The notes under the pieces were generated by a model. It was not told the origin of the DNA, made no database searches, and saw nothing but the letters and a program-made list of their open reading frames with translations. Shown here piece after piece: positions 1 through 64,000 of a stretch of DNA of 64,000 nt. Position 1 is the stretch's first letter, and every line of letters starts with the position of its first letter. Both the position numbers and the translations under genes were made by a program. Source of the stretch: Pseudonocardia autotrophica (GTDB taxonomy: Bacteria > Actinomycetota > Actinomycetes > Mycobacteriales > Pseudonocardiaceae); the NCBI RefSeq assembly GCF_003945385.1, contig NZ_AP018920.1:3658001-3722000 (forward strand), given 5' to 3'.

Positions 1-27
1 CGGATCCTGGCCCATGTCGACGGCACC

Positions 28-1554
28 TCACACAACAGGACCGTGTGACTCCGCCTGGGCGCCGTGTGGCAGCCACCCCGGCCGCGACGACCCGCGCGGC
101 ACCAGCACCGTGCGGTACCCGCCGGGCGTCGCCGTCATCCTGACCTGGTCGGTGACGCCCTGGTAGTGCCCGAGCGGGGTGGACGCGGTGAACGTCTCCG
201 GATCGGGGTACGCGTGCTCGGTGCCGGTCCCGGCGATCTCCCTGGCGTAGCCGAGATCGAACACGCCCAGCTCCAGCATCCACAGCGCGGCCCGGACCAG
301 CGACACCTCGACCGCCCACGAGCCACCCTCGGTGGCGCGCCTGCGCAGTGCCGCGCAGATCCCGGCGGCCGCCAGCCAGGACACGATGTAGTCGTTGACG
401 ACCAGGATCGGGGACAGCCGCGGCCGGCCCCCGCCGCCCTCCAGCGTCATCATCCCGACCAGGGTGCCCGCGGACTGGTCGAAGCCGATCCGGTCCGCCC
501 ACGGCCCGTGCGGGCCGTGCAGGGTGGTCGTGGCGTGCACGATCCCGGGCCGGACGGCCGCCGCCTCCTCCGCCGACAGTCCGATCGACTCCAGGTAGCC
601 GGGCCGCCGGTTGGCGTGGAAGACGTCGGCCCCGGCGAGCAGCCCGCGCAGCAGTGACCGGCCGCCCGATGTGCGCGGGTCCACCGTGCAGGAACGGACG
701 CCGACGTTCGCGCTGATGTAGGTGGTGTCGTGCTCGAACTCGTCGGGCCGCCACACGTTGAGCACGTCGGCGCCGTGCAGCGCGAGCGAGCGGCCGGTGC
801 CTGCCCCGGCGATCACGTGCCCCATGCCGAGCGCGCGCAGCCCGTCCAGCGGCTGCTCGGGCCGGTCGCGGCCGGGGAACGGCTCGGGCGGGGCGTCCCC
901 GATCCGGCGCAGCGTGATCGGCGGTGTGTCCGCGATCGCGGCGTGCTGCGCGGTGTCGAGCCACTCCTGCGGGGTCCGGGCCATCGGCAGCACGATCCCG
1001 GCGGCGGCCGCGGCCTCCTCCAGGTCCGCGGCGTCCCACCGGCGGATCGCGTCGGCGACGCCTGCCTCGGGCGCCCCGAGGAAGGTCTCGGCGGCGTGCC
1101 GCAGCTTCGGGTACGGGTTGAGCGGCATCACCCAGCGGCCGTCGCGCGTCTCGTGGAAGGTGAACCCGAGTGCCTGCGAGGTGATCGCCGGGCTGGCCGC
1201 CGGATAGCCGTTGAGCAGCTCCCAGCGCCGGTCGTAGAACGGGCAGAGCCGGTGCGGGGCGCGGCGGACGTCGACCGTGACGTCCTGGCCGTCGCCGCCG
1301 CGGTCCCGGTGGATCGCGGCGACGCCGACCGACTTCGCGGCGAGCGCGACCGCCGCTCCCCCGCCGAGCCGCAGCGCGCTGGGCACCACCGGATCGGCAC
1401 CGACGAAGCCGATCCGGCCGCCGGCATCGGCAGCGGACAGCCCGGTCCCGGCCAGCAGGCCGTCCAGGGCGGCGGCCGGGTCGAACGCGTCGTCGGTGGC
1501 GGGATGTGCGACGGCGGCCCGGATCCGCCCGGACAGACCCGTCGGGCCGTTCAC
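28..1554 (-). CDS. Family III (CaiB/BaiF-type) CoA transferase
   Basis: Predicted cytosolic enzyme that transfers CoA between an acyl-CoA and a free carboxylic acid. The GTG start at 1554 overlaps the TGA of the upstream AtuA gene (GTGA), which gives 508 residues. The usual CaiB N-terminal signature sits late in this protein, at about residues 235-360 (PLDGLRAL, NRRPGYLESIGLS, GPHGPWADRIGFDQ). It is followed by VNDY, whose Asp388 lines up with the family's catalytic Asp. Residues 60-220 resemble the family's second half (GQDVTVDV, DGRWVMPLNPYP). The lobes therefore appear in permuted order. Translational coupling to AtuA suggests a shared catabolic role, perhaps in branched or isoprenoid acid breakdown; the substrate cannot be read from the sequence. 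Confidence 0.8.
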   Translation of the reverse strand: MNGPTGLSGRIRAAVAHPATDDAFDPAAALDGLLAGTGLSAADAGGRIGFVGADPVVPSALRLGGGAAVALAAKSVGVAAIHRDRGGDGQDVTVDVRRAPHRLCPFYDRRWELLNGYPAASPAITSQALGFTFHETRDGRWVMPLNPYPKLRHAAETFLGAPEAGVADAIRRWDAADLEEAAAAAGIVLPMARTPQEWLDTAQHAAIADTPPITLRRIGDAPPEPFPGRDRPEQPLDGLRALGMGHVIAGAGTGRSLALHGADVLNVWRPDEFEHDTTYISANVGVRSCTVDPRTSGGRSLLRGLLAGADVFHANRRPGYLESIGLSAEEAAAVRPGIVHATTTLHGPHGPWADRIGFDQSAGTLVGMMTLEGGGGRPRLSPILVVNDYIVSWLAAAGICAALRRRATEGGSWAVEVSLVRAALWMLELGVFDLGYAREIAGTGTEHAYPDPETFTASTPLGHYQGVTDQVRMTATPGGYRTVLVPRGSSRPGWLPHGAQAESHGPVV

Positions 1555-3296
1555 CGCGGACCCGGCACGTGCTTGGCCCGCAGGTACTCGCCCACGGACT
1601 TGCCGATCTGGTCGACCCGCAGGTTCGCCGAGCCGCCCGAGCCGAGCAGCCCGACCAGCACCAGGTGCACCGCGCCGAGGTGCGGGAACTCGTGCCGGAC
1701 GATCGCCCCGCCCGCCTCCGGGAGCAGCGTCGCCACCCGCTCGGTGCCCAGTGTGGCGCGCAGCCAGTCCCAGTGCGCCGGATCCTTCACCCAGATCCCG
1801 ACGTTCGCGTTGCCGCCCTTGTCGCCTGCCCTGGCGTGCACGAACCGGCCGAGCTGGACCGGGTCGCCGTCGGGTTCGGGCAGCGGTGGCTCGGGATGCA
1901 CCGGCTGGGCGAGCTCCTCCGGGCCTGCGGTCCGGGTCGGGCGCGGCGGATCGATCCGGGTGCCGTCGTCGAGCACGACGTGCTCGTCGAGCAGCGTCGC
2001 TTCCAGCAGCGCCGGCCAGTACTCGATCCTGGGCCAGGGCTCGGTCGCCCGCGGGGCGTGCCCGTCGTGGTGGAACCCGGGGAAGCCCTGCAGGTACAGC
2101 GAGCCGACGGCCGGGGCGAAGCGGCGCAGCGGCTCCGGGTCCCGGGCGGTGGCGATCACCCGGATCGGCACCGTCGCCGCCCACTGGTCGGCCGGATCGT
2201 CGGCGGCGACACCGAGCGGGGTGATCTCCAGCTGGTCGACGTGGCCCGCCAGCCGATCGGCCAGCTGGCTGCGCAGCAGCGCCACCTTCGCCTCGACGTC
2301 CGGGGCGGTGCAGAACAGCATCGTCGAGATCTCGTAGCCGATCGGTGCGAACACCGCGACCTTCGCGGTCGGTGGTGGCGGGGAGCCGGTGACCGGGCCG
2401 ATCGCCACCCGGTCCGGGCCCTGCTGGGTCAGCCGCACGGTGTCCAGGTGCACCGTGACGTCCGGATTGAGGTAGCGCGGGCCCTGGATCTCGTAGAGCA
2501 GCTGCGCGGTGACCGTGTCGACGGTGACCGCACCACCGTCGGCGCCGTGCTTGGTGATCACGCTCGATCCGTCGGCGGCGATCTCGGCGATCGGGAACCC
2601 GGGCCGCAGCATCCCCGGGACGTCGCGGAACCCGGAGAAGTTGCCGCCGGTCGCGTGCGCGCCGCACTCGATCACGTGCCCGGCGGTGACGGCGCCGGCC
2701 AGCGCGTCGTGGTCGTCCGGGGTGAGGCCGTGCCACCAGGCCGCCGGGCCCGCGGTGAGCGAGGCGTCGGTGACCCGGCCGGTCACCACGATGTCGGCAC
2801 CCGCCGCGAGTGCGGCCGCGATCCCGAAGCCGCCGAGGTAGGCGTTCGCGGCGATCGGCTCGACGCCCCAGTCCTTGAGCGGGGCACCGGTGTCCAGATG
2901 CTCCAGGCCGTGCCCGTCGGCGTGGAAGCCGGCCAGCCGATCCAGCACCCCGTCGCCGGTGACGTGCGCGACCCGCAACGTCACCCCGGCGGCGGCGATC
3001 CGGCGGCGCAGCTCGGCGGCCATCCCGGCCGGGTCGAACCCGCCCGCGTTGGTGACCACCCGCAGCCCGCGCCGGGCGATCTCGGGCAGGTGCGGGCCGA
3101 GCTGGTCGAGCGCGTAGCCGACGTAGCCCGGCTTGCCGCGCCGGGCGCCGGCGGCCAGTGCGGCCAGGGTGATCTCGGCCAGGTAGTCGCCCATCAGGAC
3201 GTCCACCGGATCACCCGCCATCACCTCGTCGACCGCGGTGTACCGGTCACCCAGGTAGCCGGAGACGTTCGCGATCCGCAGCGATCGTGTGCCCAT
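1551..3296 (-). CDS. AtuA-family (DUF1446) acyclic terpene utilization protein
   Basis: 581 residues. The N-terminal DUF1446 domain (about 1-450) is recognised from LRIANVSGYLGDR, VVTNAGGFDPAGMAAEL and VVTGRVTDASL. The C-terminal AtuA-like domain (about 480-581) carries GDKGGNANVGIWV. AtuA belongs to the citronellol/geraniol degradation gene set of Pseudomonas, but its exact reaction is not established. The ATG at 3296 was chosen over an upstream in-frame codon because a TAGCGT -10 box (3304-3309, minus strand) sits 7 bases before it, so the mRNA would be leaderless. Its last codon overlaps the CoA transferase start. A LysR regulator diverges from it and is the obvious candidate controller. 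Calling this a terpenoid pathway is inference from family membership only. Confidence 0.82.
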   Translation of the reverse strand: MGTRSLRIANVSGYLGDRYTAVDEVMAGDPVDVLMGDYLAEITLAALAAGARRGKPGYVGYALDQLGPHLPEIARRGLRVVTNAGGFDPAGMAAELRRRIAAAGVTLRVAHVTGDGVLDRLAGFHADGHGLEHLDTGAPLKDWGVEPIAANAYLGGFGIAAALAAGADIVVTGRVTDASLTAGPAAWWHGLTPDDHDALAGAVTAGHVIECGAHATGGNFSGFRDVPGMLRPGFPIAEIAADGSSVITKHGADGGAVTVDTVTAQLLYEIQGPRYLNPDVTVHLDTVRLTQQGPDRVAIGPVTGSPPPPTAKVAVFAPIGYEISTMLFCTAPDVEAKVALLRSQLADRLAGHVDQLEITPLGVAADDPADQWAATVPIRVIATARDPEPLRRFAPAVGSLYLQGFPGFHHDGHAPRATEPWPRIEYWPALLEATLLDEHVVLDDGTRIDPPRPTRTAGPEELAQPVHPEPPLPEPDGDPVQLGRFVHARAGDKGGNANVGIWVKDPAHWDWLRATLGTERVATLLPEAGGAIVRHEFPHLGAVHLVLVGLLGSGGSANLRVDQIGKSVGEYLRAKHVPGPR

Positions 3297-3375
3297 GCCG
3301 GTCACGCTAAGGCGACGCCGGTGCTGTGGCCAGGACCGATGCACGAACCGGGCGTGACCCCTAGGGTCATGGATC
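3297..3375. promoter_or_regulatory. Divergent AtuA/LysR promoter region with palindrome
   Basis: A 79-base intergenic region between divergent genes. On the minus strand TAGCGT (3304-3309) is 7 bases before the AtuA ATG. On the plus strand TAGGGT (3362-3367) is 8 bases before the LysR GTG. Both are TANNNT -10 boxes suited to leaderless transcripts. An inverted repeat TGACCC-CTA-GGGTCA (3355-3369) covers the LysR -10 box, a natural place for autorepression. No convincing -35 element is seen. Confidence 0.55.
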
Positions 3376-4257
3376 GTGGAACTGTTCCACCTGCGCTATT
3401 TCATCGCCGTCGCCGACGAGCTGAACCTGACCCGGGCCGCGGCCCGGCTGCATCTGGCCGCCTCGCCGCTGTCGCGGCGCATCCGCGATCTCGAACGCGA
3501 GCTCGGGACGCCGCTGTTCGTCCGGTCCGCGCGCGGGATGGCGCTCACCGAGGCGGGCCGGGCGCTGCTCCCCCGCGCCCGGGAGATCGTGCACCGGGTG
3601 GACACGCTGCCCGGCGAGATCGCCGCCGCCGACGGTCATCCGGTCGCCTCGGTCGGGATGGCCCCCGACGTCACCGCGGCCGTGCGGGACGGTTACCTGG
3701 CACGGCTGCGGGCCGCCCACCCCGCGCTGGCGGTGCGGATCCGGCCCGGGCCCAGCTCGGAGCTCGCCAAGGCGGTGGCCCGCGGCGATCTGGATCTCGC
3801 CTTCGTACACGGGCGGACCGACGACCCGCGACTGCGGGAGCGGCGGATCGACTCCCGGCCGGCGGGCGTCGCCGTCGGGCACGGGCTGGGGTTCGACGAC
3901 CGCACGGAGATCCGGCTCGACGAGCTCGCCGAGCTGCCCTACGCCTCGATCCGGTACGACGCGGCCCCGGCCGTCTACCGGGCGACCGGCGAGCTGCTGG
4001 CCGTGCACGGGGTGCACGGGCGGATCGAACTCGACACGCACAGTCCCGGCGATCTCGCCCACGTCGTGGCGGCCGGGCAGGCATTCACCCTGGTCGCGCT
4101 CGGGTCGGGGGCGACCCACAAGGCGTTCGTCGGGGAGCCGGTGCACGTGCTGCCGGTGACCGGCGCCGACGTCCGGCTCACCACTGAGGCGGTGTGGCGG
4201 GGCGACCGGGAGGACGACGCCGTCGTGCGGCTACTGATCGCGGCCGCCGCCCGCTGA
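3376..4257 (+). CDS. LysR-family transcriptional regulator
   Basis: 293 residues. The N-terminal winged helix-turn-helix (residues 1-60) reads FHLRYFIAVADELNLTRAA, then SPLSRRIRDLERELG and LFVRSARG, the standard LysR DNA-binding layout. The effector-binding domain runs from about 88 to 293. The GTG start at 3376 was chosen because an upstream ATG at 3369 is out of frame. It diverges from the AtuA/CoA-transferase pair and probably controls it in response to a pathway intermediate (inference from the usual LysR arrangement). Its last 27 bases overlap the 3' end of the convergent histidine kinase gene. Confidence 0.88.
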   Translation: MELFHLRYFIAVADELNLTRAAARLHLAASPLSRRIRDLERELGTPLFVRSARGMALTEAGRALLPRAREIVHRVDTLPGEIAAADGHPVASVGMAPDVTAAVRDGYLARLRAAHPALAVRIRPGPSSELAKAVARGDLDLAFVHGRTDDPRLRERRIDSRPAGVAVGHGLGFDDRTEIRLDELAELPYASIRYDAAPAVYRATGELLAVHGVHGRIELDTHSPGDLAHVVAAGQAFTLVALGSGATHKAFVGEPVHVLPVTGADVRLTTEAVWRGDREDDAVVRLLIAAAAR

Positions 4258-5718
4258 GTCACCGGGGGCGCGATCGGCCCCGCCGGCCGGGGTGCGGGGC
4301 AGCCCGATCCGGACCAGGCAGCCCCCGCCGGCGCCGGCGCCGACCCGCACCGTGCCGCCGTGCGCCGCGACCACCGCCGCGACGATCGCCAGCCCGAGCC
4401 CCGATCCGCCGCCCCCCGGCCGGCCGGCCGGGCCACCGACCTGGTGGAACCGTTCCAGCACCCGTTCTCGCTCGGCGTCGGGCACCCCGGGGCCGTCGTC
4501 GGCCACCTCCAGCACGACCCCGCCCGCTGCCTCGTCGGCACCGGACACGGTGACGACGGCGGCGGTGCCGGCGGGTGTGTGCTCCCGGACGTTGGTGAGC
4601 AGGTTGTCCAGCACCCGGCGCAGCTGCACGCCGTCACCGCGGACCTCGGTCGGGCCGTGCACCGTGAGCGCCCAGGACCGAGCCGGATCGGCAGCCCGCG
4701 CCGTCCCGAGCGCGGCGGCGGCGAGCCCGGCGACGTCGACCGGGCGGCGCTCGGTCACCGGCCCCTGGTCGAGCCGGGCGAGCAGCAACAGCTCGTCGAC
4801 CAGCGAACTCATCCGGGTCGCCTCCTCCTCGATCCGGCGCATCGCCTCGGCGAGATCGTCCGGGCGGCGGTCGGCGCCGTGCCGGAACAGCTCCGCGTAC
4901 CCGCGCACCGTGGTGAGCGGTGTGCGCAGCTCGTGCGAGGCGTCCGCCACGAACCGGCGCAGCCGGTCCTCGGACCGGGCCCGCGCGGTGAACGCCTCCT
5001 CCAGCCGGGCCAGCATCGCGTTCAGCGCCGCTGCGAGCCGGCCGACCTCGGTGCCGGGAGCCGCGCCGTCCGGTACCCGGCGGGTCAGATCACCGGACCC
5101 GATCGCCGTCGCCGCGTCGGCGATCCGGTCCAGTGGTCGCAGACCGCGGCGCACCAGCACCGTCGCCACCCCCGTGAGCAGCAGCAGCGCGGCCAGCCCG
5201 GTCCCGACGAGCACGTTGCGGGTGCGCTCCATCAGCTCGGTGGAGGCGGCCGTCGGCTGCCCCACGACCAGCGTGGTCCCGTCCGGGACCGGCACGGCCA
5301 GCACCCGCCACGGTGTCCCGTCCACCCCGGTCACCGCCACCGGCCCGGCACCGTGTTCCAGGCCGCCGGGGACGGCCGGGGCCGGAGCGAGCGCCACCGT
5401 CTCGAGCGGACCGCCGTCCGGCGCACGCAGCTGCAGGAACGACGGCAGATCACCGCGGCCCACCAGGGTCGTCCACAGCGGGCCCGGTTCGCCGGCGACG
5501 GTGCGCAGCGGCGACGGGCCGCCGGCGGCCGGCAGCGCGGCGAGCACCGTCCCGGCAGCGAGCCGCAGCTGGTCGTCCACCTGACTGGCCCGCCAGTCCT
5601 GCAGCGCACCGAAGGTGGCTCCGCCGGTGAGCACCAGGCCGGCCAGCAGCACCCCAGCCGCGCTGGCCACCAGGCGGGTCCGCAGCGACACGGCACCTGT
5701 CAGCCGCACCGCACCCAT
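4231..5718 (-). CDS. Membrane sensor histidine kinase
   Basis: 495 residues. A first membrane helix lies near residues 14-35, an extracytoplasmic sensor region extends to about 165, and a second helix (VLVGTGLAALLLLTGVATVL) follows. Next come a HAMP linker, the HisKA box FVADASHELRTPLTTVRGY with the phosphorylated His, and an HATPase domain with N box DNLLTNVREH, G1 box DDGPGVPD and G2 GSGLGLAIV. All catalytic boxes are intact. The ATG overlaps the stop of the response regulator (ATGA), so the two are translationally coupled. The signal sensed is unknown. The divergent MMPL exporter suggests control of an envelope transport function. Confidence 0.9.
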   Translation of the reverse strand: MGAVRLTGAVSLRTRLVASAAGVLLAGLVLTGGATFGALQDWRASQVDDQLRLAAGTVLAALPAAGGPSPLRTVAGEPGPLWTTLVGRGDLPSFLQLRAPDGGPLETVALAPAPAVPGGLEHGAGPVAVTGVDGTPWRVLAVPVPDGTTLVVGQPTAASTELMERTRNVLVGTGLAALLLLTGVATVLVRRGLRPLDRIADAATAIGSGDLTRRVPDGAAPGTEVGRLAAALNAMLARLEEAFTARARSEDRLRRFVADASHELRTPLTTVRGYAELFRHGADRRPDDLAEAMRRIEEEATRMSSLVDELLLLARLDQGPVTERRPVDVAGLAAAALGTARAADPARSWALTVHGPTEVRGDGVQLRRVLDNLLTNVREHTPAGTAAVVTVSGADEAAGGVVLEVADDGPGVPDAERERVLERFHQVGGPAGRPGGGGSGLGLAIVAAVVAAHGGTVRVGAGAGGGCLVRIGLPRTPAGGADRAPGDSAGGGRDQ

Positions 5719-6401
5719 CAGGGCGCCCGCACGACGTAGCCGACCCGGGGCACCGTGTGGATCAGCGGCGGACCGTGCGCATCGAGCTTGCGGCGCAGAT
5801 AGGACACGTAGGTCTGCACGACGCCGTCGTTGCCGCCGAAGTCGTACTCCCACACCTCGGCCAGGATCCGCCGCTTGCTCAGCACCCGCCCGGCGTGCGC
5901 GACGAGCAGCCGCAGCAGGGCGAACTCGGTCGGTGTCAGCTCCAGTTCGGTCCCGGCCCGGTGCACCCGGTAGGCGTCGACGTCGATCTCCAGGTCGGCG
6001 ATCCGGAGCAGCGCCCCGGGGCGCCCGGTGCCCGCCCGGCGCAGCAGCGCCTCCACCCGCGCGGCCAGCTCGTCGATGCTGAACGGCTTGGTCACGTAGT
6101 CGTCGCCACCGATGCGCAGCCCGTGCACCGTGTCCTCGGTCGCGTCCCGGGCGGTCAGGAACAGCACCGGCACCCGGTCCCCGCGCGAGCGCAGCCGTGC
6201 GCAGACCTCCCAGCCGGACAGATCGGGCAGCACGACGTCGAGGACGACGAGGTGCGGCCGGTACCCGGACGCCAGTTCGAGCGCTTCGGCGGCGGTGCAG
6301 GCCACCGTGGTCTCGTAGCCCTGGTAGCGCAGCGCGGTGGCGATCAGATCGGCGAGGTAGCGCTCGTCGTCGACGACCAGGATCCGGGTTGCCGGCCTCA
6401 T
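5718..6401 (-). CDS. OmpR/PhoB-family response regulator
   Basis: 227 residues from the ATG at 6401. An in-frame extension to 6512 was rejected because its 37 residues are Arg/Pro-rich and not family-like. The receiver domain has the acidic pair in ILVVDDE, the phosphorylated Asp in HLVVLDVVLPD and Lys in TKPFS. The C-terminal winged helix (ELTPTEFALLRLLVAHAG, VQTYVSYLRRKLD, VPRVGYVVR) is the PhoB type. It is cotranscribed with the downstream kinase and divergent from the MMPL gene. Short direct repeats AGAAC (6458-6462 and 6467-6471) in the 111-base divergent region could be its binding half-sites, but the 9-base period is not the classical 11. Confidence 0.9.
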   Translation of the reverse strand: MRPATRILVVDDERYLADLIATALRYQGYETTVACTAAEALELASGYRPHLVVLDVVLPDLSGWEVCARLRSRGDRVPVLFLTARDATEDTVHGLRIGGDDYVTKPFSIDELAARVEALLRRAGTGRPGALLRIADLEIDVDAYRVHRAGTELELTPTEFALLRLLVAHAGRVLSKRRILAEVWEYDFGGNDGVVQTYVSYLRRKLDAHGPPLIHTVPRVGYVVRAP

Positions 6402-6512
6402 GACCGGCAGTCTCCCGCCCCGCGGCCGGCGCGGCCACGACACGCGCGGATCCACAGAGAACTCCCAGAACCGGCGCAGGGCAGCTGAAGGCCGGGGCCG
6501 TGAACTGGGCAC

Positions 6513-8642
6513 ATGGACCGACTCTCCCGCGCCGTGCTCGCCCGCCCCGGGCGGACGACGGCGCTGCTCACCGTGCTGTTCCTCGCCGGATGCGCGTCCA
6601 TCGCACTGCTGCTCCCGAGGGTGTCCGAGACCAACGAGTACCCGGCGCTGGCCGGCTACCGGGCGAACGAGGCGATCCGGGACGTGGTCGGCACCGGGGG
6701 CTACGAGCGCCCGGTCATCGGGGTGGTGACGCTCGCGCCCGGTCAGTACCCGGACGATCCGGCGACCGCCGCCGCGGTCGGTGACGCCTACGCCGCGGCG
6801 GGCCGTGCGGTCGGCGCCCGGGTGCTCTCCCCGATCGACGCCCCGTCGCAGGCGACCCGCTCTGCGGACGGCCGGGTGCTGGCCGGGTTGTTCTCCGGCG
6901 CTCCGGTCGAGCAGGGCGGACTACCCGGCAGCGCGCTCGGTGAGGGACCCGGGCTGGAGACCGCGGTCTACGCCGCGATGACGCCGCTGCTGCCACCCGG
7001 GGCGGAGCTGCGGGTGACCGGGCTGGACGCGCTCGCCACCGGTGTCGACACAGGTGGCCTGAACGCTCCGGTCAAGCTGGCGGTCACCGTCGGCGCCGCG
7101 CTGGTCGTGCTGGTGTGGGTGTTCCGGTCCCGGCTGGCGGTGGTGCCGCTGGTCGTCGCCGCGGTCGCCACCCCGGTCGCGTTCCTCGGGCTGCTCCTGG
7201 TCAGTCCGCTGATCACGGTGCACGAGACGACCGTGATCATGCTGCCGCTGCTGGGCGTCGGGCTGGCGGTCGACTACGCGCTGATCGTGGTGGCCCGCTG
7301 GCGGGAGGAGCGGGCGTCCGCGCTGCCGGGCGAGCCCCGCTCCGCAGCAGTGCACCGGACGATGGCCACGTCCGGCCGGGCCGTGCTGACCAGCACGGCC
7401 GCCGTCGCGTTCGGCCTGGCCACGATGATCGTGCTGCCGATCCCGCTGCTGCGGAGCCTGGGTGTCGGCGGGATGCTGGTGACGTTGGCGTCCGCGCTGG
7501 TCACCCTGCTGTTGTTGCCGGTGCTGCTGGCACGGATGCCCGATCCTGCACCGGAACGCATTGTTGCCGGGCCCGGCTGGGCCCGCTGGACCAGGTTCGT
7601 GGTGCGGCACCGGGTGCCGGCGGCTGCATCGGCCGGCGGGCTCCTGCTCGGCCTCTGCGCGGTGGCCACCGGGATCAACCTGCACCTTCCGGCCAGCCCG
7701 GACCTGGCCGCGACCGGGCCCGGCCGGGACGGCCTGAACGCGCTGCAGACGGCCGGGCTGCCGACCGGGCTGCTCTCCGGGTTCGACGTGTTCGTGCCGC
7801 CGGGAGCCGATCCGGCCGCGGTCGCCCGGCACCTGGCGTCGGTACCGGGAGTGGCGGCGGCCATCGCCCCGGACGGCGACGAATGGCGGGCGGCCGCCGG
7901 ATCGGTGCTGACGGTGCTGCCGCACGATGAGGCAGGCACCGGGGCCGGGCGGGCGACGGTGCAGGCGGTGCGCGACGCCGCCCCGTCCGGGGTGCAGGTC
8001 GGCGGGAACGCCACCCAGCAGTTGGACTACCTCGACGCGACCTACGGCACGTTCCCGCTGATGCTGGCTCTGGTCGGACTGGTCACGCTCGTCGTACTCA
8101 CCCGGGCGCTGCGCTCGGTGCTGCTCGCGCTCAAGGCAGTCCTGTTCTGTCTGCTCTCGCTCGGCGCGGTGCTGGGCGCGCTGGTCCTGCTGTGGCAGTG
8201 GGGCTGGGGTACCGAGGCGCTGCTCGGCATCACCCCGGACGGCGCGATCGGGACCTTCGTGCCGGTCACCGTGTTCGCCTTCCTCTACGGGCTGACCACC
8301 GACTACGAGGTGTTCCTGCTGTCGCGGGTGCGCGAGGCCCGCGACGCCGGGATGGACACCACCGAGGCGCTGGTGGAGGGGCTGGGCCGATCCGGCCGGG
8401 TGGTGGGCTACGCCGCACTGATCCTGTTCTTCTCGTTCGCGGCGATGGCCGGCGGCGGGGAGCTGGACGTGGCGATCTTCGCCTCCGGGGTGGCGCTCGG
8501 GATCCTGATCGACGCGACACTGATCCGTGCCGTGCTGCTACCGGCGGGGGTTGCACTGCTGGGGAGCTGGAACTGGTGGCTGCCCGCCCCCGCCGCCCGG
8601 CTGCTCGGGGTCGCGCCCGCCCCCCGGCGCACCGGAGAGTGA
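6513..8642 (+). CDS. MMPL-family (RND-type) membrane exporter
   Basis: 709 residues, in the size range of short actinobacterial MMPL proteins. It is built as two repeats of one membrane helix, a large extracytoplasmic loop and about five further helices. Helix 1 is at residues 15-37. The conserved membrane-embedded Asp-Tyr pairs that relay protons in this family are visible as GVGLAVDYALIVVARWREE and GLTTDYEVFLLSRVREA. MMPL proteins use the proton gradient to export lipids, siderophores or drugs; the cargo here is unknown. Divergent orientation from the two-component system suggests it is a target. An unrelated family such as SecDF is excluded by the DYE motif and length. Confidence 0.85.
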   Translation: MDRLSRAVLARPGRTTALLTVLFLAGCASIALLLPRVSETNEYPALAGYRANEAIRDVVGTGGYERPVIGVVTLAPGQYPDDPATAAAVGDAYAAAGRAVGARVLSPIDAPSQATRSADGRVLAGLFSGAPVEQGGLPGSALGEGPGLETAVYAAMTPLLPPGAELRVTGLDALATGVDTGGLNAPVKLAVTVGAALVVLVWVFRSRLAVVPLVVAAVATPVAFLGLLLVSPLITVHETTVIMLPLLGVGLAVDYALIVVARWREERASALPGEPRSAAVHRTMATSGRAVLTSTAAVAFGLATMIVLPIPLLRSLGVGGMLVTLASALVTLLLLPVLLARMPDPAPERIVAGPGWARWTRFVVRHRVPAAASAGGLLLGLCAVATGINLHLPASPDLAATGPGRDGLNALQTAGLPTGLLSGFDVFVPPGADPAAVARHLASVPGVAAAIAPDGDEWRAAAGSVLTVLPHDEAGTGAGRATVQAVRDAAPSGVQVGGNATQQLDYLDATYGTFPLMLALVGLVTLVVLTRALRSVLLALKAVLFCLLSLGAVLGALVLLWQWGWGTEALLGITPDGAIGTFVPVTVFAFLYGLTTDYEVFLLSRVREARDAGMDTTEALVEGLGRSGRVVGYAALILFFSFAAMAGGGELDVAIFASGVALGILIDATLIRAVLLPAGVALLGSWNWWLPAPAARLLGVAPAPRRTGE

Positions 8643-8750
8643 ACGGCGTGCGCAGTGTCCTCGTTCGCTTTCCGGGCGGTCGGGAACGGCCACCACGGGT
8701 CACTGCGGGGAGCAACGTCGTGATGGGTGGGCAGCCCTCTGCGAGGGAAC

Positions 8751-8811
8751 GATTGGATCTGACAGGAACCGACTTGATCTGACAGACAGTTGCAGACGTG
8801 ACTGCTAGGCT
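8751..8811 (+). promoter_or_regulatory. vapBC promoter with 20-base direct repeat
   Basis: Two imperfect 15-base copies (GATTGGATCTGACAG at 8751-8765, GACTTGATCTGACAG at 8771-8785, 13 of 15 identical) lie one per 20 bases upstream of the -10 box TAGGCT (8806-8811). The -10 is 6 bases before the vapB ATG, so the mRNA is probably leaderless. CAGACA (8783-8788) with a 17-base spacer is a weak -35. The repeats are likely operator half-sites for VapB (inference). Confidence 0.5.
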
Positions 8812-8817
8812 CGTTCC

Positions 8818-9102
8818 ATGTCAGCTGAGGTGAACGACGGTGGATCAGCCGAGGTGGTCGTCAACCAGGACGGGCGCATCCTCATCCCGGCCCAGATCCG
8901 TCGAGACCTCCGGATGACCGCCGGATCGACCCTGCTCCTGTCCGTCGAGGACGGACGTGTGGTGCTCGAGACCCGTGAGCAGCTCATCGCCCGGATGCGT
9001 CAGGAGATCGCCGAATCCTGGACCGGTGACCCCGACACCTCCCCGGCCGACGAGCTGATCGCCGAGCGTCGTGCCGAGGCGGCCGCCGAGAACGCCCGAT
9101 GA
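8818..9102 (+). CDS. vapB: AbrB-fold antitoxin of a VapBC-type module
   Basis: 94 residues. Residues 11-50 form a swapped-hairpin AbrB/MazE DNA-binding domain (NQDGRILIPAQIRRDLRM, then GSTLLLSVEDGRVVLE). The C-terminal tail, rich in Glu and Ala, is the part expected to wrap the toxin. It overlaps the PIN toxin gene by 4 bases (ATGA), the standard antitoxin-first arrangement. It should neutralise VapC and repress its own promoter through the direct repeats upstream. The N-terminal position of the AbrB domain is clear; the name VapB rests on the partner. Confidence 0.85.
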   Translation: MSAEVNDGGSAEVVVNQDGRILIPAQIRRDLRMTAGSTLLLSVEDGRVVLETREQLIARMRQEIAESWTGDPDTSPADELIAERRAEAAAENAR

Positions 9103-9491
9103 CCCCGGCCGGGCCGGCAGTGCTGGACGCCTCCGCGGTCCTGGCCTGGCTGCGCGCCGAGCCCGGCGCCGAGGTCGTCGACACGTACCTGCCCGCCGCG
9201 GTGCTCTCGGCGGTCAACCTCGCCGAGGTGCACCAGAAACTCGCCCAGCACGGCGTCGACGCCGACCGGGCCATCGCCCGCCTGCGCACCGTCGGGATCC
9301 GGATCGAGCCACTCGATGTCGCCGACGCGACCGCCGCGGCGAAGCTGTGGCCCACCACCCGGACGGCGGGGCTGTCCCTCGGCGACCGGTGCTGTCTCGC
9401 ACTGGCCGCTCGCCTCGCAGGTCCTGCGATCACCGCCGACCAGGCGTGGACAGGGCTCGATCTCGACGTCACTGTCGTAGCGATCCGCTAG
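9099..9491 (+). CDS. vapC: PIN-domain ribonuclease toxin (VapC family)
   Basis: 130 residues, the usual VapC length. The acidic metal-binding set is complete: Asp10 in VLDASAVLAWL, Glu43 in NLAEVHQKL, Asp96 in LSLGDRCCLALA and Asp114 in TADQAW. Such toxins cut specific RNAs, often tRNA or the sarcin-ricin loop, when the antitoxin is degraded. The target cannot be predicted. It follows vapB with a 4-base overlap and converges on gcvP across a terminator hairpin. Confidence 0.88.
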   Translation: MTPAGPAVLDASAVLAWLRAEPGAEVVDTYLPAAVLSAVNLAEVHQKLAQHGVDADRAIARLRTVGIRIEPLDVADATAAAKLWPTTRTAGLSLGDRCCLALAARLAGPAITADQAWTGLDLDVTVVAIR

Positions 9492-9657
9492 CGAGTCCCG
9501 CGACCGCAGCCGCGCCGACCGCCGGCAGCCGGCGATGCCCGACACCTGCGTGGATACCCGCTGGATCCTCGTTCGAGACGAACAGCCACCCGGCTCCTCC
9601 GTGCCGGCCCCCGGCCCGCACCGAACACCCGGCTGGTCACCCGCTCTGCGGCTGCTG

Positions 9658-9688
9658 AGTCCCGCCCGCCGAGGGGACGGGCGGGACT
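9658..9688 (-). terminator. Hairpin terminator between vapC and gcvP
   Basis: Perfect 11-base inverted repeat AGTCCCGCCCG / CGGGCGGGACT with a 9-base loop, 8 bases past the gcvP stop and 167 bases past the vapC stop. It is placed to terminate gcvP and can act on both strands. There is no T-run on either side, as is common in high-GC actinobacteria. Confidence 0.7.
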
Positions 9689-9695
9689 TCACGGG

Positions 9696-12575
<2,880 letters not shown>

Positions 12576-12639
12576 GGCGCCTCCGAAGGTGACGGCTCGG
12601 GCGGGGCAGGGCTGTGTCGCCCCTCCCCTCTGTCCGTAC

Positions 12640-12830
12640 CCGCGATCCGGGCGCCTGAGAGATTCACCCGAGGCTTCGGGCTTTCCCCGTCGGCGGACGG
12701 ACTCCCCGTGGTGGTCCGTCGCTTTCCAGAGGCGTCTGTACCGAGCGGTCCTGGTGCCTGAGAGGTTCCGGGAAGGGATTTGCTCCTTCGGCGCCCGGTC
12801 GTGCTGCCCCGGGTCTCTCCCGCTCGGTGT
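12640..12830 (-). ncRNA. Tandem glycine riboswitch upstream of gcvP
   Basis: Read on the minus strand, two glycine aptamers follow one another. Aptamer 1 starts with GCGGGAGAGACC and contains CCGAAGGAGCAA and CCTCTCAGGCACC. It is closed by a perfect 8-base P1 stem CCGAGCGG (12820-12827) / CCGCTCGG (12741-12748). Aptamer 2 contains CTCTGGAAAGCGACGGACC, GGGGAAAGCCCGAAG and ATCTCTCAGGCGCCC. These are the diagnostic conserved blocks of glycine riboswitches. The 64 bases between aptamer 2 and the gcvP GTG are the expression platform. It would turn gcvP on when glycine is abundant. Boundaries are approximate to about 5 bases. Confidence 0.93.
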
Positions 12831-12847
12831 CAACGACTACCGGAGAG

Positions 12848-12853
12848 AGGATA
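12848..12853 (-). promoter_or_regulatory. Candidate -10 box for the gcvP riboswitch transcript
   Basis: TATCCT on the minus strand places a transcription start near 12841, about 14 bases before the first riboswitch stem. No clear -35 is seen 17 bases upstream (GTGGAA there). Confidence 0.5.
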
Positions 12854-12914
12854 ACCGGTTCGGTCAGTATTTCCACGGCACCGGGCTCCGCTCCGGCACG
12901 CCAGGCTTCCCGGC

Positions 12915-13214
12915 ATGTCGAACAGCAACGCTCCGAGCCCCGTCCCCGCCACCACGGCCGCCTTCCACCTGCAGGCGGTGCTGTCCTTCGGCGTCTCGCT
13001 GGCCGCGGTCGTCATCGGGACCTTCTACCTGCCCGTCGACGGGTGGGTGAAGGCCTTCCTCGCGATCGCGGTGCTCTACGCCATCACCTCGGCGTTCACG
13101 CTGGCCAAGTGCGTCCGCGACAAGCAGGAGAGCCTGACCGTGGTGAACCGGGTCGATCAGGCTCGGCTGGAGAAGCTGATCGCCGAGCACGACCCGTTCC
13201 GCTCCGTCGCGTGA
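12915..13214 (+). CDS. YiaA/YiaB-type two-helix membrane protein
   Basis: 99 residues with two membrane helices (about 18-40, FHLQAVLSFGVSLAAVVIGTF, and 44-65, VKAFLAIAVLYAITSAFTLA). The motif AKCVRDKQE follows, and the C-terminal tail is cytosolic and charged. This is the YiaAB two-helix domain, whose molecular function is unknown. It is the only plus-strand gene inside an otherwise minus-strand block, placed between gcvP and the MerR regulator. No Shine-Dalgarno sequence is evident before the ATG. Confidence 0.75.
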   Translation: MSNSNAPSPVPATTAAFHLQAVLSFGVSLAAVVIGTFYLPVDGWVKAFLAIAVLYAITSAFTLAKCVRDKQESLTVVNRVDQARLEKLIAEHDPFRSVA

Positions 13215-13218
13215 CCGG

Positions 13219-13236
13219 TGACCGGCCCGCCGGTCA
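13219..13236. terminator. Bidirectional hairpin between yiaAB-like gene and merR
   Basis: Perfect stem TGACCGG / CCGGTCA with loop CCCG. The right arm contains the merR stop codon (13234-13236), and the hairpin begins 4 bases after the YiaAB stop. One compact element serves both convergent genes. Confidence 0.6.
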
Positions 13237-13848
13237 GGAGATGGCGCGCCGCGACCGGCGCCGGGCCAGCTCGTCCTCCGGGGACTCGTCGACGGTGCCA
13301 CCGTCGGCCCGCTCCGCCGGGAAGTCCTTGATCACACCGCTGATCTCGCGCATCGCGCCCGAGACGGCGATCCCGAAGACACCCTGGCCGCCCTGCAGCA
13401 GATCGACGACCTCCTCCGGGGAGGTGCACTCGTAGACGGTGGTGCCGTCGGAGAACAGGGTGATCCCGGCAAGATCTCTTATCCCGCGCCGGCGCAGGTG
13501 CTCGACCGCGATCCGGATGTTCTGCAACGAGACCCCGGCGTCGAGCAGCCGCTTCACGATCTTCAGGACGAGTACGTCCTTGAACGAGTACAGCCGCTGG
13601 CTGCCCGATCCGGCAGCCCCGCGGATGGAGGGCACCACCAGCCCGGTCCGTGCCCAGTAGTCGAGCTGCCGGTAGGTGATACCGACGACCTGGCACGCGG
13701 TCGGGCCGCGGAAGCCGACGAGGCGATCGGACACCCCGTCCAGCCCCTCACCGACGAGCGGGTCCGGGAACAGCTCTGCCTGCCCCGGCCCCTCGGGTGG
13801 TGGCGTCTGCACCGCGTGGTCTCCCTCGGTCGGCCGCACCGTGGCCAT
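13234..13848 (-). CDS. MerR-family regulator, Rv1830-like
   Basis: 204 residues from the ATG at 13848, which follows AAGGTGAGG. A start at 13899 adds 17 residues without a Shine-Dalgarno match. The winged helix is well conserved (GPTACQVVGITYRQLDYWAR, then GSQRLYSFKDVLVLKIVKRL), followed by ITLFSDGTTVYECTSPEEVVDLLQ and VFGIAVSGAMRE. This pattern and the position beside the bifunctional nuclease match the second MerR protein of the mycobacterial garA-gcv locus (Rv1830). That protein differs from the FtsR/Rv1828 protein, which is absent here. Effector and targets are unknown. Confidence 0.85.
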   Translation of the reverse strand: MATVRPTEGDHAVQTPPPEGPGQAELFPDPLVGEGLDGVSDRLVGFRGPTACQVVGITYRQLDYWARTGLVVPSIRGAAGSGSQRLYSFKDVLVLKIVKRLLDAGVSLQNIRIAVEHLRRRGIRDLAGITLFSDGTTVYECTSPEEVVDLLQGGQGVFGIAVSGAMREISGVIKDFPAERADGGTVDESPEDELARRRSRRAIS

Positions 13849-13850
13849 CC

Positions 13851-13880
13851 TCACCTTCCCATCACTCTCGGTGAAGGTGA
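13851..13880. promoter_or_regulatory. Inverted repeat at the merR start
   Basis: TCACCTTC (13851-13858) and GAAGGTGA (13873-13880) form a perfect 8-base inverted repeat with a nested TCAC/GTGA pair inside. It lies directly before the chosen merR start and includes its Shine-Dalgarno region. It is a candidate autoregulatory site, or a hairpin hiding the ribosome binding site. Confidence 0.35.
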
Positions 13881-14051
13881 GTTGCACGGATGTCATCAAC
13901 GCAGATGACGGTAGGCGCGGCGGCCGGAGTGGTCAACGCGGCTCGCCGACACGGCCGTGCCGCACAACGCCAGGTGACGTGGCACGGGACGGGCCGGACA
14001 CGCCGAGCGGCATCCGATGTCGCCGAACGGTCCGGAACGCCCGATCGGGTG

Positions 14052-14528
14052 TCACCCGGGCTGGGCTCCGCGGAAGTCCTCCGGCGACACCGAGTCGAGG
14101 AACTCGCGGAACTTCTCGACCTCGTCCTCCTGCTCGTCGGGGATGACGAGCCCGGCCTCGGCCAGCACGCTCTCGTCGGCGTGCACCGGGACTCCGGTCC
14201 GCAGTGCCAGCGCGATCGAGTCGCTCGGCCGTGCGGAGACCGTCACGCCGCCGTCGAAGATCAGCTCGGCGTAGAAGGTGCCCTCCTGCAGGTCGGTCAC
14301 CCGTACCTGCTCCAGCCGCCGCCCCAGCGCCCCGATGACGTCCTTGAGCAGATCGTGGGTCAGTGGCCGGGCCGGCTTCACCCCCTGCTGCTCGAGAGCT
14401 ATGGCAGTCGCCTCGACCGATCCGATCCAGATCGGGAGGTAGCGATCACCGTTCGTCTCCCGCAGCAACAGGATCGGCTGGTTCGCCGGGAGTTCGACCC
14501 GGACGCCCACGACGCGCATCTCGCTCAT
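14052..14528 (-). CDS. DUF151 bifunctional nuclease family protein
   Basis: 158 residues covering the whole DUF151 domain: MRVVGVRVELPANQPILLLRE, YLPIWIGSVEATAIAL, then RPSDSIALALRTGVPV. The acidic C-terminus is PDEQEDEVEKFREFLD. Members have RNase and DNase activity in plants and are conserved but little studied in bacteria; the mycobacterial equivalent is Rv1829. GGGGAGG lies 7 bases before the ATG. A TAGCGT -10 box (minus strand, 14669-14674) would give a 5' leader of about 130 bases. Gene order merR - this gene - garA matches mycobacteria apart from the missing FtsR gene. Confidence 0.9.
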   Translation of the reverse strand: MSEMRVVGVRVELPANQPILLLRETNGDRYLPIWIGSVEATAIALEQQGVKPARPLTHDLLKDVIGALGRRLEQVRVTDLQEGTFYAELIFDGGVTVSARPSDSIALALRTGVPVHADESVLAEAGLVIPDEQEDEVEKFREFLDSVSPEDFRGAQPG

Positions 14529-14753
14529 CAGCCCGCCTCCCCGGCCCTGTCGGGCCTGTCGGCCGCCCGGGATGGACCCGCCACCCCGGCCGCCCTGATC
14601 GCCTTGCTCGCCCTGGTCCGCGCCCTGGGAGCTGTGGTCGCTCGTACCGCTGCCACCGACACGTTCCGACGCTACACGGGCGGGGCCACCGATGCGCGCC
14701 TCCGGACGGGGTGTGCGAGCGTCCTTTCGACGATCGTCACACGCCCGTCCTTC

Positions 14754-14781
14754 CCGCGGCGTGTCGACTGGACCGCCGCGG
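14754..14781 (-). terminator. Hairpin after garA
   Basis: Perfect 8-base stem CCGCGGCG / CGCCGCGG with a 12-base loop, starting 5 bases after the garA stop on the minus strand. It would separate garA from the downstream nuclease gene. Confidence 0.55.
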
Positions 14782-14786
14782 ATGGA

Positions 14787-15239
14787 TCAGCCCCGGGGGT
14801 CGCCCTCGCGGGGGCCGGTCAGGAAGACCAGCCGGAACTTGCCGATCTGGACCTCGTCGCCGTTCGCGAGCACCGCCGTGTCGACCGGCTCGCGATTGAC
14901 GTAGGTGCCGTTGAGGCTGCCGACGTCGACCACGACGAACTCGCCCGCGTCACGCCGGAACTCGGCGTGCCGGCGGGACACCGTGACGTCGTCGAGGAAG
15001 ATGTCGCTGTCGGGGTGCCGGCCGGCGCTGGTGGTCGGCACGTCGAGCAGGAAGCGCGAACCGGCGTTCGGACCGCGCCGGACCACCAGCAGGGCCGACC
15101 CGGCGGGTAGCCCGTCGACGCCGGAGACGGCGGGCTCGGCGCTCGGCTGCTCCACATCGGCGAGGAAGTCCGCCCGGAAGACCGATGTGGTCTCCGGTGC
15201 GCGCTCCGGCGGCACGTCGCGCGGGTCGTTCGTGGTCAC
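14787..15239 (-). CDS. garA: GarA/OdhI-type FHA regulator of 2-oxoglutarate metabolism
   Basis: 150 residues. The GTG at 15239 follows GGAGGAGGAG by 9 bases; upstream in-frame codons are not supported. The N-terminal ETTSVF motif (Thr17-Thr18) is the phosphorylation site used by PknB and PknG in mycobacterial GarA and corynebacterial OdhI. The FHA domain (about 65-145) keeps GRHPDSDIFLDD, SRRHAEF and GSLNGTYVN. In those species unphosphorylated GarA binds and inhibits 2-oxoglutarate dehydrogenase and tunes glutamate metabolism; phosphorylation locks it by self-binding. It lies next to gcvH, as in mycobacteria. Confidence 0.95.
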   Translation of the reverse strand: MTTNDPRDVPPERAPETTSVFRADFLADVEQPSAEPAVSGVDGLPAGSALLVVRRGPNAGSRFLLDVPTTSAGRHPDSDIFLDDVTVSRRHAEFRRDAGEFVVVDVGSLNGTYVNREPVDTAVLANGDEVQIGKFRLVFLTGPREGDPRG

Positions 15240-15398
15240 CTCGGGGTCTCCTCCTCCGGAAACGGGAATCCCGGACACGGTCCGGGTGATGCAGGCAGGC
15301 CGTCCGCCGTGATCGCTCTGTCGCGGTGTTGTCTCGGCCGGCTGCGGTGTCGACGTGTCAGGGGGACCGAACCTACCTGCCCGGGTGTCACCGCGATA

Positions 15399-15439
15399 CG
15401 TCAGGCGGTGGCGTCCGGGCGACACTTGCGTCAGGCGGT
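15399..15439. repeat. Two 11-base direct repeats upstream of garA
   Basis: CGTCAGGCGGT occurs at 15399-15409 and again at 15429-15439, exactly 30 bases apart, in the 212-base gcvH-garA spacer. A spacing of three helical turns suits a dimer-of-dimers binding site on one face of the DNA. Confidence 0.4.
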
Positions 15440-15451
15440 CGCCGAGGTCGG

Positions 15452-15844
15452 TCAGGAGCCCTCGGCGAGCCGGCGGTAGGCCTCTGCGTCGAGCGGCCCG
15501 GCCGGCGTCGCACCGTCGGCGAGCCGCAGGTCGATGATCCAGCCGTCGCCGTACGGAGCGGAGTTGATCAGCTCCGGACCGGCGTCCAGTGCCTCGTTCA
15601 CGGCGACGACCTCGCCTGGCACCGGGGCGTAGATGTCCGACACCGATTTGGTCGACTCGACCTCACCCATCGCGTCGCCCACGGAGAGGGTGTCGCCGAC
15701 CGTCGGAAGCTGGACGAACACGACATCGCCCAGCTGCGACTGGGCATGATCGGTGATGCCGATCCGGACCACCCCGTTCCCGGTGTCGCGCACCCACTCG
15801 TGGGCCTCGGTGTAGGTCAGGTCCGACGGAATCTCCGAACTCAC
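15452..15844 (-). CDS. gcvH: Glycine cleavage system H-protein
   Basis: 130 residues, the full lipoyl-carrier protein. Lys66 in EVESTKSVSDIYAP is the lipoylated residue, and YTEAHEWVR and GITDHAQSQLGDVVFVQLP are the family landmarks. It shuttles the aminomethyl group between the P- and T-proteins. The GTG start at 15844 is preceded by TAGGCT (15851-15856, minus strand) with a 6-base gap. A leaderless mRNA separate from pgsA therefore looks likely, even though the pgsA stop codon overlaps that -10 box. Confidence 0.97.
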   Translation of the reverse strand: MSSEIPSDLTYTEAHEWVRDTGNGVVRIGITDHAQSQLGDVVFVQLPTVGDTLSVGDAMGEVESTKSVSDIYAPVPGEVVAVNEALDAGPELINSAPYGDGWIIDLRLADGATPAGPLDAEAYRRLAEGS

Positions 15845-15850
15845 GCAGTG

Positions 15851-15856
15851 AGCCTA
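15851..15856 (-). promoter_or_regulatory. -10 box of gcvH
   Basis: TAGGCT on the minus strand, 6 bases before the gcvH GTG, consistent with transcription starting at the first base of the start codon. It overlaps the TAG stop of the upstream phosphatidyltransferase gene. Confidence 0.6.
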
Positions 15857-16576
15857 GCGCCCGCCATCCGGGTGATCGAAGCGGGTCGTCGGGGGTGGGA
15901 ACGGGCTGCGCAGCGCCAGCACGAACTGCGCGATGTACAGCAGGCCGGACCACATGTAGAGGGCGACGCCCCAGATCGCGAAGGCGTGTGCGATCACCCG
16001 GACGGCGGTCTCCGCGGCGGACGGCCCGTCACCGAGAAGGAGCAACGGGAAGGCGTAGAGCAGCACGAAGGTCGCCGCCTTGCCCAGGTAGATCACCTCG
16101 AACGGGCCGTAGCCACGGCGGCGCAGCACGAGCACGCAGACCGCCAGCACCACGTCCCTGGCCAGCAGCGCGGCCACCGCCCACCACGGCACGATGTCGC
16201 GGATCGCGAGACCGATCAGTGCGGCGAGGATGTAGAGCCGGTCGACCGCCGGATCGAGCATCGCGCCGAACCGGCTGTACTGGTCGAGGACCCGGGCCAG
16301 TTTGCCGTCCAGCCAGTCGGTGAAGCCGCCGATCGCCAGCACCGCGACGGCCCAGCCGTCGGCCTGCGGGCCCAGCATCAGCCACAGGAACAGCGGGACG
16401 CCGGCCAGCCGCAGCATGCTCAGCGCGTTCGGCACCGTCCAGAGCCGATCGTCGCCGGTGGGCGGTCCGGCGACCTCGTGTACCGAGTCCCGGACGGTGT
16501 CGCGCACCGTGTCCCGGGCCTCGCGGGCGCCGCGTCGGACCGCCGCGGCCCTGCCCGTATCGGATTCCCCGCCCAC
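15854..16576 (-). CDS. CDP-alcohol phosphatidyltransferase (PgsA2-like)
   Basis: 240 residues. The family signature is complete: Asp87, Asp90, Gly91 and Arg95 in DWLDGKLAR, then Asp108 and Asp112 in GAMLDPAVD. About six membrane helices follow from residue 50. A charged 45-residue N-terminal extension (RDTVRDTVRDSVHE) lies in the cytosol. Such enzymes swap CMP on CDP-diacylglycerol for an alcohol. The equivalent position in mycobacteria holds pgsA2 (Rv1822), but whether the acceptor here is glycerol phosphate, phosphatidylglycerol or another alcohol is open. The GTG is preceded by TAGGCT with a 6-base gap (leaderless). Confidence 0.88.
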   Translation of the reverse strand: MGGESDTGRAAAVRRGAREARDTVRDTVRDSVHEVAGPPTGDDRLWTVPNALSMLRLAGVPLFLWLMLGPQADGWAVAVLAIGGFTDWLDGKLARVLDQYSRFGAMLDPAVDRLYILAALIGLAIRDIVPWWAVAALLARDVVLAVCVLVLRRRGYGPFEVIYLGKAATFVLLYAFPLLLLGDGPSAAETAVRVIAHAFAIWGVALYMWSGLLYIAQFVLALRSPFPPPTTRFDHPDGGR

Positions 16577-16582
16577 CCGGTC

Positions 16583-16588
16583 AGCCTA
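16583..16588 (-). promoter_or_regulatory. -10 box of the phosphatidyltransferase gene
   Basis: TAGGCT on the minus strand, 6 bases before the GTG at 16576. It is the same hexamer and spacing as gcvH and vapB. Confidence 0.6.
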
Positions 16589-16638
16589 GACGGCTCCCGC
16601 ACTGTGCAGTCCGGCCCGGCGGGGTGAGGATGGGTGCC

Positions 16639-17196
16639 GTGACCGACACTCATTCCTCCCCGGGGTCCGGCCCGATCCCCGGCGGAACGCTGAAGGACAT
16701 CCAGGCTCCGCTCAAACAGCAGTACCGCGACGATCCCGGCTCCGCGGTCGTCACGCTGTCCGCGGACGGCGAGCTCGGCGCCGGGGTCGCCTGCAAGGTG
16801 ACGACCGGCCAGGCACTCGCGGAGGCCGGGCTGCACCCGGCCACCGGTGGCGACGGGACCCAGCTGTGCTCCGGGGACATGCTGCTGGAGGCGCTGGTCG
16901 CGTGTGCCGGGGTGACGCTGCGGGCGGTGGCCACCGCGCTGGAGCTCGACGTCAGCGGTGGTCTGCGGGCCGAGGGTGATCTCGACTTCCGCGGCACGCT
17001 CGGTGTCGCGAAGGACGCGCCGGTCGGCTTCCGTGACATCCGGCTGTTCCTCGACGTGGACGTCCGCTCCGGGGACGCGGCGGCCGACCCGGACACGGTC
17101 GCCACCCTGGTGAAGCTGACCGAGCGGTACTGCGTGGTGCTGCAGACGATCAAGGGCAGCGCGACCACATCGGTCGAGGTCAGGCCCGCTTCCTGA
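16639..17196 (+). CDS. OsmC-family protein
   Basis: 185 residues. The two redox-active cysteines of the OsmC/Ohr fold are present in GTQLCSGDMLLEALVACAGVTLRA. OsmC proteins reduce organic or inorganic peroxides with thiol cofactors, but some subfamilies have other roles, so the substrate is unassigned. The GTG at 16639 was chosen because GGGGTGAGGA ends 8 bases before it; ATG at 16630 and GTG at 16624 are alternatives adding 3 or 5 residues. It diverges from the phosphatidyltransferase gene. Confidence 0.85.
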   Translation: MTDTHSSPGSGPIPGGTLKDIQAPLKQQYRDDPGSAVVTLSADGELGAGVACKVTTGQALAEAGLHPATGGDGTQLCSGDMLLEALVACAGVTLRAVATALELDVSGGLRAEGDLDFRGTLGVAKDAPVGFRDIRLFLDVDVRSGDAAADPDTVATLVKLTERYCVVLQTIKGSATTSVEVRPAS

Positions 17197-17432
17197 TCCG
17201 TTCTGGTCCGTCCGGGCGTCATCCTGCTGCGCCGAACGGCTCGGACGGGGTGCCGCCACCTGCGGTCCACCGCCGGTGGCGGGCCGCTCGCCGCGTGTCA
17301 CTGTCGGTTCGGCGCCCGGTACGGTCCGAGGTCTCCGGGGGGCTCCGCGGGTCTCCGTACGGTGACGTCGTCCTCGTAGGCGTGACAGGGCGTGCCTGCC
17401 GACAGTCGGCGGCCCGCCCCGGTAGGTGACAC

Positions 17433-18344
17433 GTGATCAAGCTGGCGGACGATGTGTCGTCCGGTGATCACGTCTGCGCGATCCCGGAGAGCGTCGAGCA
17501 TCTCGGGGAGATCGCGTCCGGGTTCGTGGCGCACGGGCTGGCCCGCGGCGAGAAGGTCCTGTTCTTCGACGACGACGGTGCGGCGGACGGCTTGCTGCGC
17601 AGGATGACCGAGGACGGTCACCGGATCGACGAGCCACTCCGCACCGGGCAGCTGGAGATCCTTCCGGAGGAGGACACCCGGCGGACCTTCCGCACCCCGC
17701 TCCCGGACATCCACGCCGGGATCACCGGCAAGGTGGCCGATGCGCTGGACGCGGGCTGGACCGGCACCCGGATCACCGGGCAGATGCACGCGGCGCTCGA
17801 TCCCTCGGCGTCCGGCACGCTGCCCGAGTACGACGGGCTGCTCGCCCGGCTGATCCGGGAGAACCGGGAGAACCTCTCCGCGCTCTGCACGTTCGATCAC
17901 GTGCACTTCCCGGACGAGTCGATCGACATCATGCGCGCGCTGCACCGTGACCATCTGGCGGTGGCCGGTGCCTACGACGACGGGTTGCTGCGGATCGTCC
18001 GGCTCGGGATCGGGCACGCCCGGCTGGCCGGCGAGATCGACCACAGCAACCGCCCGAAGATCACCTCGCTGCTGCACCAGGCACTCGACGGCACGCTGCG
18101 CTCGGCCGACGCCCCGACCGACATCGGGCTCGACATGGCCTCGGTCCGGTTCGTCGACGTCGCGTCGGCGGTGGCACTGGTGCATGCGGCCGAGGGCTTC
18201 CCGTCCACCCATCGGCTGGTGCTGCACCGGGTGCGCCCCCGGGTGCAGCGGATCCTGGACCGCTGCGGTGCCGCGTTCTCGCCCCAGCTCGCCTTCGACG
18301 ACGATCCGCCCCGGCTCGCGCCACCCGCGCAGCAGGTCCGGTGA
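17433..18344 (+). CDS. MEDS-STAS regulatory protein
   Basis: 303 residues. The N-terminal MEDS domain (about 1-175, GDHVCAIPESVEHLGEIASGFVAHGL, ending CTFDHVHFP) is a sensory domain named after methanogen and DcmR proteins. It is followed by a STAS-like domain (about 195-290, LDMASVRFVDVASAVALVHAAEGF) of the anti-sigma-factor antagonist type. The GTG at 17433 lies 4 bases after TAGGTG. It overlaps the next gene by 4 bases (GTGA). Together they look like a partner-switching pair in which a small-molecule signal controls a sigma factor. No sigma factor gene is in the window. Confidence 0.78.
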   Translation: MIKLADDVSSGDHVCAIPESVEHLGEIASGFVAHGLARGEKVLFFDDDGAADGLLRRMTEDGHRIDEPLRTGQLEILPEEDTRRTFRTPLPDIHAGITGKVADALDAGWTGTRITGQMHAALDPSASGTLPEYDGLLARLIRENRENLSALCTFDHVHFPDESIDIMRALHRDHLAVAGAYDDGLLRIVRLGIGHARLAGEIDHSNRPKITSLLHQALDGTLRSADAPTDIGLDMASVRFVDVASAVALVHAAEGFPSTHRLVLHRVRPRVQRILDRCGAAFSPQLAFDDDPPRLAPPAQQVR

Positions 18345-19315
18345 GGATCGGTGAAGGTCCGGTGAAGGTCAATGCGGTCCCCCGTCCACCCGGGTTCGCG
18401 CACGCGCTGGTGCATGCCGACGACACCGCGGAGCTCGTCCGCCGGGTCGCCCCGGTCGCCGCGGCCGCGGACCGCGACACCGGCGCCCAGATCGCACTCG
18501 CCGTCTCCCCCGACGCCGAGCAGGCGCTGCGTGCGGAGCTGGCCGACTGTGCGGGCGGGATCGGCAGGCTGACCACGCTGACCCGCTCGGCCCGCGAGTC
18601 CGGCCAGACGGTGGCCGCGTGGCGGGCCAGGGAGCTGCGGGCGTTGACGTCGTCGGGCAGGCCGGTGTTCGTCGTGGCGCAGCACGATCCGGACCTCGAC
18701 GGGATCGACGGCGGGTTCTGGATCGAGCTGGAGGCCGCGCTCAACATCTCGCTGGACGGCCTGGCGGTCACCCAGCTCTGCGTGTATCCGCGGATCCCGT
18801 TGCACGGTGCGATCGGTGACGCCGCCGTCGCGAACCATCCGCTGCAGCTGCGCGCCGAGCAGCTGACCGGCAATCCGGCGTTCCGCTCACCGGCCGAGGT
18901 GCTCTCGGCGCTCCCGTTCGCCCCGCCGCATCTGCTCGGGCCGCCGGACGTGCAGCTGCAGTACAACACCTTCGAGCTGTCCCGGGTGCGCGACGCGGTG
19001 GAGGAGGCCGCCCGTGCCTGCCGGTTCGACCCGGTCCGCGGTGAGGACATGGTGCAGGCGGTGAACGAGGTGGCGACGAACGCGGTCGAGCACGGCTCGC
19101 CGGAGGCCGCGCTGTCGGTCTGGTCCCGCCCGGGTGAGCTGGTGTGCGAGGTGCACGACACCGGCTCGATCCCACTGGCCCTGATCGGGCTGGCGCCGCC
19201 GCACCCGTCGCGGCCCCGGGGACGCGGCACCTGGATCGCCCGCCAGCTCTGCGACAGCCTGCACGTGTGGCGGGCCCATGACGGCACCCGTGTCCGGCTG
19301 CTCGTCCGCGCCTGA
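18341..19315 (+). CDS. RsbA-type MEDS/anti-sigma kinase protein
   Basis: 324 residues. An N-terminal MEDS-like domain (about 10-190) is joined to a C-terminal HATPase_c_2 domain of the RsbW type: N box NEVATNAVEHGSPEAA, then EVHDTG, and glycine-rich SRPRGRGTWIARQL. Such proteins bind or phosphorylate STAS antagonists and hold sigma factors inactive. The upstream MEDS-STAS gene is the natural partner. The start overlaps that gene's stop; a second GTG at 18362 is possible. Ligand and target are unknown. Confidence 0.78.
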   Translation: MRIGEGPVKVNAVPRPPGFAHALVHADDTAELVRRVAPVAAAADRDTGAQIALAVSPDAEQALRAELADCAGGIGRLTTLTRSARESGQTVAAWRARELRALTSSGRPVFVVAQHDPDLDGIDGGFWIELEAALNISLDGLAVTQLCVYPRIPLHGAIGDAAVANHPLQLRAEQLTGNPAFRSPAEVLSALPFAPPHLLGPPDVQLQYNTFELSRVRDAVEEAARACRFDPVRGEDMVQAVNEVATNAVEHGSPEAALSVWSRPGELVCEVHDTGSIPLALIGLAPPHPSRPRGRGTWIARQLCDSLHVWRAHDGTRVRLLVRA

Positions 19316-19395
19316 ACTGCCACGTTCGGCGGTGCGCGGACCCCGCCGCCGGAGTGAATCCTTACCCGGATCTCACGCGCGGGGCCCGGCTCCGC

Positions 19396-19450
19396 TATCC
19401 TCGGCGATCGAGCACATCGCACGGAGACGCCGCCCGCCGTCCGTGCGATG
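19396..19450 (+). promoter_or_regulatory. Promoter and leader hairpin of the BTAD gene
   Basis: -10 box TATCCT at 19396-19401 predicts a start near 19408. The leader then contains a perfect 11-base stem CATCGCACGGA (19415-19425) / TCCGTGCGATG (19440-19450) with a 14-base loop, close to the 5' end of a leader of about 150 bases. It may stabilise the mRNA or act as an attenuator. No known riboswitch class was recognised. Confidence 0.45.
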
Positions 19451-19560
19451 CGGTCTCGTCGCGCCCTCTCCGCGCCCCGGTCTTCCGCCCGGGTGGCGCA
19501 CCCCGGCCCGGCGCAGGGCCGCCTGCGGGCCGCACGTCACGAACGATCCGGGGAAACCGC

Positions 19561-20493
19561 ATGTCCGACGATCACTGTCGATCCAGTGAGTGTGATGTGA
19601 CACCAGCACACGCCGAGTCCGCCGACCTCGCAACCGAGCGCGCGCCGGCCGACCGGAGCACCGAGTGCTCCGGCCCCCGGGTGCGGGTGCTGGGCGCGTT
19701 CGGCCTGCGCGTCGACGACCACCCGGTCCCGTTGCCGGTCGACTCGCGCCGGCTCATCGCCTACCTGGCCGTGCACCCGCGCCCCCAGCCGACCGCCGCA
19801 CTGGCCGCCGACCTGTGGTCGGGCGTCGGCCCGGCCCCGGCGGCCCGGCTGCTGGACGAGGCCGTGACCGGGGTGGATCTCCCGGAGCTGCTGGCCGCCG
19901 ACGACCGCGGCCGGCTGCACCTCGCCGACGACGTACGGGTCGATCTCGCCGAGGCGCTGCTGCTGGTCCGCGGGCTGTCCTCGGCCGATCTGCTGCGCAC
20001 GGTGCGCGACATCGGCTGCCCGCAGACCGGCCTGCTCGAGGCCGACATCCTGCCGTCCTGGACGGCGCCGTGGATCGCCGTCGAGCGGGAGCGGTTCCGT
20101 CAGCTGCGGCTCTCCGCGCTGGAGGGCCTCGCCGGCACCCTCACCGCCGTCGACCGGCACGACGACGCGGTCGCCGTCGCTCGCCGCGCGGTGGCCACGG
20201 CCCCCAGCCGCGAGCGTTCCCGCCGCGCACTGGTCGAGGCCCTGCTGGCCGGCGGACACGTCTCCGACGCGCTGGCCGAGTACGAGAAGTTCCAGCAGCT
20301 GCTGCGCAACAGCGTCGGTGCCACCCCGGACTCCGAGCTGGACCGGCTGCTCGCCCCGCTCGACTCCGGCTGGCCGCTCGGGCCGGGCCTGCACCGCCCG
20401 GTGCAGCGCTGGGGTGTCGGGATGCCCGGCACCCACCGTCCGGCACAGCGCGGCCGCCGGCTCGCCGCGGGGAGCCCGGCCAGCGGACGCTGA
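19561..20493 (+). CDS. BTAD-domain (SARP-like) regulatory protein
   Basis: 310 residues from the ATG at 19561 (GGGGAAA upstream). After a 40-residue disordered start, VRVLGAFGLRVDDHPVPLP and SRRLIAYLAVHPRPQ resemble the winged-helix front of SARP activators in shortened form. The BTAD domain then runs from about 140 to 285 (FRQLRLSALEGLAGTL, HDDAVAVARRAVATAPSRERSRRALVEAL, ALAEYEKFQQLLRNSVGATPDSEL). SARP proteins activate secondary-metabolism and other genes. No ATPase domain and no biosynthetic cluster lie beside it, so its target is unknown. Confidence 0.8.
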   Translation: MSDDHCRSSECDVTPAHAESADLATERAPADRSTECSGPRVRVLGAFGLRVDDHPVPLPVDSRRLIAYLAVHPRPQPTAALAADLWSGVGPAPAARLLDEAVTGVDLPELLAADDRGRLHLADDVRVDLAEALLLVRGLSSADLLRTVRDIGCPQTGLLEADILPSWTAPWIAVERERFRQLRLSALEGLAGTLTAVDRHDDAVAVARRAVATAPSRERSRRALVEALLAGGHVSDALAEYEKFQQLLRNSVGATPDSELDRLLAPLDSGWPLGPGLHRPVQRWGVGMPGTHRPAQRGRRLAAGSPASGR

Positions 20494-20512
20494 CCGGGCC
20501 CGCCCCGGTCAG
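20490..20512. terminator. Bidirectional hairpin between BTAD and enoyl-CoA hydratase genes
   Basis: Perfect 9-base stem CTGACCGGG / CCCGGTCAG with a 5-base loop. The two arms contain the stop codons of the two convergent genes (20491-20493 and 20509-20511). Confidence 0.7.
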
Positions 20513-21288
20513 TGGAACCGGGGCCGCCGCTTCTCGGTGAACGCGGTGAGCCCCTCGGTGCCCTCGGGCCCGGCCGCGCAGGTCGCGATCGAGTCCGACT
20601 CGGCCGCGAGCTGGTCGTCCAGGGTCGATTCCCAGGTGCGGCCCAGCAGCCCTCGGATCCGGCCGAGCGCCGCCGTCGGACCCTGCGCCAATCGGTGCGC
20701 GAGCGCTGCGGCCTCGTCGGCCACCGCGTCGTCGTCGACCACCGAGGCGAGCACGCCGAGCTCGGTCAGCGCGTCGGCGTCCAGCACCTCGTCGGTGAGC
20801 AGGATCCGGCGGGCCCGCGCAGCGCCGACCAGGCGCGGCAGTGTCCAGGTCATCCCGCCGTCCGGGGAGAACCCGATCGCCGGGTAGGCCGGGCGCAGCC
20901 GGGTCGACCGGCCGCCCACCGCCAGGTCACAGGCCAGCACGATGCTCATCCCGGCTCCGGCGGCCCAGCCCGGCACCGCGGCGACCGTCGGGACCGGCGA
21001 GCCGACCAGCGGTCGCAGCATCGCGTGGAAGGTGTCCGCGAGATCGTGCACGTAGCCGTAGCGGTCCTCGGCGCCGGCGAAGGCACGCACGTCGCCACCG
21101 GTGCAGAAGTTCTCGCCGTCGCCGTGCAGCAGCACCGCCCCGACGCCGTCCGGATCGGCCGGGTCGGTGTCCGCCAGCTTCTCCAGCGCCGCGGTGACCT
21201 CCTGCATCGCGGCGCCGTCCAGGGTGCCGTGCCGGCCGGAGGAGACCCGGCAGCGCAGTACCCGGCCGTCGCGCTCCAGTGCGCTCAC
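20509..21288 (-). CDS. Enoyl-CoA hydratase/isomerase (crotonase) family protein
   Basis: 259 residues with the crotonase core: the first oxyanion-hole segment [14 protein letters not shown], the second [21 protein letters not shown], and the downstream [17 protein letters not shown] and LGVLASVV segments. It is expected to act on an acyl-CoA double bond in the cytosol. The exact reaction (hydratase or isomerase) is not determinable. The GTG overlaps the stop of fgd by 4 bases (GTGA), so the two are translationally coupled. Confidence 0.85.
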
Positions 21289-22289
21289 GCCAGCGCCCGC
21301 AGCTTGGGCAGCACGTCCTCGGAGAACTGGGTGAGGAAACGGCGCTGGTCGGCGCCCGGCCCGTGCACGACGAGATGGTTCAGCCCGGCGTCGAGGTAGG
21401 GGCGGATCTGCTCGACCGCCTCGTCCGGGTCGGAGGCGACGATCCAGCGCTGGGTGATCTGCTCGATCGGCAGCTCGTCGGCCAGCCGCTCCATCTCCTG
21501 TGAGGAGCCGACCGAGTGCTTCTGCTCGGCGGTCAGCGACAGCGGCGCCCAGAACCGGCAGTTCTCCCTGGCGGCCTCCGGGTCCCGGTCGTAGCTGATC
21601 TTGATCTCGATCATCTTGTCGATCGTGCCGGCGTCCCGGTCCTCCTTCGCGGCGCCCTCCTCGACGCCCGGGATCAGCTTCTCCGTGTAGAGCTCCATCC
21701 CCTTGCCGGAAGTGCAGATGAAGCCGTCTCCGTGCCGTCCGGCATAACGCGCGACCATCGGGCCGCCGGCCGCGATGTAGATCGGGACCGGCTGCTCGGG
21801 GCGGTCGTAGATCGTGGCGTCGACCAGCGTGTAGTACTCGCCCTCGAAGGAGACCGAGTCCTCGGTCCACAGCGCGCGCATCGCCCGGACCGCCTCGCGC
21901 AGCCGGGCGAAGCGCTCCTTGAACTCCGGCCACTCCCGGCCGGAGACGGCGATCTCGTTCAGCGCCTCGCCGGTGCCGACACCGGCGATGATCCGGCCCC
22001 CGGTGAGCAGCGACATCGTCGCGAACGTCTGCGCGAGAACGGCCGGGTTGTAGCGGAAGGTGGGAGTCAGCACCGAGGTGCCGATCTGGACCCGTTCGGT
22101 CCGCTCCCCCACCGCCGCCATCCACGGCAGCGCGGCGGGAGCGTGCCCGCCGGTGTGCCGCCATGGCAGGAAGTGGTCCGACGCCCAGACGCTGTCCAGC
22201 CCGACCTGCTCGGCCAGCACCGCGTACTCGACGAGGTCGCGCGGGCCGAACTGCTCGGCCGACGCCTTGTACCCGATCTTGAGATCCAC
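21285..22289 (-). CDS. fgd: F420-dependent glucose-6-phosphate dehydrogenase
   Basis: 334 residues, matching mycobacterial Fgd1 in length and along its whole sequence ([96 protein letters not shown]). The catalytic His in SDHF and Glu in GEALNE are kept. It oxidises glucose 6-phosphate and reduces coenzyme F420, supplying F420H2 to the cell's F420-dependent oxidoreductases, of which the protein at 43.5 kb may be one. The GTG start has AAGGAAA upstream. Its stop overlaps the enoyl-CoA hydratase start. Confidence 0.94.
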
Positions 22290-22699
22290 AGAGTTTCCTT
22301 ACCGCGTGCAGGGCGCGCACCGGGGTCGGCGCGCCGTGTCCTACCCGAGTACCTACACCCCCGGCGGGGCGCGCGCAGCACCGATCCGGTCACTCCGGGG
22401 CCCTCGCCGCCCGGGGCCGTTCGCCCCACGACGGTGCTCCGTCGGGGCGAGCGGCTGTCCGAATCCCACCCCGTACGGCGTGTCCGTGCAGCTCAGCGGC
22501 CATCCACTCGTACCGCGCGCCGCGGCGCGGACATCACCCGATCGAGCGGGCACAGGTGATGGATGTGCGGCGGCGGGGACCGGGCGCAGACGGTCGTGGC
22601 ACTCCGGATCGTGCCGCTCGACGAGCCGCCCGCGGTCCTCGGTGCCGGATCGCCGGAGCCGGGCGGAACCGGCTGATCCCGGCCCCTACGATCGGGGGT
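22290..22699. other. 410-base divergent intergenic region (fgd / recQ)
   Basis: No gene is supported here. A plus-strand frame from 22556 is only an extension of recQ. On the plus strand TACGAT (22687-22692) is 7 bases before the recQ GTG, so recQ is probably leaderless. A stem TCGCCCC (22421-22427) / GGGGCGA (22444-22450) with inner GACG/CGTC pairing and a 6-base loop is present at 22421-22450, with no gene ending nearby. On the minus strand TAGGTA and TAGGAC lie 55-75 bases before fgd as weak -10 candidates. Confidence 0.5.
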
Positions 22700-24742
22700 G
22701 TGTTCGACCCTGCCGCACCGGACGAGATCCCGCTCCCGCCCGAGCCGGACGACGACCACGGCTGGGAACCGCCGCCCGATGACGGCCCCGGCGGGTCCGA
22801 GGGCCCAGCCGGCTCAGCCGGCCCCGGCGGCCGTGGCGGCTCTGCGCGCTCCGGTGGCTTCGAGGACCCCGGCCGCTCGGACATGCCGACCGACGAGCCC
22901 GTCGTGCCCCGGGTGCGCAGCTCCGACCCGCAGGAGGTGCTGCGCCGGGTCTTCGGCTACGACGCGTTCCGCGGCGACCAGCAGGAGATCGTCTCGCACG
23001 TGGTCGCCGGCGGCGACGCGCTGGTGCTCATGCCGACCGGTGGCGGGAAGTCGCTCTGCTACCAGGTCCCGGCGCTGGTCCGGGAGGGCACCGGCGTCGT
23101 CGTCTCCCCGCTGATCGCGCTGATGCAGGACCAGGTCGACGCGCTGCAGGCGCTCGGCGTGCGGGCCGGGTTCCTCAACTCCACCCAGGACGCCGACGAG
23201 CGCAGGCTCACCGAACAGGAGTTCCTGGCGGGCGAGCTGGACCTGCTCTACCTGGCGCCGGAGCGGCTGCGGGTGGAGTCGACCGTCCGGCTGCTGGAGC
23301 GTGGCCGGATCGCACTGTTCGCGATCGACGAGGCGCACTGTGTCGCGCAGTGGGGCCACGACTTCCGGCCGGACTATCTGCTGCTCTCCGAGCTGCACGG
23401 GCGCTGGCCGGACGTCCCGCGGATCGCGCTCACCGCGACCGCGACCGAGGCCACCCGCACCGAGATCGCGCAGCGGCTGCAGCTCACCGACGCGCGGCAC
23501 TTCGTCGCGAGCTTCGACCGGCCGAACATCCAGTACCGGATCGCCCCGAAGAACGAGCCGCGCAAGCAGCTGCTCGAACTGCTGCGCGCCGAGCACGCCG
23601 GGGACTCCGGCATCGTCTACTGCCTGTCCCGCAAGTCGGTCGAGCAGACCGCCGAGTTCCTCTCCGGGCAGGGCATCCGGGCGCTGCCCTATCACGCGGG
23701 ACTGGAGGCGGCGGTGCGCCGCAACAACCAGTCCCGGTTCCTGCGCGAGGACGGCCTGGTGATGGTCGCGACCATCGCGTTCGGGATGGGCATCGACAAG
23801 CCGGACGTCCGGTTCGTCGCGCACCTGGACCTGCCCAAGTCCGTCGAGGGCTACTACCAGGAGACCGGCCGCGCCGGCCGGGACGGCGAGCCGTCGACGG
23901 CCTGGCTGGCCTATGGGCTCGCCGACGTCGTCCAGCAGCGCAAGATGATCGACGACTCGGAGGGCGACGCTGCGCACAAGCGCCGCCTGGGCATGCACCT
24001 GGACGCGATGCTCGCGCTCTGCGAGACCACCGAGTGCCGGCGGGTGCAGCTGCTGCGCTACTTCGGTCAGGACGCCGGAACCAGCCGGTGCGGCAACTGC
24101 GACACCTGCCTGACCCCGGTGTCGTCGTGGGACGGCACGGTCGCCGCGCAGAAGGCGCTGTCCGCCGTCTGGCGGCTCAAGAACGAGCGCAGGCAGAGCT
24201 TCGGCGCGGTGCACCTGATCGACATCCTGCTGGGTCGGCGGACGGCGAAGGTCGAGCAGTTCTCGCACGACCAGCTCTCCGTGTTCGGGATCGGCACCGA
24301 GCTGTCGGAGCCGCAGTGGCGCAGCGTGATCCGCCAGCTGGTGGCGCGCAGGCTGCTGGCCGTCGGCGGGCTGCACTCGACGCTGGTGTTCACCGACGAC
24401 TCCCCCGCCGTGATGCGTGGCGAGAAGCCGCTGATGCTCCGCTCGGAGCCGGAGCGGGCCGCCCGCTCGCGCTCGCGTTCCGGACCGGGCTCCAAGCCCG
24501 CCGTCGAGCTGTCCGCCGACGCGGCGCCGGTGTTCGAGCGGCTGCGGAGCTGGCGTGCCGGCGCGGCCAAGGAACAGGGGGTGCCAGCCTACGTGATCTT
24601 CCACGACGCGACGCTGCGGGAGATCGCCTCCCGGACCCCGGCCGACCGGGCGGCGCTGGGCACGATCGCCGGGATCGGCGAGGGCAAGCTGGCCCGCTAC
24701 GGCGACCAGGTGCTCGAGGTCCTGCGCGGAGCTGACGCGTGA
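22700..24742 (+). CDS. recQ: RecQ-family ATP-dependent DNA helicase
   Basis: 680 residues. An acidic, Pro/Gly-rich N-terminal tail (1-65) precedes the helicase core. Motif I is [12 protein letters not shown] (about 111-122), motif [20 protein letters not shown] has the DEAH box at 210-213, SAT-like TATATEAT follows, and motif VI is ETGRAGRDG. The zinc site ([19 protein letters not shown]), a winged-helix domain and a C-terminal HRDC domain (residues about 625-680) complete a full RecQ. It unwinds DNA 3'-5' in recombination and repair. The GTG at 22700 is supported by the TACGAT box 7 bases before it. The stop overlaps the next gene by 4 bases. Confidence 0.94.
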
Positions 24743-25485
24743 GGCCGCTGATCGGGATCACCGGCTACACCGAGCGGGCCAGCTACTGGATCGTCGAGGA
24801 CGAGGAGACCGTGCTCATCCCGCGCGGGTACCTCGACATGATCTCCGCCGCCGGCGGCACACCGGTACTGCTACCGCCCACCTCGGACGCCGCCGACGCG
24901 GCAGCGGCCTGTGACGGCGTGCTGGTCAGCGGCGGGCCGGACATCGGAGCCGCGCACTACGGCGCCGTCCGCGGCCCGCACGACGACGATCCCCGGCCCG
25001 AGCGGGACGCCGCCGACCTGGCCGCCGTGCGCCGCGCACTGGACCTCGGCATCCCGGTGCTCGGCGTGTGCCGCGGGCACCAGCTGCTCAACGTCGCACT
25101 GGGCGGCACGCTGCACCAGCACCTGCCGGACGTCGTGGGAGACGGCGTCGCCGCCGAGCACTCCGCCGGGCCGGGCAGCTATGCGCCGGTGCAGGTCGTC
25201 GCCGAGCCCGGATCCCGGGCCGCGGCGGCGCTCGGCACCGAGCCGGTCACCGTCCGCTGCCACCATCACCAGTCGGTGGACCGGCTCGGGGCCGGGCTGC
25301 GGGTGACCGCCCGCGCCGGTGCGGTCGTCGAGGCGATCGAGACCGGCGACGGCGGACCGTGGGTGCTCGGGGTGCAGTCCCATCCCGAGCGCAGCCCGGA
25401 CGACCTGCGGCTGGCGGGTGCCCTGGTCGCCGCGGCCCGATCGCGCTCGACGACGAGGACAGCGCCTGACCTCGTTCGGTCCTAG
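24739..25485 (+). CDS. Gamma-glutamyl-gamma-aminobutyrate hydrolase-like (PuuD family) amidotransferase
   Basis: 248 residues, a class I glutamine-amidotransferase fold. The nucleophile Cys111 lies in [10 protein letters not shown], and the His/Glu of the triad in [19 protein letters not shown] and the HHHQS loop are typical of the PuuD branch. PuuD hydrolyses gamma-glutamyl-GABA in putrescine breakdown, but related proteins cleave other gamma-glutamyl compounds. No other putrescine gene is near. The GTG overlaps the recQ stop, so the gene is coupled to recQ. Confidence 0.8.
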
Positions 25486-25488
25486 CCT
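25483..25488 (+). promoter_or_regulatory. -10 box of the DinB-family gene
   Basis: TAGCCT, 6 bases before the ATG at 25495. Its first three bases are the TAG stop of the amidotransferase gene. Confidence 0.5.
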
Positions 25489-25494
25489 GCCGCC

Positions 25495-26070
25495 ATGGAC
25501 CGCACGATCGACTGGAACACCGAGCTCGGTGCGCAGCTGACGTTCCACTGGGAGCAGCAGCTGCGGCCCCGCCTGGCGGGGCTCACCGACGACGAGTACC
25601 TCTGGGAGCCCGTGCGCGGCATGTGGAGCGTGCGCCCGCGGGGCGAGTCCGTGACCCCGCCCGGCGCGGGGTCCGGGGACCGGGTGATCGACTTCGTGTT
25701 CCCGGTGCCGGAGCCGCCGCCGGTCACGACGATCGCCTGGCGGCTGGTGCACGTGATCGTCGGCGTGCTCGGCATGCGGGTGCACTCGCACTTCGGCGGA
25801 CCACCGGTCGACTACGACTCGCACGCCTGCGCGGGGACGGCGGCGGAGGCGCTCGCCCAGCTCGACGAGGCCTACCGCCGCTGGACCGCGGGTGTCACGG
25901 CGCTCGGATCGGACGGGCTGGCCCGGCCGTGCGGGCCGGCCGAGGGCCCGTACTCCGATGCGCCGCTCGCGACGCTGGTCCTGCACATCCACCGTGAGGT
26001 CATCCATCACGGCGCCGAGATCGCCCTGTTGCGGGATCTGTATGCGGCCTCGCCGCCCGTGCGTGGTTGA
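25495..26070 (+). CDS. DinB-family (four-helix bundle) protein
   Basis: 191 residues with the DinB layout: WNTELGAQLTFHWEQQLRPRL, LTDDEYLWEPVRGMWSVRP, TIAWRLVHVIVGVLGMRVHSHFG and LHIHREVIHHGAEIALLRDL. Three candidate metal-binding His are spread over helices 2 and 4. DinB proteins include mycothiol- and bacillithiol-dependent transferases; the activity here is unknown. The stop codon lies inside the terminator hairpin that faces the MRNWNW mini-gene array. Confidence 0.78.
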   Translation: MDRTIDWNTELGAQLTFHWEQQLRPRLAGLTDDEYLWEPVRGMWSVRPRGESVTPPGAGSGDRVIDFVFPVPEPPPVTTIAWRLVHVIVGVLGMRVHSHFGGPPVDYDSHACAGTAAEALAQLDEAYRRWTAGVTALGSDGLARPCGPAEGPYSDAPLATLVLHIHREVIHHGAEIALLRDLYAASPPVRG

Positions 26071-26099
26071 CGCGGCAGGGCCGCGAGAACCACGCACGG
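26057..26099. terminator. Long bidirectional hairpin between DinB gene and mini-gene array
   Basis: Perfect 12-base outer stem CCGTGCGTGGTT (26057-26068) / AACCACGCACGG (26088-26099), a GA/AG internal mismatch, and a 6-base inner stem CGCGGC/GCCGCG with a 3-base loop. It holds the DinB stop codon and begins 7 bases after the last MRNWNW stop on the minus strand, so the array transcript should end here without entering another gene. Confidence 0.8.
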
Positions 26100-26106
26100 C
26101 GCGCAT

Positions 26107-26127
26107 TCACCAGTTCCAGTTGCGCAT
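26107..26127 (-). CDS. Mini-gene A encoding hexapeptide MRNWNW
   Basis: Seven codons including TGA: ATG CGC AAC TGG AAC TGG TGA on the minus strand. The Shine-Dalgarno sequence GAAAGGAG lies 7 bases before the ATG, a near-perfect match to the 16S 3' end. This is the last of three copies before the terminator at 26057-26099. The codons are identical to copy B, while the bases between the copies are unrelated. Function unknown. The size and Met-Arg start recall the five-codon bytA genes of biarylitide peptides, but no P450 gene is near. See copies at 26171 and 26243. Confidence 0.72.
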   Translation of the reverse strand: MRNWNW

Positions 26128-26170
26128 GGCGTACTCCTTTCCCGATCGAGTCGACGGCTTTCGGACGCGG

Positions 26171-26191
26171 TCACCAGTTCCAGTTGCGCAT
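26171..26191 (-). CDS. Mini-gene B encoding hexapeptide MRNWNW
   Basis: Identical 21-base gene to copy A. The ribosome binding site is GGAAGGGGATC (AAGGGG about 8 bases before the ATG), weaker than that of the other two copies. It is separated by 43 bases from copy A and 51 bases from copy C, with no similarity between those spacers apart from the purine-rich ribosome binding sites. Conservation restricted to the 21 coding bases argues that the peptide, not a longer DNA repeat, is what is kept. Confidence 0.7.
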   Translation of the reverse strand: MRNWNW

Positions 26192-26242
26192 TGCCCGATC
26201 CCCTTCCGGCTGTTCGCGGTGATCATCCCTTCGCGATCTGTT

Positions 26243-26263
26243 TCACCAATTCCAGTTGCGCAT
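26243..26263 (-). CDS. Mini-gene C encoding hexapeptide MRNWNW
   Basis: First copy in the transcript. It reads ATG CGC AAC TGG AAT TGG TGA: one base differs from copies A and B and the change is synonymous (AAC to AAT, Asn5). It has an ideal Shine-Dalgarno sequence GGGGAGGTGA with a 6-base spacer. A 73-codon frame overlaps it in another phase (26223-26444), but that frame has poor codon bias and was not accepted. The three copies together form a tiny polycistronic unit. Confidence 0.72.
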   Translation of the reverse strand: MRNWNW

Positions 26264-26555
26264 GTCGATTCACCTCCCCGTCGTCGGCCCCGGGGATCCC
26301 ATGCCCCTCCCCTGACTCCCCGGAATGTGTCCCGGAGTCGTCACCGTCCGCAGTGCGGACACTCGTATGGGTGAGATCCGGCAACAAGGGTAAACACGAC
26401 TTCGCCATGTCAGGTGCCGTGTTGATCTCCAGAGGCCGGTTCACCGCACCGCGCGGGCCGCAGCCGTGGCCCGGTCCCGCCCCTGCTGACCAGCGGCGGG
26501 TCCGTGCTCCCAGCCGCTATGCTCGGCGGGAGAAACGATCAAAGGTTCGGCACCC
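26264..26555. other. Upstream region of the mini-gene array and of the diguanylate cyclase gene
   Basis: No further gene is supported. It is relatively AT-rich for this genome. On the minus strand, TACCCT (26387-26392) with CTGACA (26408-26413) 15 bases upstream is the best, though short-spaced, promoter for the array; it would give a leader of about 115 bases. A palindrome GTCCGCA-G-TGCGGAC (26346-26360) and an inverted repeat GACTCC/GGAGTC (26314-26339) lie in that leader. On the plus strand TATGCT (26518-26523) is the likely -10 of the cyclase gene. Confidence 0.45.
26518..26523 (+). promoter_or_regulatory. -10 box of the diguanylate cyclase gene
   Basis: TATGCT predicts transcription from about 26530, leaving a 26-base leader that contains AAAGG 10 bases before the TTG start. 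Confidence 0.5.
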
Positions 26556-27893
26556 TTGTCTGGAGATCCCTCGGCATCCGGCGCCCGGGTACCGGGTACC
26601 GGCAACGCGGCGCGCCGCCGGCCGTTCCGGCAGCTGCCACTGCGAGTACGCCTGCTGCTGATCGCGGTCGAGGTCACCGCCGTACTGCTGGTGGCCGCAG
26701 AGCTGCTGCGGCACGGCCCGGAACTGCTCGAACCGCGGCCGTGGATCGTCAGCGGGGCGCTACTCGTCGCGGCGGCGTTGCATGCCGAGCTCTCGCTCGG
26801 GGCCGAACGGATGCGTCGCCGAATAGCCGATACCCGCTACATCGACCTGAGTTCGGTGTGGACTTTCGCGGCCGCCCTGCTGCTGCCCGCCGTGCCGGCG
26901 GTCGCCACCGTGGTGGCCGTCTACCTGCACCTGTTCCTCCGGGTGTTCCGCCCGGCCGGGACGCCACTGCACCGGCAGCTCTACTCGACCTCCACCGTCG
27001 TGCTCGCCGTGTACCTGGTCGTGATGCTGCGGGAGTACTCCGGCGTGGGCGGCGACGTCGGTTCGGTCGCCGGCGTCGTCACCCTGCTGTGCTGTCTGCT
27101 GGTCTACACGCTGACGAACACCCTGCTGGTGGTCGCCGTGATCCGGTTGTCGCAGCCGCGGTCGAGTTTCCTGGCGATCCTGGCCGGCGGCGAGATCGTG
27201 CTGGAGCTGGCGACGCTGAGCCTGGGCGCGCTGGTCGCCGTCGTGATCGTCCCGCACTACTGGCTGCTGGTCGGCCTGCTGGTGCCGTCGCTGCTGCTGC
27301 TCGAGCAGACGACCCTGCTCCGCCAGCTGGAGGACAAGGCGAACACGGACGCCAAGACCGGACTGCTCAACGCCGACGCCTGGCGGTCCCGCGCCACCCG
27401 GTTGCTCACCGCGGCCCGCCGCGACCGGGTTGCCGCCGGCGTGCTCATCCTCGATCTCGACCACTTCAAGGACGTCAACGACCGGTACGGCCACCTGGTC
27501 GGGGACGCCGTGCTGGCCTCGATGGCCGACGTGCTGACCGGCGAGGTCCGTGGCACCGACGTGGTCGGCCGGTTCGGTGGTGAGGAGTTCGTCGTCGCGA
27601 TGGGGACGATGAAGCAGGATCCGGCGGCCGGGGCGACGGCGGTGCGCGAGACGTGTGAGCGGATCCGGCGGCGGGTCGAGTCGATGAGCGTGGAGGTGCC
27701 GTCGCTGCAGGGCGCCGTGCGGATCGACCGGCTCAGCGTGTCGGTGGGGGCCGCCGTGCAGCCCGGTGCGGGAACCGAGCTCGATCGTCTGCTCGCCGCC
27801 GCGGACGAGGCCCTCTACACCGCGAAGCGGGCCGGCCGGAACCAGGTCCGGGTGCGTGACCACGGCGGCGGGCAGGCCGGGCCCGCGCGCTGA
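26556..27893 (+). CDS. Membrane-bound diguanylate cyclase (GGDEF)
   Basis: 445 residues. Seven or eight membrane helices fill residues 28-252, an uncharacterised sensor region resembling MASE-type domains. The GGDEF domain (about 275-435) has the active-site GGEEF and the metal-binding DLDHFKDVNDRYGH. The product-inhibition I-site RGTD sits five residues before GGEEF. It should make cyclic di-GMP from two GTP at the membrane, with feedback inhibition. The TTG start is preceded by AAAGG. The membrane region may sense an unknown ligand. Confidence 0.9.
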   Translation: MSGDPSASGARVPGTGNAARRRPFRQLPLRVRLLLIAVEVTAVLLVAAELLRHGPELLEPRPWIVSGALLVAAALHAELSLGAERMRRRIADTRYIDLSSVWTFAAALLLPAVPAVATVVAVYLHLFLRVFRPAGTPLHRQLYSTSTVVLAVYLVVMLREYSGVGGDVGSVAGVVTLLCCLLVYTLTNTLLVVAVIRLSQPRSSFLAILAGGEIVLELATLSLGALVAVVIVPHYWLLVGLLVPSLLLLEQTTLLRQLEDKANTDAKTGLLNADAWRSRATRLLTAARRDRVAAGVLILDLDHFKDVNDRYGHLVGDAVLASMADVLTGEVRGTDVVGRFGGEEFVVAMGTMKQDPAAGATAVRETCERIRRRVESMSVEVPSLQGAVRIDRLSVSVGAAVQPGAGTELDRLLAAADEALYTAKRAGRNQVRVRDHGGGQAGPAR

Positions 27894-27937
27894 GCGCCAC
27901 GGTGCGAGCGCGGCGGCCGATCCTGTCCACTGACCCG

Positions 27938-28651
27938 ATGCCGACCGATCCCTACGACGTACTGGCCGGTCACTACGTCGAGCACAATCGAACCGGTCCC
28001 TACAACGCGTACTACGAACGGCCGGCCCTGCTGGAGCTGTGCGGCGACCAGTGCGGACGCGACGTCCTCGACCTGGGATGCGGCCCAGGGGTGACCGCCG
28101 CCGCGCTGCTCGGGGCCGGAGCGAGGGTCACGGCGCTCGACCGGAGCGCGGCGATGATCTCGGCCGCGGCCGGGCTGCTCGGCGACCGGGCGACGCTGCT
28201 GCAGCACGACATGAACGATCCGCTGCCGCTGCCCGACGCGGCCGTCGACACCGTCGTCGCCGGGCTGAGCCTGCACTACCTGGCGGACTGGTCCGGTCCG
28301 CTCGCCGAGATCCGGCGGGTGCTGCGCCCCGGTGGCCGGCTGGTCGCGTCGGTGCACCATCCGATGACCGACCGGCGGGTGCCGAGCCTGGCACCGGATG
28401 GGCACGGCGACTACCTCGACAGCTACCCGATCCCGATCCGGTGGTCGGTCGGAGCGGTCTCCGCGTCCGTCCGGTTCTGGCACCATCCGCTGGGCAGGAT
28501 CACCGGCTGGGTGAGCGGCGCCGGGCTGTCGCTCACCGATCTCGTCGAGCCGCGGCCGGTCGAGGAGATGGCCGTCGACCACCCGGGCACGTTCGCGGCG
28601 CTGTCCGCCGAGCCGGCGTTCCTGCTGATCGCCGCTACCGCTCCCGGCTGA
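27938..28651 (+). CDS. Class I SAM-dependent methyltransferase
   Basis: 237 residues from the ATG at 27938; a GTG at 27902 would add 12 residues. The SAM-binding motif I is VLDLGCGPGVTAAALLGAGA, followed by TALDRSAAMI, QHDMNDPLPLPDAAVDTVV and LRPGGRLVASVHHP, the methyltransferase 11 pattern. The substrate is not predictable. It lies close behind the cyclase gene and overlaps the convergent HelD gene by 17 bases at the 3' end. Confidence 0.85.
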   Translation: MPTDPYDVLAGHYVEHNRTGPYNAYYERPALLELCGDQCGRDVLDLGCGPGVTAAALLGAGARVTALDRSAAMISAAAGLLGDRATLLQHDMNDPLPLPDAAVDTVVAGLSLHYLADWSGPLAEIRRVLRPGGRLVASVHHPMTDRRVPSLAPDGHGDYLDSYPIPIRWSVGAVSASVRFWHHPLGRITGWVSGAGLSLTDLVEPRPVEEMAVDHPGTFAALSAEPAFLLIAATAPG

Positions 28652-31016
28652 TCCGCTTCAGCACCGGCGGCAGGTCACCGGAGTGCAGCACGCCGAGCCG
28701 CTGGGTCGCCCGGGTGATCGCCACGTACAGGTCGCTGAGGCCGCGCGGCGACTCGGTGAGCATCTCCTGCGGTTCGACGACGATGACGGCGTCGAACTCC
28801 AGGCCCTTCGACCCGGTCACCGCGAGCACCACGACGGCCGTGTCCAGCTCGTCCGGGTCGGTGTCGGCGTCGACGACCCCGGCGGCGACCAGCGCCGCCC
28901 GGGTCTGCTCCAGCCGTGCGGCCGGGACGAGCACCGCCGTCCGGCCCTCGCCGACCGCGTCCCGCTCGGCGGCGACCCGATCCACCAGCACCCGGTCCCG
29001 CTCGGCGCCGGCGGCCGGGAGCGACGCCGCCCACGGCGGCACCCCGGTCGACCGGACCGACGACGGCGGCTCCAGCGAGGCGTCGATCTCGGTGAGCACG
29101 TCGTCGGCGACGTCGGCGATCTCCGCGGGCGTCCGGTAGTTGACCGTCAGCTGCTCCAGCCGCCAGCGGCGCGCCACGAACGGCGACAGCACGTCGTGCC
29201 ACGATCCGGCACCGCCCCGGTCACCGGTCTGCGCGATGTCCCCGACCAGTGTCATCGAGCGGGCGGGCGCCCGGCGCATCACCATCCGCCAGGCCATCGC
29301 GGACAACTCCTGCGCCTCGTCGATGATCACGTGCCCGTAGGTCCACTCGCGATCCGCGGCGGCCCGCTCGGCGGTCGAGTCGTAGCGCGAGACCTGCATC
29401 CGCTCGGCGAGCCGGTCGGCGTCGATGATGTCGGTGGCGCGCAGCAGCTCCGGGTCGAGATCCTCCTCGAGATCGAGGACGTCCAGCACGCCCTGGGCGT
29501 ATTCGACCTCCTCGCGCAGCGCGGCGGCCTCGGCCGCGGCCTGCGCGGCACCGTCGTCGCCGAGCAGCTCGGCCGCCTCGTCGAGCAGCGCCACGTCGGC
29601 GGCCGACCAGCGCTGCTCGTAGGGCAGCTCGGGATCCGGCGCGTCGCGTTCCAGCAGCACCCGCTCGGCGGCCGGGATCCGGCGGGCCACCGAGTTCAGC
29701 CGCCGTCGGTCGGCGAACAGGTCGGTGAGCAGCTGCTCCGGCGACAGCGTGGGCCACAGCTGCTCCAGCTCGTGCGCCATCGCGGCCGACTCGGTCAGCT
29801 CCTCACGGATGTCCTCGACGTCGAGCCGGTCCAGCAGCTCCGCCCCGACCCGGTGGGCGACCTGCTGGGCGAGCAGCCGCAGCAGCTCCTTGCGGAAGGT
29901 CCGGCGGGCCTCGTTGTGCGGTTTACGGGAGCGCCGGGCGCGCGTTCTGGCCTGGGCGACGGTGTCCCGGTCCAGTACGACCCGCTGCTGCTCGACCACC
30001 AGCTCGATCGGCTTGCGCGGAACCTGCTGGCGGTCCCGCACGGCGGCCGCGACGACGGCGGCCATGTCGGCGCGGCCCTTCAGCTCCGCGGTCGCCGGGT
30101 CCTCCCGGCGGCGGGCGTCCAGCCCGGGATAGAGCTGCGCGACGGTGCCCAGCACCACCGAGGTCTCCCCCAGCGACGGCAGCACCTGCCCGATGTAGCG
30201 CAGGAACGTCGGGTTCGGCCCGACCACGAGCACACCGCGCCGGGCCAGCCGGTCACGGTGGGTGTAGAGCAGGTAGGCGGCGCGGTGCAGCGCCACCGCC
30301 GTCTTACCGGTACCCGGCCCGCCCTGCACGACCAGCACCCCGGACGGCTTGGACCGGATGATCCGGTCCTGCTCACCCTGAATGGTGGCGACGATGTCGC
30401 CCATCCGTCCGGTGCGGGCCTGCGACACCGCGGCCAGCAGCGCGGCCTCGCTGGTCAGCCCGGCCCCGGCGCGGGCCTGCTCCTCCTCGGTCATCTCGGC
30501 GAGGTTGAGCGGCTCGTCGTCGATCGCGACGACGTTGCGCAGCCGGGTCCGCAGGTGCCTGCGCCGGCGCATGCCCTCCGGGTTCGCCGCGGTCGCGGTG
30601 TAGAACGGCCGCGCCGCGGGCGCCCGCCAGTCCATCAGCAGCGGCTCGTACTCGTTCTGCTCGTCGAGCAGCCCGATCCGGCCGACGTAGCGGGTCTCGC
30701 CGTCGTCGGAGTCCAGCCGCCCGAAGGCGAGACCGTGCTCGGCGGCGCGCAGCGCGGCCAGCTTGTCGGCGAGCAGCGCGGCGGCCGCGTCGCGCTGGGT
30801 CAGCGCCTGCGGGGTGCCGACGGTCTCCTCGCGCAGCGTGTCGGCGAGCCGCCGGGTGGTGTCCTTGCGGCGATCCTCGAGCTGCTCGTAGAGCATGCCC
30901 ACATAGGCCTGCTCGTGCAGCAGTTCCGGATCGGGCTCGGGTTCCCGTCCGGTGGCGGACGGGTCGGGAGTGGGTTCGGGCACGGCGCGGGGATCCTCCA
31001 CCGAGGGGACGAGCAC
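28635..31016 (-). CDS. helD: HelD-type RNA polymerase-associated ATPase/helicase
   Basis: 793 residues. The N-terminal coiled arm (about 30-100) is followed by GRIGLLDEQNEYEPLLMDWRAPAARPFYTAT, a landmark of HelD. The split superfamily 1 core has Walker A VQGGPGTGKTAVALHR, Walker B HVIIDEAQELSAM, VGDIAQTGDRGG and the C-terminal TGSKGLEFDAVIVVEP, YVAITRATQRL. HelD enters the polymerase channels and removes stalled polymerase from nucleic acid; actinobacterial class II proteins can also protect against rifampicin. No 19-base rifamycin-associated palindrome is seen upstream. Start GTG at 31016; a nearby ATG is lacking. Confidence 0.88.
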   Translation of the reverse strand: MLVPSVEDPRAVPEPTPDPSATGREPEPDPELLHEQAYVGMLYEQLEDRRKDTTRRLADTLREETVGTPQALTQRDAAAALLADKLAALRAAEHGLAFGRLDSDDGETRYVGRIGLLDEQNEYEPLLMDWRAPAARPFYTATAANPEGMRRRRHLRTRLRNVVAIDDEPLNLAEMTEEEQARAGAGLTSEAALLAAVSQARTGRMGDIVATIQGEQDRIIRSKPSGVLVVQGGPGTGKTAVALHRAAYLLYTHRDRLARRGVLVVGPNPTFLRYIGQVLPSLGETSVVLGTVAQLYPGLDARRREDPATAELKGRADMAAVVAAAVRDRQQVPRKPIELVVEQQRVVLDRDTVAQARTRARRSRKPHNEARRTFRKELLRLLAQQVAHRVGAELLDRLDVEDIREELTESAAMAHELEQLWPTLSPEQLLTDLFADRRRLNSVARRIPAAERVLLERDAPDPELPYEQRWSAADVALLDEAAELLGDDGAAQAAAEAAALREEVEYAQGVLDVLDLEEDLDPELLRATDIIDADRLAERMQVSRYDSTAERAAADREWTYGHVIIDEAQELSAMAWRMVMRRAPARSMTLVGDIAQTGDRGGAGSWHDVLSPFVARRWRLEQLTVNYRTPAEIADVADDVLTEIDASLEPPSSVRSTGVPPWAASLPAAGAERDRVLVDRVAAERDAVGEGRTAVLVPAARLEQTRAALVAAGVVDADTDPDELDTAVVVLAVTGSKGLEFDAVIVVEPQEMLTESPRGLSDLYVAITRATQRLGVLHSGDLPPVLKRISRER

Positions 31017-31093
31017 GGTCGCGCTCGCCCGCCGGTGCGGTCAGTACCGTCGTCGGGCGGCGCGACGTATCAACGTACCAGCGCTGCGTGTTC

Positions 31094-31121
31094 GGCTGCC
31101 CGGCAGTTCGGCCGGGCAGCC
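31094..31121. promoter_or_regulatory. Perfect 11-base inverted repeat between helD and MFS genes
   Basis: GGCTGCCCGGC (31094-31104) / GCCGGGCAGCC (31111-31121) with loop AGTTCG. On the minus strand a TACGTT -10 box (31072-31077) lies 17 bases downstream, so the repeat covers the -35 region of helD. It could be an operator, or a hairpin of an upstream-initiated leader. Confidence 0.4.
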
Positions 31122-31228
31122 CACGGACAGGTGGGCGCGCCGGGCCGCCGTGTGCCACCGCCCGGCCCGGGTGGGCGGCCTCACTCCGGCCGCGCCCGAC
31201 GTGCCGCGGCGGCGCAGCGGCCAGGCCA

Positions 31229-31234
31229 TAGGTT
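31229..31234 (+). promoter_or_regulatory. -10 box of the MFS transporter gene
   Basis: TAGGTT, 6 bases before the ATG at 31241, consistent with a leaderless mRNA. Confidence 0.55.
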
Positions 31235-31240
31235 GATCGC

Positions 31241-32545
31241 ATGATCCTCCGCCGCCGGGACCCCGCCGCCCGGGGACTGCGCGACACCATCCGGGTGCTG
31301 CCGCCCGCGGTCAGGTTGATCCTGGCCTCGATGGTGGTGTTCAACATCGGGTTCTACCTGGTGGTGCCGTTCCTGGCGGTGCACCTGTCGGAGAACCTGG
31401 CGCTGGCCGGATGGGCGGTGGGCCTGGTGCTCGGCCTGCGGACGTTCAGTCAGCAGGGCCTGTTCTTCCTCGGCGGCGGCCTGGCCGACCGGTTCGGCGT
31501 GCGCCGGATGGTGCTGCTCGGGGTCGCGGTGCGGGTGGTCGGGTTCCTGCTGCTCGGGCTGGCCGACGATCTGGCGTCGGTGCTGGTCGCGGTGCTGCTC
31601 GTCGGGGTGGCCGCGGCGCTGTTCGCACCCGCGGTCGAGTCCGCGAACGCCGCCTACGGGCACCGGCTGGAGACCGACGGGGTGTTGCCACGCACCGAGC
31701 TGTTCGCGATCGAGCAGATGTGCAGCCGGCTGGGATCGGTGCTGGGCCCGGCGCTGGGCGCGCTGTTGCTGGCAGTGCCGTTCGGTGTCACGTCGGCGGC
31801 GGCCGCGGGGCTGTTCGCGCTGTTGTGGGTGGCGTTCCTGCGCTGGCTGCCGGCCGACGCGAGCACCGGGACCGGGGCCGGCGGCGAGCAGCGATCCGGC
31901 ACCGTGGCACCGACCCTGCAGGCGGTGTGGGGCACGGTGCTGCGCAACCGCCCGTTCCTGGTGTTCACCGTGCTGTGCGGGGCGCAGCTGGTCGCCTACA
32001 ACCAGCTCTACCTGATGCTGCCCGAGCAGCTGGACCGGGCGGTCGGTGGGCAGGCCGCGCTGGGCTGGTTCTTCACCGGTGCGGCGCTGCTGGTCATCGG
32101 CGGGCAGCGGACGGTGACCGCGGTCGCGGCCCGGCTCGGGCACCGGGTGGCGATCGTCGGCGGGCTGGCGCTGATCGCGGTGTCGTTCCTGGTGCCCCCG
32201 ATGCTGACCGGATCGGCCGTCGTGACGCTGGCCGGGCTGGCCTGCTGGGTGCTGCTGCTGCACCTGGGGCAGATGCTGATGGTGCCGCCGATGCGTGACG
32301 TGATCGCGCGGCTGGCCGGCGAACGCCTGCTCGGTGCGCACTTCGGGATGCTGAACACCCTCGGCGGCGGGCTCACGCTGATCGGGGCACTGGCGGTCGG
32401 CGCGATGTACGACGGCGTCGACGCCGGGATCATGGCCGTCGGCACCCCGTGGTGGGCGCTGGCCGCGACCGTGGCGGTCGCGGCCGGCGCCCTGTGGACG
32501 TGGAGCCGGGGCCGGCCGCTCAGCCCTGCAGCGGCACCTGGCTGA
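31241..32545 (+). CDS. Major facilitator superfamily transporter
   Basis: 434 residues, about 12 membrane helices. The MFS loop 2-3 signature is GGLADRFGVRRMVLLG. The second half begins after the hydrophilic linker at about 207-222 (TGTGAGGEQRSGT). Substrate and direction are unknown. It converges on and overlaps by 26 bases the siderophore-binding lipoprotein gene, which makes siderophore or metal export a possibility but no more. The leaderless start is supported by TAGGTT 6 bases upstream. Confidence 0.85.
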   Translation: MILRRRDPAARGLRDTIRVLPPAVRLILASMVVFNIGFYLVVPFLAVHLSENLALAGWAVGLVLGLRTFSQQGLFFLGGGLADRFGVRRMVLLGVAVRVVGFLLLGLADDLASVLVAVLLVGVAAALFAPAVESANAAYGHRLETDGVLPRTELFAIEQMCSRLGSVLGPALGALLLAVPFGVTSAAAAGLFALLWVAFLRWLPADASTGTGAGGEQRSGTVAPTLQAVWGTVLRNRPFLVFTVLCGAQLVAYNQLYLMLPEQLDRAVGGQAALGWFFTGAALLVIGGQRTVTAVAARLGHRVAIVGGLALIAVSFLVPPMLTGSAVVTLAGLACWVLLLHLGQMLMVPPMRDVIARLAGERLLGAHFGMLNTLGGGLTLIGALAVGAMYDGVDAGIMAVGTPWWALAATVAVAAGALWTWSRGRPLSPAAAPG

Positions 32546-33542
32546 TCCGGGCCAGCAGGTCCTCGACCAGGTAGGGGATGGTCAGCGGATTGGGCATCGA
32601 CACCGCGTCGCTGAGGACCGGGTCCAGGCCGATCAGCCGGGACGCGCGAACGGCGGGCATCGCCTGGAACGTCGGCATCGCGTCCAGCTGCTCCCTGGCG
32701 TTGTCGTAGTTGTCCACGACCAGCAGGTCGGCGTCCAGGGTGGGCAGGTTCTCGGCCGCGATGTCGAGGTAGAAGGTGTCGCCGAAGCGGTCCGCCACCG
32801 CGGGCGCCGGGCGGAACCCGAGCTCGGTGAGCAGCTGTCCGCGTCCGGAGTCCGGGCTGAACACCCGCAGGGTTCCGCCGTCCAGCACCCGGACCAGCGC
32901 GGCCGTGCGCTCGCCGAAGCCGGGATTCTCGGCGCGGGTCCTGGCGAACAGGTCGTCGATCCCGCCGACCTCCGCCGCCGCCCGGTCCGGCAGCCCGACC
33001 GCGGCGCCGATCCGGGTGGTGACCTCCCGCCACGGCAACGACCAGTCGATCTGCCCGGCGGCGTGCAGCACCGTCGGCGCGATCCGGCTCAGCTGCGCGT
33101 AACGGTCGGCGTCGATCGCGTTGTTGACGGCCAGGATGAGATCGGGCTGCGCGGCCACGATCGGCTCCAGGTCGAACCGGGTCGTCGCATCCTGCAGCGC
33201 GACCGGCGCCGCCCCGTCGAGCAGCGGCCGGGCCCACTCCCCGACACCGTCGTCGGTCGAGCCGCTCCAGACCGGCACCAGCACCGGCACCACACCGAGC
33301 GCGAGCAGCACGTCGGCATCGCCGAGGCCGACCGCGGCGACCCGCTGCGGCGGCGAGCTGATCGTCGTCGCACCGTGCTGGTGCTCGATGGTCACCGGCA
33401 TCGCACCCGGCTCGGCTTCCGGTCCCGCCGCCGGGGCCCCATCGGCTCCGGGCCCGCCGTCGGCCGAACACCCGACAGCCCCCGCTGCGAGGCCGACCAG
33501 CGCCAAGGACAGCACCGCACGACGATTGAGCACCGCGTCCAC
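32520..33542 (-). CDS. Iron-siderophore ABC transporter substrate-binding lipoprotein
   Basis: 340 residues. A type II signal peptide (LSLALVGLAAGAVGC) ends at the lipidated Cys25. The mature protein has the periplasmic-binding-protein fold of the FecB/FhuD type (PPQRVAAVGLGDADVLLALGVVPV, LEPIVAAQPDLILAVN, RIAPTVL). It would sit on the outer face of the membrane and capture a ferric siderophore. GGAGG lies 7 bases before the GTG start, and an iron box lies 19 bases upstream. No permease or ATPase gene is adjacent, which is unusual for this family. Confidence 0.88.
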   Translation of the reverse strand: MDAVLNRRAVLSLALVGLAAGAVGCSADGGPGADGAPAAGPEAEPGAMPVTIEHQHGATTISSPPQRVAAVGLGDADVLLALGVVPVLVPVWSGSTDDGVGEWARPLLDGAAPVALQDATTRFDLEPIVAAQPDLILAVNNAIDADRYAQLSRIAPTVLHAAGQIDWSLPWREVTTRIGAAVGLPDRAAAEVGGIDDLFARTRAENPGFGERTAALVRVLDGGTLRVFSPDSGRGQLLTELGFRPAPAVADRFGDTFYLDIAAENLPTLDADLLVVDNYDNAREQLDAMPTFQAMPAVRASRLIGLDPVLSDAVSMPNPLTIPYLVEDLLARISQVPLQG

Positions 33543-33560
33543 CGCACACCTCCATCACGT

Positions 33561-33579
33561 TCAGGTGTGCCTCACCTTA
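33561..33579 (-). promoter_or_regulatory. IdeR/DmdR iron box
   Basis: On the minus strand TAAGGTGAGGCACACCTGA fits the pattern TNAGGTNAGGCNNACCTNA of IdeR/DmdR1 operators at every fixed position. It lies 19 bases upstream of the substrate-binding lipoprotein gene, so iron-loaded IdeR would repress it. Confidence 0.85.
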
Positions 33580-33595
33580 TTGCGGCGGGTGCCCG

Positions 33596-33657
33596 GGCAC
33601 ACCGGGCCGGACCGAAAGATCGGACCGAAGATCGGACACGGCCCGGCCCGGTGTGCC
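33596..33657. terminator. Large hairpin with two nested mini-hairpins
   Basis: Perfect 15-base outer stem GGCACACCGGGCCGG (33596-33610) / CCGGCCCGGTGTGCC (33643-33657). The 32-base loop holds two tandem short hairpins, CCGA-AAGA-TCGG and CCGA-AGA-TCGG. It starts 11 bases after the GH65 stop on the minus strand, a good terminator position, and insulates the iron-regulated gene. Confidence 0.7.
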
Positions 33658-33668
33658 GGCGAGGTGGC

Positions 33669-36053
33669 TCAGGTGCGCTGGCGCGGGGCCCTGCCGTAGG
33701 GCTGCTCGACCGGCTCGACCCACTCGGCGGCCGGCGTCGGCGCGGTCACCGGCGCCTCCCCGTCCAGCGCGATCGGCTCGTCGTGGTGGCGCAGCCGCAT
33801 CGGTGCCCCGTCGAGCAGCTGGTACTCGACGTCCTCGGAAGTGATCGTCACCCGGAGCCTGCGGCCCTGCCACTTCAACCCGAACGAGACCCGGGACAGC
33901 GACGGCGGGAGCACCGGGGCGAACGACAGGCCGTCCGCCTCGCACCGCATCCCGCCGAACCCGAGCACCACCGCCGACCAGGTGCCCGCCATCGACGCGA
34001 TGTGCATGCCGTGGTCGGTGTTGCCCGCCAGGTCCTGCAGGTCCACCAGGGCGGCCTCGGCGAGGTACTGGTGGGCCAGCTCCAGGTGCCCGGTGCGGGC
34101 GGCCATCACCGACTGGGTGCACGCCGACAGCGACGAGTCCCGCACCGTGATCGCCTCGTAGTAGGCGAAGTTGCGGCGCTTCTGCTCCTCGGTGAACGCC
34201 TCCGGGAAGATCTGCATCGCCAGCACGAGATCGGCCTGCTTGATCACCTGCTTGCGGTACAGGTCGAAGTACGGGTAGTTCAGCAGCAGCGGGTAGCAGT
34301 CGGCCGGGGTCTCCTCGAAGTTCCACCGCTGGTGGTCGGTGAAGCCCTCGGACTGCGGGTGCACACCCAGGCGCTCGTCGAACGGGATGAACATCGCGCC
34401 CGCGGCGTCCCGCCAGGACGCGATCTCCTCGGAGTCCACCCCGAGCCGCGACGCCGACCGCGGGTGCTTCGCGGCGACCTCGGCGGCGTAGCGCAGGTTC
34501 TGCTGCGCCATCAGGTTGGTGTAGACGTTGTTGTCCGCGATCGAGGAGTACTCGTCGGGGCCGGTGACGCCGTCGATCCGGAAGTTGCCCGCCGAGTCGT
34601 GGCTGCCCAGTGAGCGCCACAGCCGCGCGGTCGCGACCAGCAGCTCCAGCCCGACCTCCAGCTCGAACTTGGTGTCACCGGTGGCGTGCACGTGCCGCTT
34701 CACCGCGTCGGCGATGTCGGCGTTGATGTGGAACGCCGCGGTGCCCGCCGGCCAGTAGCCGGAGCACTCGTGGCCGCGGATGGTGCGCCACGGGAACGCC
34801 GCGCCCTTGAGCCCGAGGGTCTCGGCGCGTTCGAAGGCCAGCGGCAGGATCGACTTGCGCCAGCGCAGCGCGTCCGCCGCCGCCTCCGGGGCGACGAAGG
34901 ACAGCACCTGCAGGCAGAACGTCTCGGTGTCCCAGAAGGTGTGGCCGTCGTAGCCGTCGGCGGTCAGCCCCTTGGCCGGGATGCAGCGCCGCTCGGCACG
35001 GGCGCCGGCCTGCAGGATGTGGAAGGTCGCCAGCCGCACGGCCTGCTGCAGCTCGGCGTCACCGTCGATCTCGACGTCGGCGGTGGCCCAGAAGTCGTCG
35101 AGGTAGTCGCGCTGCTCGGCGACCAGGCCGTCCCAGCCGGTGTAGCGGGCGGCGGCGATGGCGGCGCGCACCTGGTCGTAGACGGCGGGCAGGCTGCGCC
35201 GCGAGGACCAGCCGTAGGCGAGGTACTTGACCACGCGCAGCGACTGGCCGGGCTGGACCCGGGCGATGACGGTGGTGCGGGCGAGATCCTCGTTGGCGTC
35301 GGTGGACACCTGGATCCCCTCCGGCCCGAACACCTCGTGCTCCATCGCGGCGCCGCAGCGCAGCTCCGACTTGCGGGTGCGGTGCACCAGGGTCGCCCCG
35401 GCGTCACCGGCGCGGGACTGCTCGGGCTCGAGCACGTTGTCCAGGGCGGTGTCCAGGCGCGGGTCGTCGGCGTCGCGGCCGGGCAGCTGCTCGTTGGCGA
35501 CCAGCTCGGACTGCAGCACCAGCAGCGCGCCGTCACCGGCGGCGCCGCTGCCCTCGTTGCCGTTGCTGACCAGCTCGACCTCGTAGGAGATCGCGGCGAC
35601 CGCGCGCTGGGTCAGCGACACCATGCGGGTGGAGCGGACCCGGACCCGGCGCCCGGCCGGGGACTCCCACTCGACCTCGCGGTGCAGCGTGCCGGCCTGC
35701 ATGTCCAGCACCCGCTCGTGCCGGTGCAGGGTGCCGTAGCGCAGGTCGAACGGCTCGTCGTCGACCAGCAGCCGGATCAGCTTGCCGTTGGTGGTGTTGA
35801 TGATCGTCTGCCCGGACTCGGGGTAGCCGTAGCCGCCCTCGGCATAGGGCAGCGGCCGGACCTCGTAGAACGAGTTCAGGTAGGTGCCGGGCAGCACGTG
35901 CGGCTCGCCCTCGTCGAGGTTGCCGCGAAGTCCGATGTGCCCGTTCGAGAGGGCGAACACCGACTCGGTCTGGCCCATCGCGTCCAGGTCGAGTCGCGGC
36001 TCACGCACCACCCACGGCTCGACGGTGAAGGTGGGCAGGTGGTCCGGCTTCAC
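33669..36053 (-). CDS. Glycoside hydrolase family 65 disaccharide phosphorylase
   Basis: 794 residues. The N-terminal beta-sandwich (about 1-270), (alpha/alpha)6 catalytic barrel and C-terminal sheet of GH65 are all present. Landmarks are [13 protein letters not shown], the substrate segment [11 protein letters not shown], the catalytic acid Glu in [11 protein letters not shown], and the phosphate-site region KQADLVLAM. Members phosphorolyse trehalose, maltose or kojibiose to beta-glucose 1-phosphate plus glucose. The downstream-acting beta-phosphoglucomutase is encoded just upstream with a 4-base overlap, which fits that product. The same gene pair exists in mycobacteria (Rv3400-Rv3401). The disaccharide used is not determined. 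Confidence 0.92.
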
Positions 36054-36781
36054 GAGCGCTCCAGCAGGTCGGCGAGATCGGTGACGACGACGTCCGCGCC
36101 GTGCTCACGCAGCGCGGCGGCCTGGTCGAGGCGGTCGACGCCGATCACGGCGCCGAATCCTCCGGCGCGGCCGGCCTGCACGCCGGCCAGCGCGTCCTCG
36201 AACACCACGGCGGCGGAGGTGTCGACCTCCAGGTCGGCCGCGGCAGCGAGGAAGGTGTCGGGTGCGGGCTTGCCGGGAAGCCCGCGTTCCCGGGCGGTGA
36301 CGCCGTCGACCCGGTGGTCGATGAACGTCTCCAGCCCGGTGACCCGCAGGATCTGCTCGGCGTTCGCCGAGGACGAGACGACGGCGGTGACCAGCCCGGC
36401 CTCCCGTACCGCCTCCAGGTAACGCCGCGAGCCCGGGTACACCCGGACGCCCTCGGTGATCTTCACCTGGACCAGGTCGTTCTTGCGGGTCGACAGGCCC
36501 CACAGCGTCTCGGTGTCGGCGTCGTCGTCCGGGCTGCCCTCGGGCAGCGCCACGCCACGCGATTCGAGGAAGCTGCGGGTGCCCTCGAGTCGCGGCTTGC
36601 CGTCGACGTACGGACCGTAGTCGGCCGCTACGTCGAACGGGGTGAACGTGTCCCCGTCACGGCGTCGGAGGTACTCGTCGAACATCTGCTTCCACGCCGC
36701 GGCATGCACGCTCGCGGTATCGGTCAGCACGCCGTCGAGGTCGAACAGGCACGCTCGTGTGCCGTCGGGGAGCCCCAGCAT
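36050..36781 (-). CDS. Beta-phosphoglucomutase-like HAD phosphatase
   Basis: 243 residues. HAD motif I is [13 protein letters not shown] with nucleophile Asp14 and acid/base Asp16. The cap domain includes [36 protein letters not shown] gives motif II and the cap contact, [12 protein letters not shown] the Lys, and [13 protein letters not shown] the metal-binding acids. It converts beta-glucose 1-phosphate to glucose 6-phosphate, completing the GH65 pathway. ATG at 36781 was preferred over GTG at 36790 because TAGCGT (36789-36794, minus) lies 7 bases before it. Confidence 0.9.
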
Positions 36782-36788
36782 GGCGCGC

Positions 36789-36794
36789 ACGCTA
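36789..36794 (-). promoter_or_regulatory. -10 box of the beta-phosphoglucomutase/GH65 operon
   Basis: TAGCGT on the minus strand, 7 bases before the ATG at 36781. The same hexamer and gap occur before the AtuA gene. Confidence 0.55.
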
Positions 36795-36853
36795 TCCGGA
36801 TCGATGAAGTTCCGTCTCCCCCGGGGACCACAGTGGTTACCCCGAGATGTCGA

Positions 36854-38608
36854 TCACAAACCTTCCGGAACGTCCAGCGGCACGCTGAACAGGACGAACG
36901 GGTCACGGACGGCGTCCGCGGGGCGGATCTCGATCCGGCAGGACGGTCCACCCGGATCGGTGACGAGCCGGACGTGCACCGCTCCCCCGCCGGGTACCGG
37001 CTCGATCTCCTCCTGCACCCCGCGGCGCACCGCGGCCAGCACCGACAGCGGCGGGACCGCGGCCCCCGGATCGACGCCGGCGGCCGCCGGGTCGTCGATC
37101 TCGGCGCTCAGCCGGGCACCGAACCGGGTCCCCTCGATCTGCAGGTATGCGCGGACCGCGGCCAGCTCCTCGTCCAGCCGGATGGTCGGCTCCTCGGCGC
37201 GGTCGGCGGCCCGGGACAGATCGGCGAAGCCGAGCAGCAGCTCGCGGGCCCGCGGCGGATCGGTGCGGACCAGCGAGGCGATCGTGTTCAGCGTGTTGTA
37301 GACGAAGTGCTGCTCCAGCCGCCGGGACAGCGGGCCGTGCCAGGTGCCGGGCTGCTCCGGGCCGGCGGCCGGCACCGGCGCGGCATCGGTGCCCGCCGGC
37401 CCGGCGCCGGAGCGGGCGTCGGTACCGGTGCGCGAGCGGGCCCCGGCATCGGCGCGCGAGTGGACGTCGGCACCTGCACGTGAGCGGGGCTCGGCATCGG
37501 CGCGGGAGCGGGCCTCGGCACCGGCGTCGGCACGGGGGCGGGACCGGGCCTCGTCGCGGGCGCGGGTGCCGGTGTCGCGCACAGGGTCCGGCGACACCGG
37601 CCCGCCACCCTGCGACCCCCCGGCGGCCGGCATGTCGAGCAGGTCGTCGTCGCGCTCGTCGTCCGGGACGAGCCCCCGCCAGGAGGGCAGCGCGAGCCGT
37701 CCGGCGGCCGTCCGGCCCCGGTGCTCGACGGCGGCGGCCAGCCCGGGCGCCAGCCAGCGGGCGTGCTCGGCGACCCCGTCCGGCACGGCCGAGGGCGGTG
37801 GGCCGGACGGTGCGGCGAGGATCGTCCGTGCATCGGCGTCCGCGGCGCCGATCCCGACCCGGCCGACGTACCGCGGCCCCTCCGGCCCGGGCAGCGCCAG
37901 CAGCACCGCGGCGATCCGGTCCGGCCGCCCCGGCGCCGGGACCCAGCCGGCCAGGAGCACCTGCCTGCGCCTGCGCAGCGGCACCCGCAGCCAGTTCCGG
38001 GTCCGCCTGCCCGGCTGGTAGGGCACGTCGAGCCGCTTGAGGTGCAGCCCGTCCAGCCCGTACTGCTCGGCGGTGCGGACCACCAGCTCGGCCTCGTCCA
38101 GCCCGAACGAGGGCGGCACCAGGATCGCCGGCCCGGCCAGCGCCAGCTTCTCCAGCTCGGCGCGCCGGCGCCGGTAGGGCAGCTCCAGCACCCGGCGCCC
38201 GTCACACCACAGCAGATCGGTCACGACGTAGCCGATCGGCACCTCGGCGCGCAGCGCGGCGTCCGGGGTGAGCGTCGCGGTCCGGCGCAGCAGCGGCCCG
38301 CGGGACGGGCGGCCCGCCTCGTCGAGCGCGACGACGGTGCCGTCGAGGACCAGTCCGCCCGGCGGCGCCTGCTCGGCCAGCACGGCCAGCTCGGGGAACG
38401 AACCGGTGACGCTGCGCGCCGTCGACGACAGCAGCCGCACCCGCCCGCGGCGCACGTAGGCGACACACCGGTGCCCCTCCCAGCCGAACTCGACGGCCCA
38501 GCGCGCGGGATCGGTGGCGTCGGCCAGTTCGCCGGTCGCGGGCAGCATCGGCGGCACGAGATCGGGCATGGTCGGGCGGGACCCACCCGACACCCCTCCC
38601 CCGGTCAC
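36854..38608 (-). CDS. Fusion of degenerate ATP-dependent DNA ligase and LytS-type kinase modules
   Basis: 584 residues from the GTG at 38608, supported by TACCGT 6 bases upstream. Residues 15-300 follow the LigD/LigC ligase domain (PPMLPATGEL, FPELAVL, VVTDLLWCDGR, LKRLDVPYQPGRR, RYVGRVG). Key residues are lost: the AMP-accepting Lys of KxDGxR is Gly42 (GWEGHR), the motif III Glu is Thr91 (LDGTVV), and the motif V Lys is replaced (WLRVP). After a repetitive Arg/Ala/Asp linker (348-403) comes a His_kinase segment (LEQHFVYNTLNTIASLVRTDP, His434) in which the Asn box is VRRG and no glycine box follows. Both modules are probably non-catalytic. Function unknown; possibly a DNA-linked scaffold. 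Confidence 0.75.
   Translation of the reverse strand: MTGGGVSGGSRPTMPDLVPPMLPATGELADATDPARWAVEFGWEGHRCVAYVRRGRVRLLSSTARSVTGSFPELAVLAEQAPPGGLVLDGTVVALDEAGRPSRGPLLRRTATLTPDAALRAEVPIGYVVTDLLWCDGRRVLELPYRRRRAELEKLALAGPAILVPPSFGLDEAELVVRTAEQYGLDGLHLKRLDVPYQPGRRTRNWLRVPLRRRRQVLLAGWVPAPGRPDRIAAVLLALPGPEGPRYVGRVGIGAADADARTILAAPSGPPPSAVPDGVAEHARWLAPGLAAAVEHRGRTAAGRLALPSWRGLVPDDERDDDLLDMPAAGGSQGGGPVSPDPVRDTGTRARDEARSRPRADAGAEARSRADAEPRSRAGADVHSRADAGARSRTGTDARSGAGPAGTDAAPVPAAGPEQPGTWHGPLSRRLEQHFVYNTLNTIASLVRTDPPRARELLLGFADLSRAADRAEEPTIRLDEELAAVRAYLQIEGTRFGARLSAEIDDPAAAGVDPGAAVPPLSVLAAVRRGVQEEIEPVPGGGAVHVRLVTDPGGPSCRIEIRPADAVRDPFVLFSVPLDVPEGL
37400..37567 (-). repeat. Low-complexity repeat encoding the ligase-kinase linker
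   Basis: A run of imperfect repeats encoding units such as RSRADA and RSRAGAD (residues 348-403 of the fusion protein). The DNA shows recurring GCGCGAGCGGG-like words. It is likely a flexible, expandable spacer. Confidence 0.6.
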
Positions 38609-38614
38609 GGGCCC

Positions 38615-38620
38615 ACGGTA
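38615..38620 (-). promoter_or_regulatory. -10 box of the ligase-kinase fusion gene
   Basis: TACCGT on the minus strand, 6 bases before the GTG at 38608. It decides the start over the ATG at 38569. Confidence 0.5.
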
Positions 38621-38690
38621 GTCGGGCGCGCGGCGCCGGCCTCCAGCCGCGGTCACCGCGCCCGGGCCACCAGGCACAATCGGGGCCATC

Positions 38691-41270
38691 ATGACGCTCA
38701 CCGACCGGCTTCCCCGCACCTCCGGCCCCGACAACCCGATCGATCCCGCCGACCTGGTGGAGATCTTCGCCGACTGGGCGTTCGACGAGCGCGGGCTGTC
38801 GCTGTACCCGGCGCAGGAGGAGTCGCTGCTGGAGCTGGTGACCGGCGCGAACGTCATCCTGTCCACCCCGACCGGCTCCGGGAAGTCGCTGGTGGCGATG
38901 GGCGCCCACGCCGCGGCGCTGGCCCGCGGGGAGCGCACCTTCTACACCGCGCCGATCAAGGCGCTGGTCAGCGAGAAGTTCTTCGCGCTGTGCGAGGTGT
39001 TCGGTGCGGACAAGGTCGGCATGCTCACCGGCGACGCCGCGGTCAACGAGAAGGCCCCGATCATCTGCTGCACCGCGGAGATCCTGGCCAATCTGGCGTT
39101 GCGCACCGGATCGGGCGCCGACGTCGGCTCCGTCGTGATGGACGAGTTCCACTTCTACGCCGACCCGTCCCGCGGCTGGGCCTGGCAGGTGCCGATCGTC
39201 GAGCTCCCGCAGGCACAGTTCCTGCTGATGAGCGCGACCCTGGGCGACACGTCGTTCTTCGCCGGGGACCTGACCCGGCGCACCGGCCGGGAGACCGCCG
39301 AGATCACCTCGGTGGACCGGCCGGTGCCGCTGCACTTCCGCTACGTCGTCGAGCCGTTGCACGAGACGATCACCGAGCTGCTGGGGACGAAGGAGGCGCC
39401 GGTCTACATCGTGCACTTCACCCAGCAGGCGGCCGTGGAGCGGGCGCAGGCGCTGATGAGCGTGAACGTCACGTCCAAGGAGGACAAGGCGGCGATCGCC
39501 GAGACGATCGGCGCGTTCCGCTTCACCTCCGGGTTCGGCCGGACGCTGTCCCGGCTGGTCCGGCACGGCATCGGGGTGCACCACGCCGGGATGCTGCCCC
39601 GCTACCGGCGGCTGGTGGAGACGCTCGCCCAGGCCGGGCTGCTCAAGGTCATCTGCGGCACCGACACCCTCGGCGTCGGCATCAACGTGCCGATCCGCAC
39701 GGTGCTGTTCACCGCGCTGTCCAAGTACGACGGCCGCCGGGTCCGCCCGCTCAAGGCCCGCGAGTTCCACCAGATCGCCGGCCGGGCCGGGCGCGCCGGA
39801 TACGACACCGTCGGCACCGTCGTCGCCCAGGCGCCGGAGCACGACATCGAGAACGCGAAGGCACTCGCCAAGGCCGGTGACGACCCGAAGAAGCGTCGCA
39901 AGATCCAGCGCAAGCAGCCGCCCGAGGGTTTCGTCGGCTGGTCGCAGACCTCGTTCGAGAAGCTGCAGCAGGCCAGCCCCGAGGCGCTGACCAGCCACTT
40001 CGAGGTCACCCACGCGATGCTGCTGAACGTCGTCTCGCGCGGTGGCGACACCTACGCCGCGATGCGGCACCTGCTCACCGACAACCACGAGCCGCGCCGC
40101 CGCCAGCTCAAGCACATGCTGCGGGCGATCGCGATCTACCGGGCGCTGCGCAGCGCGGGCGTCGTCGAGGAGTACCGGGTGGAGGGCGCCGAGCGGCCCC
40201 GGGTCCGGATCGTCGACGAGCTGCAGCTCGACTTCGCGCTGAACCAGCCGCTGTCGCCGTTCGCGCTCGCCGTGTTCGAGCTGCTCGACCAGGAGTCCCC
40301 CGACTACGCGCTGGACGTGCTGTCGGTGGTCGAGTCCACCCTGGACGACCCGCGGCAGATCCTCGCCGCCCAGCAGAACAAGGCTCGCGGCGAGGCGATC
40401 GCGGCGATGAAGGCCGACGGCATCGAGTACGAGGAGCGGATGGCGCGGCTGGAGGAGGTCACCCACCCCAAGCCGCTGGACGAGATGCTGCACGCGGCGC
40501 TGGCGACCTACCGCGGCGGCGCACCGTGGGTGGCGGATGCCGTGCTGTCGCCCAAGTCGGTGGTGCGCGACATGAGCGAGCGGGCGATGACGTTCACCGA
40601 GTACGTCTCGCACTACCAGCTCGCCCGGTCCGAGGGGCTCGTGCTGCGCTACCTGGCCGACGCCTACCGGGCGCTGCGCCAGACCGTTCCGGAGCACGCG
40701 CGCACCGAGGAGCTCACCGACCTGATCGAGTGGCTCGGCGAGCTGGTCCGGCAGACCGACTCGTCGCTGCTCGACGAGTGGGAGAAGCTCGCCGCGGGCG
40801 CCGACACCGACGGCGCGGGCGGCGAGGTCACGCCACCGGGCGCGGACGTCGGGCTGGCCGCGCCGTCCGGGGTGACCGGCAACGCGCGCGCGTTCCGGGT
40901 GCTGGTCCGCAACGCGATGTTCCGCCGGGTGGAGCTCGCCGCGCTGAGCCGTCTCGACGAGCTCGGCGCACTCGACGCCGACGCCGGCTGGACGGCCGCG
41001 CGCTGGCGCGAGGCACTGGCGCCGTACTTCGAGATCCACGACCGGATCGGGTTCGGGCCCCAGGCCCGCGGCCCGGAGCTGTTCGACCTCACCGAGGAGG
41101 CCGACCGCTGGCTGGTCCGCCAGGTGCTCGACGATCCGGCCGGTGACCGGGACTGGGCGATCACCGCCGAGATCGACCTGGCCGCCTCGGACGAGGCGGG
41201 CGAAGCGGTCGTCTGGGTGACGGCGGTGACCGACGGCTCACCGACGGAGGCGCTCGACCCGCAGGCGTAA
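38691..41270 (+). CDS. Ski2-like DEXH-box helicase with DUF3516 C-terminus
   Basis: 859 residues. Core motifs: Walker A LSTPTGSGKSLVAMG, Ia TAPIKALVSEKF, DEFH box VVMDEFHFYAD, SAT motif LLMSATLGD, and motif [17 protein letters not shown]. The C-terminal half, from about residue 400, is the DUF3516 region found in actinobacterial members. It is probably an RNA helicase (Ski2/Brr2-like family); its substrate is unknown. It diverges from the ligase-kinase fusion gene across 82 bases. Confidence 0.87.
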   Translation: MTLTDRLPRTSGPDNPIDPADLVEIFADWAFDERGLSLYPAQEESLLELVTGANVILSTPTGSGKSLVAMGAHAAALARGERTFYTAPIKALVSEKFFALCEVFGADKVGMLTGDAAVNEKAPIICCTAEILANLALRTGSGADVGSVVMDEFHFYADPSRGWAWQVPIVELPQAQFLLMSATLGDTSFFAGDLTRRTGRETAEITSVDRPVPLHFRYVVEPLHETITELLGTKEAPVYIVHFTQQAAVERAQALMSVNVTSKEDKAAIAETIGAFRFTSGFGRTLSRLVRHGIGVHHAGMLPRYRRLVETLAQAGLLKVICGTDTLGVGINVPIRTVLFTALSKYDGRRVRPLKAREFHQIAGRAGRAGYDTVGTVVAQAPEHDIENAKALAKAGDDPKKRRKIQRKQPPEGFVGWSQTSFEKLQQASPEALTSHFEVTHAMLLNVVSRGGDTYAAMRHLLTDNHEPRRRQLKHMLRAIAIYRALRSAGVVEEYRVEGAERPRVRIVDELQLDFALNQPLSPFALAVFELLDQESPDYALDVLSVVESTLDDPRQILAAQQNKARGEAIAAMKADGIEYEERMARLEEVTHPKPLDEMLHAALATYRGGAPWVADAVLSPKSVVRDMSERAMTFTEYVSHYQLARSEGLVLRYLADAYRALRQTVPEHARTEELTDLIEWLGELVRQTDSSLLDEWEKLAAGADTDGAGGEVTPPGADVGLAAPSGVTGNARAFRVLVRNAMFRRVELAALSRLDELGALDADAGWTAARWREALAPYFEIHDRIGFGPQARGPELFDLTEEADRWLVRQVLDDPAGDRDWAITAEIDLAASDEAGEAVVWVTAVTDGSPTEALDPQA

Positions 41271-41303
41271 CCCGGTCGGCCCCATCGGACACGCCGGATC
41301 GGT

Positions 41304-41309
41304 TACGGT
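41304..41309 (+). promoter_or_regulatory. -10 box of the PAS-GGDEF-EAL gene
   Basis: TACGGT predicts a start near 41316. It overlaps the GTG at 41308, so that codon cannot be the translation start; the ATG at 41362 is used. Confidence 0.5.
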
Positions 41310-41361
41310 GTTCCACGATCGAGAGGGCAGTCCCTCCACCGGAGCGAACGGGGGTCGGTGG

Positions 41362-43512
41362 ATGCAGCAGGCCGACGTCGCCGCTGCATGCGCTGACCAC
41401 GGCCGGGCGCTCGCCGCCGAGGCGTTGCCCGCGCCGTCCGAGCTCGTGAGTGCCTGGACCGCCACACTGGCCCGCCGGTGTGCCCAGCCCGCCGCCGAGC
41501 TGCGCCCGCTGCTGGAGCGGCTCACCGACCGGATGCGCGCGGCCGCGACCGGCGAGAGCCTCGATCCGGCGGAGGTCGTCGGCGTGGGCCGCGAGCTGAT
41601 CCAGGCGCGGATCACCGATCCGGCCTGCCTGGAGGCCTCGCTGACGGTGCTCGGCGGGCATCTGGAGCCGGGGGCCGACACCGGGGCCCGGGTCCGGCGG
41701 CTGGCCGCGGTGCAGGCGTCGTTCGTCCGCGGGTTCACCGATGCCCTGCGGCTGCAGGTGCTCGCCGACCAGGAGCAGGTCACCCGGGCGGCACTGGAGG
41801 CCCGTGAGGTCGCCGAACGGGCCCGCTGGGCGTCCGAGACCCGGTTCTCGGCGATGTTCGACTCCGCCGCGGTCGGCATCGTGATCTTCGACCCGCGTGG
41901 TCGTTCGATCGAGGCCAACGACGCCGCCGCGGCGATGCTCGGCTACTCCCGTGAGCAGCTCACCGGGATGAGCGTCGCCGACTTCGTGTCCGTCGAGCAC
42001 GCCCCCGAGCTCTGGGCGGAACGCCCGCGGCTGCTCGACGGCTCGCTGGACCGGCTGCGCGTCGTGCGCCCGGTGCGCCGCGCCGACGACGTCGAGATCT
42101 GGATCGACGCGGTCGTCACCCCGCTCCACGAGGACGACGGCTCGACCGACTACCTGGTCGCCGTCCTGAGCGACGTCACCGAGCAGCGCGAGCTGCAGCG
42201 ACGGCTGGAGCACCAGGCCTCCCACGATCCGCTGACCGGCCTGCCGAACCGCTCGTTGTTCTTCGGGCGGCTGGCCGCAGCGATCGCCGGGTCCGGCATC
42301 GACGGCCCCCGCCCCGGCATCTGCTATCTCGACCTGGACGGCTTCAAGGTCGTGAACGACACCCTCGGGCACCAGGCGGGTGACCGGCTGCTGACGGTGC
42401 TCGCGGACCGGTTGCGCGCCGCCCTGGAGCCGGAGGGGTATCTGGTCGCCCGGATGGGCGGCGACGAGTTCGTGGTGCTCGTGCCCCGCACGACCGACCG
42501 GGCCGATCTGGAGGAGATCGCGGGTCGCGCGCTGGGCACCGTGCGCCGGCCGGTCCGGATCGACGGCCGGGACATCGTGATCTCGGCCAGCGTCGGGGTG
42601 GTGCGGCACGACGGCGAGCTGGACGCGGACGAGCTGCTGCAGGCCGCCGACACCACGCTCTACTCCGCCAAGCGGGCCGGGCGGGGCCGCTACGTGCTCT
42701 ACGACCGGGAACGGCACCGGTCCGACGTCCGCCGGTTCGAGCTCTCCTCGCAGATGCCCGAGGCGCTGCGTCGCGACGACTTCGTGGTGGTCTACCAGCC
42801 GCTGGTCCGGCTCGCCGACGAGCAGACCGTCGGGGTGGAGGCGCTGGTGCGGTGGCAGCGCCCGGACGGCGAGCTGCTCGGCCCGGATCGGTTCATCCCG
42901 CTCGCCGAGGAGACCGGGCTGGTCGTCCCGCTGGGCCGCCGGGTGCTCGACGAGGCGTGCCGGCAGGGACGGACCTGGGCCGATCAGCACCCGGACCGGC
43001 CGCTGCTGGTCAGCGTGAACGTCGCGGCCCGCCAGATCGTCGAGTCCGATCTGGTTGCGGACGTCGCGGCCACCCTGGAACGGCACGACTGGCCGGCCGA
43101 ACGGCTGCAGATCGAGCTGACCGAGTCCGACCTGATGGGGTCGCCGGGCGGGCCGCCCGCGACGCTGCGGGAGCTGGAACGGATGGGCGTGCGGATCGCG
43201 ATCGACGACTTCGGGACCGGCTACTCGAACCTCGCCTACCTGCGGCATCTCCCGGTGCACGTGCTGAAGCTGGCCGGCCACTTCGTGGCCGGCTCCGCCG
43301 AGCGGGACGACGTCATCCTGCGCACGCTGATCTCGCTGGCCTCGGCACTGGACCTGGAGGTCACCGCGGAGGCGGTGGAGACCAGGGAGCAGGCGATGCG
43401 GCTGCGTGAGTACGGCTGCGCGAACGCGCAGGGCTGGTACTACGCGCCCGCGGTCGTCCCGGAACGGGTCCCGGAGCTCATCCGCGACCCGTTCCTGCGC
43501 GATGGCGGCTGA
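41362..43512 (+). CDS. PAS-GGDEF-EAL cyclic di-GMP turnover protein
   Basis: 716 residues. A helical N-terminal domain (1-150) is followed by a PAS domain (about 155-270, FSAMFDSAAVGIVIFDPRG), a GGDEF domain with intact GGDEF in ARMGGDEFVVL but no RxxD I-site, and an EAL domain. The EAL domain keeps GVEALVRW, the Glu of ELTES, the DDFGTGYSNL Asp pair, the later Lys, Glu and Gln, but reads KLAGHF where KIDRSF is usual and AEAVET for AEGVET. It is cytosolic, with no membrane helix. It may both make and break cyclic di-GMP; the PAS ligand is unknown. Confidence 0.9.
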   Translation: MQQADVAAACADHGRALAAEALPAPSELVSAWTATLARRCAQPAAELRPLLERLTDRMRAAATGESLDPAEVVGVGRELIQARITDPACLEASLTVLGGHLEPGADTGARVRRLAAVQASFVRGFTDALRLQVLADQEQVTRAALEAREVAERARWASETRFSAMFDSAAVGIVIFDPRGRSIEANDAAAAMLGYSREQLTGMSVADFVSVEHAPELWAERPRLLDGSLDRLRVVRPVRRADDVEIWIDAVVTPLHEDDGSTDYLVAVLSDVTEQRELQRRLEHQASHDPLTGLPNRSLFFGRLAAAIAGSGIDGPRPGICYLDLDGFKVVNDTLGHQAGDRLLTVLADRLRAALEPEGYLVARMGGDEFVVLVPRTTDRADLEEIAGRALGTVRRPVRIDGRDIVISASVGVVRHDGELDADELLQAADTTLYSAKRAGRGRYVLYDRERHRSDVRRFELSSQMPEALRRDDFVVVYQPLVRLADEQTVGVEALVRWQRPDGELLGPDRFIPLAEETGLVVPLGRRVLDEACRQGRTWADQHPDRPLLVSVNVAARQIVESDLVADVAATLERHDWPAERLQIELTESDLMGSPGGPPATLRELERMGVRIAIDDFGTGYSNLAYLRHLPVHVLKLAGHFVAGSAERDDVILRTLISLASALDLEVTAEAVETREQAMRLREYGCANAQGWYYAPAVVPERVPELIRDPFLRDGG

Positions 43513-43527
43513 GCCGGGCGTCAGCCG
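43506..43527. terminator. Bidirectional hairpin after the PAS-GGDEF-EAL gene
   Basis: Perfect 7-base stem CGGCTGA / TCAGCCG with an 8-base loop. The arms carry the stop codons of both convergent genes (43510-43512 and 43521-43523). Confidence 0.65.
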
Positions 43528-44306
43528 TTGCGCTCGTCGCGCCAGGCGATCCAGTCCTTGAGCCGGCCGAGGTCGTAGCCGCCCTGCCCGTCCTGGCCGA
43601 CGGTGAACATCCGGACGCCGGCGTCGTACAGTCCGGCCCCGAGCTCGTCCGGGGTGCCCTCGACGGCGGCCGAACGCTCGATCTCGGCCGGGTCGCGACC
43701 GATGTCGCGGCAGTGCCCGTCGAGCACCGCGCACTTGTGCGTGAGGGTGTCGACGTCGCCGAAGCCGTGCCAGATGGTGGCGTGCTCGGCGGTGTAGCGC
43801 AGGGTCTTCTTCTCGCCCCCACCGCCGACGAGCACCGGGATGTCACGGGTGGGTGCCGGGTTCAGCTTCGCCCAGCGGTCCCGGATCCGGGGCAGCGCCT
43901 GGGCGAGGTCGCGCAGCCGGTCGCCCGCGGTGCCGAACTCGTAGCCGTACTCGTCGTAGTCGCGCTCGAACCAGCCGGCGCCGATGCCGAGGATCAGCCG
44001 GCCCTCGGAGATGTGGTCCACGGTGCGGGCCATGTCCGCGAGCAGCTCGGGATTGCGGTAGCTGTTGCAGCTCACCAGGGCGCCGATCTGCACCCGGGAG
44101 GTGGCCTCGGCCCAGGCACCCAGCATCGTCCAGCACTCGAAGTGCTTGCCGTCGGGTTCGCCGTAGAGCGGGAAGAAGTGGTCCCAGTTGAAGACGACGT
44201 CGGCACCGGCCTCCTCGGCGGCGGCCACCGTGCGGCGGATGTCGGAGTAGTCGGCGTGCTGGGGCTGCAGCTGCAGCCCGATGCGGACGGGACGCGGATC
44301 GGTCAT
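43521..44306 (-). CDS. LLM-class F420-dependent oxidoreductase
   Basis: 261 residues from the ATG at 44306 (MTDPRPVRIGLQL). It is a luciferase-like monooxygenase fold: GADVVFNWDHFFPLYG, IGALVSCNSYRNPELLADMARTVD, GRLILGIGAGWFERDYDEYG and IPVLVGGGGEKKTL are typical of actinobacterial F420-type members. It should use F420H2, which Fgd (21.3 kb) regenerates. The substrate is unknown. CAGTAT lies 6 bases before the ATG as a weak -10. Confidence 0.85.
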   Translation of the reverse strand: MTDPRPVRIGLQLQPQHADYSDIRRTVAAAEEAGADVVFNWDHFFPLYGEPDGKHFECWTMLGAWAEATSRVQIGALVSCNSYRNPELLADMARTVDHISEGRLILGIGAGWFERDYDEYGYEFGTAGDRLRDLAQALPRIRDRWAKLNPAPTRDIPVLVGGGGEKKTLRYTAEHATIWHGFGDVDTLTHKCAVLDGHCRDIGRDPAEIERSAAVEGTPDELGAGLYDAGVRMFTVGQDGQGGYDLGRLKDWIAWRDERNG

Positions 44307-44364
44307 GTCCCGATACTGGCCGATCACCCGGTCATCCGCCGCGCGACCCCGGCAGGCGACCGGC

Positions 44365-45138
44365 TCAGAGGTTGCGCAGGCCGGACAGCACGCGGTCCAG
44401 CAACGCCATGCTCGGACCGTCCTCGGCCGAGGAGACCCCGTGCACGGTCAGCCTGCCCTCGGTCGCCAGGTCGTCGATCAGGACCCGGGCGACGCCGAGT
44501 GGCACGGCGGCGAGCGCGGCCACCTCGGACACCGAACGAGCCTGCGCGCAGAGCTTCAGCACGGTCGCCTTCTCGGCGCCGAGCACCGGTGCCGGGCCGG
44601 GGACCGGCCGGACGGAGATGAGGGTCTCCAGCCGCAGCTCCATCCGGACCCGGGTCCGGCCGCCGGTGATGACATAGGGGCGGACCGCGGTGAACGCGGA
44701 CCGTGGGGCCGGTCCCGCGGCACCGCTGACCACTGGGAGCGGCGCGGTATCGGCGGTGCCGGCGGTGCTGTCCCTGGCCGTACCGGCCGTGCTGTCCCTG
44801 GCCGTACCGGCGGTGCTGTCCCTGACCGTACCGGCCGTGCCGTCTCCGGCATCGCCGATCCCGTCGTGCGACCCGGCGGCCGCCTGCCGCGCGATCCGCT
44901 CCTGTTCCGCCGCGGCGGCCCGCTCCGCGGCACGTTCCTTGCGGGTCTTGCGGCTCCGCTTGGCGGAGTGCCCGCCGAACCGGGCCCCGGTGACGCCGAC
45001 CAGGTCCTCCTCCGGCTCCGGGGTGATCGGCTCCTCGCCGTCCTCCGCGGGGCCGTGCGGGTGATCCGGATCCGGCGCGTGCCGGGCCGGGCGGGCCCCG
45101 AACCGGGCACCCGTCCGCCCGATGTCCGACGGTGCCAT
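44365..45138 (-). CDS. DUF742-family protein (CvnC-like), orphan
   Basis: 257 residues. The C-terminal DUF742 winged-helix-like domain (about 148-257) reads RPYVITGGRT, VLKLCAQARSVSEVAALAAVPLGVARVLIDDLA and VLSGLRNL. The N-terminal half is disordered and charged, with TGARFG at residues 9-14 and again at 50-55, and three copies of RDSTAGTA at 106-129. DUF742 proteins normally work with a roadblock protein and a small GTPase in conservon operons; none of these genes is here. Start ATG 45138 with GGAGGGG upstream. Confidence 0.85.
   Translation of the reverse strand: MAPSDIGRTGARFGARPARHAPDPDHPHGPAEDGEEPITPEPEEDLVGVTGARFGGHSAKRSRKTRKERAAERAAAAEQERIARQAAAGSHDGIGDAGDGTAGTVRDSTAGTARDSTAGTARDSTAGTADTAPLPVVSGAAGPAPRSAFTAVRPYVITGGRTRVRMELRLETLISVRPVPGPAPVLGAEKATVLKLCAQARSVSEVAALAAVPLGVARVLIDDLATEGRLTVHGVSSAEDGPSMALLDRVLSGLRNL
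44765..44836 (-). repeat. Three 24-base tandem repeats inside the DUF742 gene
   Basis: Units at 44765-44788, 44789-44812 and 44813-44836, differing at one or two bases, encode RDSTAGTA repeats. Being a multiple of three, copy changes would keep the frame. Confidence 0.85.
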
Positions 45139-45201
45139 CCACCCCTCCGCTCCTGCTCCGCCGGTGGCGGCGCCGAAATCCGTTGGTCCACCGCGCCGAA
45201 C

Positions 45202-45218
45202 ATGATCACCGTGGTCAT
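45202..45218. promoter_or_regulatory. Palindrome upstream of the DUF742 gene
   Basis: ATGATCAC-C-GTGGTCAT, 7 of 8 arm bases paired, with a further ATGATCAC following at 45217-45224. It lies 64 bases before the DUF742 start, as an operator would. Confidence 0.4.
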
Positions 45219-45282
45219 GATCACTGTGGGCGACCGGGAAGACGCACAGGGTGCATCGACTTCGCTACCGAACGATGTCCAC

Positions 45283-45304
45283 TGTGTCACGGGCGTGTGA
45301 CACA
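45283..45304. promoter_or_regulatory. Perfect 8-base inverted repeat TGTGTCAC/GTGACACA
   Basis: TGTGTCAC (45283-45290), spacer GGGCGT, GTGACACA (45297-45304). It lies 65 bases past the acyl-CoA dehydrogenase stop and 145 bases before DUF742, both on the minus strand. It may be a terminator of the former or a TetR-like operator for the latter. Confidence 0.4.
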
Positions 45305-45369
45305 AACGAGGATCCCCAGGTCAGGCCGCTGAAAATAGGTCCGATCGGAGCACGACACGCCTGGACCGT

Positions 45370-46575
45370 TCAGCCCAGCGGACTGCGCGGCAGCAAACGG
45401 TCGGCGATGATCTTCTTCTGGATCTCGCTGGTCCCCTCGAAGATCGTCGTGAGCCGCGCGTCGCGCCAGTGTCGCTCCACCTGGTGCTCGGTGGTGTACC
45501 CGTTGCCGCCGTGCAGCTGGATGCCGTCGGCGGTGACCTCGGCGGCCATCTCGGTGGCCACCAGCTTGGCCATCGCGGCCTCCCGGGCGCACTGTTCGCC
45601 CTGGTCCAGGCGGTGCGCGACGTGCTGGTAGAACGACCGCGCCTGCTCGACCCTGGCCGCCATCGTCGCCAGGGTGAACCGGACGGCCTGGAAGTCGCCG
45701 ATCGGGTGCTCGAACTGCCGGCGCCGCTGCAGGTACCGCACGCAGTCCTCGACGGCGGCTCTGGCCAGCCCGACCGCACGGGCGGCGGTGTGCACGCGGG
45801 CGATGTTCAGCCAGGCCTGTGCGTCGGCGAAGCCCTCGCCGCCGTCGCCGAGCTGGTTGGCGACCGGGACCCGCAGGCCGTCGAACTCGAGATCCCAGGT
45901 GACGAAGCCGTGGTATCCGATCTTGTCGATCGGGCTGCCGGTGAGCCCGTCGGGGAAGGTGCCTCGCTGCTTCTCGACGACGACGGTCGCGAGCCCGGCC
46001 GAGCGCTTCTCCCCCGGACCCGGGTCGTCGGTGCGCACCAGCACCTGGATGAAGTCGGCGGCCTTCGCGTTGCCGGTCCAGCGCTTGTGGCCGGTGATCA
46101 CGTAGTCGTCGCCGTCCCGCACGGCCCGGGTCTCCACCGCGGCGAGATCGGAGCCGGCGTCCGGCTCGGACAGCGCGATGGCGCCGATCCACTCCCCGCG
46201 CGCGCTGCGCCGCAGCAGCTCGGCGCGCCGGTCGGGATCGGCCACCCCGGTGCCGGCACCCTGGGCGCGCGCGATGATCGACCCGACGCTCATCCACGCC
46301 CTGGCCAGCTCCTCGGCCACCATGCAGTACTCGAACGCGCCCAGGCCGAGCCCGCCGTGCTCGCGCCCGACCGTGATCCCGAAGTAGCCGAGCTCACCCA
46401 TCTCTTCGAGCAGGTCGCGCGGGATCTCACCCCGGCGCGGGTCGAGCTCGTTCGCGACCGGGAGCACCCTGGTGGCCGCGAACTCGCGGGCCTGCTTCTG
46501 CAACGCCGCCCGCTCCGGCGTGTGGTGCGGCGCGGTCAGCACCGGGACGGGCGGCTCGCGGAGATCATCGGTCAT
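45370..46575 (-). CDS. Acyl-CoA dehydrogenase family protein
   Basis: 401 residues, the full flavoprotein. N-terminal helical domain, then the FAD/substrate motif IALSEPDAGSDLA, GHKRWTGNAKAADF in the middle sheet, ARAVGLARAAVEDCVRYLQRRRQF, and QLHGGNGYTTEHQVERHWRDARLTTIFEGTSEIQ with the usual FEGTSEIQ end. It oxidises an acyl-CoA to the enoyl-CoA, passing electrons to electron-transfer flavoprotein. Chain preference is unknown. GATACT lies 6 bases before the ATG as a probable -10 for a leaderless mRNA. Confidence 0.92.
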   Translation of the reverse strand: MTDDLREPPVPVLTAPHHTPERAALQKQAREFAATRVLPVANELDPRRGEIPRDLLEEMGELGYFGITVGREHGGLGLGAFEYCMVAEELARAWMSVGSIIARAQGAGTGVADPDRRAELLRRSARGEWIGAIALSEPDAGSDLAAVETRAVRDGDDYVITGHKRWTGNAKAADFIQVLVRTDDPGPGEKRSAGLATVVVEKQRGTFPDGLTGSPIDKIGYHGFVTWDLEFDGLRVPVANQLGDGGEGFADAQAWLNIARVHTAARAVGLARAAVEDCVRYLQRRRQFEHPIGDFQAVRFTLATMAARVEQARSFYQHVAHRLDQGEQCAREAAMAKLVATEMAAEVTADGIQLHGGNGYTTEHQVERHWRDARLTTIFEGTSEIQKKIIADRLLPRSPLG

Positions 46576-46786
46576 CCGCGCAGTATCACCGCCCGCGCCC
46601 CGGCCCGCCGGGGACCGTGCCACCACGCACTCCGGCGATCCGCAGTGCAACCAGGTATGCGCACGTCGGCATCCTGTGCCACCGTCAGGACCGGCGACGC
46701 GGCCGGCGCGGGGGCGGGGCCCGGACGTGTCCGCCGGTTCCGGTCCGCGCCCGCGGACCGCACCCACCGTGAGGGGAGCCAGTCAC

Positions 46787-48001
46787 ATGCCCGACAACCG
46801 CGTGGTCGTCTACAAGTCTCCGGGCGAGGTCGCCGTCGAGTCGATCGACTACCCGAAGCTCGAACTCCCGACCGACGTCGTGGACGGCCTCAAGATCAAG
46901 AAGAAGGCTCCGCACGCCGCGATCCTCAAGGTTGTCACCACCAACATCTGCGGTTCCGACCAGCACATGGTCCGTGGCCGCACCACCGCCCCGGCCGGGC
47001 AGACGCTCGGCCACGAGATCACCGGCGAGATCGTCGAGGTCGGCGACGACGTGCTGTTCGTCCGGCCCGGCGACATCTGCTCGGTGCCGTTCAACATCGC
47101 CTGCGGTCGCTGCCGGATGTGCAACGAGGGCAAGACCGGGGTCTGTCTGAACGTCAACCCGGCCCGCCCGGGCGCGGCCTACGGCTACGTCGACATGGGT
47201 GGCTGGATCGGCGGCCAGGCCGAGTACGTGATGGTGCCCTTCGCCGACTTCAACCTGCTGCGGTTCCCGGACCGCGACCAGGCACTGGAGAAGATCCTCG
47301 ATCTCACGATGCTGTCCGACATCTTCCCGACCGGATACCACGGTGCGGTCACCGCGGGTGTGACCACCGGGTCGACCGTCTACGTCGCGGGCGCCGGGCC
47401 GGTCGGGCTGGCCGCGGCGCACGCCGCGCAGCTGCTCGGCGCGGCCACCGTGGTCGTCGGCGACATGGTCGCGTCCCGGCTGGAGCAGGCCCGCAGCTTC
47501 GGTTGCGAGACCGTCGATCTCTCCGCGGGCGGCACGCTGCCCGAACAGCTCGCGCAGCTGCTCGGTGAGCCCGAGGTGGACGCGGCCGTCGACGCGGTCG
47601 GGTTCGAGGCCCGCGGCCACGGCAAGGACGCCGCCGAGGCGCCCGCCACGGTGCTGAACTCGGTGATGGAGGTGACCCGGGTGGGCGGCGCGCTCGGCAT
47701 CCCGGGTCTCTACGTGACCGGCGACCCGGGCGCGGTCGACGACAGCGCGAAGGAGGGGACCCTCGGCGTCCGGATCGGACTGGGCTGGGCGAAGTCGCAC
47801 AGCTTCACCACCGGACAGTGCCCGGTGAAGAAGTACAACCGGCAGCTGATGCAGGCGATCCTGTCCGGCCGGGCGCAGATCGCGAAGGCGGTGAACGCGA
47901 CCACGATCTCGCTGGACGACGCCCCGCAGGGCTACCGGGACTTCGACGGTGGGGCCTCGCGCAAGTACGTCATCGACCCGCACGGTTCCGTCGCGGCCTG
48001 A
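46787..48001 (+). CDS. fdhA: Glutathione-independent formaldehyde dehydrogenase (zinc, NAD)
   Basis: 404 residues, close in pattern to the Pseudomonas putida enzyme. The catalytic zinc ligands start with Cys55 in NICGSDQH and His76-Glu77 in LGHE. The structural zinc is held by Cys106, Cys109, Cys112 and Cys120 (ACGRCRMC ... C). The NAD fold has VAGAGPVGLAAAHAAQLLGA. It oxidises formaldehyde to formate with tightly bound NAD and can act as a dismutase. GAGGGGAG lies 8 bases before the ATG. Confidence 0.93.
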   Translation: MPDNRVVVYKSPGEVAVESIDYPKLELPTDVVDGLKIKKKAPHAAILKVVTTNICGSDQHMVRGRTTAPAGQTLGHEITGEIVEVGDDVLFVRPGDICSVPFNIACGRCRMCNEGKTGVCLNVNPARPGAAYGYVDMGGWIGGQAEYVMVPFADFNLLRFPDRDQALEKILDLTMLSDIFPTGYHGAVTAGVTTGSTVYVAGAGPVGLAAAHAAQLLGAATVVVGDMVASRLEQARSFGCETVDLSAGGTLPEQLAQLLGEPEVDAAVDAVGFEARGHGKDAAEAPATVLNSVMEVTRVGGALGIPGLYVTGDPGAVDDSAKEGTLGVRIGLGWAKSHSFTTGQCPVKKYNRQLMQAILSGRAQIAKAVNATTISLDDAPQGYRDFDGGASRKYVIDPHGSVAA

Positions 48002-48021
48002 CCCGCGGCGCGGGCTCGTAC

Positions 48022-48063
48022 ACCGGCCTCCTCGTGGCGGTGTCTCGCCACGAGGAGGCCGGT
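48022..48063. terminator. Strong bidirectional terminator after fdhA
   Basis: Perfect 18-base stem ACCGGCCTCCTCGTGGCG / CGCCACGAGGAGGCCGGT with a 6-base loop, 20 bases past fdhA and 24 bases past the stop of the convergent dehydrogenase gene. It is the longest perfect stem found in the window. Confidence 0.9.
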
Positions 48064-48087
48064 CACCCGGCAGGGCGGATGCGCACG

Positions 48088-48906
48088 TCAGGGGCGGTCT
48101 GCGGCGTGCCGGTACAGCTCGGCGGCGGCCCGGGAGAATCCGTCCGGCACGTCGACCGCGGCCAGCGCGTCGGCGGCCTCGTCCATCTCCCCCGCCCAGC
48201 GCCAGCCCTTCGACGCGGCCCGCTCCCGGACCGCGGCCAGCGCCACGGTGTGCTCGACCCCGGTGCGGGCCAGCTCGTCGTGCAGTACCTCGGTGACCCC
48301 GAACCGGTCGGCAGCCTCCGCCATCGCCAGCCACAGCGTCGGCAGGGCCTTGCTCTGCAGCGCGTAGCAGATCTTGAGCCCGCTGGCCGAGCCGAGCTCG
48401 TCGAGCGTCCGGACGCCGAACGGGGAGCCCTCGAACAGGTCCGCGACCGCCCGGGCGCCCGGGCCCGCGAGCCACAGCACGGTCGTCCCGTGCTTCCAGG
48501 CGGGCGGGCCGATCACGGCGCCGTCGCAGACCACGGCCCGATCGCCGAGCACCTCCGCGACCGCGTGCACGGTGCCCGGTGCGACCGCGTTCGCCTCCAG
48601 GTAGATCGGCCGGTCGGCGCGCCCCCGGAGTCCGGCCGCCACCTGCTCCGCCACCGCGCGGGCGGCGTGCGGTGGGCAGATCGAGACGATCACGTCGGAC
48701 CGCGCGGCCAGCTCCGCGACGTCCGGCACGGCCACCAGGTCGGCGAGCTCGGCGCGCTTCGCCGTGGCGTGACTACGGCCGGCATCGGCCCAGATCACCG
48801 CGCCGGCCCGGGCCTTGAGCGCCGAACCGATCGCCGCCCCCATCGCTCCGGGGTGCAGGATCCCGATCACCGGGCGGGACGGCAGGCTCGTCGGCATGGG
48901 GATCAT
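48088..48906 (-). CDS. NAD(P)-binding beta-hydroxyacid dehydrogenase-like protein (DUF1932)
   Basis: 272 residues. N-terminal Rossmann fold GILHPGAMGAAIGSALKA, then VIVSICPPHAARAVAEQV and YLEANAVAPGTVHAVAEVL, typical of the 6-phosphogluconate dehydrogenase superfamily. The C-terminal helical domain (GLKICYALQSKALPTLWLAMAEAADRFG) resembles DUF1932. The substrate is unknown. ATG 48906 and ATG 48897 are both possible starts. It diverges from an aldolase gene across 48 bases and may serve the same pathway. Confidence 0.8.
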   Translation of the reverse strand: MIPMPTSLPSRPVIGILHPGAMGAAIGSALKARAGAVIWADAGRSHATAKRAELADLVAVPDVAELAARSDVIVSICPPHAARAVAEQVAAGLRGRADRPIYLEANAVAPGTVHAVAEVLGDRAVVCDGAVIGPPAWKHGTTVLWLAGPGARAVADLFEGSPFGVRTLDELGSASGLKICYALQSKALPTLWLAMAEAADRFGVTEVLHDELARTGVEHTVALAAVRERAASKGWRWAGEMDEAADALAAVDVPDGFSRAAAELYRHAADRP

Positions 48907-48954
48907 GATGCCCCGGCGGTGGCGCAACGCGCCGCGGACAGGCACGGTCGGTCC

Positions 48955-49707
48955 ATGAGCATTTCCAGCACGGATCCGATGTTCACCGGCGACGCCGTCG
49001 GTGGCTGGCTGCAGCTGCCCTCCTCCGCGGTCGCCGAGATCGTCGGCTCGGTCGGGTTCGACAGCGTCTGCGTCGACACCCAGCACGGCATGATCGGCGA
49101 CGACAGCGTCCTCGGGATGCTGCAGGCACTCACCGCGACCGGCACCCGGTCGCTGGTCCGGGTGCCGGGGCACGGGCCGGAGGCGATCGGCCGGGCGCTG
49201 GACCGCGGCGCCGACGGCGTGATCGTCCCGCTGGTGGAGACTGCCGAGCAGGCCGCCGCCGCGGTCTCCGCCTGCCGCTACCCGCCGGCGGGAACCCGCA
49301 GCTACGGCCCGGTCCGGCCGTCCTGGCTGGGGCGTGATCTGCTCGCCGGGGGCCGCTGCGTGGTGATGATCGAGACGGTGGCCGCGGTGGCGAACCTGGA
49401 GGAGATCCTCGCCGTGGAGGGGATCGACGCGGTCTTCGTCGGTCCGTCGGACCTGGCCCTGGCCTACGGGCTCGCACCGGCCGCACAGGCGCCGGACGCG
49501 CCGGAGGCGGCCCGCTACGGCGAGCTCATCGAGGGCATCACGGCACGGTGCGCCGCCGCGGGGGTGCCGGTGGGGATCTACTGCGACTCCCCCGCGCACG
49601 CCCGCCGGTTCCGGGAGCTCGGGTGCACGTTCACCATGCTCGGCGCGGAGCAGGCCATCCTGCGGGCGGCCTGCGCGGAGCGACTCGCGCAGGCCCGCGC
49701 GAGCTGA
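48955..49707 (+). CDS. HpcH/HpaI-family aldolase
   Basis: 250 residues, a class II pyruvate aldolase fold. FDSVCVDTQHGMIGDDS, SLVRVPGHGPEAIGRALDRGADGVIVP, MIETVAAVANLEEI (metal-binding Glu) and VFVGPSDLALAYG (metal-binding Asp) are all present. It would cleave or form 4-hydroxy-2-oxoacids. The substrate is unassigned. CACGGT lies 6 bases before the ATG. It ends just before the CAGNN pentamer tract. Confidence 0.88.
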   Translation: MSISSTDPMFTGDAVGGWLQLPSSAVAEIVGSVGFDSVCVDTQHGMIGDDSVLGMLQALTATGTRSLVRVPGHGPEAIGRALDRGADGVIVPLVETAEQAAAAVSACRYPPAGTRSYGPVRPSWLGRDLLAGGRCVVMIETVAAVANLEEILAVEGIDAVFVGPSDLALAYGLAPAAQAPDAPEAARYGELIEGITARCAAAGVPVGIYCDSPAHARRFRELGCTFTMLGAEQAILRAACAERLAQARAS

Positions 49708-49763
49708 CCCGGCGCGCCCCGGCCCGCCCGTGCACCGGCCGGGCAACGGCCCGGCGAGCCGCG

Positions 49764-49933
49764 CAGGGCAGCACACGTCAGTCCAGCGCAGGTCAGATCA
49801 GCGCAGCACAGCACAGGTCAGCGCAGCGCACGTCAGCCCAGCAGATCGCAGCTCAGTCCAGCTCAGGGCAGGTCAGCCCAGCCCAGCTCAGCTCCGTCCA
49901 GCTCAGTCCAGCTCAGTCCAGCTCAGCGCAGCG
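49764..49933. repeat. Tract of 34 pentamers of the form CAGNN
   Basis: From 49764 to 49933 nearly every fifth base starts CAG: examples are CAGCT, CAGTC, CAGCC, CAGCG, CAGGT and CAGAT. The 10-base unit CAGTCCAGCT recurs at the right end. Only three pentamers start with CAC and one each with GAT and CCG. The tract fills the convergent gap between the aldolase and meaB genes and runs over the meaB stop codon (49923-49925). It encodes nothing recognisable. Confidence 0.85.
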
Positions 49934-50906
49934 TGTCCAGGATGGTCTGCGCGGCGAGGGTCGGGGTCAGCCCGCCGGTGCGCACGTCCGTGGTGAGCGC
50001 GGGCAGCTTCTTCTGCAGGTCCGGATCGTGCAGCAGCCGGTCCATCAGCCGGTCGCGGACCATCTGCCACATCCACTCGACCTGCTGGTCGGCACGCCGG
50101 GTCGCCAGCTCACCGGCCTGATCCAGGGCGGCCCGGTGCTCGCCGACCTTCTCCCAGACCTTGTCCAGGCCCTTCCCGGTCTGCGCCGAGCAGGACAGCA
50201 CCGGTGTCCGCCACGACGTCGACGTCGGCGTCATCATGTGCAGTGCCCCGGCGAGCTCGCGGGCCGCGGCGCGGGCGTCCTGCTCGTGCCGCCCGTCGGC
50301 CTTGTTCACCGCGACGACGTCGGCGAGCTCCAGGATGCCCTTCTTGATCCCCTGCAGCGAGTCGCCGGTGCGCGCGATGGTGAGGAACAGGAAGGTGTCG
50401 ACCATCCCGGCGACCGTCGTCTCGGACTGGCCGACGCCGACCGTCTCGACCAGCACGACGTCGTAGCCGGCGGCCTCCATCACCACCATCGTCTCCCGGG
50501 TCCGGCGGGCGACCCCGCCGAGCGTCCCGGCCGACGGGGACGGCCGGACGAACGCGTTCGGGTCGACGGCCAGCCGGGGCATTCGGGTCTTGTCGCCCAG
50601 GATCGACCCGCGGGTCCGGGTGGACGACGGGTCCACCGCCAGCACCGCGACCCGGTGCCCCTGCTCGGTCAACCGGGTCCCCATCGCCTCGATGAAGGTC
50701 GACTTCCCGACGCCGGGGACACCGGAGATGCCGACCCGCACGGCGTCACCCGACTTCGGGGTCACCTCCAGCAGCAGCTCCTGCGCGGCTCGCTGGTGAT
50801 CGGCACGGCTGGACTCGACGAGCGTGATCGCCCGGGCCAGCCGGGTGCGGTCGCCGGCCAGCACGCCGCGGGCGAGATCCGCGGGATCGGGCACGCGCGG
50901 GGCCAT
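49923..50906 (-). CDS. meaB: MeaB/ArgK-type GTPase chaperone of methylmalonyl-CoA mutase
   Basis: 327 residues of the G3E GTPase family. Walker A is GISGVPGVGKSTFIEAM, then AVDPSSTRTRGSILGDKTRM, the Walker B region DVVLVETVGVGQSE, and the base-recognition motif VAVNKADG. MeaB gates loading of adenosylcobalamin into the mutase and protects it from inactivation. It follows the mutase genes in one operon, separated from mutB by a membrane protein gene. The ATG overlaps that gene's stop by one base (TGATG). Confidence 0.94.
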   Translation of the reverse strand: MAPRVPDPADLARGVLAGDRTRLARAITLVESSRADHQRAAQELLLEVTPKSGDAVRVGISGVPGVGKSTFIEAMGTRLTEQGHRVAVLAVDPSSTRTRGSILGDKTRMPRLAVDPNAFVRPSPSAGTLGGVARRTRETMVVMEAAGYDVVLVETVGVGQSETTVAGMVDTFLFLTIARTGDSLQGIKKGILELADVVAVNKADGRHEQDARAAARELAGALHMMTPTSTSWRTPVLSCSAQTGKGLDKVWEKVGEHRAALDQAGELATRRADQQVEWMWQMVRDRLMDRLLHDPDLQKKLPALTTDVRTGGLTPTLAAQTILDTLR

Positions 50907-52048
50907 CAGGTCCTCCGGTTCTCGGGGTTCGGGACGGGTCGCGCCGCGGCGGCGGGACGGTCCGCCACCCGGCTGTCGATCATGACGAGGCCGGTGATCC
51001 GGCCGGCCAGGCCGGTGTGCCCTGCGGTACGGAACAGCCCGACCAGGCTCGCGACCGACCACAGGAACCCGAGCACGCCCAGCGACCCGGAGGGGCCGGT
51101 CAGCAGGATCACCCCGCCGGTGCCGAGCAGCACCCGCAGCAGCCGCACCCCGCAGGCCGGGACACCACCATCCGGCGAGGCGGGTCGCAGCCGCACCGTC
51201 CGCTGGCCGATCGTGCCGCCGGCGCCGAACAGCGGCACCAGCAGGAAGACCAGCAGCGGCAGCCAGAACGACGCGAGTTCGGAGATCGGGGCGTACCAGC
51301 CCGGGAAGGGCGACCGCATCCCGGCGGCCAGGCTCAGACCGCCCACCAGCGCCCCGAGAACGGTGCCGCCGACGGCCACCGCCAGCACGTCGCAGAGGGC
51401 ACCGAGCAGCCGGCGGCCCGCGGTGACCGGGGCGGGCCGGCCCGGGTCGATCACCTCGTCCGAGCGCGGCCGCAGCAGCGCCACGAGCAGCGCGCCCAGC
51501 AGCGCGCCCGCGGTGTTCGCGATCAGGTCGTCGACGTCGGCGACCCGGTAGGAGCACGGGAAGAGGAACCAGTTCCCGGTGTATTGGGTGGTCTCCACCA
51601 GCAGCGACAGCCCGAACCCGGCCAGCACCGCGGTTCCGGTCGAGCGCCGGCCGGGGCCGCGCAGCAGCCAGCCCAGCGGCACGAACAGCACCACGTTCAG
51701 CACGATCTGCTGCACCGCGGAGTTCGCGAGCCAGGCACGGACGCCGGTGGCCTCCTGGCGCCCCGCGATCCGCGCGATGTCGGCGACGAACTGGAACGGC
51801 CGCAGCTGCAACCCGTCCGCCGAGGATCGGGCCGCGCAGAAGGCGGCGTCGACCTCGGGCAGCGGCAGCAGCGTGTACGTCATCACCGCCAGCCCGTACA
51901 CCGGGACGGCGACCGCGACGGCGAGCTCGCGCAGGCCGAACCGCCCCCGCCGCCGGTAGGACGCCGCCACCACCGGGACGAGGACGGCCAGCACGATCAC
52001 CGTGCCGAGCAGCACGGCGACGATCGCCGGGAACGTTCGGTCGTTCAC
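50906..52048 (-). CDS. VanZ/RDD-domain membrane protein inside the mutase operon
   Basis: 380 residues. The first half is a VanZ-like domain (TYTLLPLP, NVVLFVPLGWLLR, LLVETTQYTGNW, DVDDLIANTAGALLGALL, with about five helices). The second half resembles an RDD domain (LCDVLAVAVGGTVLGALVGG, LLVFLLVPLFGAGGTIGQRTVRLR). VanZ-like proteins are linked to glycopeptide and lipid phenotypes, but their mechanism is unclear. It starts 9 bases after mutB and touches meaB, so it must be cotranscribed. Why it sits there is not known. Confidence 0.82.
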   Translation of the reverse strand: MNDRTFPAIVAVLLGTVIVLAVLVPVVAASYRRRGRFGLRELAVAVAVPVYGLAVMTYTLLPLPEVDAAFCAARSSADGLQLRPFQFVADIARIAGRQEATGVRAWLANSAVQQIVLNVVLFVPLGWLLRGPGRRSTGTAVLAGFGLSLLVETTQYTGNWFLFPCSYRVADVDDLIANTAGALLGALLVALLRPRSDEVIDPGRPAPVTAGRRLLGALCDVLAVAVGGTVLGALVGGLSLAAGMRSPFPGWYAPISELASFWLPLLVFLLVPLFGAGGTIGQRTVRLRPASPDGGVPACGVRLLRVLLGTGGVILLTGPSGSLGVLGFLWSVASLVGLFRTAGHTGLAGRITGLVMIDSRVADRPAAAARPVPNPENRRT

Positions 52049-52057
52049 GTGCCGAGG

Positions 52058-54271
52058 TCAGTCCGCGTAGACGCTGCCGGTCCCGGTGGCCGTGTCGGAC
52101 TCACCGTGGCCGAGCGCGACCGCCAGCTTCCCGAGCAGGTCCACCGCCGCCTCGGCGATGACCGTCCCCGGCGGGAACACCGCGGCCGCCCCCATCTTCA
52201 GCAGCTCCGGCACGTCGGCCGGCGGGATCACTCCGCCGACGACCACCATGATGTCCTCGCGGCCCAGCGCCGCCAGTTCGTTGCGCAGCTCCGGGACCAG
52301 CGTGAGGTGGCCTGCGGCCAGCGAGCTGGCGCCGATCACGTGCACGTCGGACTCGGCGGCCTGCTTGGCCACCTCGGCCGGGGTCTGGAACAGCGGGCCG
52401 ACGTCGACGTCGAAGCCGATGTCGGCGAAGGCCGTCGAGATGACCTTCTGGCCACGGTCGTGGCCGTCCTGCCCCATCTTGGCGACCAGGATCCGGGGCT
52501 GGCGACCCTCGGCCCCGGCGAAGTCGTCCACCAGCTCGCGGGCGCGGTCGATCGCCGGGTTCTTCCCGGCCTCGGCGGAGTACACACCGGAGATGATGCG
52601 GATCTGACCGGCGTGCCGCCCGAAGACCTTCTCCAGTGCGTCCGAGATCTCACCGACGGTGGCCATGTTCCGGGCCGCGTCGACGGCCAGCCCGAGCAGG
52701 TTGTCGGCCTCGTCGCGCTTCGAGCCCTCGGCGATCTTCTCGGCGACCGCGGTCAACCGGCGCAGCGAGTCTTCGAGCGCGCGATCGTCGCGCTCGGCGC
52801 GCAGCCGCGCCAGCTTGTCCAGCTGCTCGCGGCGCACGTTCGCGTTGTCGACCTTGAGCACGTCGATCTGCTCGTCGACGTCCACGACGTACTTGTTGAC
52901 GCCGATCACCGGCTGACGGCCCGAGTCGATCCGGGCCTGGGTGCGGGCCGCGGCCTCCTCGACACGCATCTTCGGGATGCCCGCGTCGATCGCCTCGGCC
53001 ATCCCGCCGGCCTTCTCGACCTCGTCGATGTGCGCCCACGCCCGGCGCGCCAGGTCGTAGGTGAGCTTCTCGACGTAGTAGCTGCCACCCCACGGGTCGA
53101 CGACGTTCGTGGTGCCCGACTCCTGCTGCAGCATCAGCTGGGTGTTGCGGGCGATCCGCGCGGAGAAGTCGGTGGGCAGCGCGAGTGCCTCGTCGAGCGC
53201 GTTGGTGTGCAGCGACTGGGTGTGCCCCTGGGTGGCGGCCATCGCCTCGATGCAGGTGCGGACGACGTTGTTGTAGACGTCCTGCGCGGTCAGCGACCAG
53301 CCGGAGGTCTGCGAGTGCGTGCGCAGCGACAGCGACTTCGCGTTCTGCGGCTCGAACCGGTTCACCAGCTTCGACCAGAGCAGGCGCGCGGCCCGCATCT
53401 TGGCGACCTCCATGAAGAAGTTCATGCCGATCGCCCAGAAGAAGCTCAGCCGGGGCGCGAACTTGTCGATGTCGAGGCCCGCGTCGACGCCGGCCCGCAG
53501 GTACTCCACGCCGTCGGCGAGGGTGTACGCGAGCTCCAGGTCGTTGGTCGCGCCCGCCTCCTGGATGTGATACCCGGAGATCGAGATCGAGTTGAACTTC
53601 GGCATCTTCGCGCTGGTGAAGCCGAAGATGTCGGAGATGATCTGCATGGAGGGCTGCGGCGGGTAGATGTAGGTGTTGCGGACCATGAACTCCTTCAGAA
53701 TGTCGTTCTGAATGGTTCCGGTCAGCTTCTCCGGCGCGACACCCTGCTCCTCGGCCGCGACGATGTAGAGCGCCAGCACGGGGAGCACGGCCCCGTTCAT
53801 GGTCATCGACACCGACATCTTGTCCAGCGGGATGCCGTCGAACAGCTGGCGCATGTCCAGGATCGAGTCGATCGCGACACCGGCCATGCCGACGTCGCCC
53901 GCGACGCGGGGATGGTCGGAGTCGTAGCCGCGGTGGGTGGCCAGGTCGAACGCGATCGACAGGCCCTTCTGCCCGGCGGCCAGGTTCCGGCGGTAGAACG
54001 CGTTCGACTCGGCGGCGGTGGAGAACCCGGCGTACTGGCGGACCGTCCACGGCTGGTTGGTGTACATCGTCGGGTACGGCCCGCGCAGGTACGGCGTGAT
54101 CCCCGGGTAGGTCCGGAGGAAGTCGACGTCGCCCAGGTCGTCCGCGGTGTACAGCGGCTTGACGCCGATGCCCTCCGGGGCCTCCCAGGTGGGGGCGGAT
54201 CCGGCCCATGCCGACGACGGGACGGCCCCGGAGGTCAGCGGAACCGAGGTGAAGTCGGGGATGCGGGTCAC
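52058..54271 (-). CDS. mutB: Methylmalonyl-CoA mutase, large (catalytic) subunit
   Basis: 737 residues, full length. The TIM-barrel half has [39 protein letters not shown] and [15 protein letters not shown]. The C-terminal cobalamin domain has the base-off binding motif MGQDGHDRG with the cobalt-ligating His, then [16 protein letters not shown] and VGGVIP. It interconverts methylmalonyl-CoA and succinyl-CoA with adenosylcobalamin, feeding propionyl-CoA carbon into the citric acid cycle. It overlaps mutA by 4 bases. Confidence 0.97.
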
Positions 54272-56178
54272 GTCGATCCCTCCAGCGAGGTGTGCACGTC
54301 GTCGATCACGGCCAGGGCGTCACAGCCGGCGAACAGGTATCCGTCGACGCCCTGCACCGGGTCCTTCGGCTTACCCGCGAGCAGGATGCGGGTTGCGCCC
54401 GCCTCGCGCAGCGCGGCGGCGGTGTCGGCGGCCCGCTCGTCGTAGAGCGCGTCCGACGAGCACAGCACGGCGACCGCGGGCCGGTCACCGGCCCGGTACG
54501 CCTCGGCGACCGCTTCGGCGGTGTCGGTCGGCCCGGCCTCGGCGGCGTCGATCCCGCCGGCGCCGAGCAGGTTGCGGGTGAACCCGGCACGAGCGGTGTA
54601 GCCGGCCAGCGGTCCGATCGTCGCGAGGAAGACGGTCGGACGGCGCCCGTCGCGCTCCAGCACCGCGTCGGAGCGGTCGCGCTGGGACTCGTAGGCCTCG
54701 GCCGGCCGGTACAGCGGGAGGCCACCGCGGGCCACCGGAGCGGGCAGCGGTTCCCGGACGACCGGCTTCTCGTCCAGGTTCGGGAACTCGGAGACGCCGG
54801 TCAGCGGGGTCTTGCGGCGGGCGACATCGGTCTCCCGCCGCGCCCGGACCTCGGCGACCCGCTCCGCGACCAGACCGGAGTCGAGCGCGGCGACCGCGCC
54901 GCCGGCCGCCTCGATCGCCTGGAAGAACTCCCAGGCGACCCGGGCGAGATCGTCCGTGAGGTGCTCGACGTACCAGGAACCGCCGGCCGGGTCGATGACC
55001 CGGCCCAGGTGCGACTCCTCGACCAGCAGGTTCTGGGTGTTGCGGGCGATCCGGCGGGAGAACGGCTCGGCCGAGCCGATCGCGGCGTCGAACGGCGGCA
55101 CGGTGACCGCATCGGCGCCGCCGACACCGGCCGCGAAACCGGCCACGGTTCCGCGGAGCATGTTGACCCACGGATCGCGCCGGGAGAACAGCACCTCGCT
55201 GACGACCGCGTGCTGGCGCTGCGGGACGTCGGTGGTGCCGCTGGCCTCGAGCACCCGCGACCACAGCCGGCGCGCGGCGCGCAGCTTCGCGATCGTCGGG
55301 AACTGCTCGGGGGTGGCCGCGTAGCGGAACTCCAGCACCCGCGCCGCCGCGGCGACGTCGAGCCCGCCCTCGACCAGTGCCCGCAGGTAGCCGACCCCGG
55401 CGGCGAGCGACCAGCCCAGCTCCTGGGCGTCCGATCCGCCGGCCTCGCGGATCACCCTGGCGTCCACGGTGACCGCGGTGACCTGCGGGAACGACGTGGC
55501 GACCCGGCGGGCGAGCTCGACCACCGATGCGGCCTCCGGCCCGGACCCGGTGCGGGCCCGCAGGCCGATCGGGTCGGCGCCCAGCGAGCCGAGCAGGTCG
55601 GCGTCCTCGACGCCGTTGCGCGCGGCCAGGTCCAGGTAGGCGGTACCGGCCTCGACGGCGTCGGCGTCGGCGTCCAGGGCGATCGGGGCCAGGTCGAGAT
55701 AGACGCCCTCGACCGCGGCGGGCAGCTCGGCGACCGGGATGCCGCCGTCGCCGACCCGCAGCCAGATCGAGTTGACGCCGCACTCCAGGTCGGCCAGCAG
55801 CGCCTCGCGCACGGCCGCCGGATCGGTGCCGACGTGCCGCTGGCGGATGTCCCAGCCGCCGGGCACGTGACCGTCGGTCAGCGCACCCCGGGTGAAGGGC
55901 CACGCCCCGGGGACACCGGTGGCGGGGACGTCCTCGACGTCCTCGGACGCGTAGAGCGGGGCGACCCGGATGCCGTCGGCACTGGTCCGGGTCAGGGCAT
56001 CGACCCCGGCTCCCGGATCCGCGTCCTCGCCGATCCGGCCGGACCGTCGCACCACCGAGTCGACGGCTGCGGTCCACTGCTCACGGGTGACCGGGTCGAA
56101 CCCGCCCGCCAGGACCAGCTCGTCCGGCTCCGCCGGACCGTCACCTGCGTCGACCGCCGCACGGTCGCTGCCCGTCAT
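54268..56178 (-). CDS. mutA: Methylmalonyl-CoA mutase, small subunit
   Basis: 636 residues, homologous to MutB but without the DxHxxG cobalamin motif (the corresponding region reads [18 protein letters not shown]), as expected for the non-catalytic subunit. The barrel region keeps [28 protein letters not shown] and [27 protein letters not shown]. It pairs with MutB to form the heterodimer. The ATG at 56178 was chosen over a long Arg/Pro-rich upstream extension. TAGACT (56264-56269, minus) predicts an 80-base leader; no cobalamin riboswitch motif was found in it. Confidence 0.95.
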
Positions 56179-56263
56179 CCGCTCAGTTCTCCTCACCGGC
56201 CCGTGGGCGGCCTCGTTGCCCCACCCGGGCGCCGTCGCCATGACGGGCGCCGAAGTGCAACGG

Positions 56264-56269
56264 AGTCTA
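56264..56269 (-). promoter_or_regulatory. Candidate -10 box of the mutA-mutB-meaB operon
   Basis: TAGACT on the minus strand predicts transcription from about 56257, 79 bases before the mutA ATG. The -35 region is not convincing. Confidence 0.4.
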
Positions 56270-56374
56270 GTGACGGCACCCGTCCCGGAGCATCGGCTGT
56301 GGTGAGACGCGCACGGCCTGTGACGCATCCGACGGCCTGGAACACGACATGCCCGGTGCGGCATTGTGCCGTTC

Positions 56375-56995
56375 ATGCCCCCCGTGACCCGAGGCTTCGT
56401 CGGCAGGCGCAAGCGGGACCCGCGACTGCCGCCCGGACAGTACGACGTCGGTGACCAGTGGCCGGTGCTCACCGCCGAACCCGCGCCGAACCTGGACACC
56501 GCCCGCTGGACGTTCCGCATCGACGGGCTCGTCGACCACTCGGTCGAGTGGAACTGGGACGAGATCCGGGCGCTGCCGCGCGAGCGCTGGGACGGCGACA
56601 TCCACTGCGTCACGACCTGGACGAAGTTCGGGATGACCTGGGACGGGATCCCGCTCGACGCGCTGCTGGAGGCGGCCGGCCCGCTGCCGGAGGCCCGCTA
56701 CGTGGTGGCGCACTCGCACACCGGCTACACGACGAACCTGCCGCTGGCCGACATCACCGGCGGGCGGGCCTGGCTCGCCTTCGCCGCCGCGTCCGCACCC
56801 GAGCGGCCGGCCCCGCTCACCCGGGAGCACGGCGGCCCGGCCCGGCTGCTGGTACCGCATCTGTACTTCTGGAAGAGCGCCAAGTGGGTCGCCGGGCTGC
56901 GACTGCTGGCCGACGACGACCCCGGGTTCTGGGAGCGCAACGGCTACCACGACCGCGGGGACCCGTGGGCCGAGCAGCGCTTCCAGGGGGACTGA
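56375..56995 (+). CDS. Sulfite oxidase-like molybdopterin oxidoreductase
   Basis: 206 residues of the oxidoreductase molybdopterin-binding domain. The Mo-ligating Cys is in DIHCVTTWTKFGMTWDGIPLD. Substrate-pocket segments are HSHTGYTTNLPLADITGG and GGPARLLVPHLYFWKSAKWVAGL. No Tat signal peptide, haem or dimerisation domain is present, so it is a small cytosolic YedY/MsrP-like type. ATG 56375 is preferred because the alternative GTG 56366 lies inside a CATTGT -10-like box (56362-56367). It overlaps the next gene (TGATG), whose flavoprotein product probably supplies electrons. Confidence 0.87.
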   Translation: MPPVTRGFVGRRKRDPRLPPGQYDVGDQWPVLTAEPAPNLDTARWTFRIDGLVDHSVEWNWDEIRALPRERWDGDIHCVTTWTKFGMTWDGIPLDALLEAAGPLPEARYVVAHSHTGYTTNLPLADITGGRAWLAFAAASAPERPAPLTREHGGPARLLVPHLYFWKSAKWVAGLRLLADDDPGFWERNGYHDRGDPWAEQRFQGD

Positions 56996-57711
56996 TGGAG
57001 ACGACGTCCAGGAAGACCCTGCGCTGGCAGCTCGCGACCGTGCTGGAGGTCCGCGACGAGGCGCCGAAGGTGCGGACCTTCCGGCTCGGCCTCGACGGCC
57101 CGGCGACCCACCTGCCGGGGCAGTACTACGTGCTTCGGCTGACCGCCGAGGACGGCTACACCGCCCAGCGCTCCTACTCGGTGGCCTCCGCCCCCCACGG
57201 GCGCCCGGAGATCGAGCTGACCGTGGAGCGGCTCGACGACGGTGAGGTGTCGGAGTTCCTGCACGACGTCGTCGTCCCCGGTGACGTGCTGGAGGTGCGC
57301 GGCCCGGTCGGCGGCTGGTTCGCCTGGGACGGCGCCGGGCCCGCGCTGCTGGTCGGTGGCGGCTCCGGGCAGGTCCCGCTGGCCGCGATGCTGCGGCACG
57401 CCCGCGCCCTCGGCCGGCCGGAGCTGGTGCGGATGGTGCTGTCGGTGCGCACCCCGCGCGGCCTGTACTACGGCGACGAGCTGCGCGGTCCCGAGGTGCA
57501 CCCGGTGTTCACCAAGGTCGCCCCGGAGGGCTCGCGGCGGCCGGCCGGGCGGCTGCGGCTCGACGACGTCGCGCCGCTGGTCCGCGGCGGGGAGACCGCG
57601 TTCGTGTGCGGGAGCCCGGCGTTCGCCGATGCGGCGGCGGCGCTGCTCACCGAGGCCGGCCTGCCCCCCGCGGCGATCCGGATCGAGCAGTTCGGCCCGA
57701 CCGGCGCCTGA
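56995..57711 (+). CDS. Ferredoxin-NADP reductase-like flavoprotein
   Basis: 238 residues: FAD-binding barrel (GQYYVLRL, RSYSVASAP, then the phosphate loop GDVLEVRGPVGGWF) and NAD(P)-binding domain (LLVGGGSGQVPLAAMLRHA, FVCGSPAFADAAAALL). No C-terminal [2Fe-2S] domain. Overlap by one base with the molybdoenzyme gene marks the pair as one electron-transfer system, NAD(P)H to flavin to molybdenum (inference). Confidence 0.87.
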   Translation: METTSRKTLRWQLATVLEVRDEAPKVRTFRLGLDGPATHLPGQYYVLRLTAEDGYTAQRSYSVASAPHGRPEIELTVERLDDGEVSEFLHDVVVPGDVLEVRGPVGGWFAWDGAGPALLVGGGSGQVPLAAMLRHARALGRPELVRMVLSVRTPRGLYYGDELRGPEVHPVFTKVAPEGSRRPAGRLRLDDVAPLVRGGETAFVCGSPAFADAAAALLTEAGLPPAAIRIEQFGPTGA

Positions 57712-57800
57712 CGACGCGGAAGCGGCCCCCGCAGCGCGCCGGTCGCCCGGCTGCGTCACGATGGCCCGGAGCCGTACGTGACCACGCCCCGGGAGCGCCG

Positions 57801-58745
57801 ATGAACCCTGTGACCCCGGTCGAGACCTCGTTCGTCAGCCGGGGCACCCGCTGCGCGGCCTGGTACCTGACCACCCCGTCGGACGCGCTCACCGGCGAGC
57901 GGGGTCGGCCGTGTGTGGTGATGGCGCACGGCTTCGGCGCCACCCGGGACTCCGGGTTGCTGCCGTTCGCGCAGCGGTTCGCCGCGGCGGGCTGCGACGT
58001 GCTGCTGTTCGACTACCGCGGTTTCGGCACCAGCGACGGCACCCGCGACCCGGGGCTCGCCCAGGACGTGCACCACCTGCGGCACCGGGCCGACTACCAC
58101 GCCGCGATCGCGCACGCCCGGACGCTGCCCGGGGTGGACCGGGAGCGGATCGTGCTGTGGGGCAGCTCGTACTCGGGTGGGCACGTGGTCCCGGTCGCCG
58201 CCCGGGACGGGCAGGTCGCCGCGGTGATCTCGCAGGGCGCGGCGATGGACGGGATCGGCGCCCTGTGGGCGGTCGTGCGCAACGCGGGTCCCGGTGCGCT
58301 GCTCGCGCTCACCGGGCACGGTCTGCGTGACGTCGCCGGGACCCTGCTCGGCCGCCCGCCGCACCGGATCGGGGTGTTCGGCCCGCCCGGCTCGACCGCC
58401 GCGATCACCGCACCGGACGCGGAGGCCGGTTACTCCTCGATCACCGGCCCGTCGTTCCGCAACACCCTGCGGGCCCGCGGTGCGCTGCGCATCCCGGCGA
58501 ACCGCCCGGTGACGGCCGCGCGCCGGCTGCGCGCGCCGATGCTGGTCGTGGTCGCCGCCCGGGACTCGATCGCACCGCCCGCGGCGGCACGCCGGGCCGC
58601 GGCCCGGGCCGGTGCCGGCGCCGAGGTACTGGAGCTGGGCTGCGGGCACTTCGACATCTACACCGGCGCCCCGTTCGAGCGCTCGGTGGCCGCGCAGGTG
58701 TCCTTCCTCACTCGCACCCTGCGTGCCGACCCTGCGGCCGGCTGA
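57801..58745 (+). CDS. Alpha/beta hydrolase
   Basis: 314 residues. Oxyanion region VVMAHGFGATRDSGLLPFAQRF, LLFDYRGFGTSDG, nucleophile Ser in WGSSYSGGHVVPVAA, Asp in VVAARDSIAPP and His in GCGHFDIYTGAPFE complete the triad. It resembles S15/X-Pro dipeptidyl-peptidase-like and dienelactone-type hydrolases. The substrate is unknown. GGGAG lies 7 bases before the ATG. It is 89 bases after the flavoprotein gene, probably the same strand unit. Confidence 0.85.
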   Translation: MNPVTPVETSFVSRGTRCAAWYLTTPSDALTGERGRPCVVMAHGFGATRDSGLLPFAQRFAAAGCDVLLFDYRGFGTSDGTRDPGLAQDVHHLRHRADYHAAIAHARTLPGVDRERIVLWGSSYSGGHVVPVAARDGQVAAVISQGAAMDGIGALWAVVRNAGPGALLALTGHGLRDVAGTLLGRPPHRIGVFGPPGSTAAITAPDAEAGYSSITGPSFRNTLRARGALRIPANRPVTAARRLRAPMLVVVAARDSIAPPAAARRAAARAGAGAEVLELGCGHFDIYTGAPFERSVAAQVSFLTRTLRADPAAG

Positions 58746-58855
58746 CCGAGCCCGGATCCGCCGAGCGGCCCAGCGGCTACCACTGATGGCCGTAGGAACT
58801 CGGGCCCCATCTGCACGCAGTGTGACGACAGTGCCCTGACGGTGCAATTTCGTCG

Positions 58856-58861
58856 TAACAT
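58856..58861 (+). promoter_or_regulatory. Candidate -10 box of the Pls/PosA-type synthetase gene
   Basis: TAACAT, with CTGACG at 58836-58841 upstream at a short 14-base spacing. It predicts a leader of about 110 bases before the GTG at 58978. Confidence 0.35.
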
Positions 58862-58977
58862 CCTCACCCACCGTCGTCGACATACCGGATGCACCACGGC
58901 GGCCCGGCCGAGCGACTCCCCACCACCCTGCTCCCCGCCCGGCCCGGCCCGCCGTCGCACGAGGGAGTTGACGGCAC

Positions 58978-63221
<4,244 letters not shown>

Positions 63222-63225
<4 letters not shown>

Positions 63226-63926
63226 GGCTGCCCCGCCCGTTCCGGCGCTCCCGCGGCCCGGCCCGGCCCGGTGCGGCGCCGCTCGCCCTGGTCCGGCGCG
63301 GCCCGGACGCGGTGCCGGGCTGCGCGGAGTCGGTCGCGTCGCTGCTCGCGTCGTCGCGGCACGGCTTCGACGTGCGGTTCACCGGGCACGGTGAGGAGCT
63401 CCCGCTGACCGCGCAGACCCTGGCCGCGGCGACGCTGTACGCCGAGCCCGGTGGCGGTGAGCTGGACGCGGTCTGGCCCGTGGTGCGCCGGGTCCGCGGC
63501 CCGGTCCGCGATCTGGTCGCGGGCGGCGGGCGCTACCTGGGGTTCTGCCTCGGCGGCTACCTGGCCGGGGCGACCCCCGGCTTCGGCCTGCTGCCCGGTG
63601 ACACCGACCGGTGGATCGGCACCCGCGGCGCCACCGTCAACCACGACGGCGACGCGCTGGTCCGGATCGACTGGCGCGGCCGGGAACGCACGCTGTTCTT
63701 CCAGGACGGGCCGCGGTTCCTGCTCGACCCGGGTTCCGCCGGTTCAGTGCTGGCCCGCTACCCGAACGACGAGATCGCCGCGGCCGTGCTGCCGTTCGGC
63801 GCCGGGCGGGTCGGCGTCGTCGGCCCGCATCCCGAGGCCGGACCGGACTGGTTCGCCGATGCCGGGCTCCCCCGGGCCGACGCGCGCGACCTCGGCCACC
63901 AGTTGATCGACGAGGTGATGGCGTGA
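63222..63926 (+). CDS. BPL_N-domain (amidotransferase-like) protein
   Basis: 234 residues. It resembles the N-terminal domain of eukaryotic biotin-protein ligase, a class I amidotransferase fold: LYAEPGGGELDAVW, the nucleophile-elbow Cys in YLGFCLGGYLAGA, and VVGPHPEA at the end. Function unknown. It overlaps the Pls/PosA gene by 4 bases (GTGA) and is coupled to it, so it may act on the polymer or on its precursor (inference). Confidence 0.75.
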
Positions 63927-64000
63927 CCCGACCGACCCCGCCGCCGGGACCGGCCCCGCGGGTGCCCCCGCCCCGCATCGACGCACCGACCGTACGGACG
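63923..64000 (+). CDS. Start of a further gene in the Pls/PosA operon, cut by the window end
   Basis: A GTG overlapping the BPL_N stop (GTGA) opens a frame of 26 codons that reaches the window end without a stop. The visible peptide is Pro/Arg-rich (VTRPTPPPGPAPRVPPPRID) and cannot be assigned. The 4-base overlap and uninterrupted frame are the only evidence. Confidence 0.6.
   Translation, partial: MTRPTPPPGPAPRVPPPRIDAPTVRT

Follow-up and report, generated by a model that had tools for sequence, protein, structure and literature searches.

The MRNWNW Array and Its Surroundings

The window, a stretch of 64,000 nucleotides from Pseudonocardia autotrophica, carries on its minus strand three mini-ORFs of the form ATG-CGC-AAC-TGG-AA(C/T)-TGG-TGA, each encoding the hexapeptide MRNWNW, with spacers of 51 and 43 nt (Table 1). 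These three tandem copies, each with a purine-rich Shine-Dalgarno sequence, had been described in a sequence-only reading of this DNA; the sequence itself and a pattern search agree with that description, and the spacers were re-read at the same lengths. Allowing up to three mismatches, the pattern search returned the three mini-ORFs and one unrelated site, while shuffled sequence gave a mean of 0.21 and none of 100 shuffles reached four. The ATG-started MRNWNW pattern is unique to this array in the 7.5-Mb host genome, and no Rfam match was found for the mini-ORF units.

Table 1. Features of the array locus and of the divergent cyclase gene in the window.
Feature	Position	Strand	Remarks
12+6-bp hairpin, 7 nt past the last stop	26057..26099	-	overlaps end of convergent DinB_2-like gene
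Mini-ORF copy 3, MRNWNW	26107..26127	-	sequence read and pattern search
Shine-Dalgarno GAAAGGAG, copy 3	26134..26141	-	read from sequence
Mini-ORF copy 2, MRNWNW	26171..26191	-	sequence read and pattern search
Shine-Dalgarno GGAAGGGG, copy 2	26200..26207	-	read from sequence
Mini-ORF copy 1, ATG CGC AAC TGG AAT TGG TGA = MRNWNW	26243..26263	-	closest to shared intergenic region
Shine-Dalgarno GGGGAGG, copy 1	26273..26279	-	read from sequence
Divergent intergenic region, array/cyclase gene	26264..26555	.	292 nt; both promoters presumed here
Partner gene, membrane diguanylate cyclase	26556..27893	+	TTG start as listed, exact start uncertain; PF00990 E 6.5e-35
N-terminal membrane sensor domain, residues about 29-258	26640..27329	+	modelled as S-component-like
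Codon of Tyr184, which co-varies with peptide residue 3	27105..27107	+	
GGDEF domain	27339..27845	+	Pfam match

The hairpin behind the last copy is strong (-46.3 kcal/mol, z -5.1; equal stability in 0 of 200 shuffles) and is probably the transcript end of the array. It has no T-run and is absent from the output of the terminator scan, so that of the terminated transcript described earlier the hairpin stands, while termination itself is something we infer. Because the DinB_2-like gene downstream lies on the plus strand and is convergent, the array leads no gene. An attenuator leader was rejected by orientation, as arrays are not co-directional with the cyclase gene; the sequence-only reading had likewise thought a Trp attenuator unlikely, which agrees with an array that is divergent from the cyclase gene and ends at a convergent one. 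A search of the shared intergenic region for sigma-70-type promoters gave no match.

The Divergent Membrane Diguanylate Cyclase

The partner gene encodes a protein with a GGEEF active site at residues 341-345 and an RxxD inhibitory site. Among 69 aligned proteins, the GG[DE]EF active site is intact in all and the RxxD site in 68. Gene calling covered 20 kb of the window and the surroundings of 21 other loci, about 20 kb each (14.7 kb for one of them); one of the 21 belongs to the host's own genome. The membrane GGDEF cyclase is the only family common to all 22 loci, the next families being found at 9. Where genes intervene between array and cyclase (L043 and L048), they are transposases.

No Pfam family matched the sensor domain of the window protein, and 20 members of the cyclase family gave only weak matches there, to MASE9 in one and to FxsA in two. 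MASE9 (PF20972) was absent from the window protein, had no match in the host genome, and appeared in 1 of 13 and 1 of 20 alignment members (E 1.4e-4). A sensor profile (A2) detected the cyclase family in 61 of the 62 genus genomes; across the taxonomic family, it was present at E<=1e-30 in 254 of 386 genomes and 26 of 46 genera. Elsewhere in the phylum, with seven candidates scored per genome, it was found in 1 of 396 genomes, which is the host's own. The same profile retrieved nothing from the PDB at E<=1. In a fold search of the sensor, no family except ECF-type proteins was prominent, whereas a search with the whole protein was filled by GGDEF. The modelled sensor appears to resemble ECF S-components, and its charge distribution assigns the pocket loops to the cytosolic face; enrichment in the cytosolic half was not significant overall.

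Mini-Gene Arrays in Pseudonocardia and Other Genera

The pattern MRNWxW followed by TGA, with C or T closing the codon for x, was found in 14 of 62 Pseudonocardia genomes and in none of 328 other genomes of the family searched. Most occurrences are tandem, with x constant in each array (N, H, T, G, D or E). Two tandem MRN..W units were found in 32 stretches among 84,980 species representatives, all from Pseudonocardia except for one Pseudonocardiales MAG. A spread of this tandem pattern beyond Pseudonocardia was rejected, that MAG being the sole other title among the 32 stretches, and so was a phage origin, with no match in viral_contigs.

We then used a generic detector of tandem mini-ORFs, each preceded by a Shine-Dalgarno sequence, around the family cyclases. 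It returned arrays that each encode their own peptide of 6-7 residues, including MRNKSW, MRNRAW, MRNHNW, MRNKNW, MRNRSW, MRNRTWI, MSKDWN, MGKDWN, MAKNWGW, and others, and found no groups in 548 kb of block-shuffled sequence (every fourth locus, twice). The window and the 21 other loci (472 kb) contain 19 tandem groups with peptides of 6-7 residues, a few of them overlapping, and every one lies within 3.3 kb of such a cyclase. The groups passing the filter upstream of cyclases are all on the divergent strand, except for one unrelated repeat. Mini-ORFs are present in 57 of 60 examined Pseudonocardia genomes and tandem arrays of 2-22 copies in 52 (of the 62 genus genomes, G038 had no match and G015 was left out; one array, in G029, was added by hand, and G029 counts as positive without it). 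The hexapeptide genes are thus conserved in relatives, a point on which the sequence-only reading had staked its case. The largest array has 22 copies, 16 of MRNKSW and 6 of MSNKSW (L157). Strains with such arrays include Pseudonocardia dioxanivorans CB1190 (MRNKSW) and P. autotrophica (MRNRAW).

From 281 domain hits we obtained 204 unique proteins and, after dropping 12 with a domain shorter than 170 aa, 192 cyclases. A direct peptide gene accompanies 109 of them (66 arrays, 42 single genes, and 1 array beyond insertion elements); for 31, mostly the second cyclase of a tandem pair, the nearest array is more than 1.3 kb off, and 52 have no detected peptide gene. Two settings were made by hand: L043 was labelled as the array beyond insertion elements, and L048 was exempted from the second-of-pair class. 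The motif for single ORFs, with residue 3 restricted to N, G or D plus two named types, had no match in 439 strand-kb of background. The same layout occurs in other genera, with the peptides MGNKDW, MRGKDW, MRNKDL, eleven of the form M[A/T/R]NRDN, six MRNRES, and five M[R/C/G]SRDN. No comparable or longer array was found at 30 MASE9 loci of other genomes, where one locus had two two-copy groups (MVGICSTVRW and MVFALQ) and five had one chance-like single match each.

Several loci depart from the simple array. The second W-type array of the host (L048; G000:C1:1583000-1602900, array 9489-10201) encodes MRNWHW and includes degenerate copies (MRNRHW, MRNWRW, and one in which CTG replaces the start), and the cyclase that belongs to it, which adjoins transposase genes, is truncated; here peptide and receptor seem to decay together. 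In several species, MRNKSW arrays (L083, L089, L090, and L157) open on the cyclase side with a heptapeptide copy, MRNKSWH, which precedes the others by about 330 nt, and in L049 the heptapeptides MRNWVWN and MRNWIWN stand ahead of MRNWTW copies. A single-copy MRNWDW gene adjoins an L-lysine/L-ornithine monooxygenase-like gene in L050 (G005) and L056 (G029), and the same protein cluster is found in L059 and L062. Five loci (L051, L053, L058, L060, and L061) share a conserved arrangement of two tail-to-tail cyclases, each with its own divergent peptide, MRNWGW or MRNWTW for one and MRNRGW for the other; in L051, a 1-deoxyxylulose-5-phosphate synthase gene adjoins the array.

Elsewhere (L108, L118, L119, L129, L137, and others), two or more family cyclases often stand in tandem behind one array, and these second-of-pair cyclases group mostly with one another in the cyclase tree. 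A clade of cyclases has no detectable mini-ORF (L080-L082, L086-L088, L092, L098, L099, L101, L116, L120, L122, L127, L140, L142, L151-L155, L167, L168, and L171).

The Mini-ORFs Evolve as Coding Sequences

Across the 395 copies of 68 non-redundant arrays, codons depart from the consensus of their array 133 times synonymously and 35 times non-synonymously, against a synonymous share of 16% expected from opportunity; because copies that diverged from their array by more than 35% were left outside it, the non-synonymous count is somewhat too low. Starts among the 395 copies are GTG in 197, ATG in 196, and TTG in 2, and 390 copies stop with TGA. The Shine-Dalgarno sequence lies 5-10 nt upstream (5th-95th percentile), and array units are spaced by a median of 64 nt. 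Between copies, the ORF is 94.6% identical, the ribosome-binding site 50%, and the stretch of 20 nt past the stop 43%. Despite 31 array peptide types, there is one layout, and some types have no common codon at the same position (MGKDWN and MRNRAW). Taken together, these patterns show mini-genes that are under selection and look translated, and they lend strong support to the earlier claim of genuine tandem mini-genes for one peptide. Non-synonymous drift, which the sequence-only reading had named as evidence against itself, was checked between copies within arrays, where differences are mainly synonymous; between arrays, the peptide type does change, in step with the cyclase.

The changes are unevenly distributed along the peptide. 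Counted over the 355 copies of 56 hexapeptide arrays, changes at residue 2 are non-synonymous in 25 cases and synonymous in 50; for residues 3-6 together, the figures are 7 and 75. By substitution pattern, residues 3-6 are constrained and residue 2 is free. Arg and Ser, or Ala and Thr, occur at residue 2 within a single array, and removal of Met is expected to differ between N-termini with such second residues. Given this mixture, the N-terminus seems unimportant, and residues 3-6 appear to be the active part.

Co-variation of Peptide and Sensor

Peptide types follow the cyclase tree. For 102 of the 109 direct pairs (leaving out the MTNWNWQ and MSRSWDW types and proteins shorter than 380 aa), the correlation of peptide difference with membrane-domain difference was 0.386, and that with GGDEF difference 0.125; the partial correlations were 0.416 for the membrane domain (0 of 300 permutations) and -0.209 for GGDEF. 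By this measure, peptide divergence tracks the sensor, not the GGDEF domain.

The strongest single link is that between peptide residue 3 and sensor residue 184. Among the 109 direct pairs, Asn3 goes with Tyr184 in 86 of 86, and the 23 pairs with another residue 3 have Phe (21), Gln (1), or Tyr (1, MSRSWDW) at position 184. In the 102-pair set, the link ranks first among 1,062 features with a phi of 1.00, a value that no tree-simulated trait out of 4,500 attained for any feature. Parsimony places 6 changes at residue 184 and 7 at peptide residue 3. A fresh set comprised 58 more unique cyclases from other genera, for which a rule set in advance selected the first 6-7-residue ORF with a Shine-Dalgarno sequence 100-300 nt away, with residue 3 unrestricted. 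Such an ORF is present at 34 of the 58 loci, compared with 25 of 2,086 background stretches. All 8 peptides with Asn3 were paired with Tyr, and 20 of the 26 with another residue 3 were paired with a residue other than Tyr (p = 0.00017, to be taken as a guide because the loci share ancestry). The individual combinations were Asp3 with Gln (5/5), Gly3 with Phe (8/10), Thr3 with Phe (2/3), and Ser3 with Tyr (4/5). Second-of-pair cyclases break the rule, having Tyr in 11 of 11 cases behind non-Asn arrays and Phe in 2 of 20 behind Asn arrays; the rule is therefore limited to the head-to-head cyclase.

Peptide residue 4 varies alongside two other sensor sites. When it is Lys, Arg or His, the sensor often has Trp131, while Trp4 peptides mostly go without Trp131 and often with Arg94 or His94. 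Judged from these alignments, sites 94/131 and residue 4 may form a swapped cation-pi pair.

A Proposed Peptide Ligand Encoded Beside Its Cyclase

Comparison across loci shows that the mini-ORFs evolve as coding genes, stand divergent to a cyclase family, and co-vary with its membrane domain at residues 3-6. We propose, with a probability of roughly three in four, that the array supplies, from several gene copies, a leaderless hexapeptide, which is the dedicated ligand, or ligand precursor, of the head-to-head membrane diguanylate cyclase. The ribosome would directly make formyl-Met-Arg-Asn-Trp-Asn-Trp, with neither leader nor signal sequence. Residues 3-6 would occupy the S-component-like pocket of the sensor, and binding would turn the attached GGDEF domain on or off and set the c-di-GMP level, with copy number determining peptide dose. 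As the charge distribution points to a cytosolic position of the pocket loops, the peptide is probably sensed inside the cell, whether it stays there as an internal signal or returns as a pheromone after release and re-uptake; no signal sequence was found in the mini-ORFs, and no transporter family is common to the 22 loci. Of the functions offered in the sequence-only reading, a signal peptide fits best, given the divergent membrane diguanylate cyclase as constant partner; that reading had left the cyclase gene out of account.

The regulator BldD may add a further connection. Its box, described as TNAC(N)5GTNA in PMC4151990, was found in 18 of 107 shared intergenic regions, several of the 18 being homologous to each other; 23 control palindromes averaged 2.6 and reached at most 8. 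The window yielded no such box. In some relatives, boxes in the shared promoter region would close a feedback loop via c-di-GMP and BldD, and such feedback is possible.

The same boxes would also suit the reverse direction, in which the mini-genes answer c-di-GMP (e.g., through BldD), and the membrane domain, exporter- or immunity-like, takes up the peptide for transport or neutralisation, GGDEF serving as a reporter. The apparent likeness of the sensor to transporter S-components is in line with this, as is the need of leaderless peptides for an exit route if they are pheromones. We nevertheless consider it unlikely: S-components operate with an ECF motor (PMC5037267), whereas no family other than the cyclase is common to more than 9 of the 22 loci, and the intact GGDEF active site throughout the aligned proteins fits an output role. 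The RiPP option of the sequence-only reading, taken here as hexapeptides cross-linked (e.g., Trp-X-Trp) by an enzyme encoded elsewhere, as products of the five-codon bytA genes are by a P450, with the cyclase as bystander or regulator, could draw on the small size, Met-Arg start, and aromatic residues shared with biarylitide precursors, and on bytA copy numbers of up to six in Lysinibacillus (according to PMC13417212). A P450 haem or radical-SAM CxxxCxxC motif was found in 0 of 22 neighbourhoods (by regular expression on called genes rather than profile search, within at most 10 kb on either side and less for the short contig L046), against a cyclase in 22 of 22. Many array peptides have one aromatic residue (MRNKSW, MRNRAW) or none (MRNRDN, MRNRES), which makes a general aromatic cross-link impossible, and the peptide co-varies with the cyclase sensor. 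The RiPP option was thus not supported, and we regard it as improbable.

Translation itself, rather than a free peptide, could be what matters, through Trp stalling, drop-off, or titration of ribosomes or tRNA. Very short ORFs with good Shine-Dalgarno sequences would lend themselves to this, many of the peptides contain Trp, and multiple copies would amplify the effect. An upstream ORF is at odds with an array that is divergent from the cyclase gene and, in the window, ends at a convergent gene, and Trp stalling with the existence of arrays free of Trp (MANRDN/MTNRDN, MRNRES, MRDRGN). Residue 5 of MRNKSW uses both Ser codon families, and a ribosome-acting peptide would leave unexplained why peptide difference tracks the membrane domain rather than GGDEF; it is accordingly very improbable. 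A tandem arrangement with regular spacing beside a promoter region might equally suggest DNA or RNA elements, such as operators or binding sites, with an incidental coding look. That reading is hardly tenable in view of the mainly synonymous differences, the interchange of ATG, GTG, and TTG starts with nearly uniform TGA stops, the placement of the Shine-Dalgarno sequences, and the many peptide types in one layout, some sharing no codon, with no Rfam match.

Implications

Beyond the ligand reading itself, it is an even bet whether these loci represent a new signalling class, in which tandem leaderless mini-genes encode a 6-7-residue ligand of a membrane diguanylate cyclase, read from the cytosolic side in an S-component-like pocket. 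Each pair would have its own dialect, with a one-contact code of Asn3-Tyr184, Gly or Thr3-Phe184, Asp3-Gln184, and perhaps Glu3-Arg184. We know of no described system of this kind, and most membrane diguanylate cyclases have no known input. If the proposal is true, c-di-GMP signalling would receive input from a peptide that the genome itself encodes, in some of the smallest known genes, and the number of copies would set the dose. An entire family of cyclases may have its ligand encoded next to it, in genes below annotation length, and exchanging peptides and residues would then put input specificity to a direct test. A use beyond RiPPs would be added for genes of about 20 bp, a signal and its membrane receptor would be seen changing partners one residue at a time, and comparable mini-gene arrays may be overlooked in other genomes. 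In the literature, with subscription papers and preprints outside the scope of the search, 'MRNWNW' was unmatched and six other array peptides matched a single paper, on T-cell receptors; by topic, no such peptide/cyclase system appeared in titles and the beginnings of abstracts. In sporulating actinomycetes, c-di-GMP governs development via BldD, as described in PMC4151990.

Comparison with Known Systems

The biarylitide bytA/bytO system resembles the arrays in its minimal gene size, in the Met-Arg start of some precursors, and in occasional multiple copies; bytA genes are described as the smallest known, at 18 bp, with a two-residue leader (PMC13417212, PMC8708641). Here, in contrast, the genes are 21-24 bp long and form arrays of up to 22 copies with no P450 motif nearby, they are partnered by a membrane diguanylate cyclase whose gene lies on the other strand, and many of the peptides cannot cross-link aromatics. 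The two aromatics of MxYxH-like precursors have no general counterpart, MRNWNW having two Trp and sister arrays one or none. Compared with the ECF S-components RibU, ThiT, and BioY, the sensor is flanked by an extra transmembrane helix and a helix to GGDEF, and no ECF motor family is common to the loci. By its charge distribution, the pocket side faces the cytosol and not the outside, unlike the outward cavity reported for the S-component YkoE (PMC5037267).

Like MASE-type diguanylate cyclases, the partner protein has an N-terminal transmembrane sensor, a linking helix, and a GGDEF domain with intact A-site and I-site, but the window sensor has no Pfam match, and the family is tied to a genetically encoded peptide. 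Gram-positive pheromone systems (RRNPP, Rgg/SHP, and the arbitrium pair AimP/AimR) share with these loci a short private ribosomal peptide, an adjacent cognate receptor, and joint diversification. A private peptide beside a co-diversifying cognate receptor, the mark of such systems, is likewise seen for the head-to-head cyclases, and not for second-of-pair cyclases. The peptides of RRNPP, Rgg/SHP, and AimP/AimR arise by cleavage of longer precursors that are secreted, and their targets are cytosolic regulators, whereas here the ORF consists of the 6-7 residues only, leaderless and in tandem, and the partner is a membrane diguanylate cyclase.
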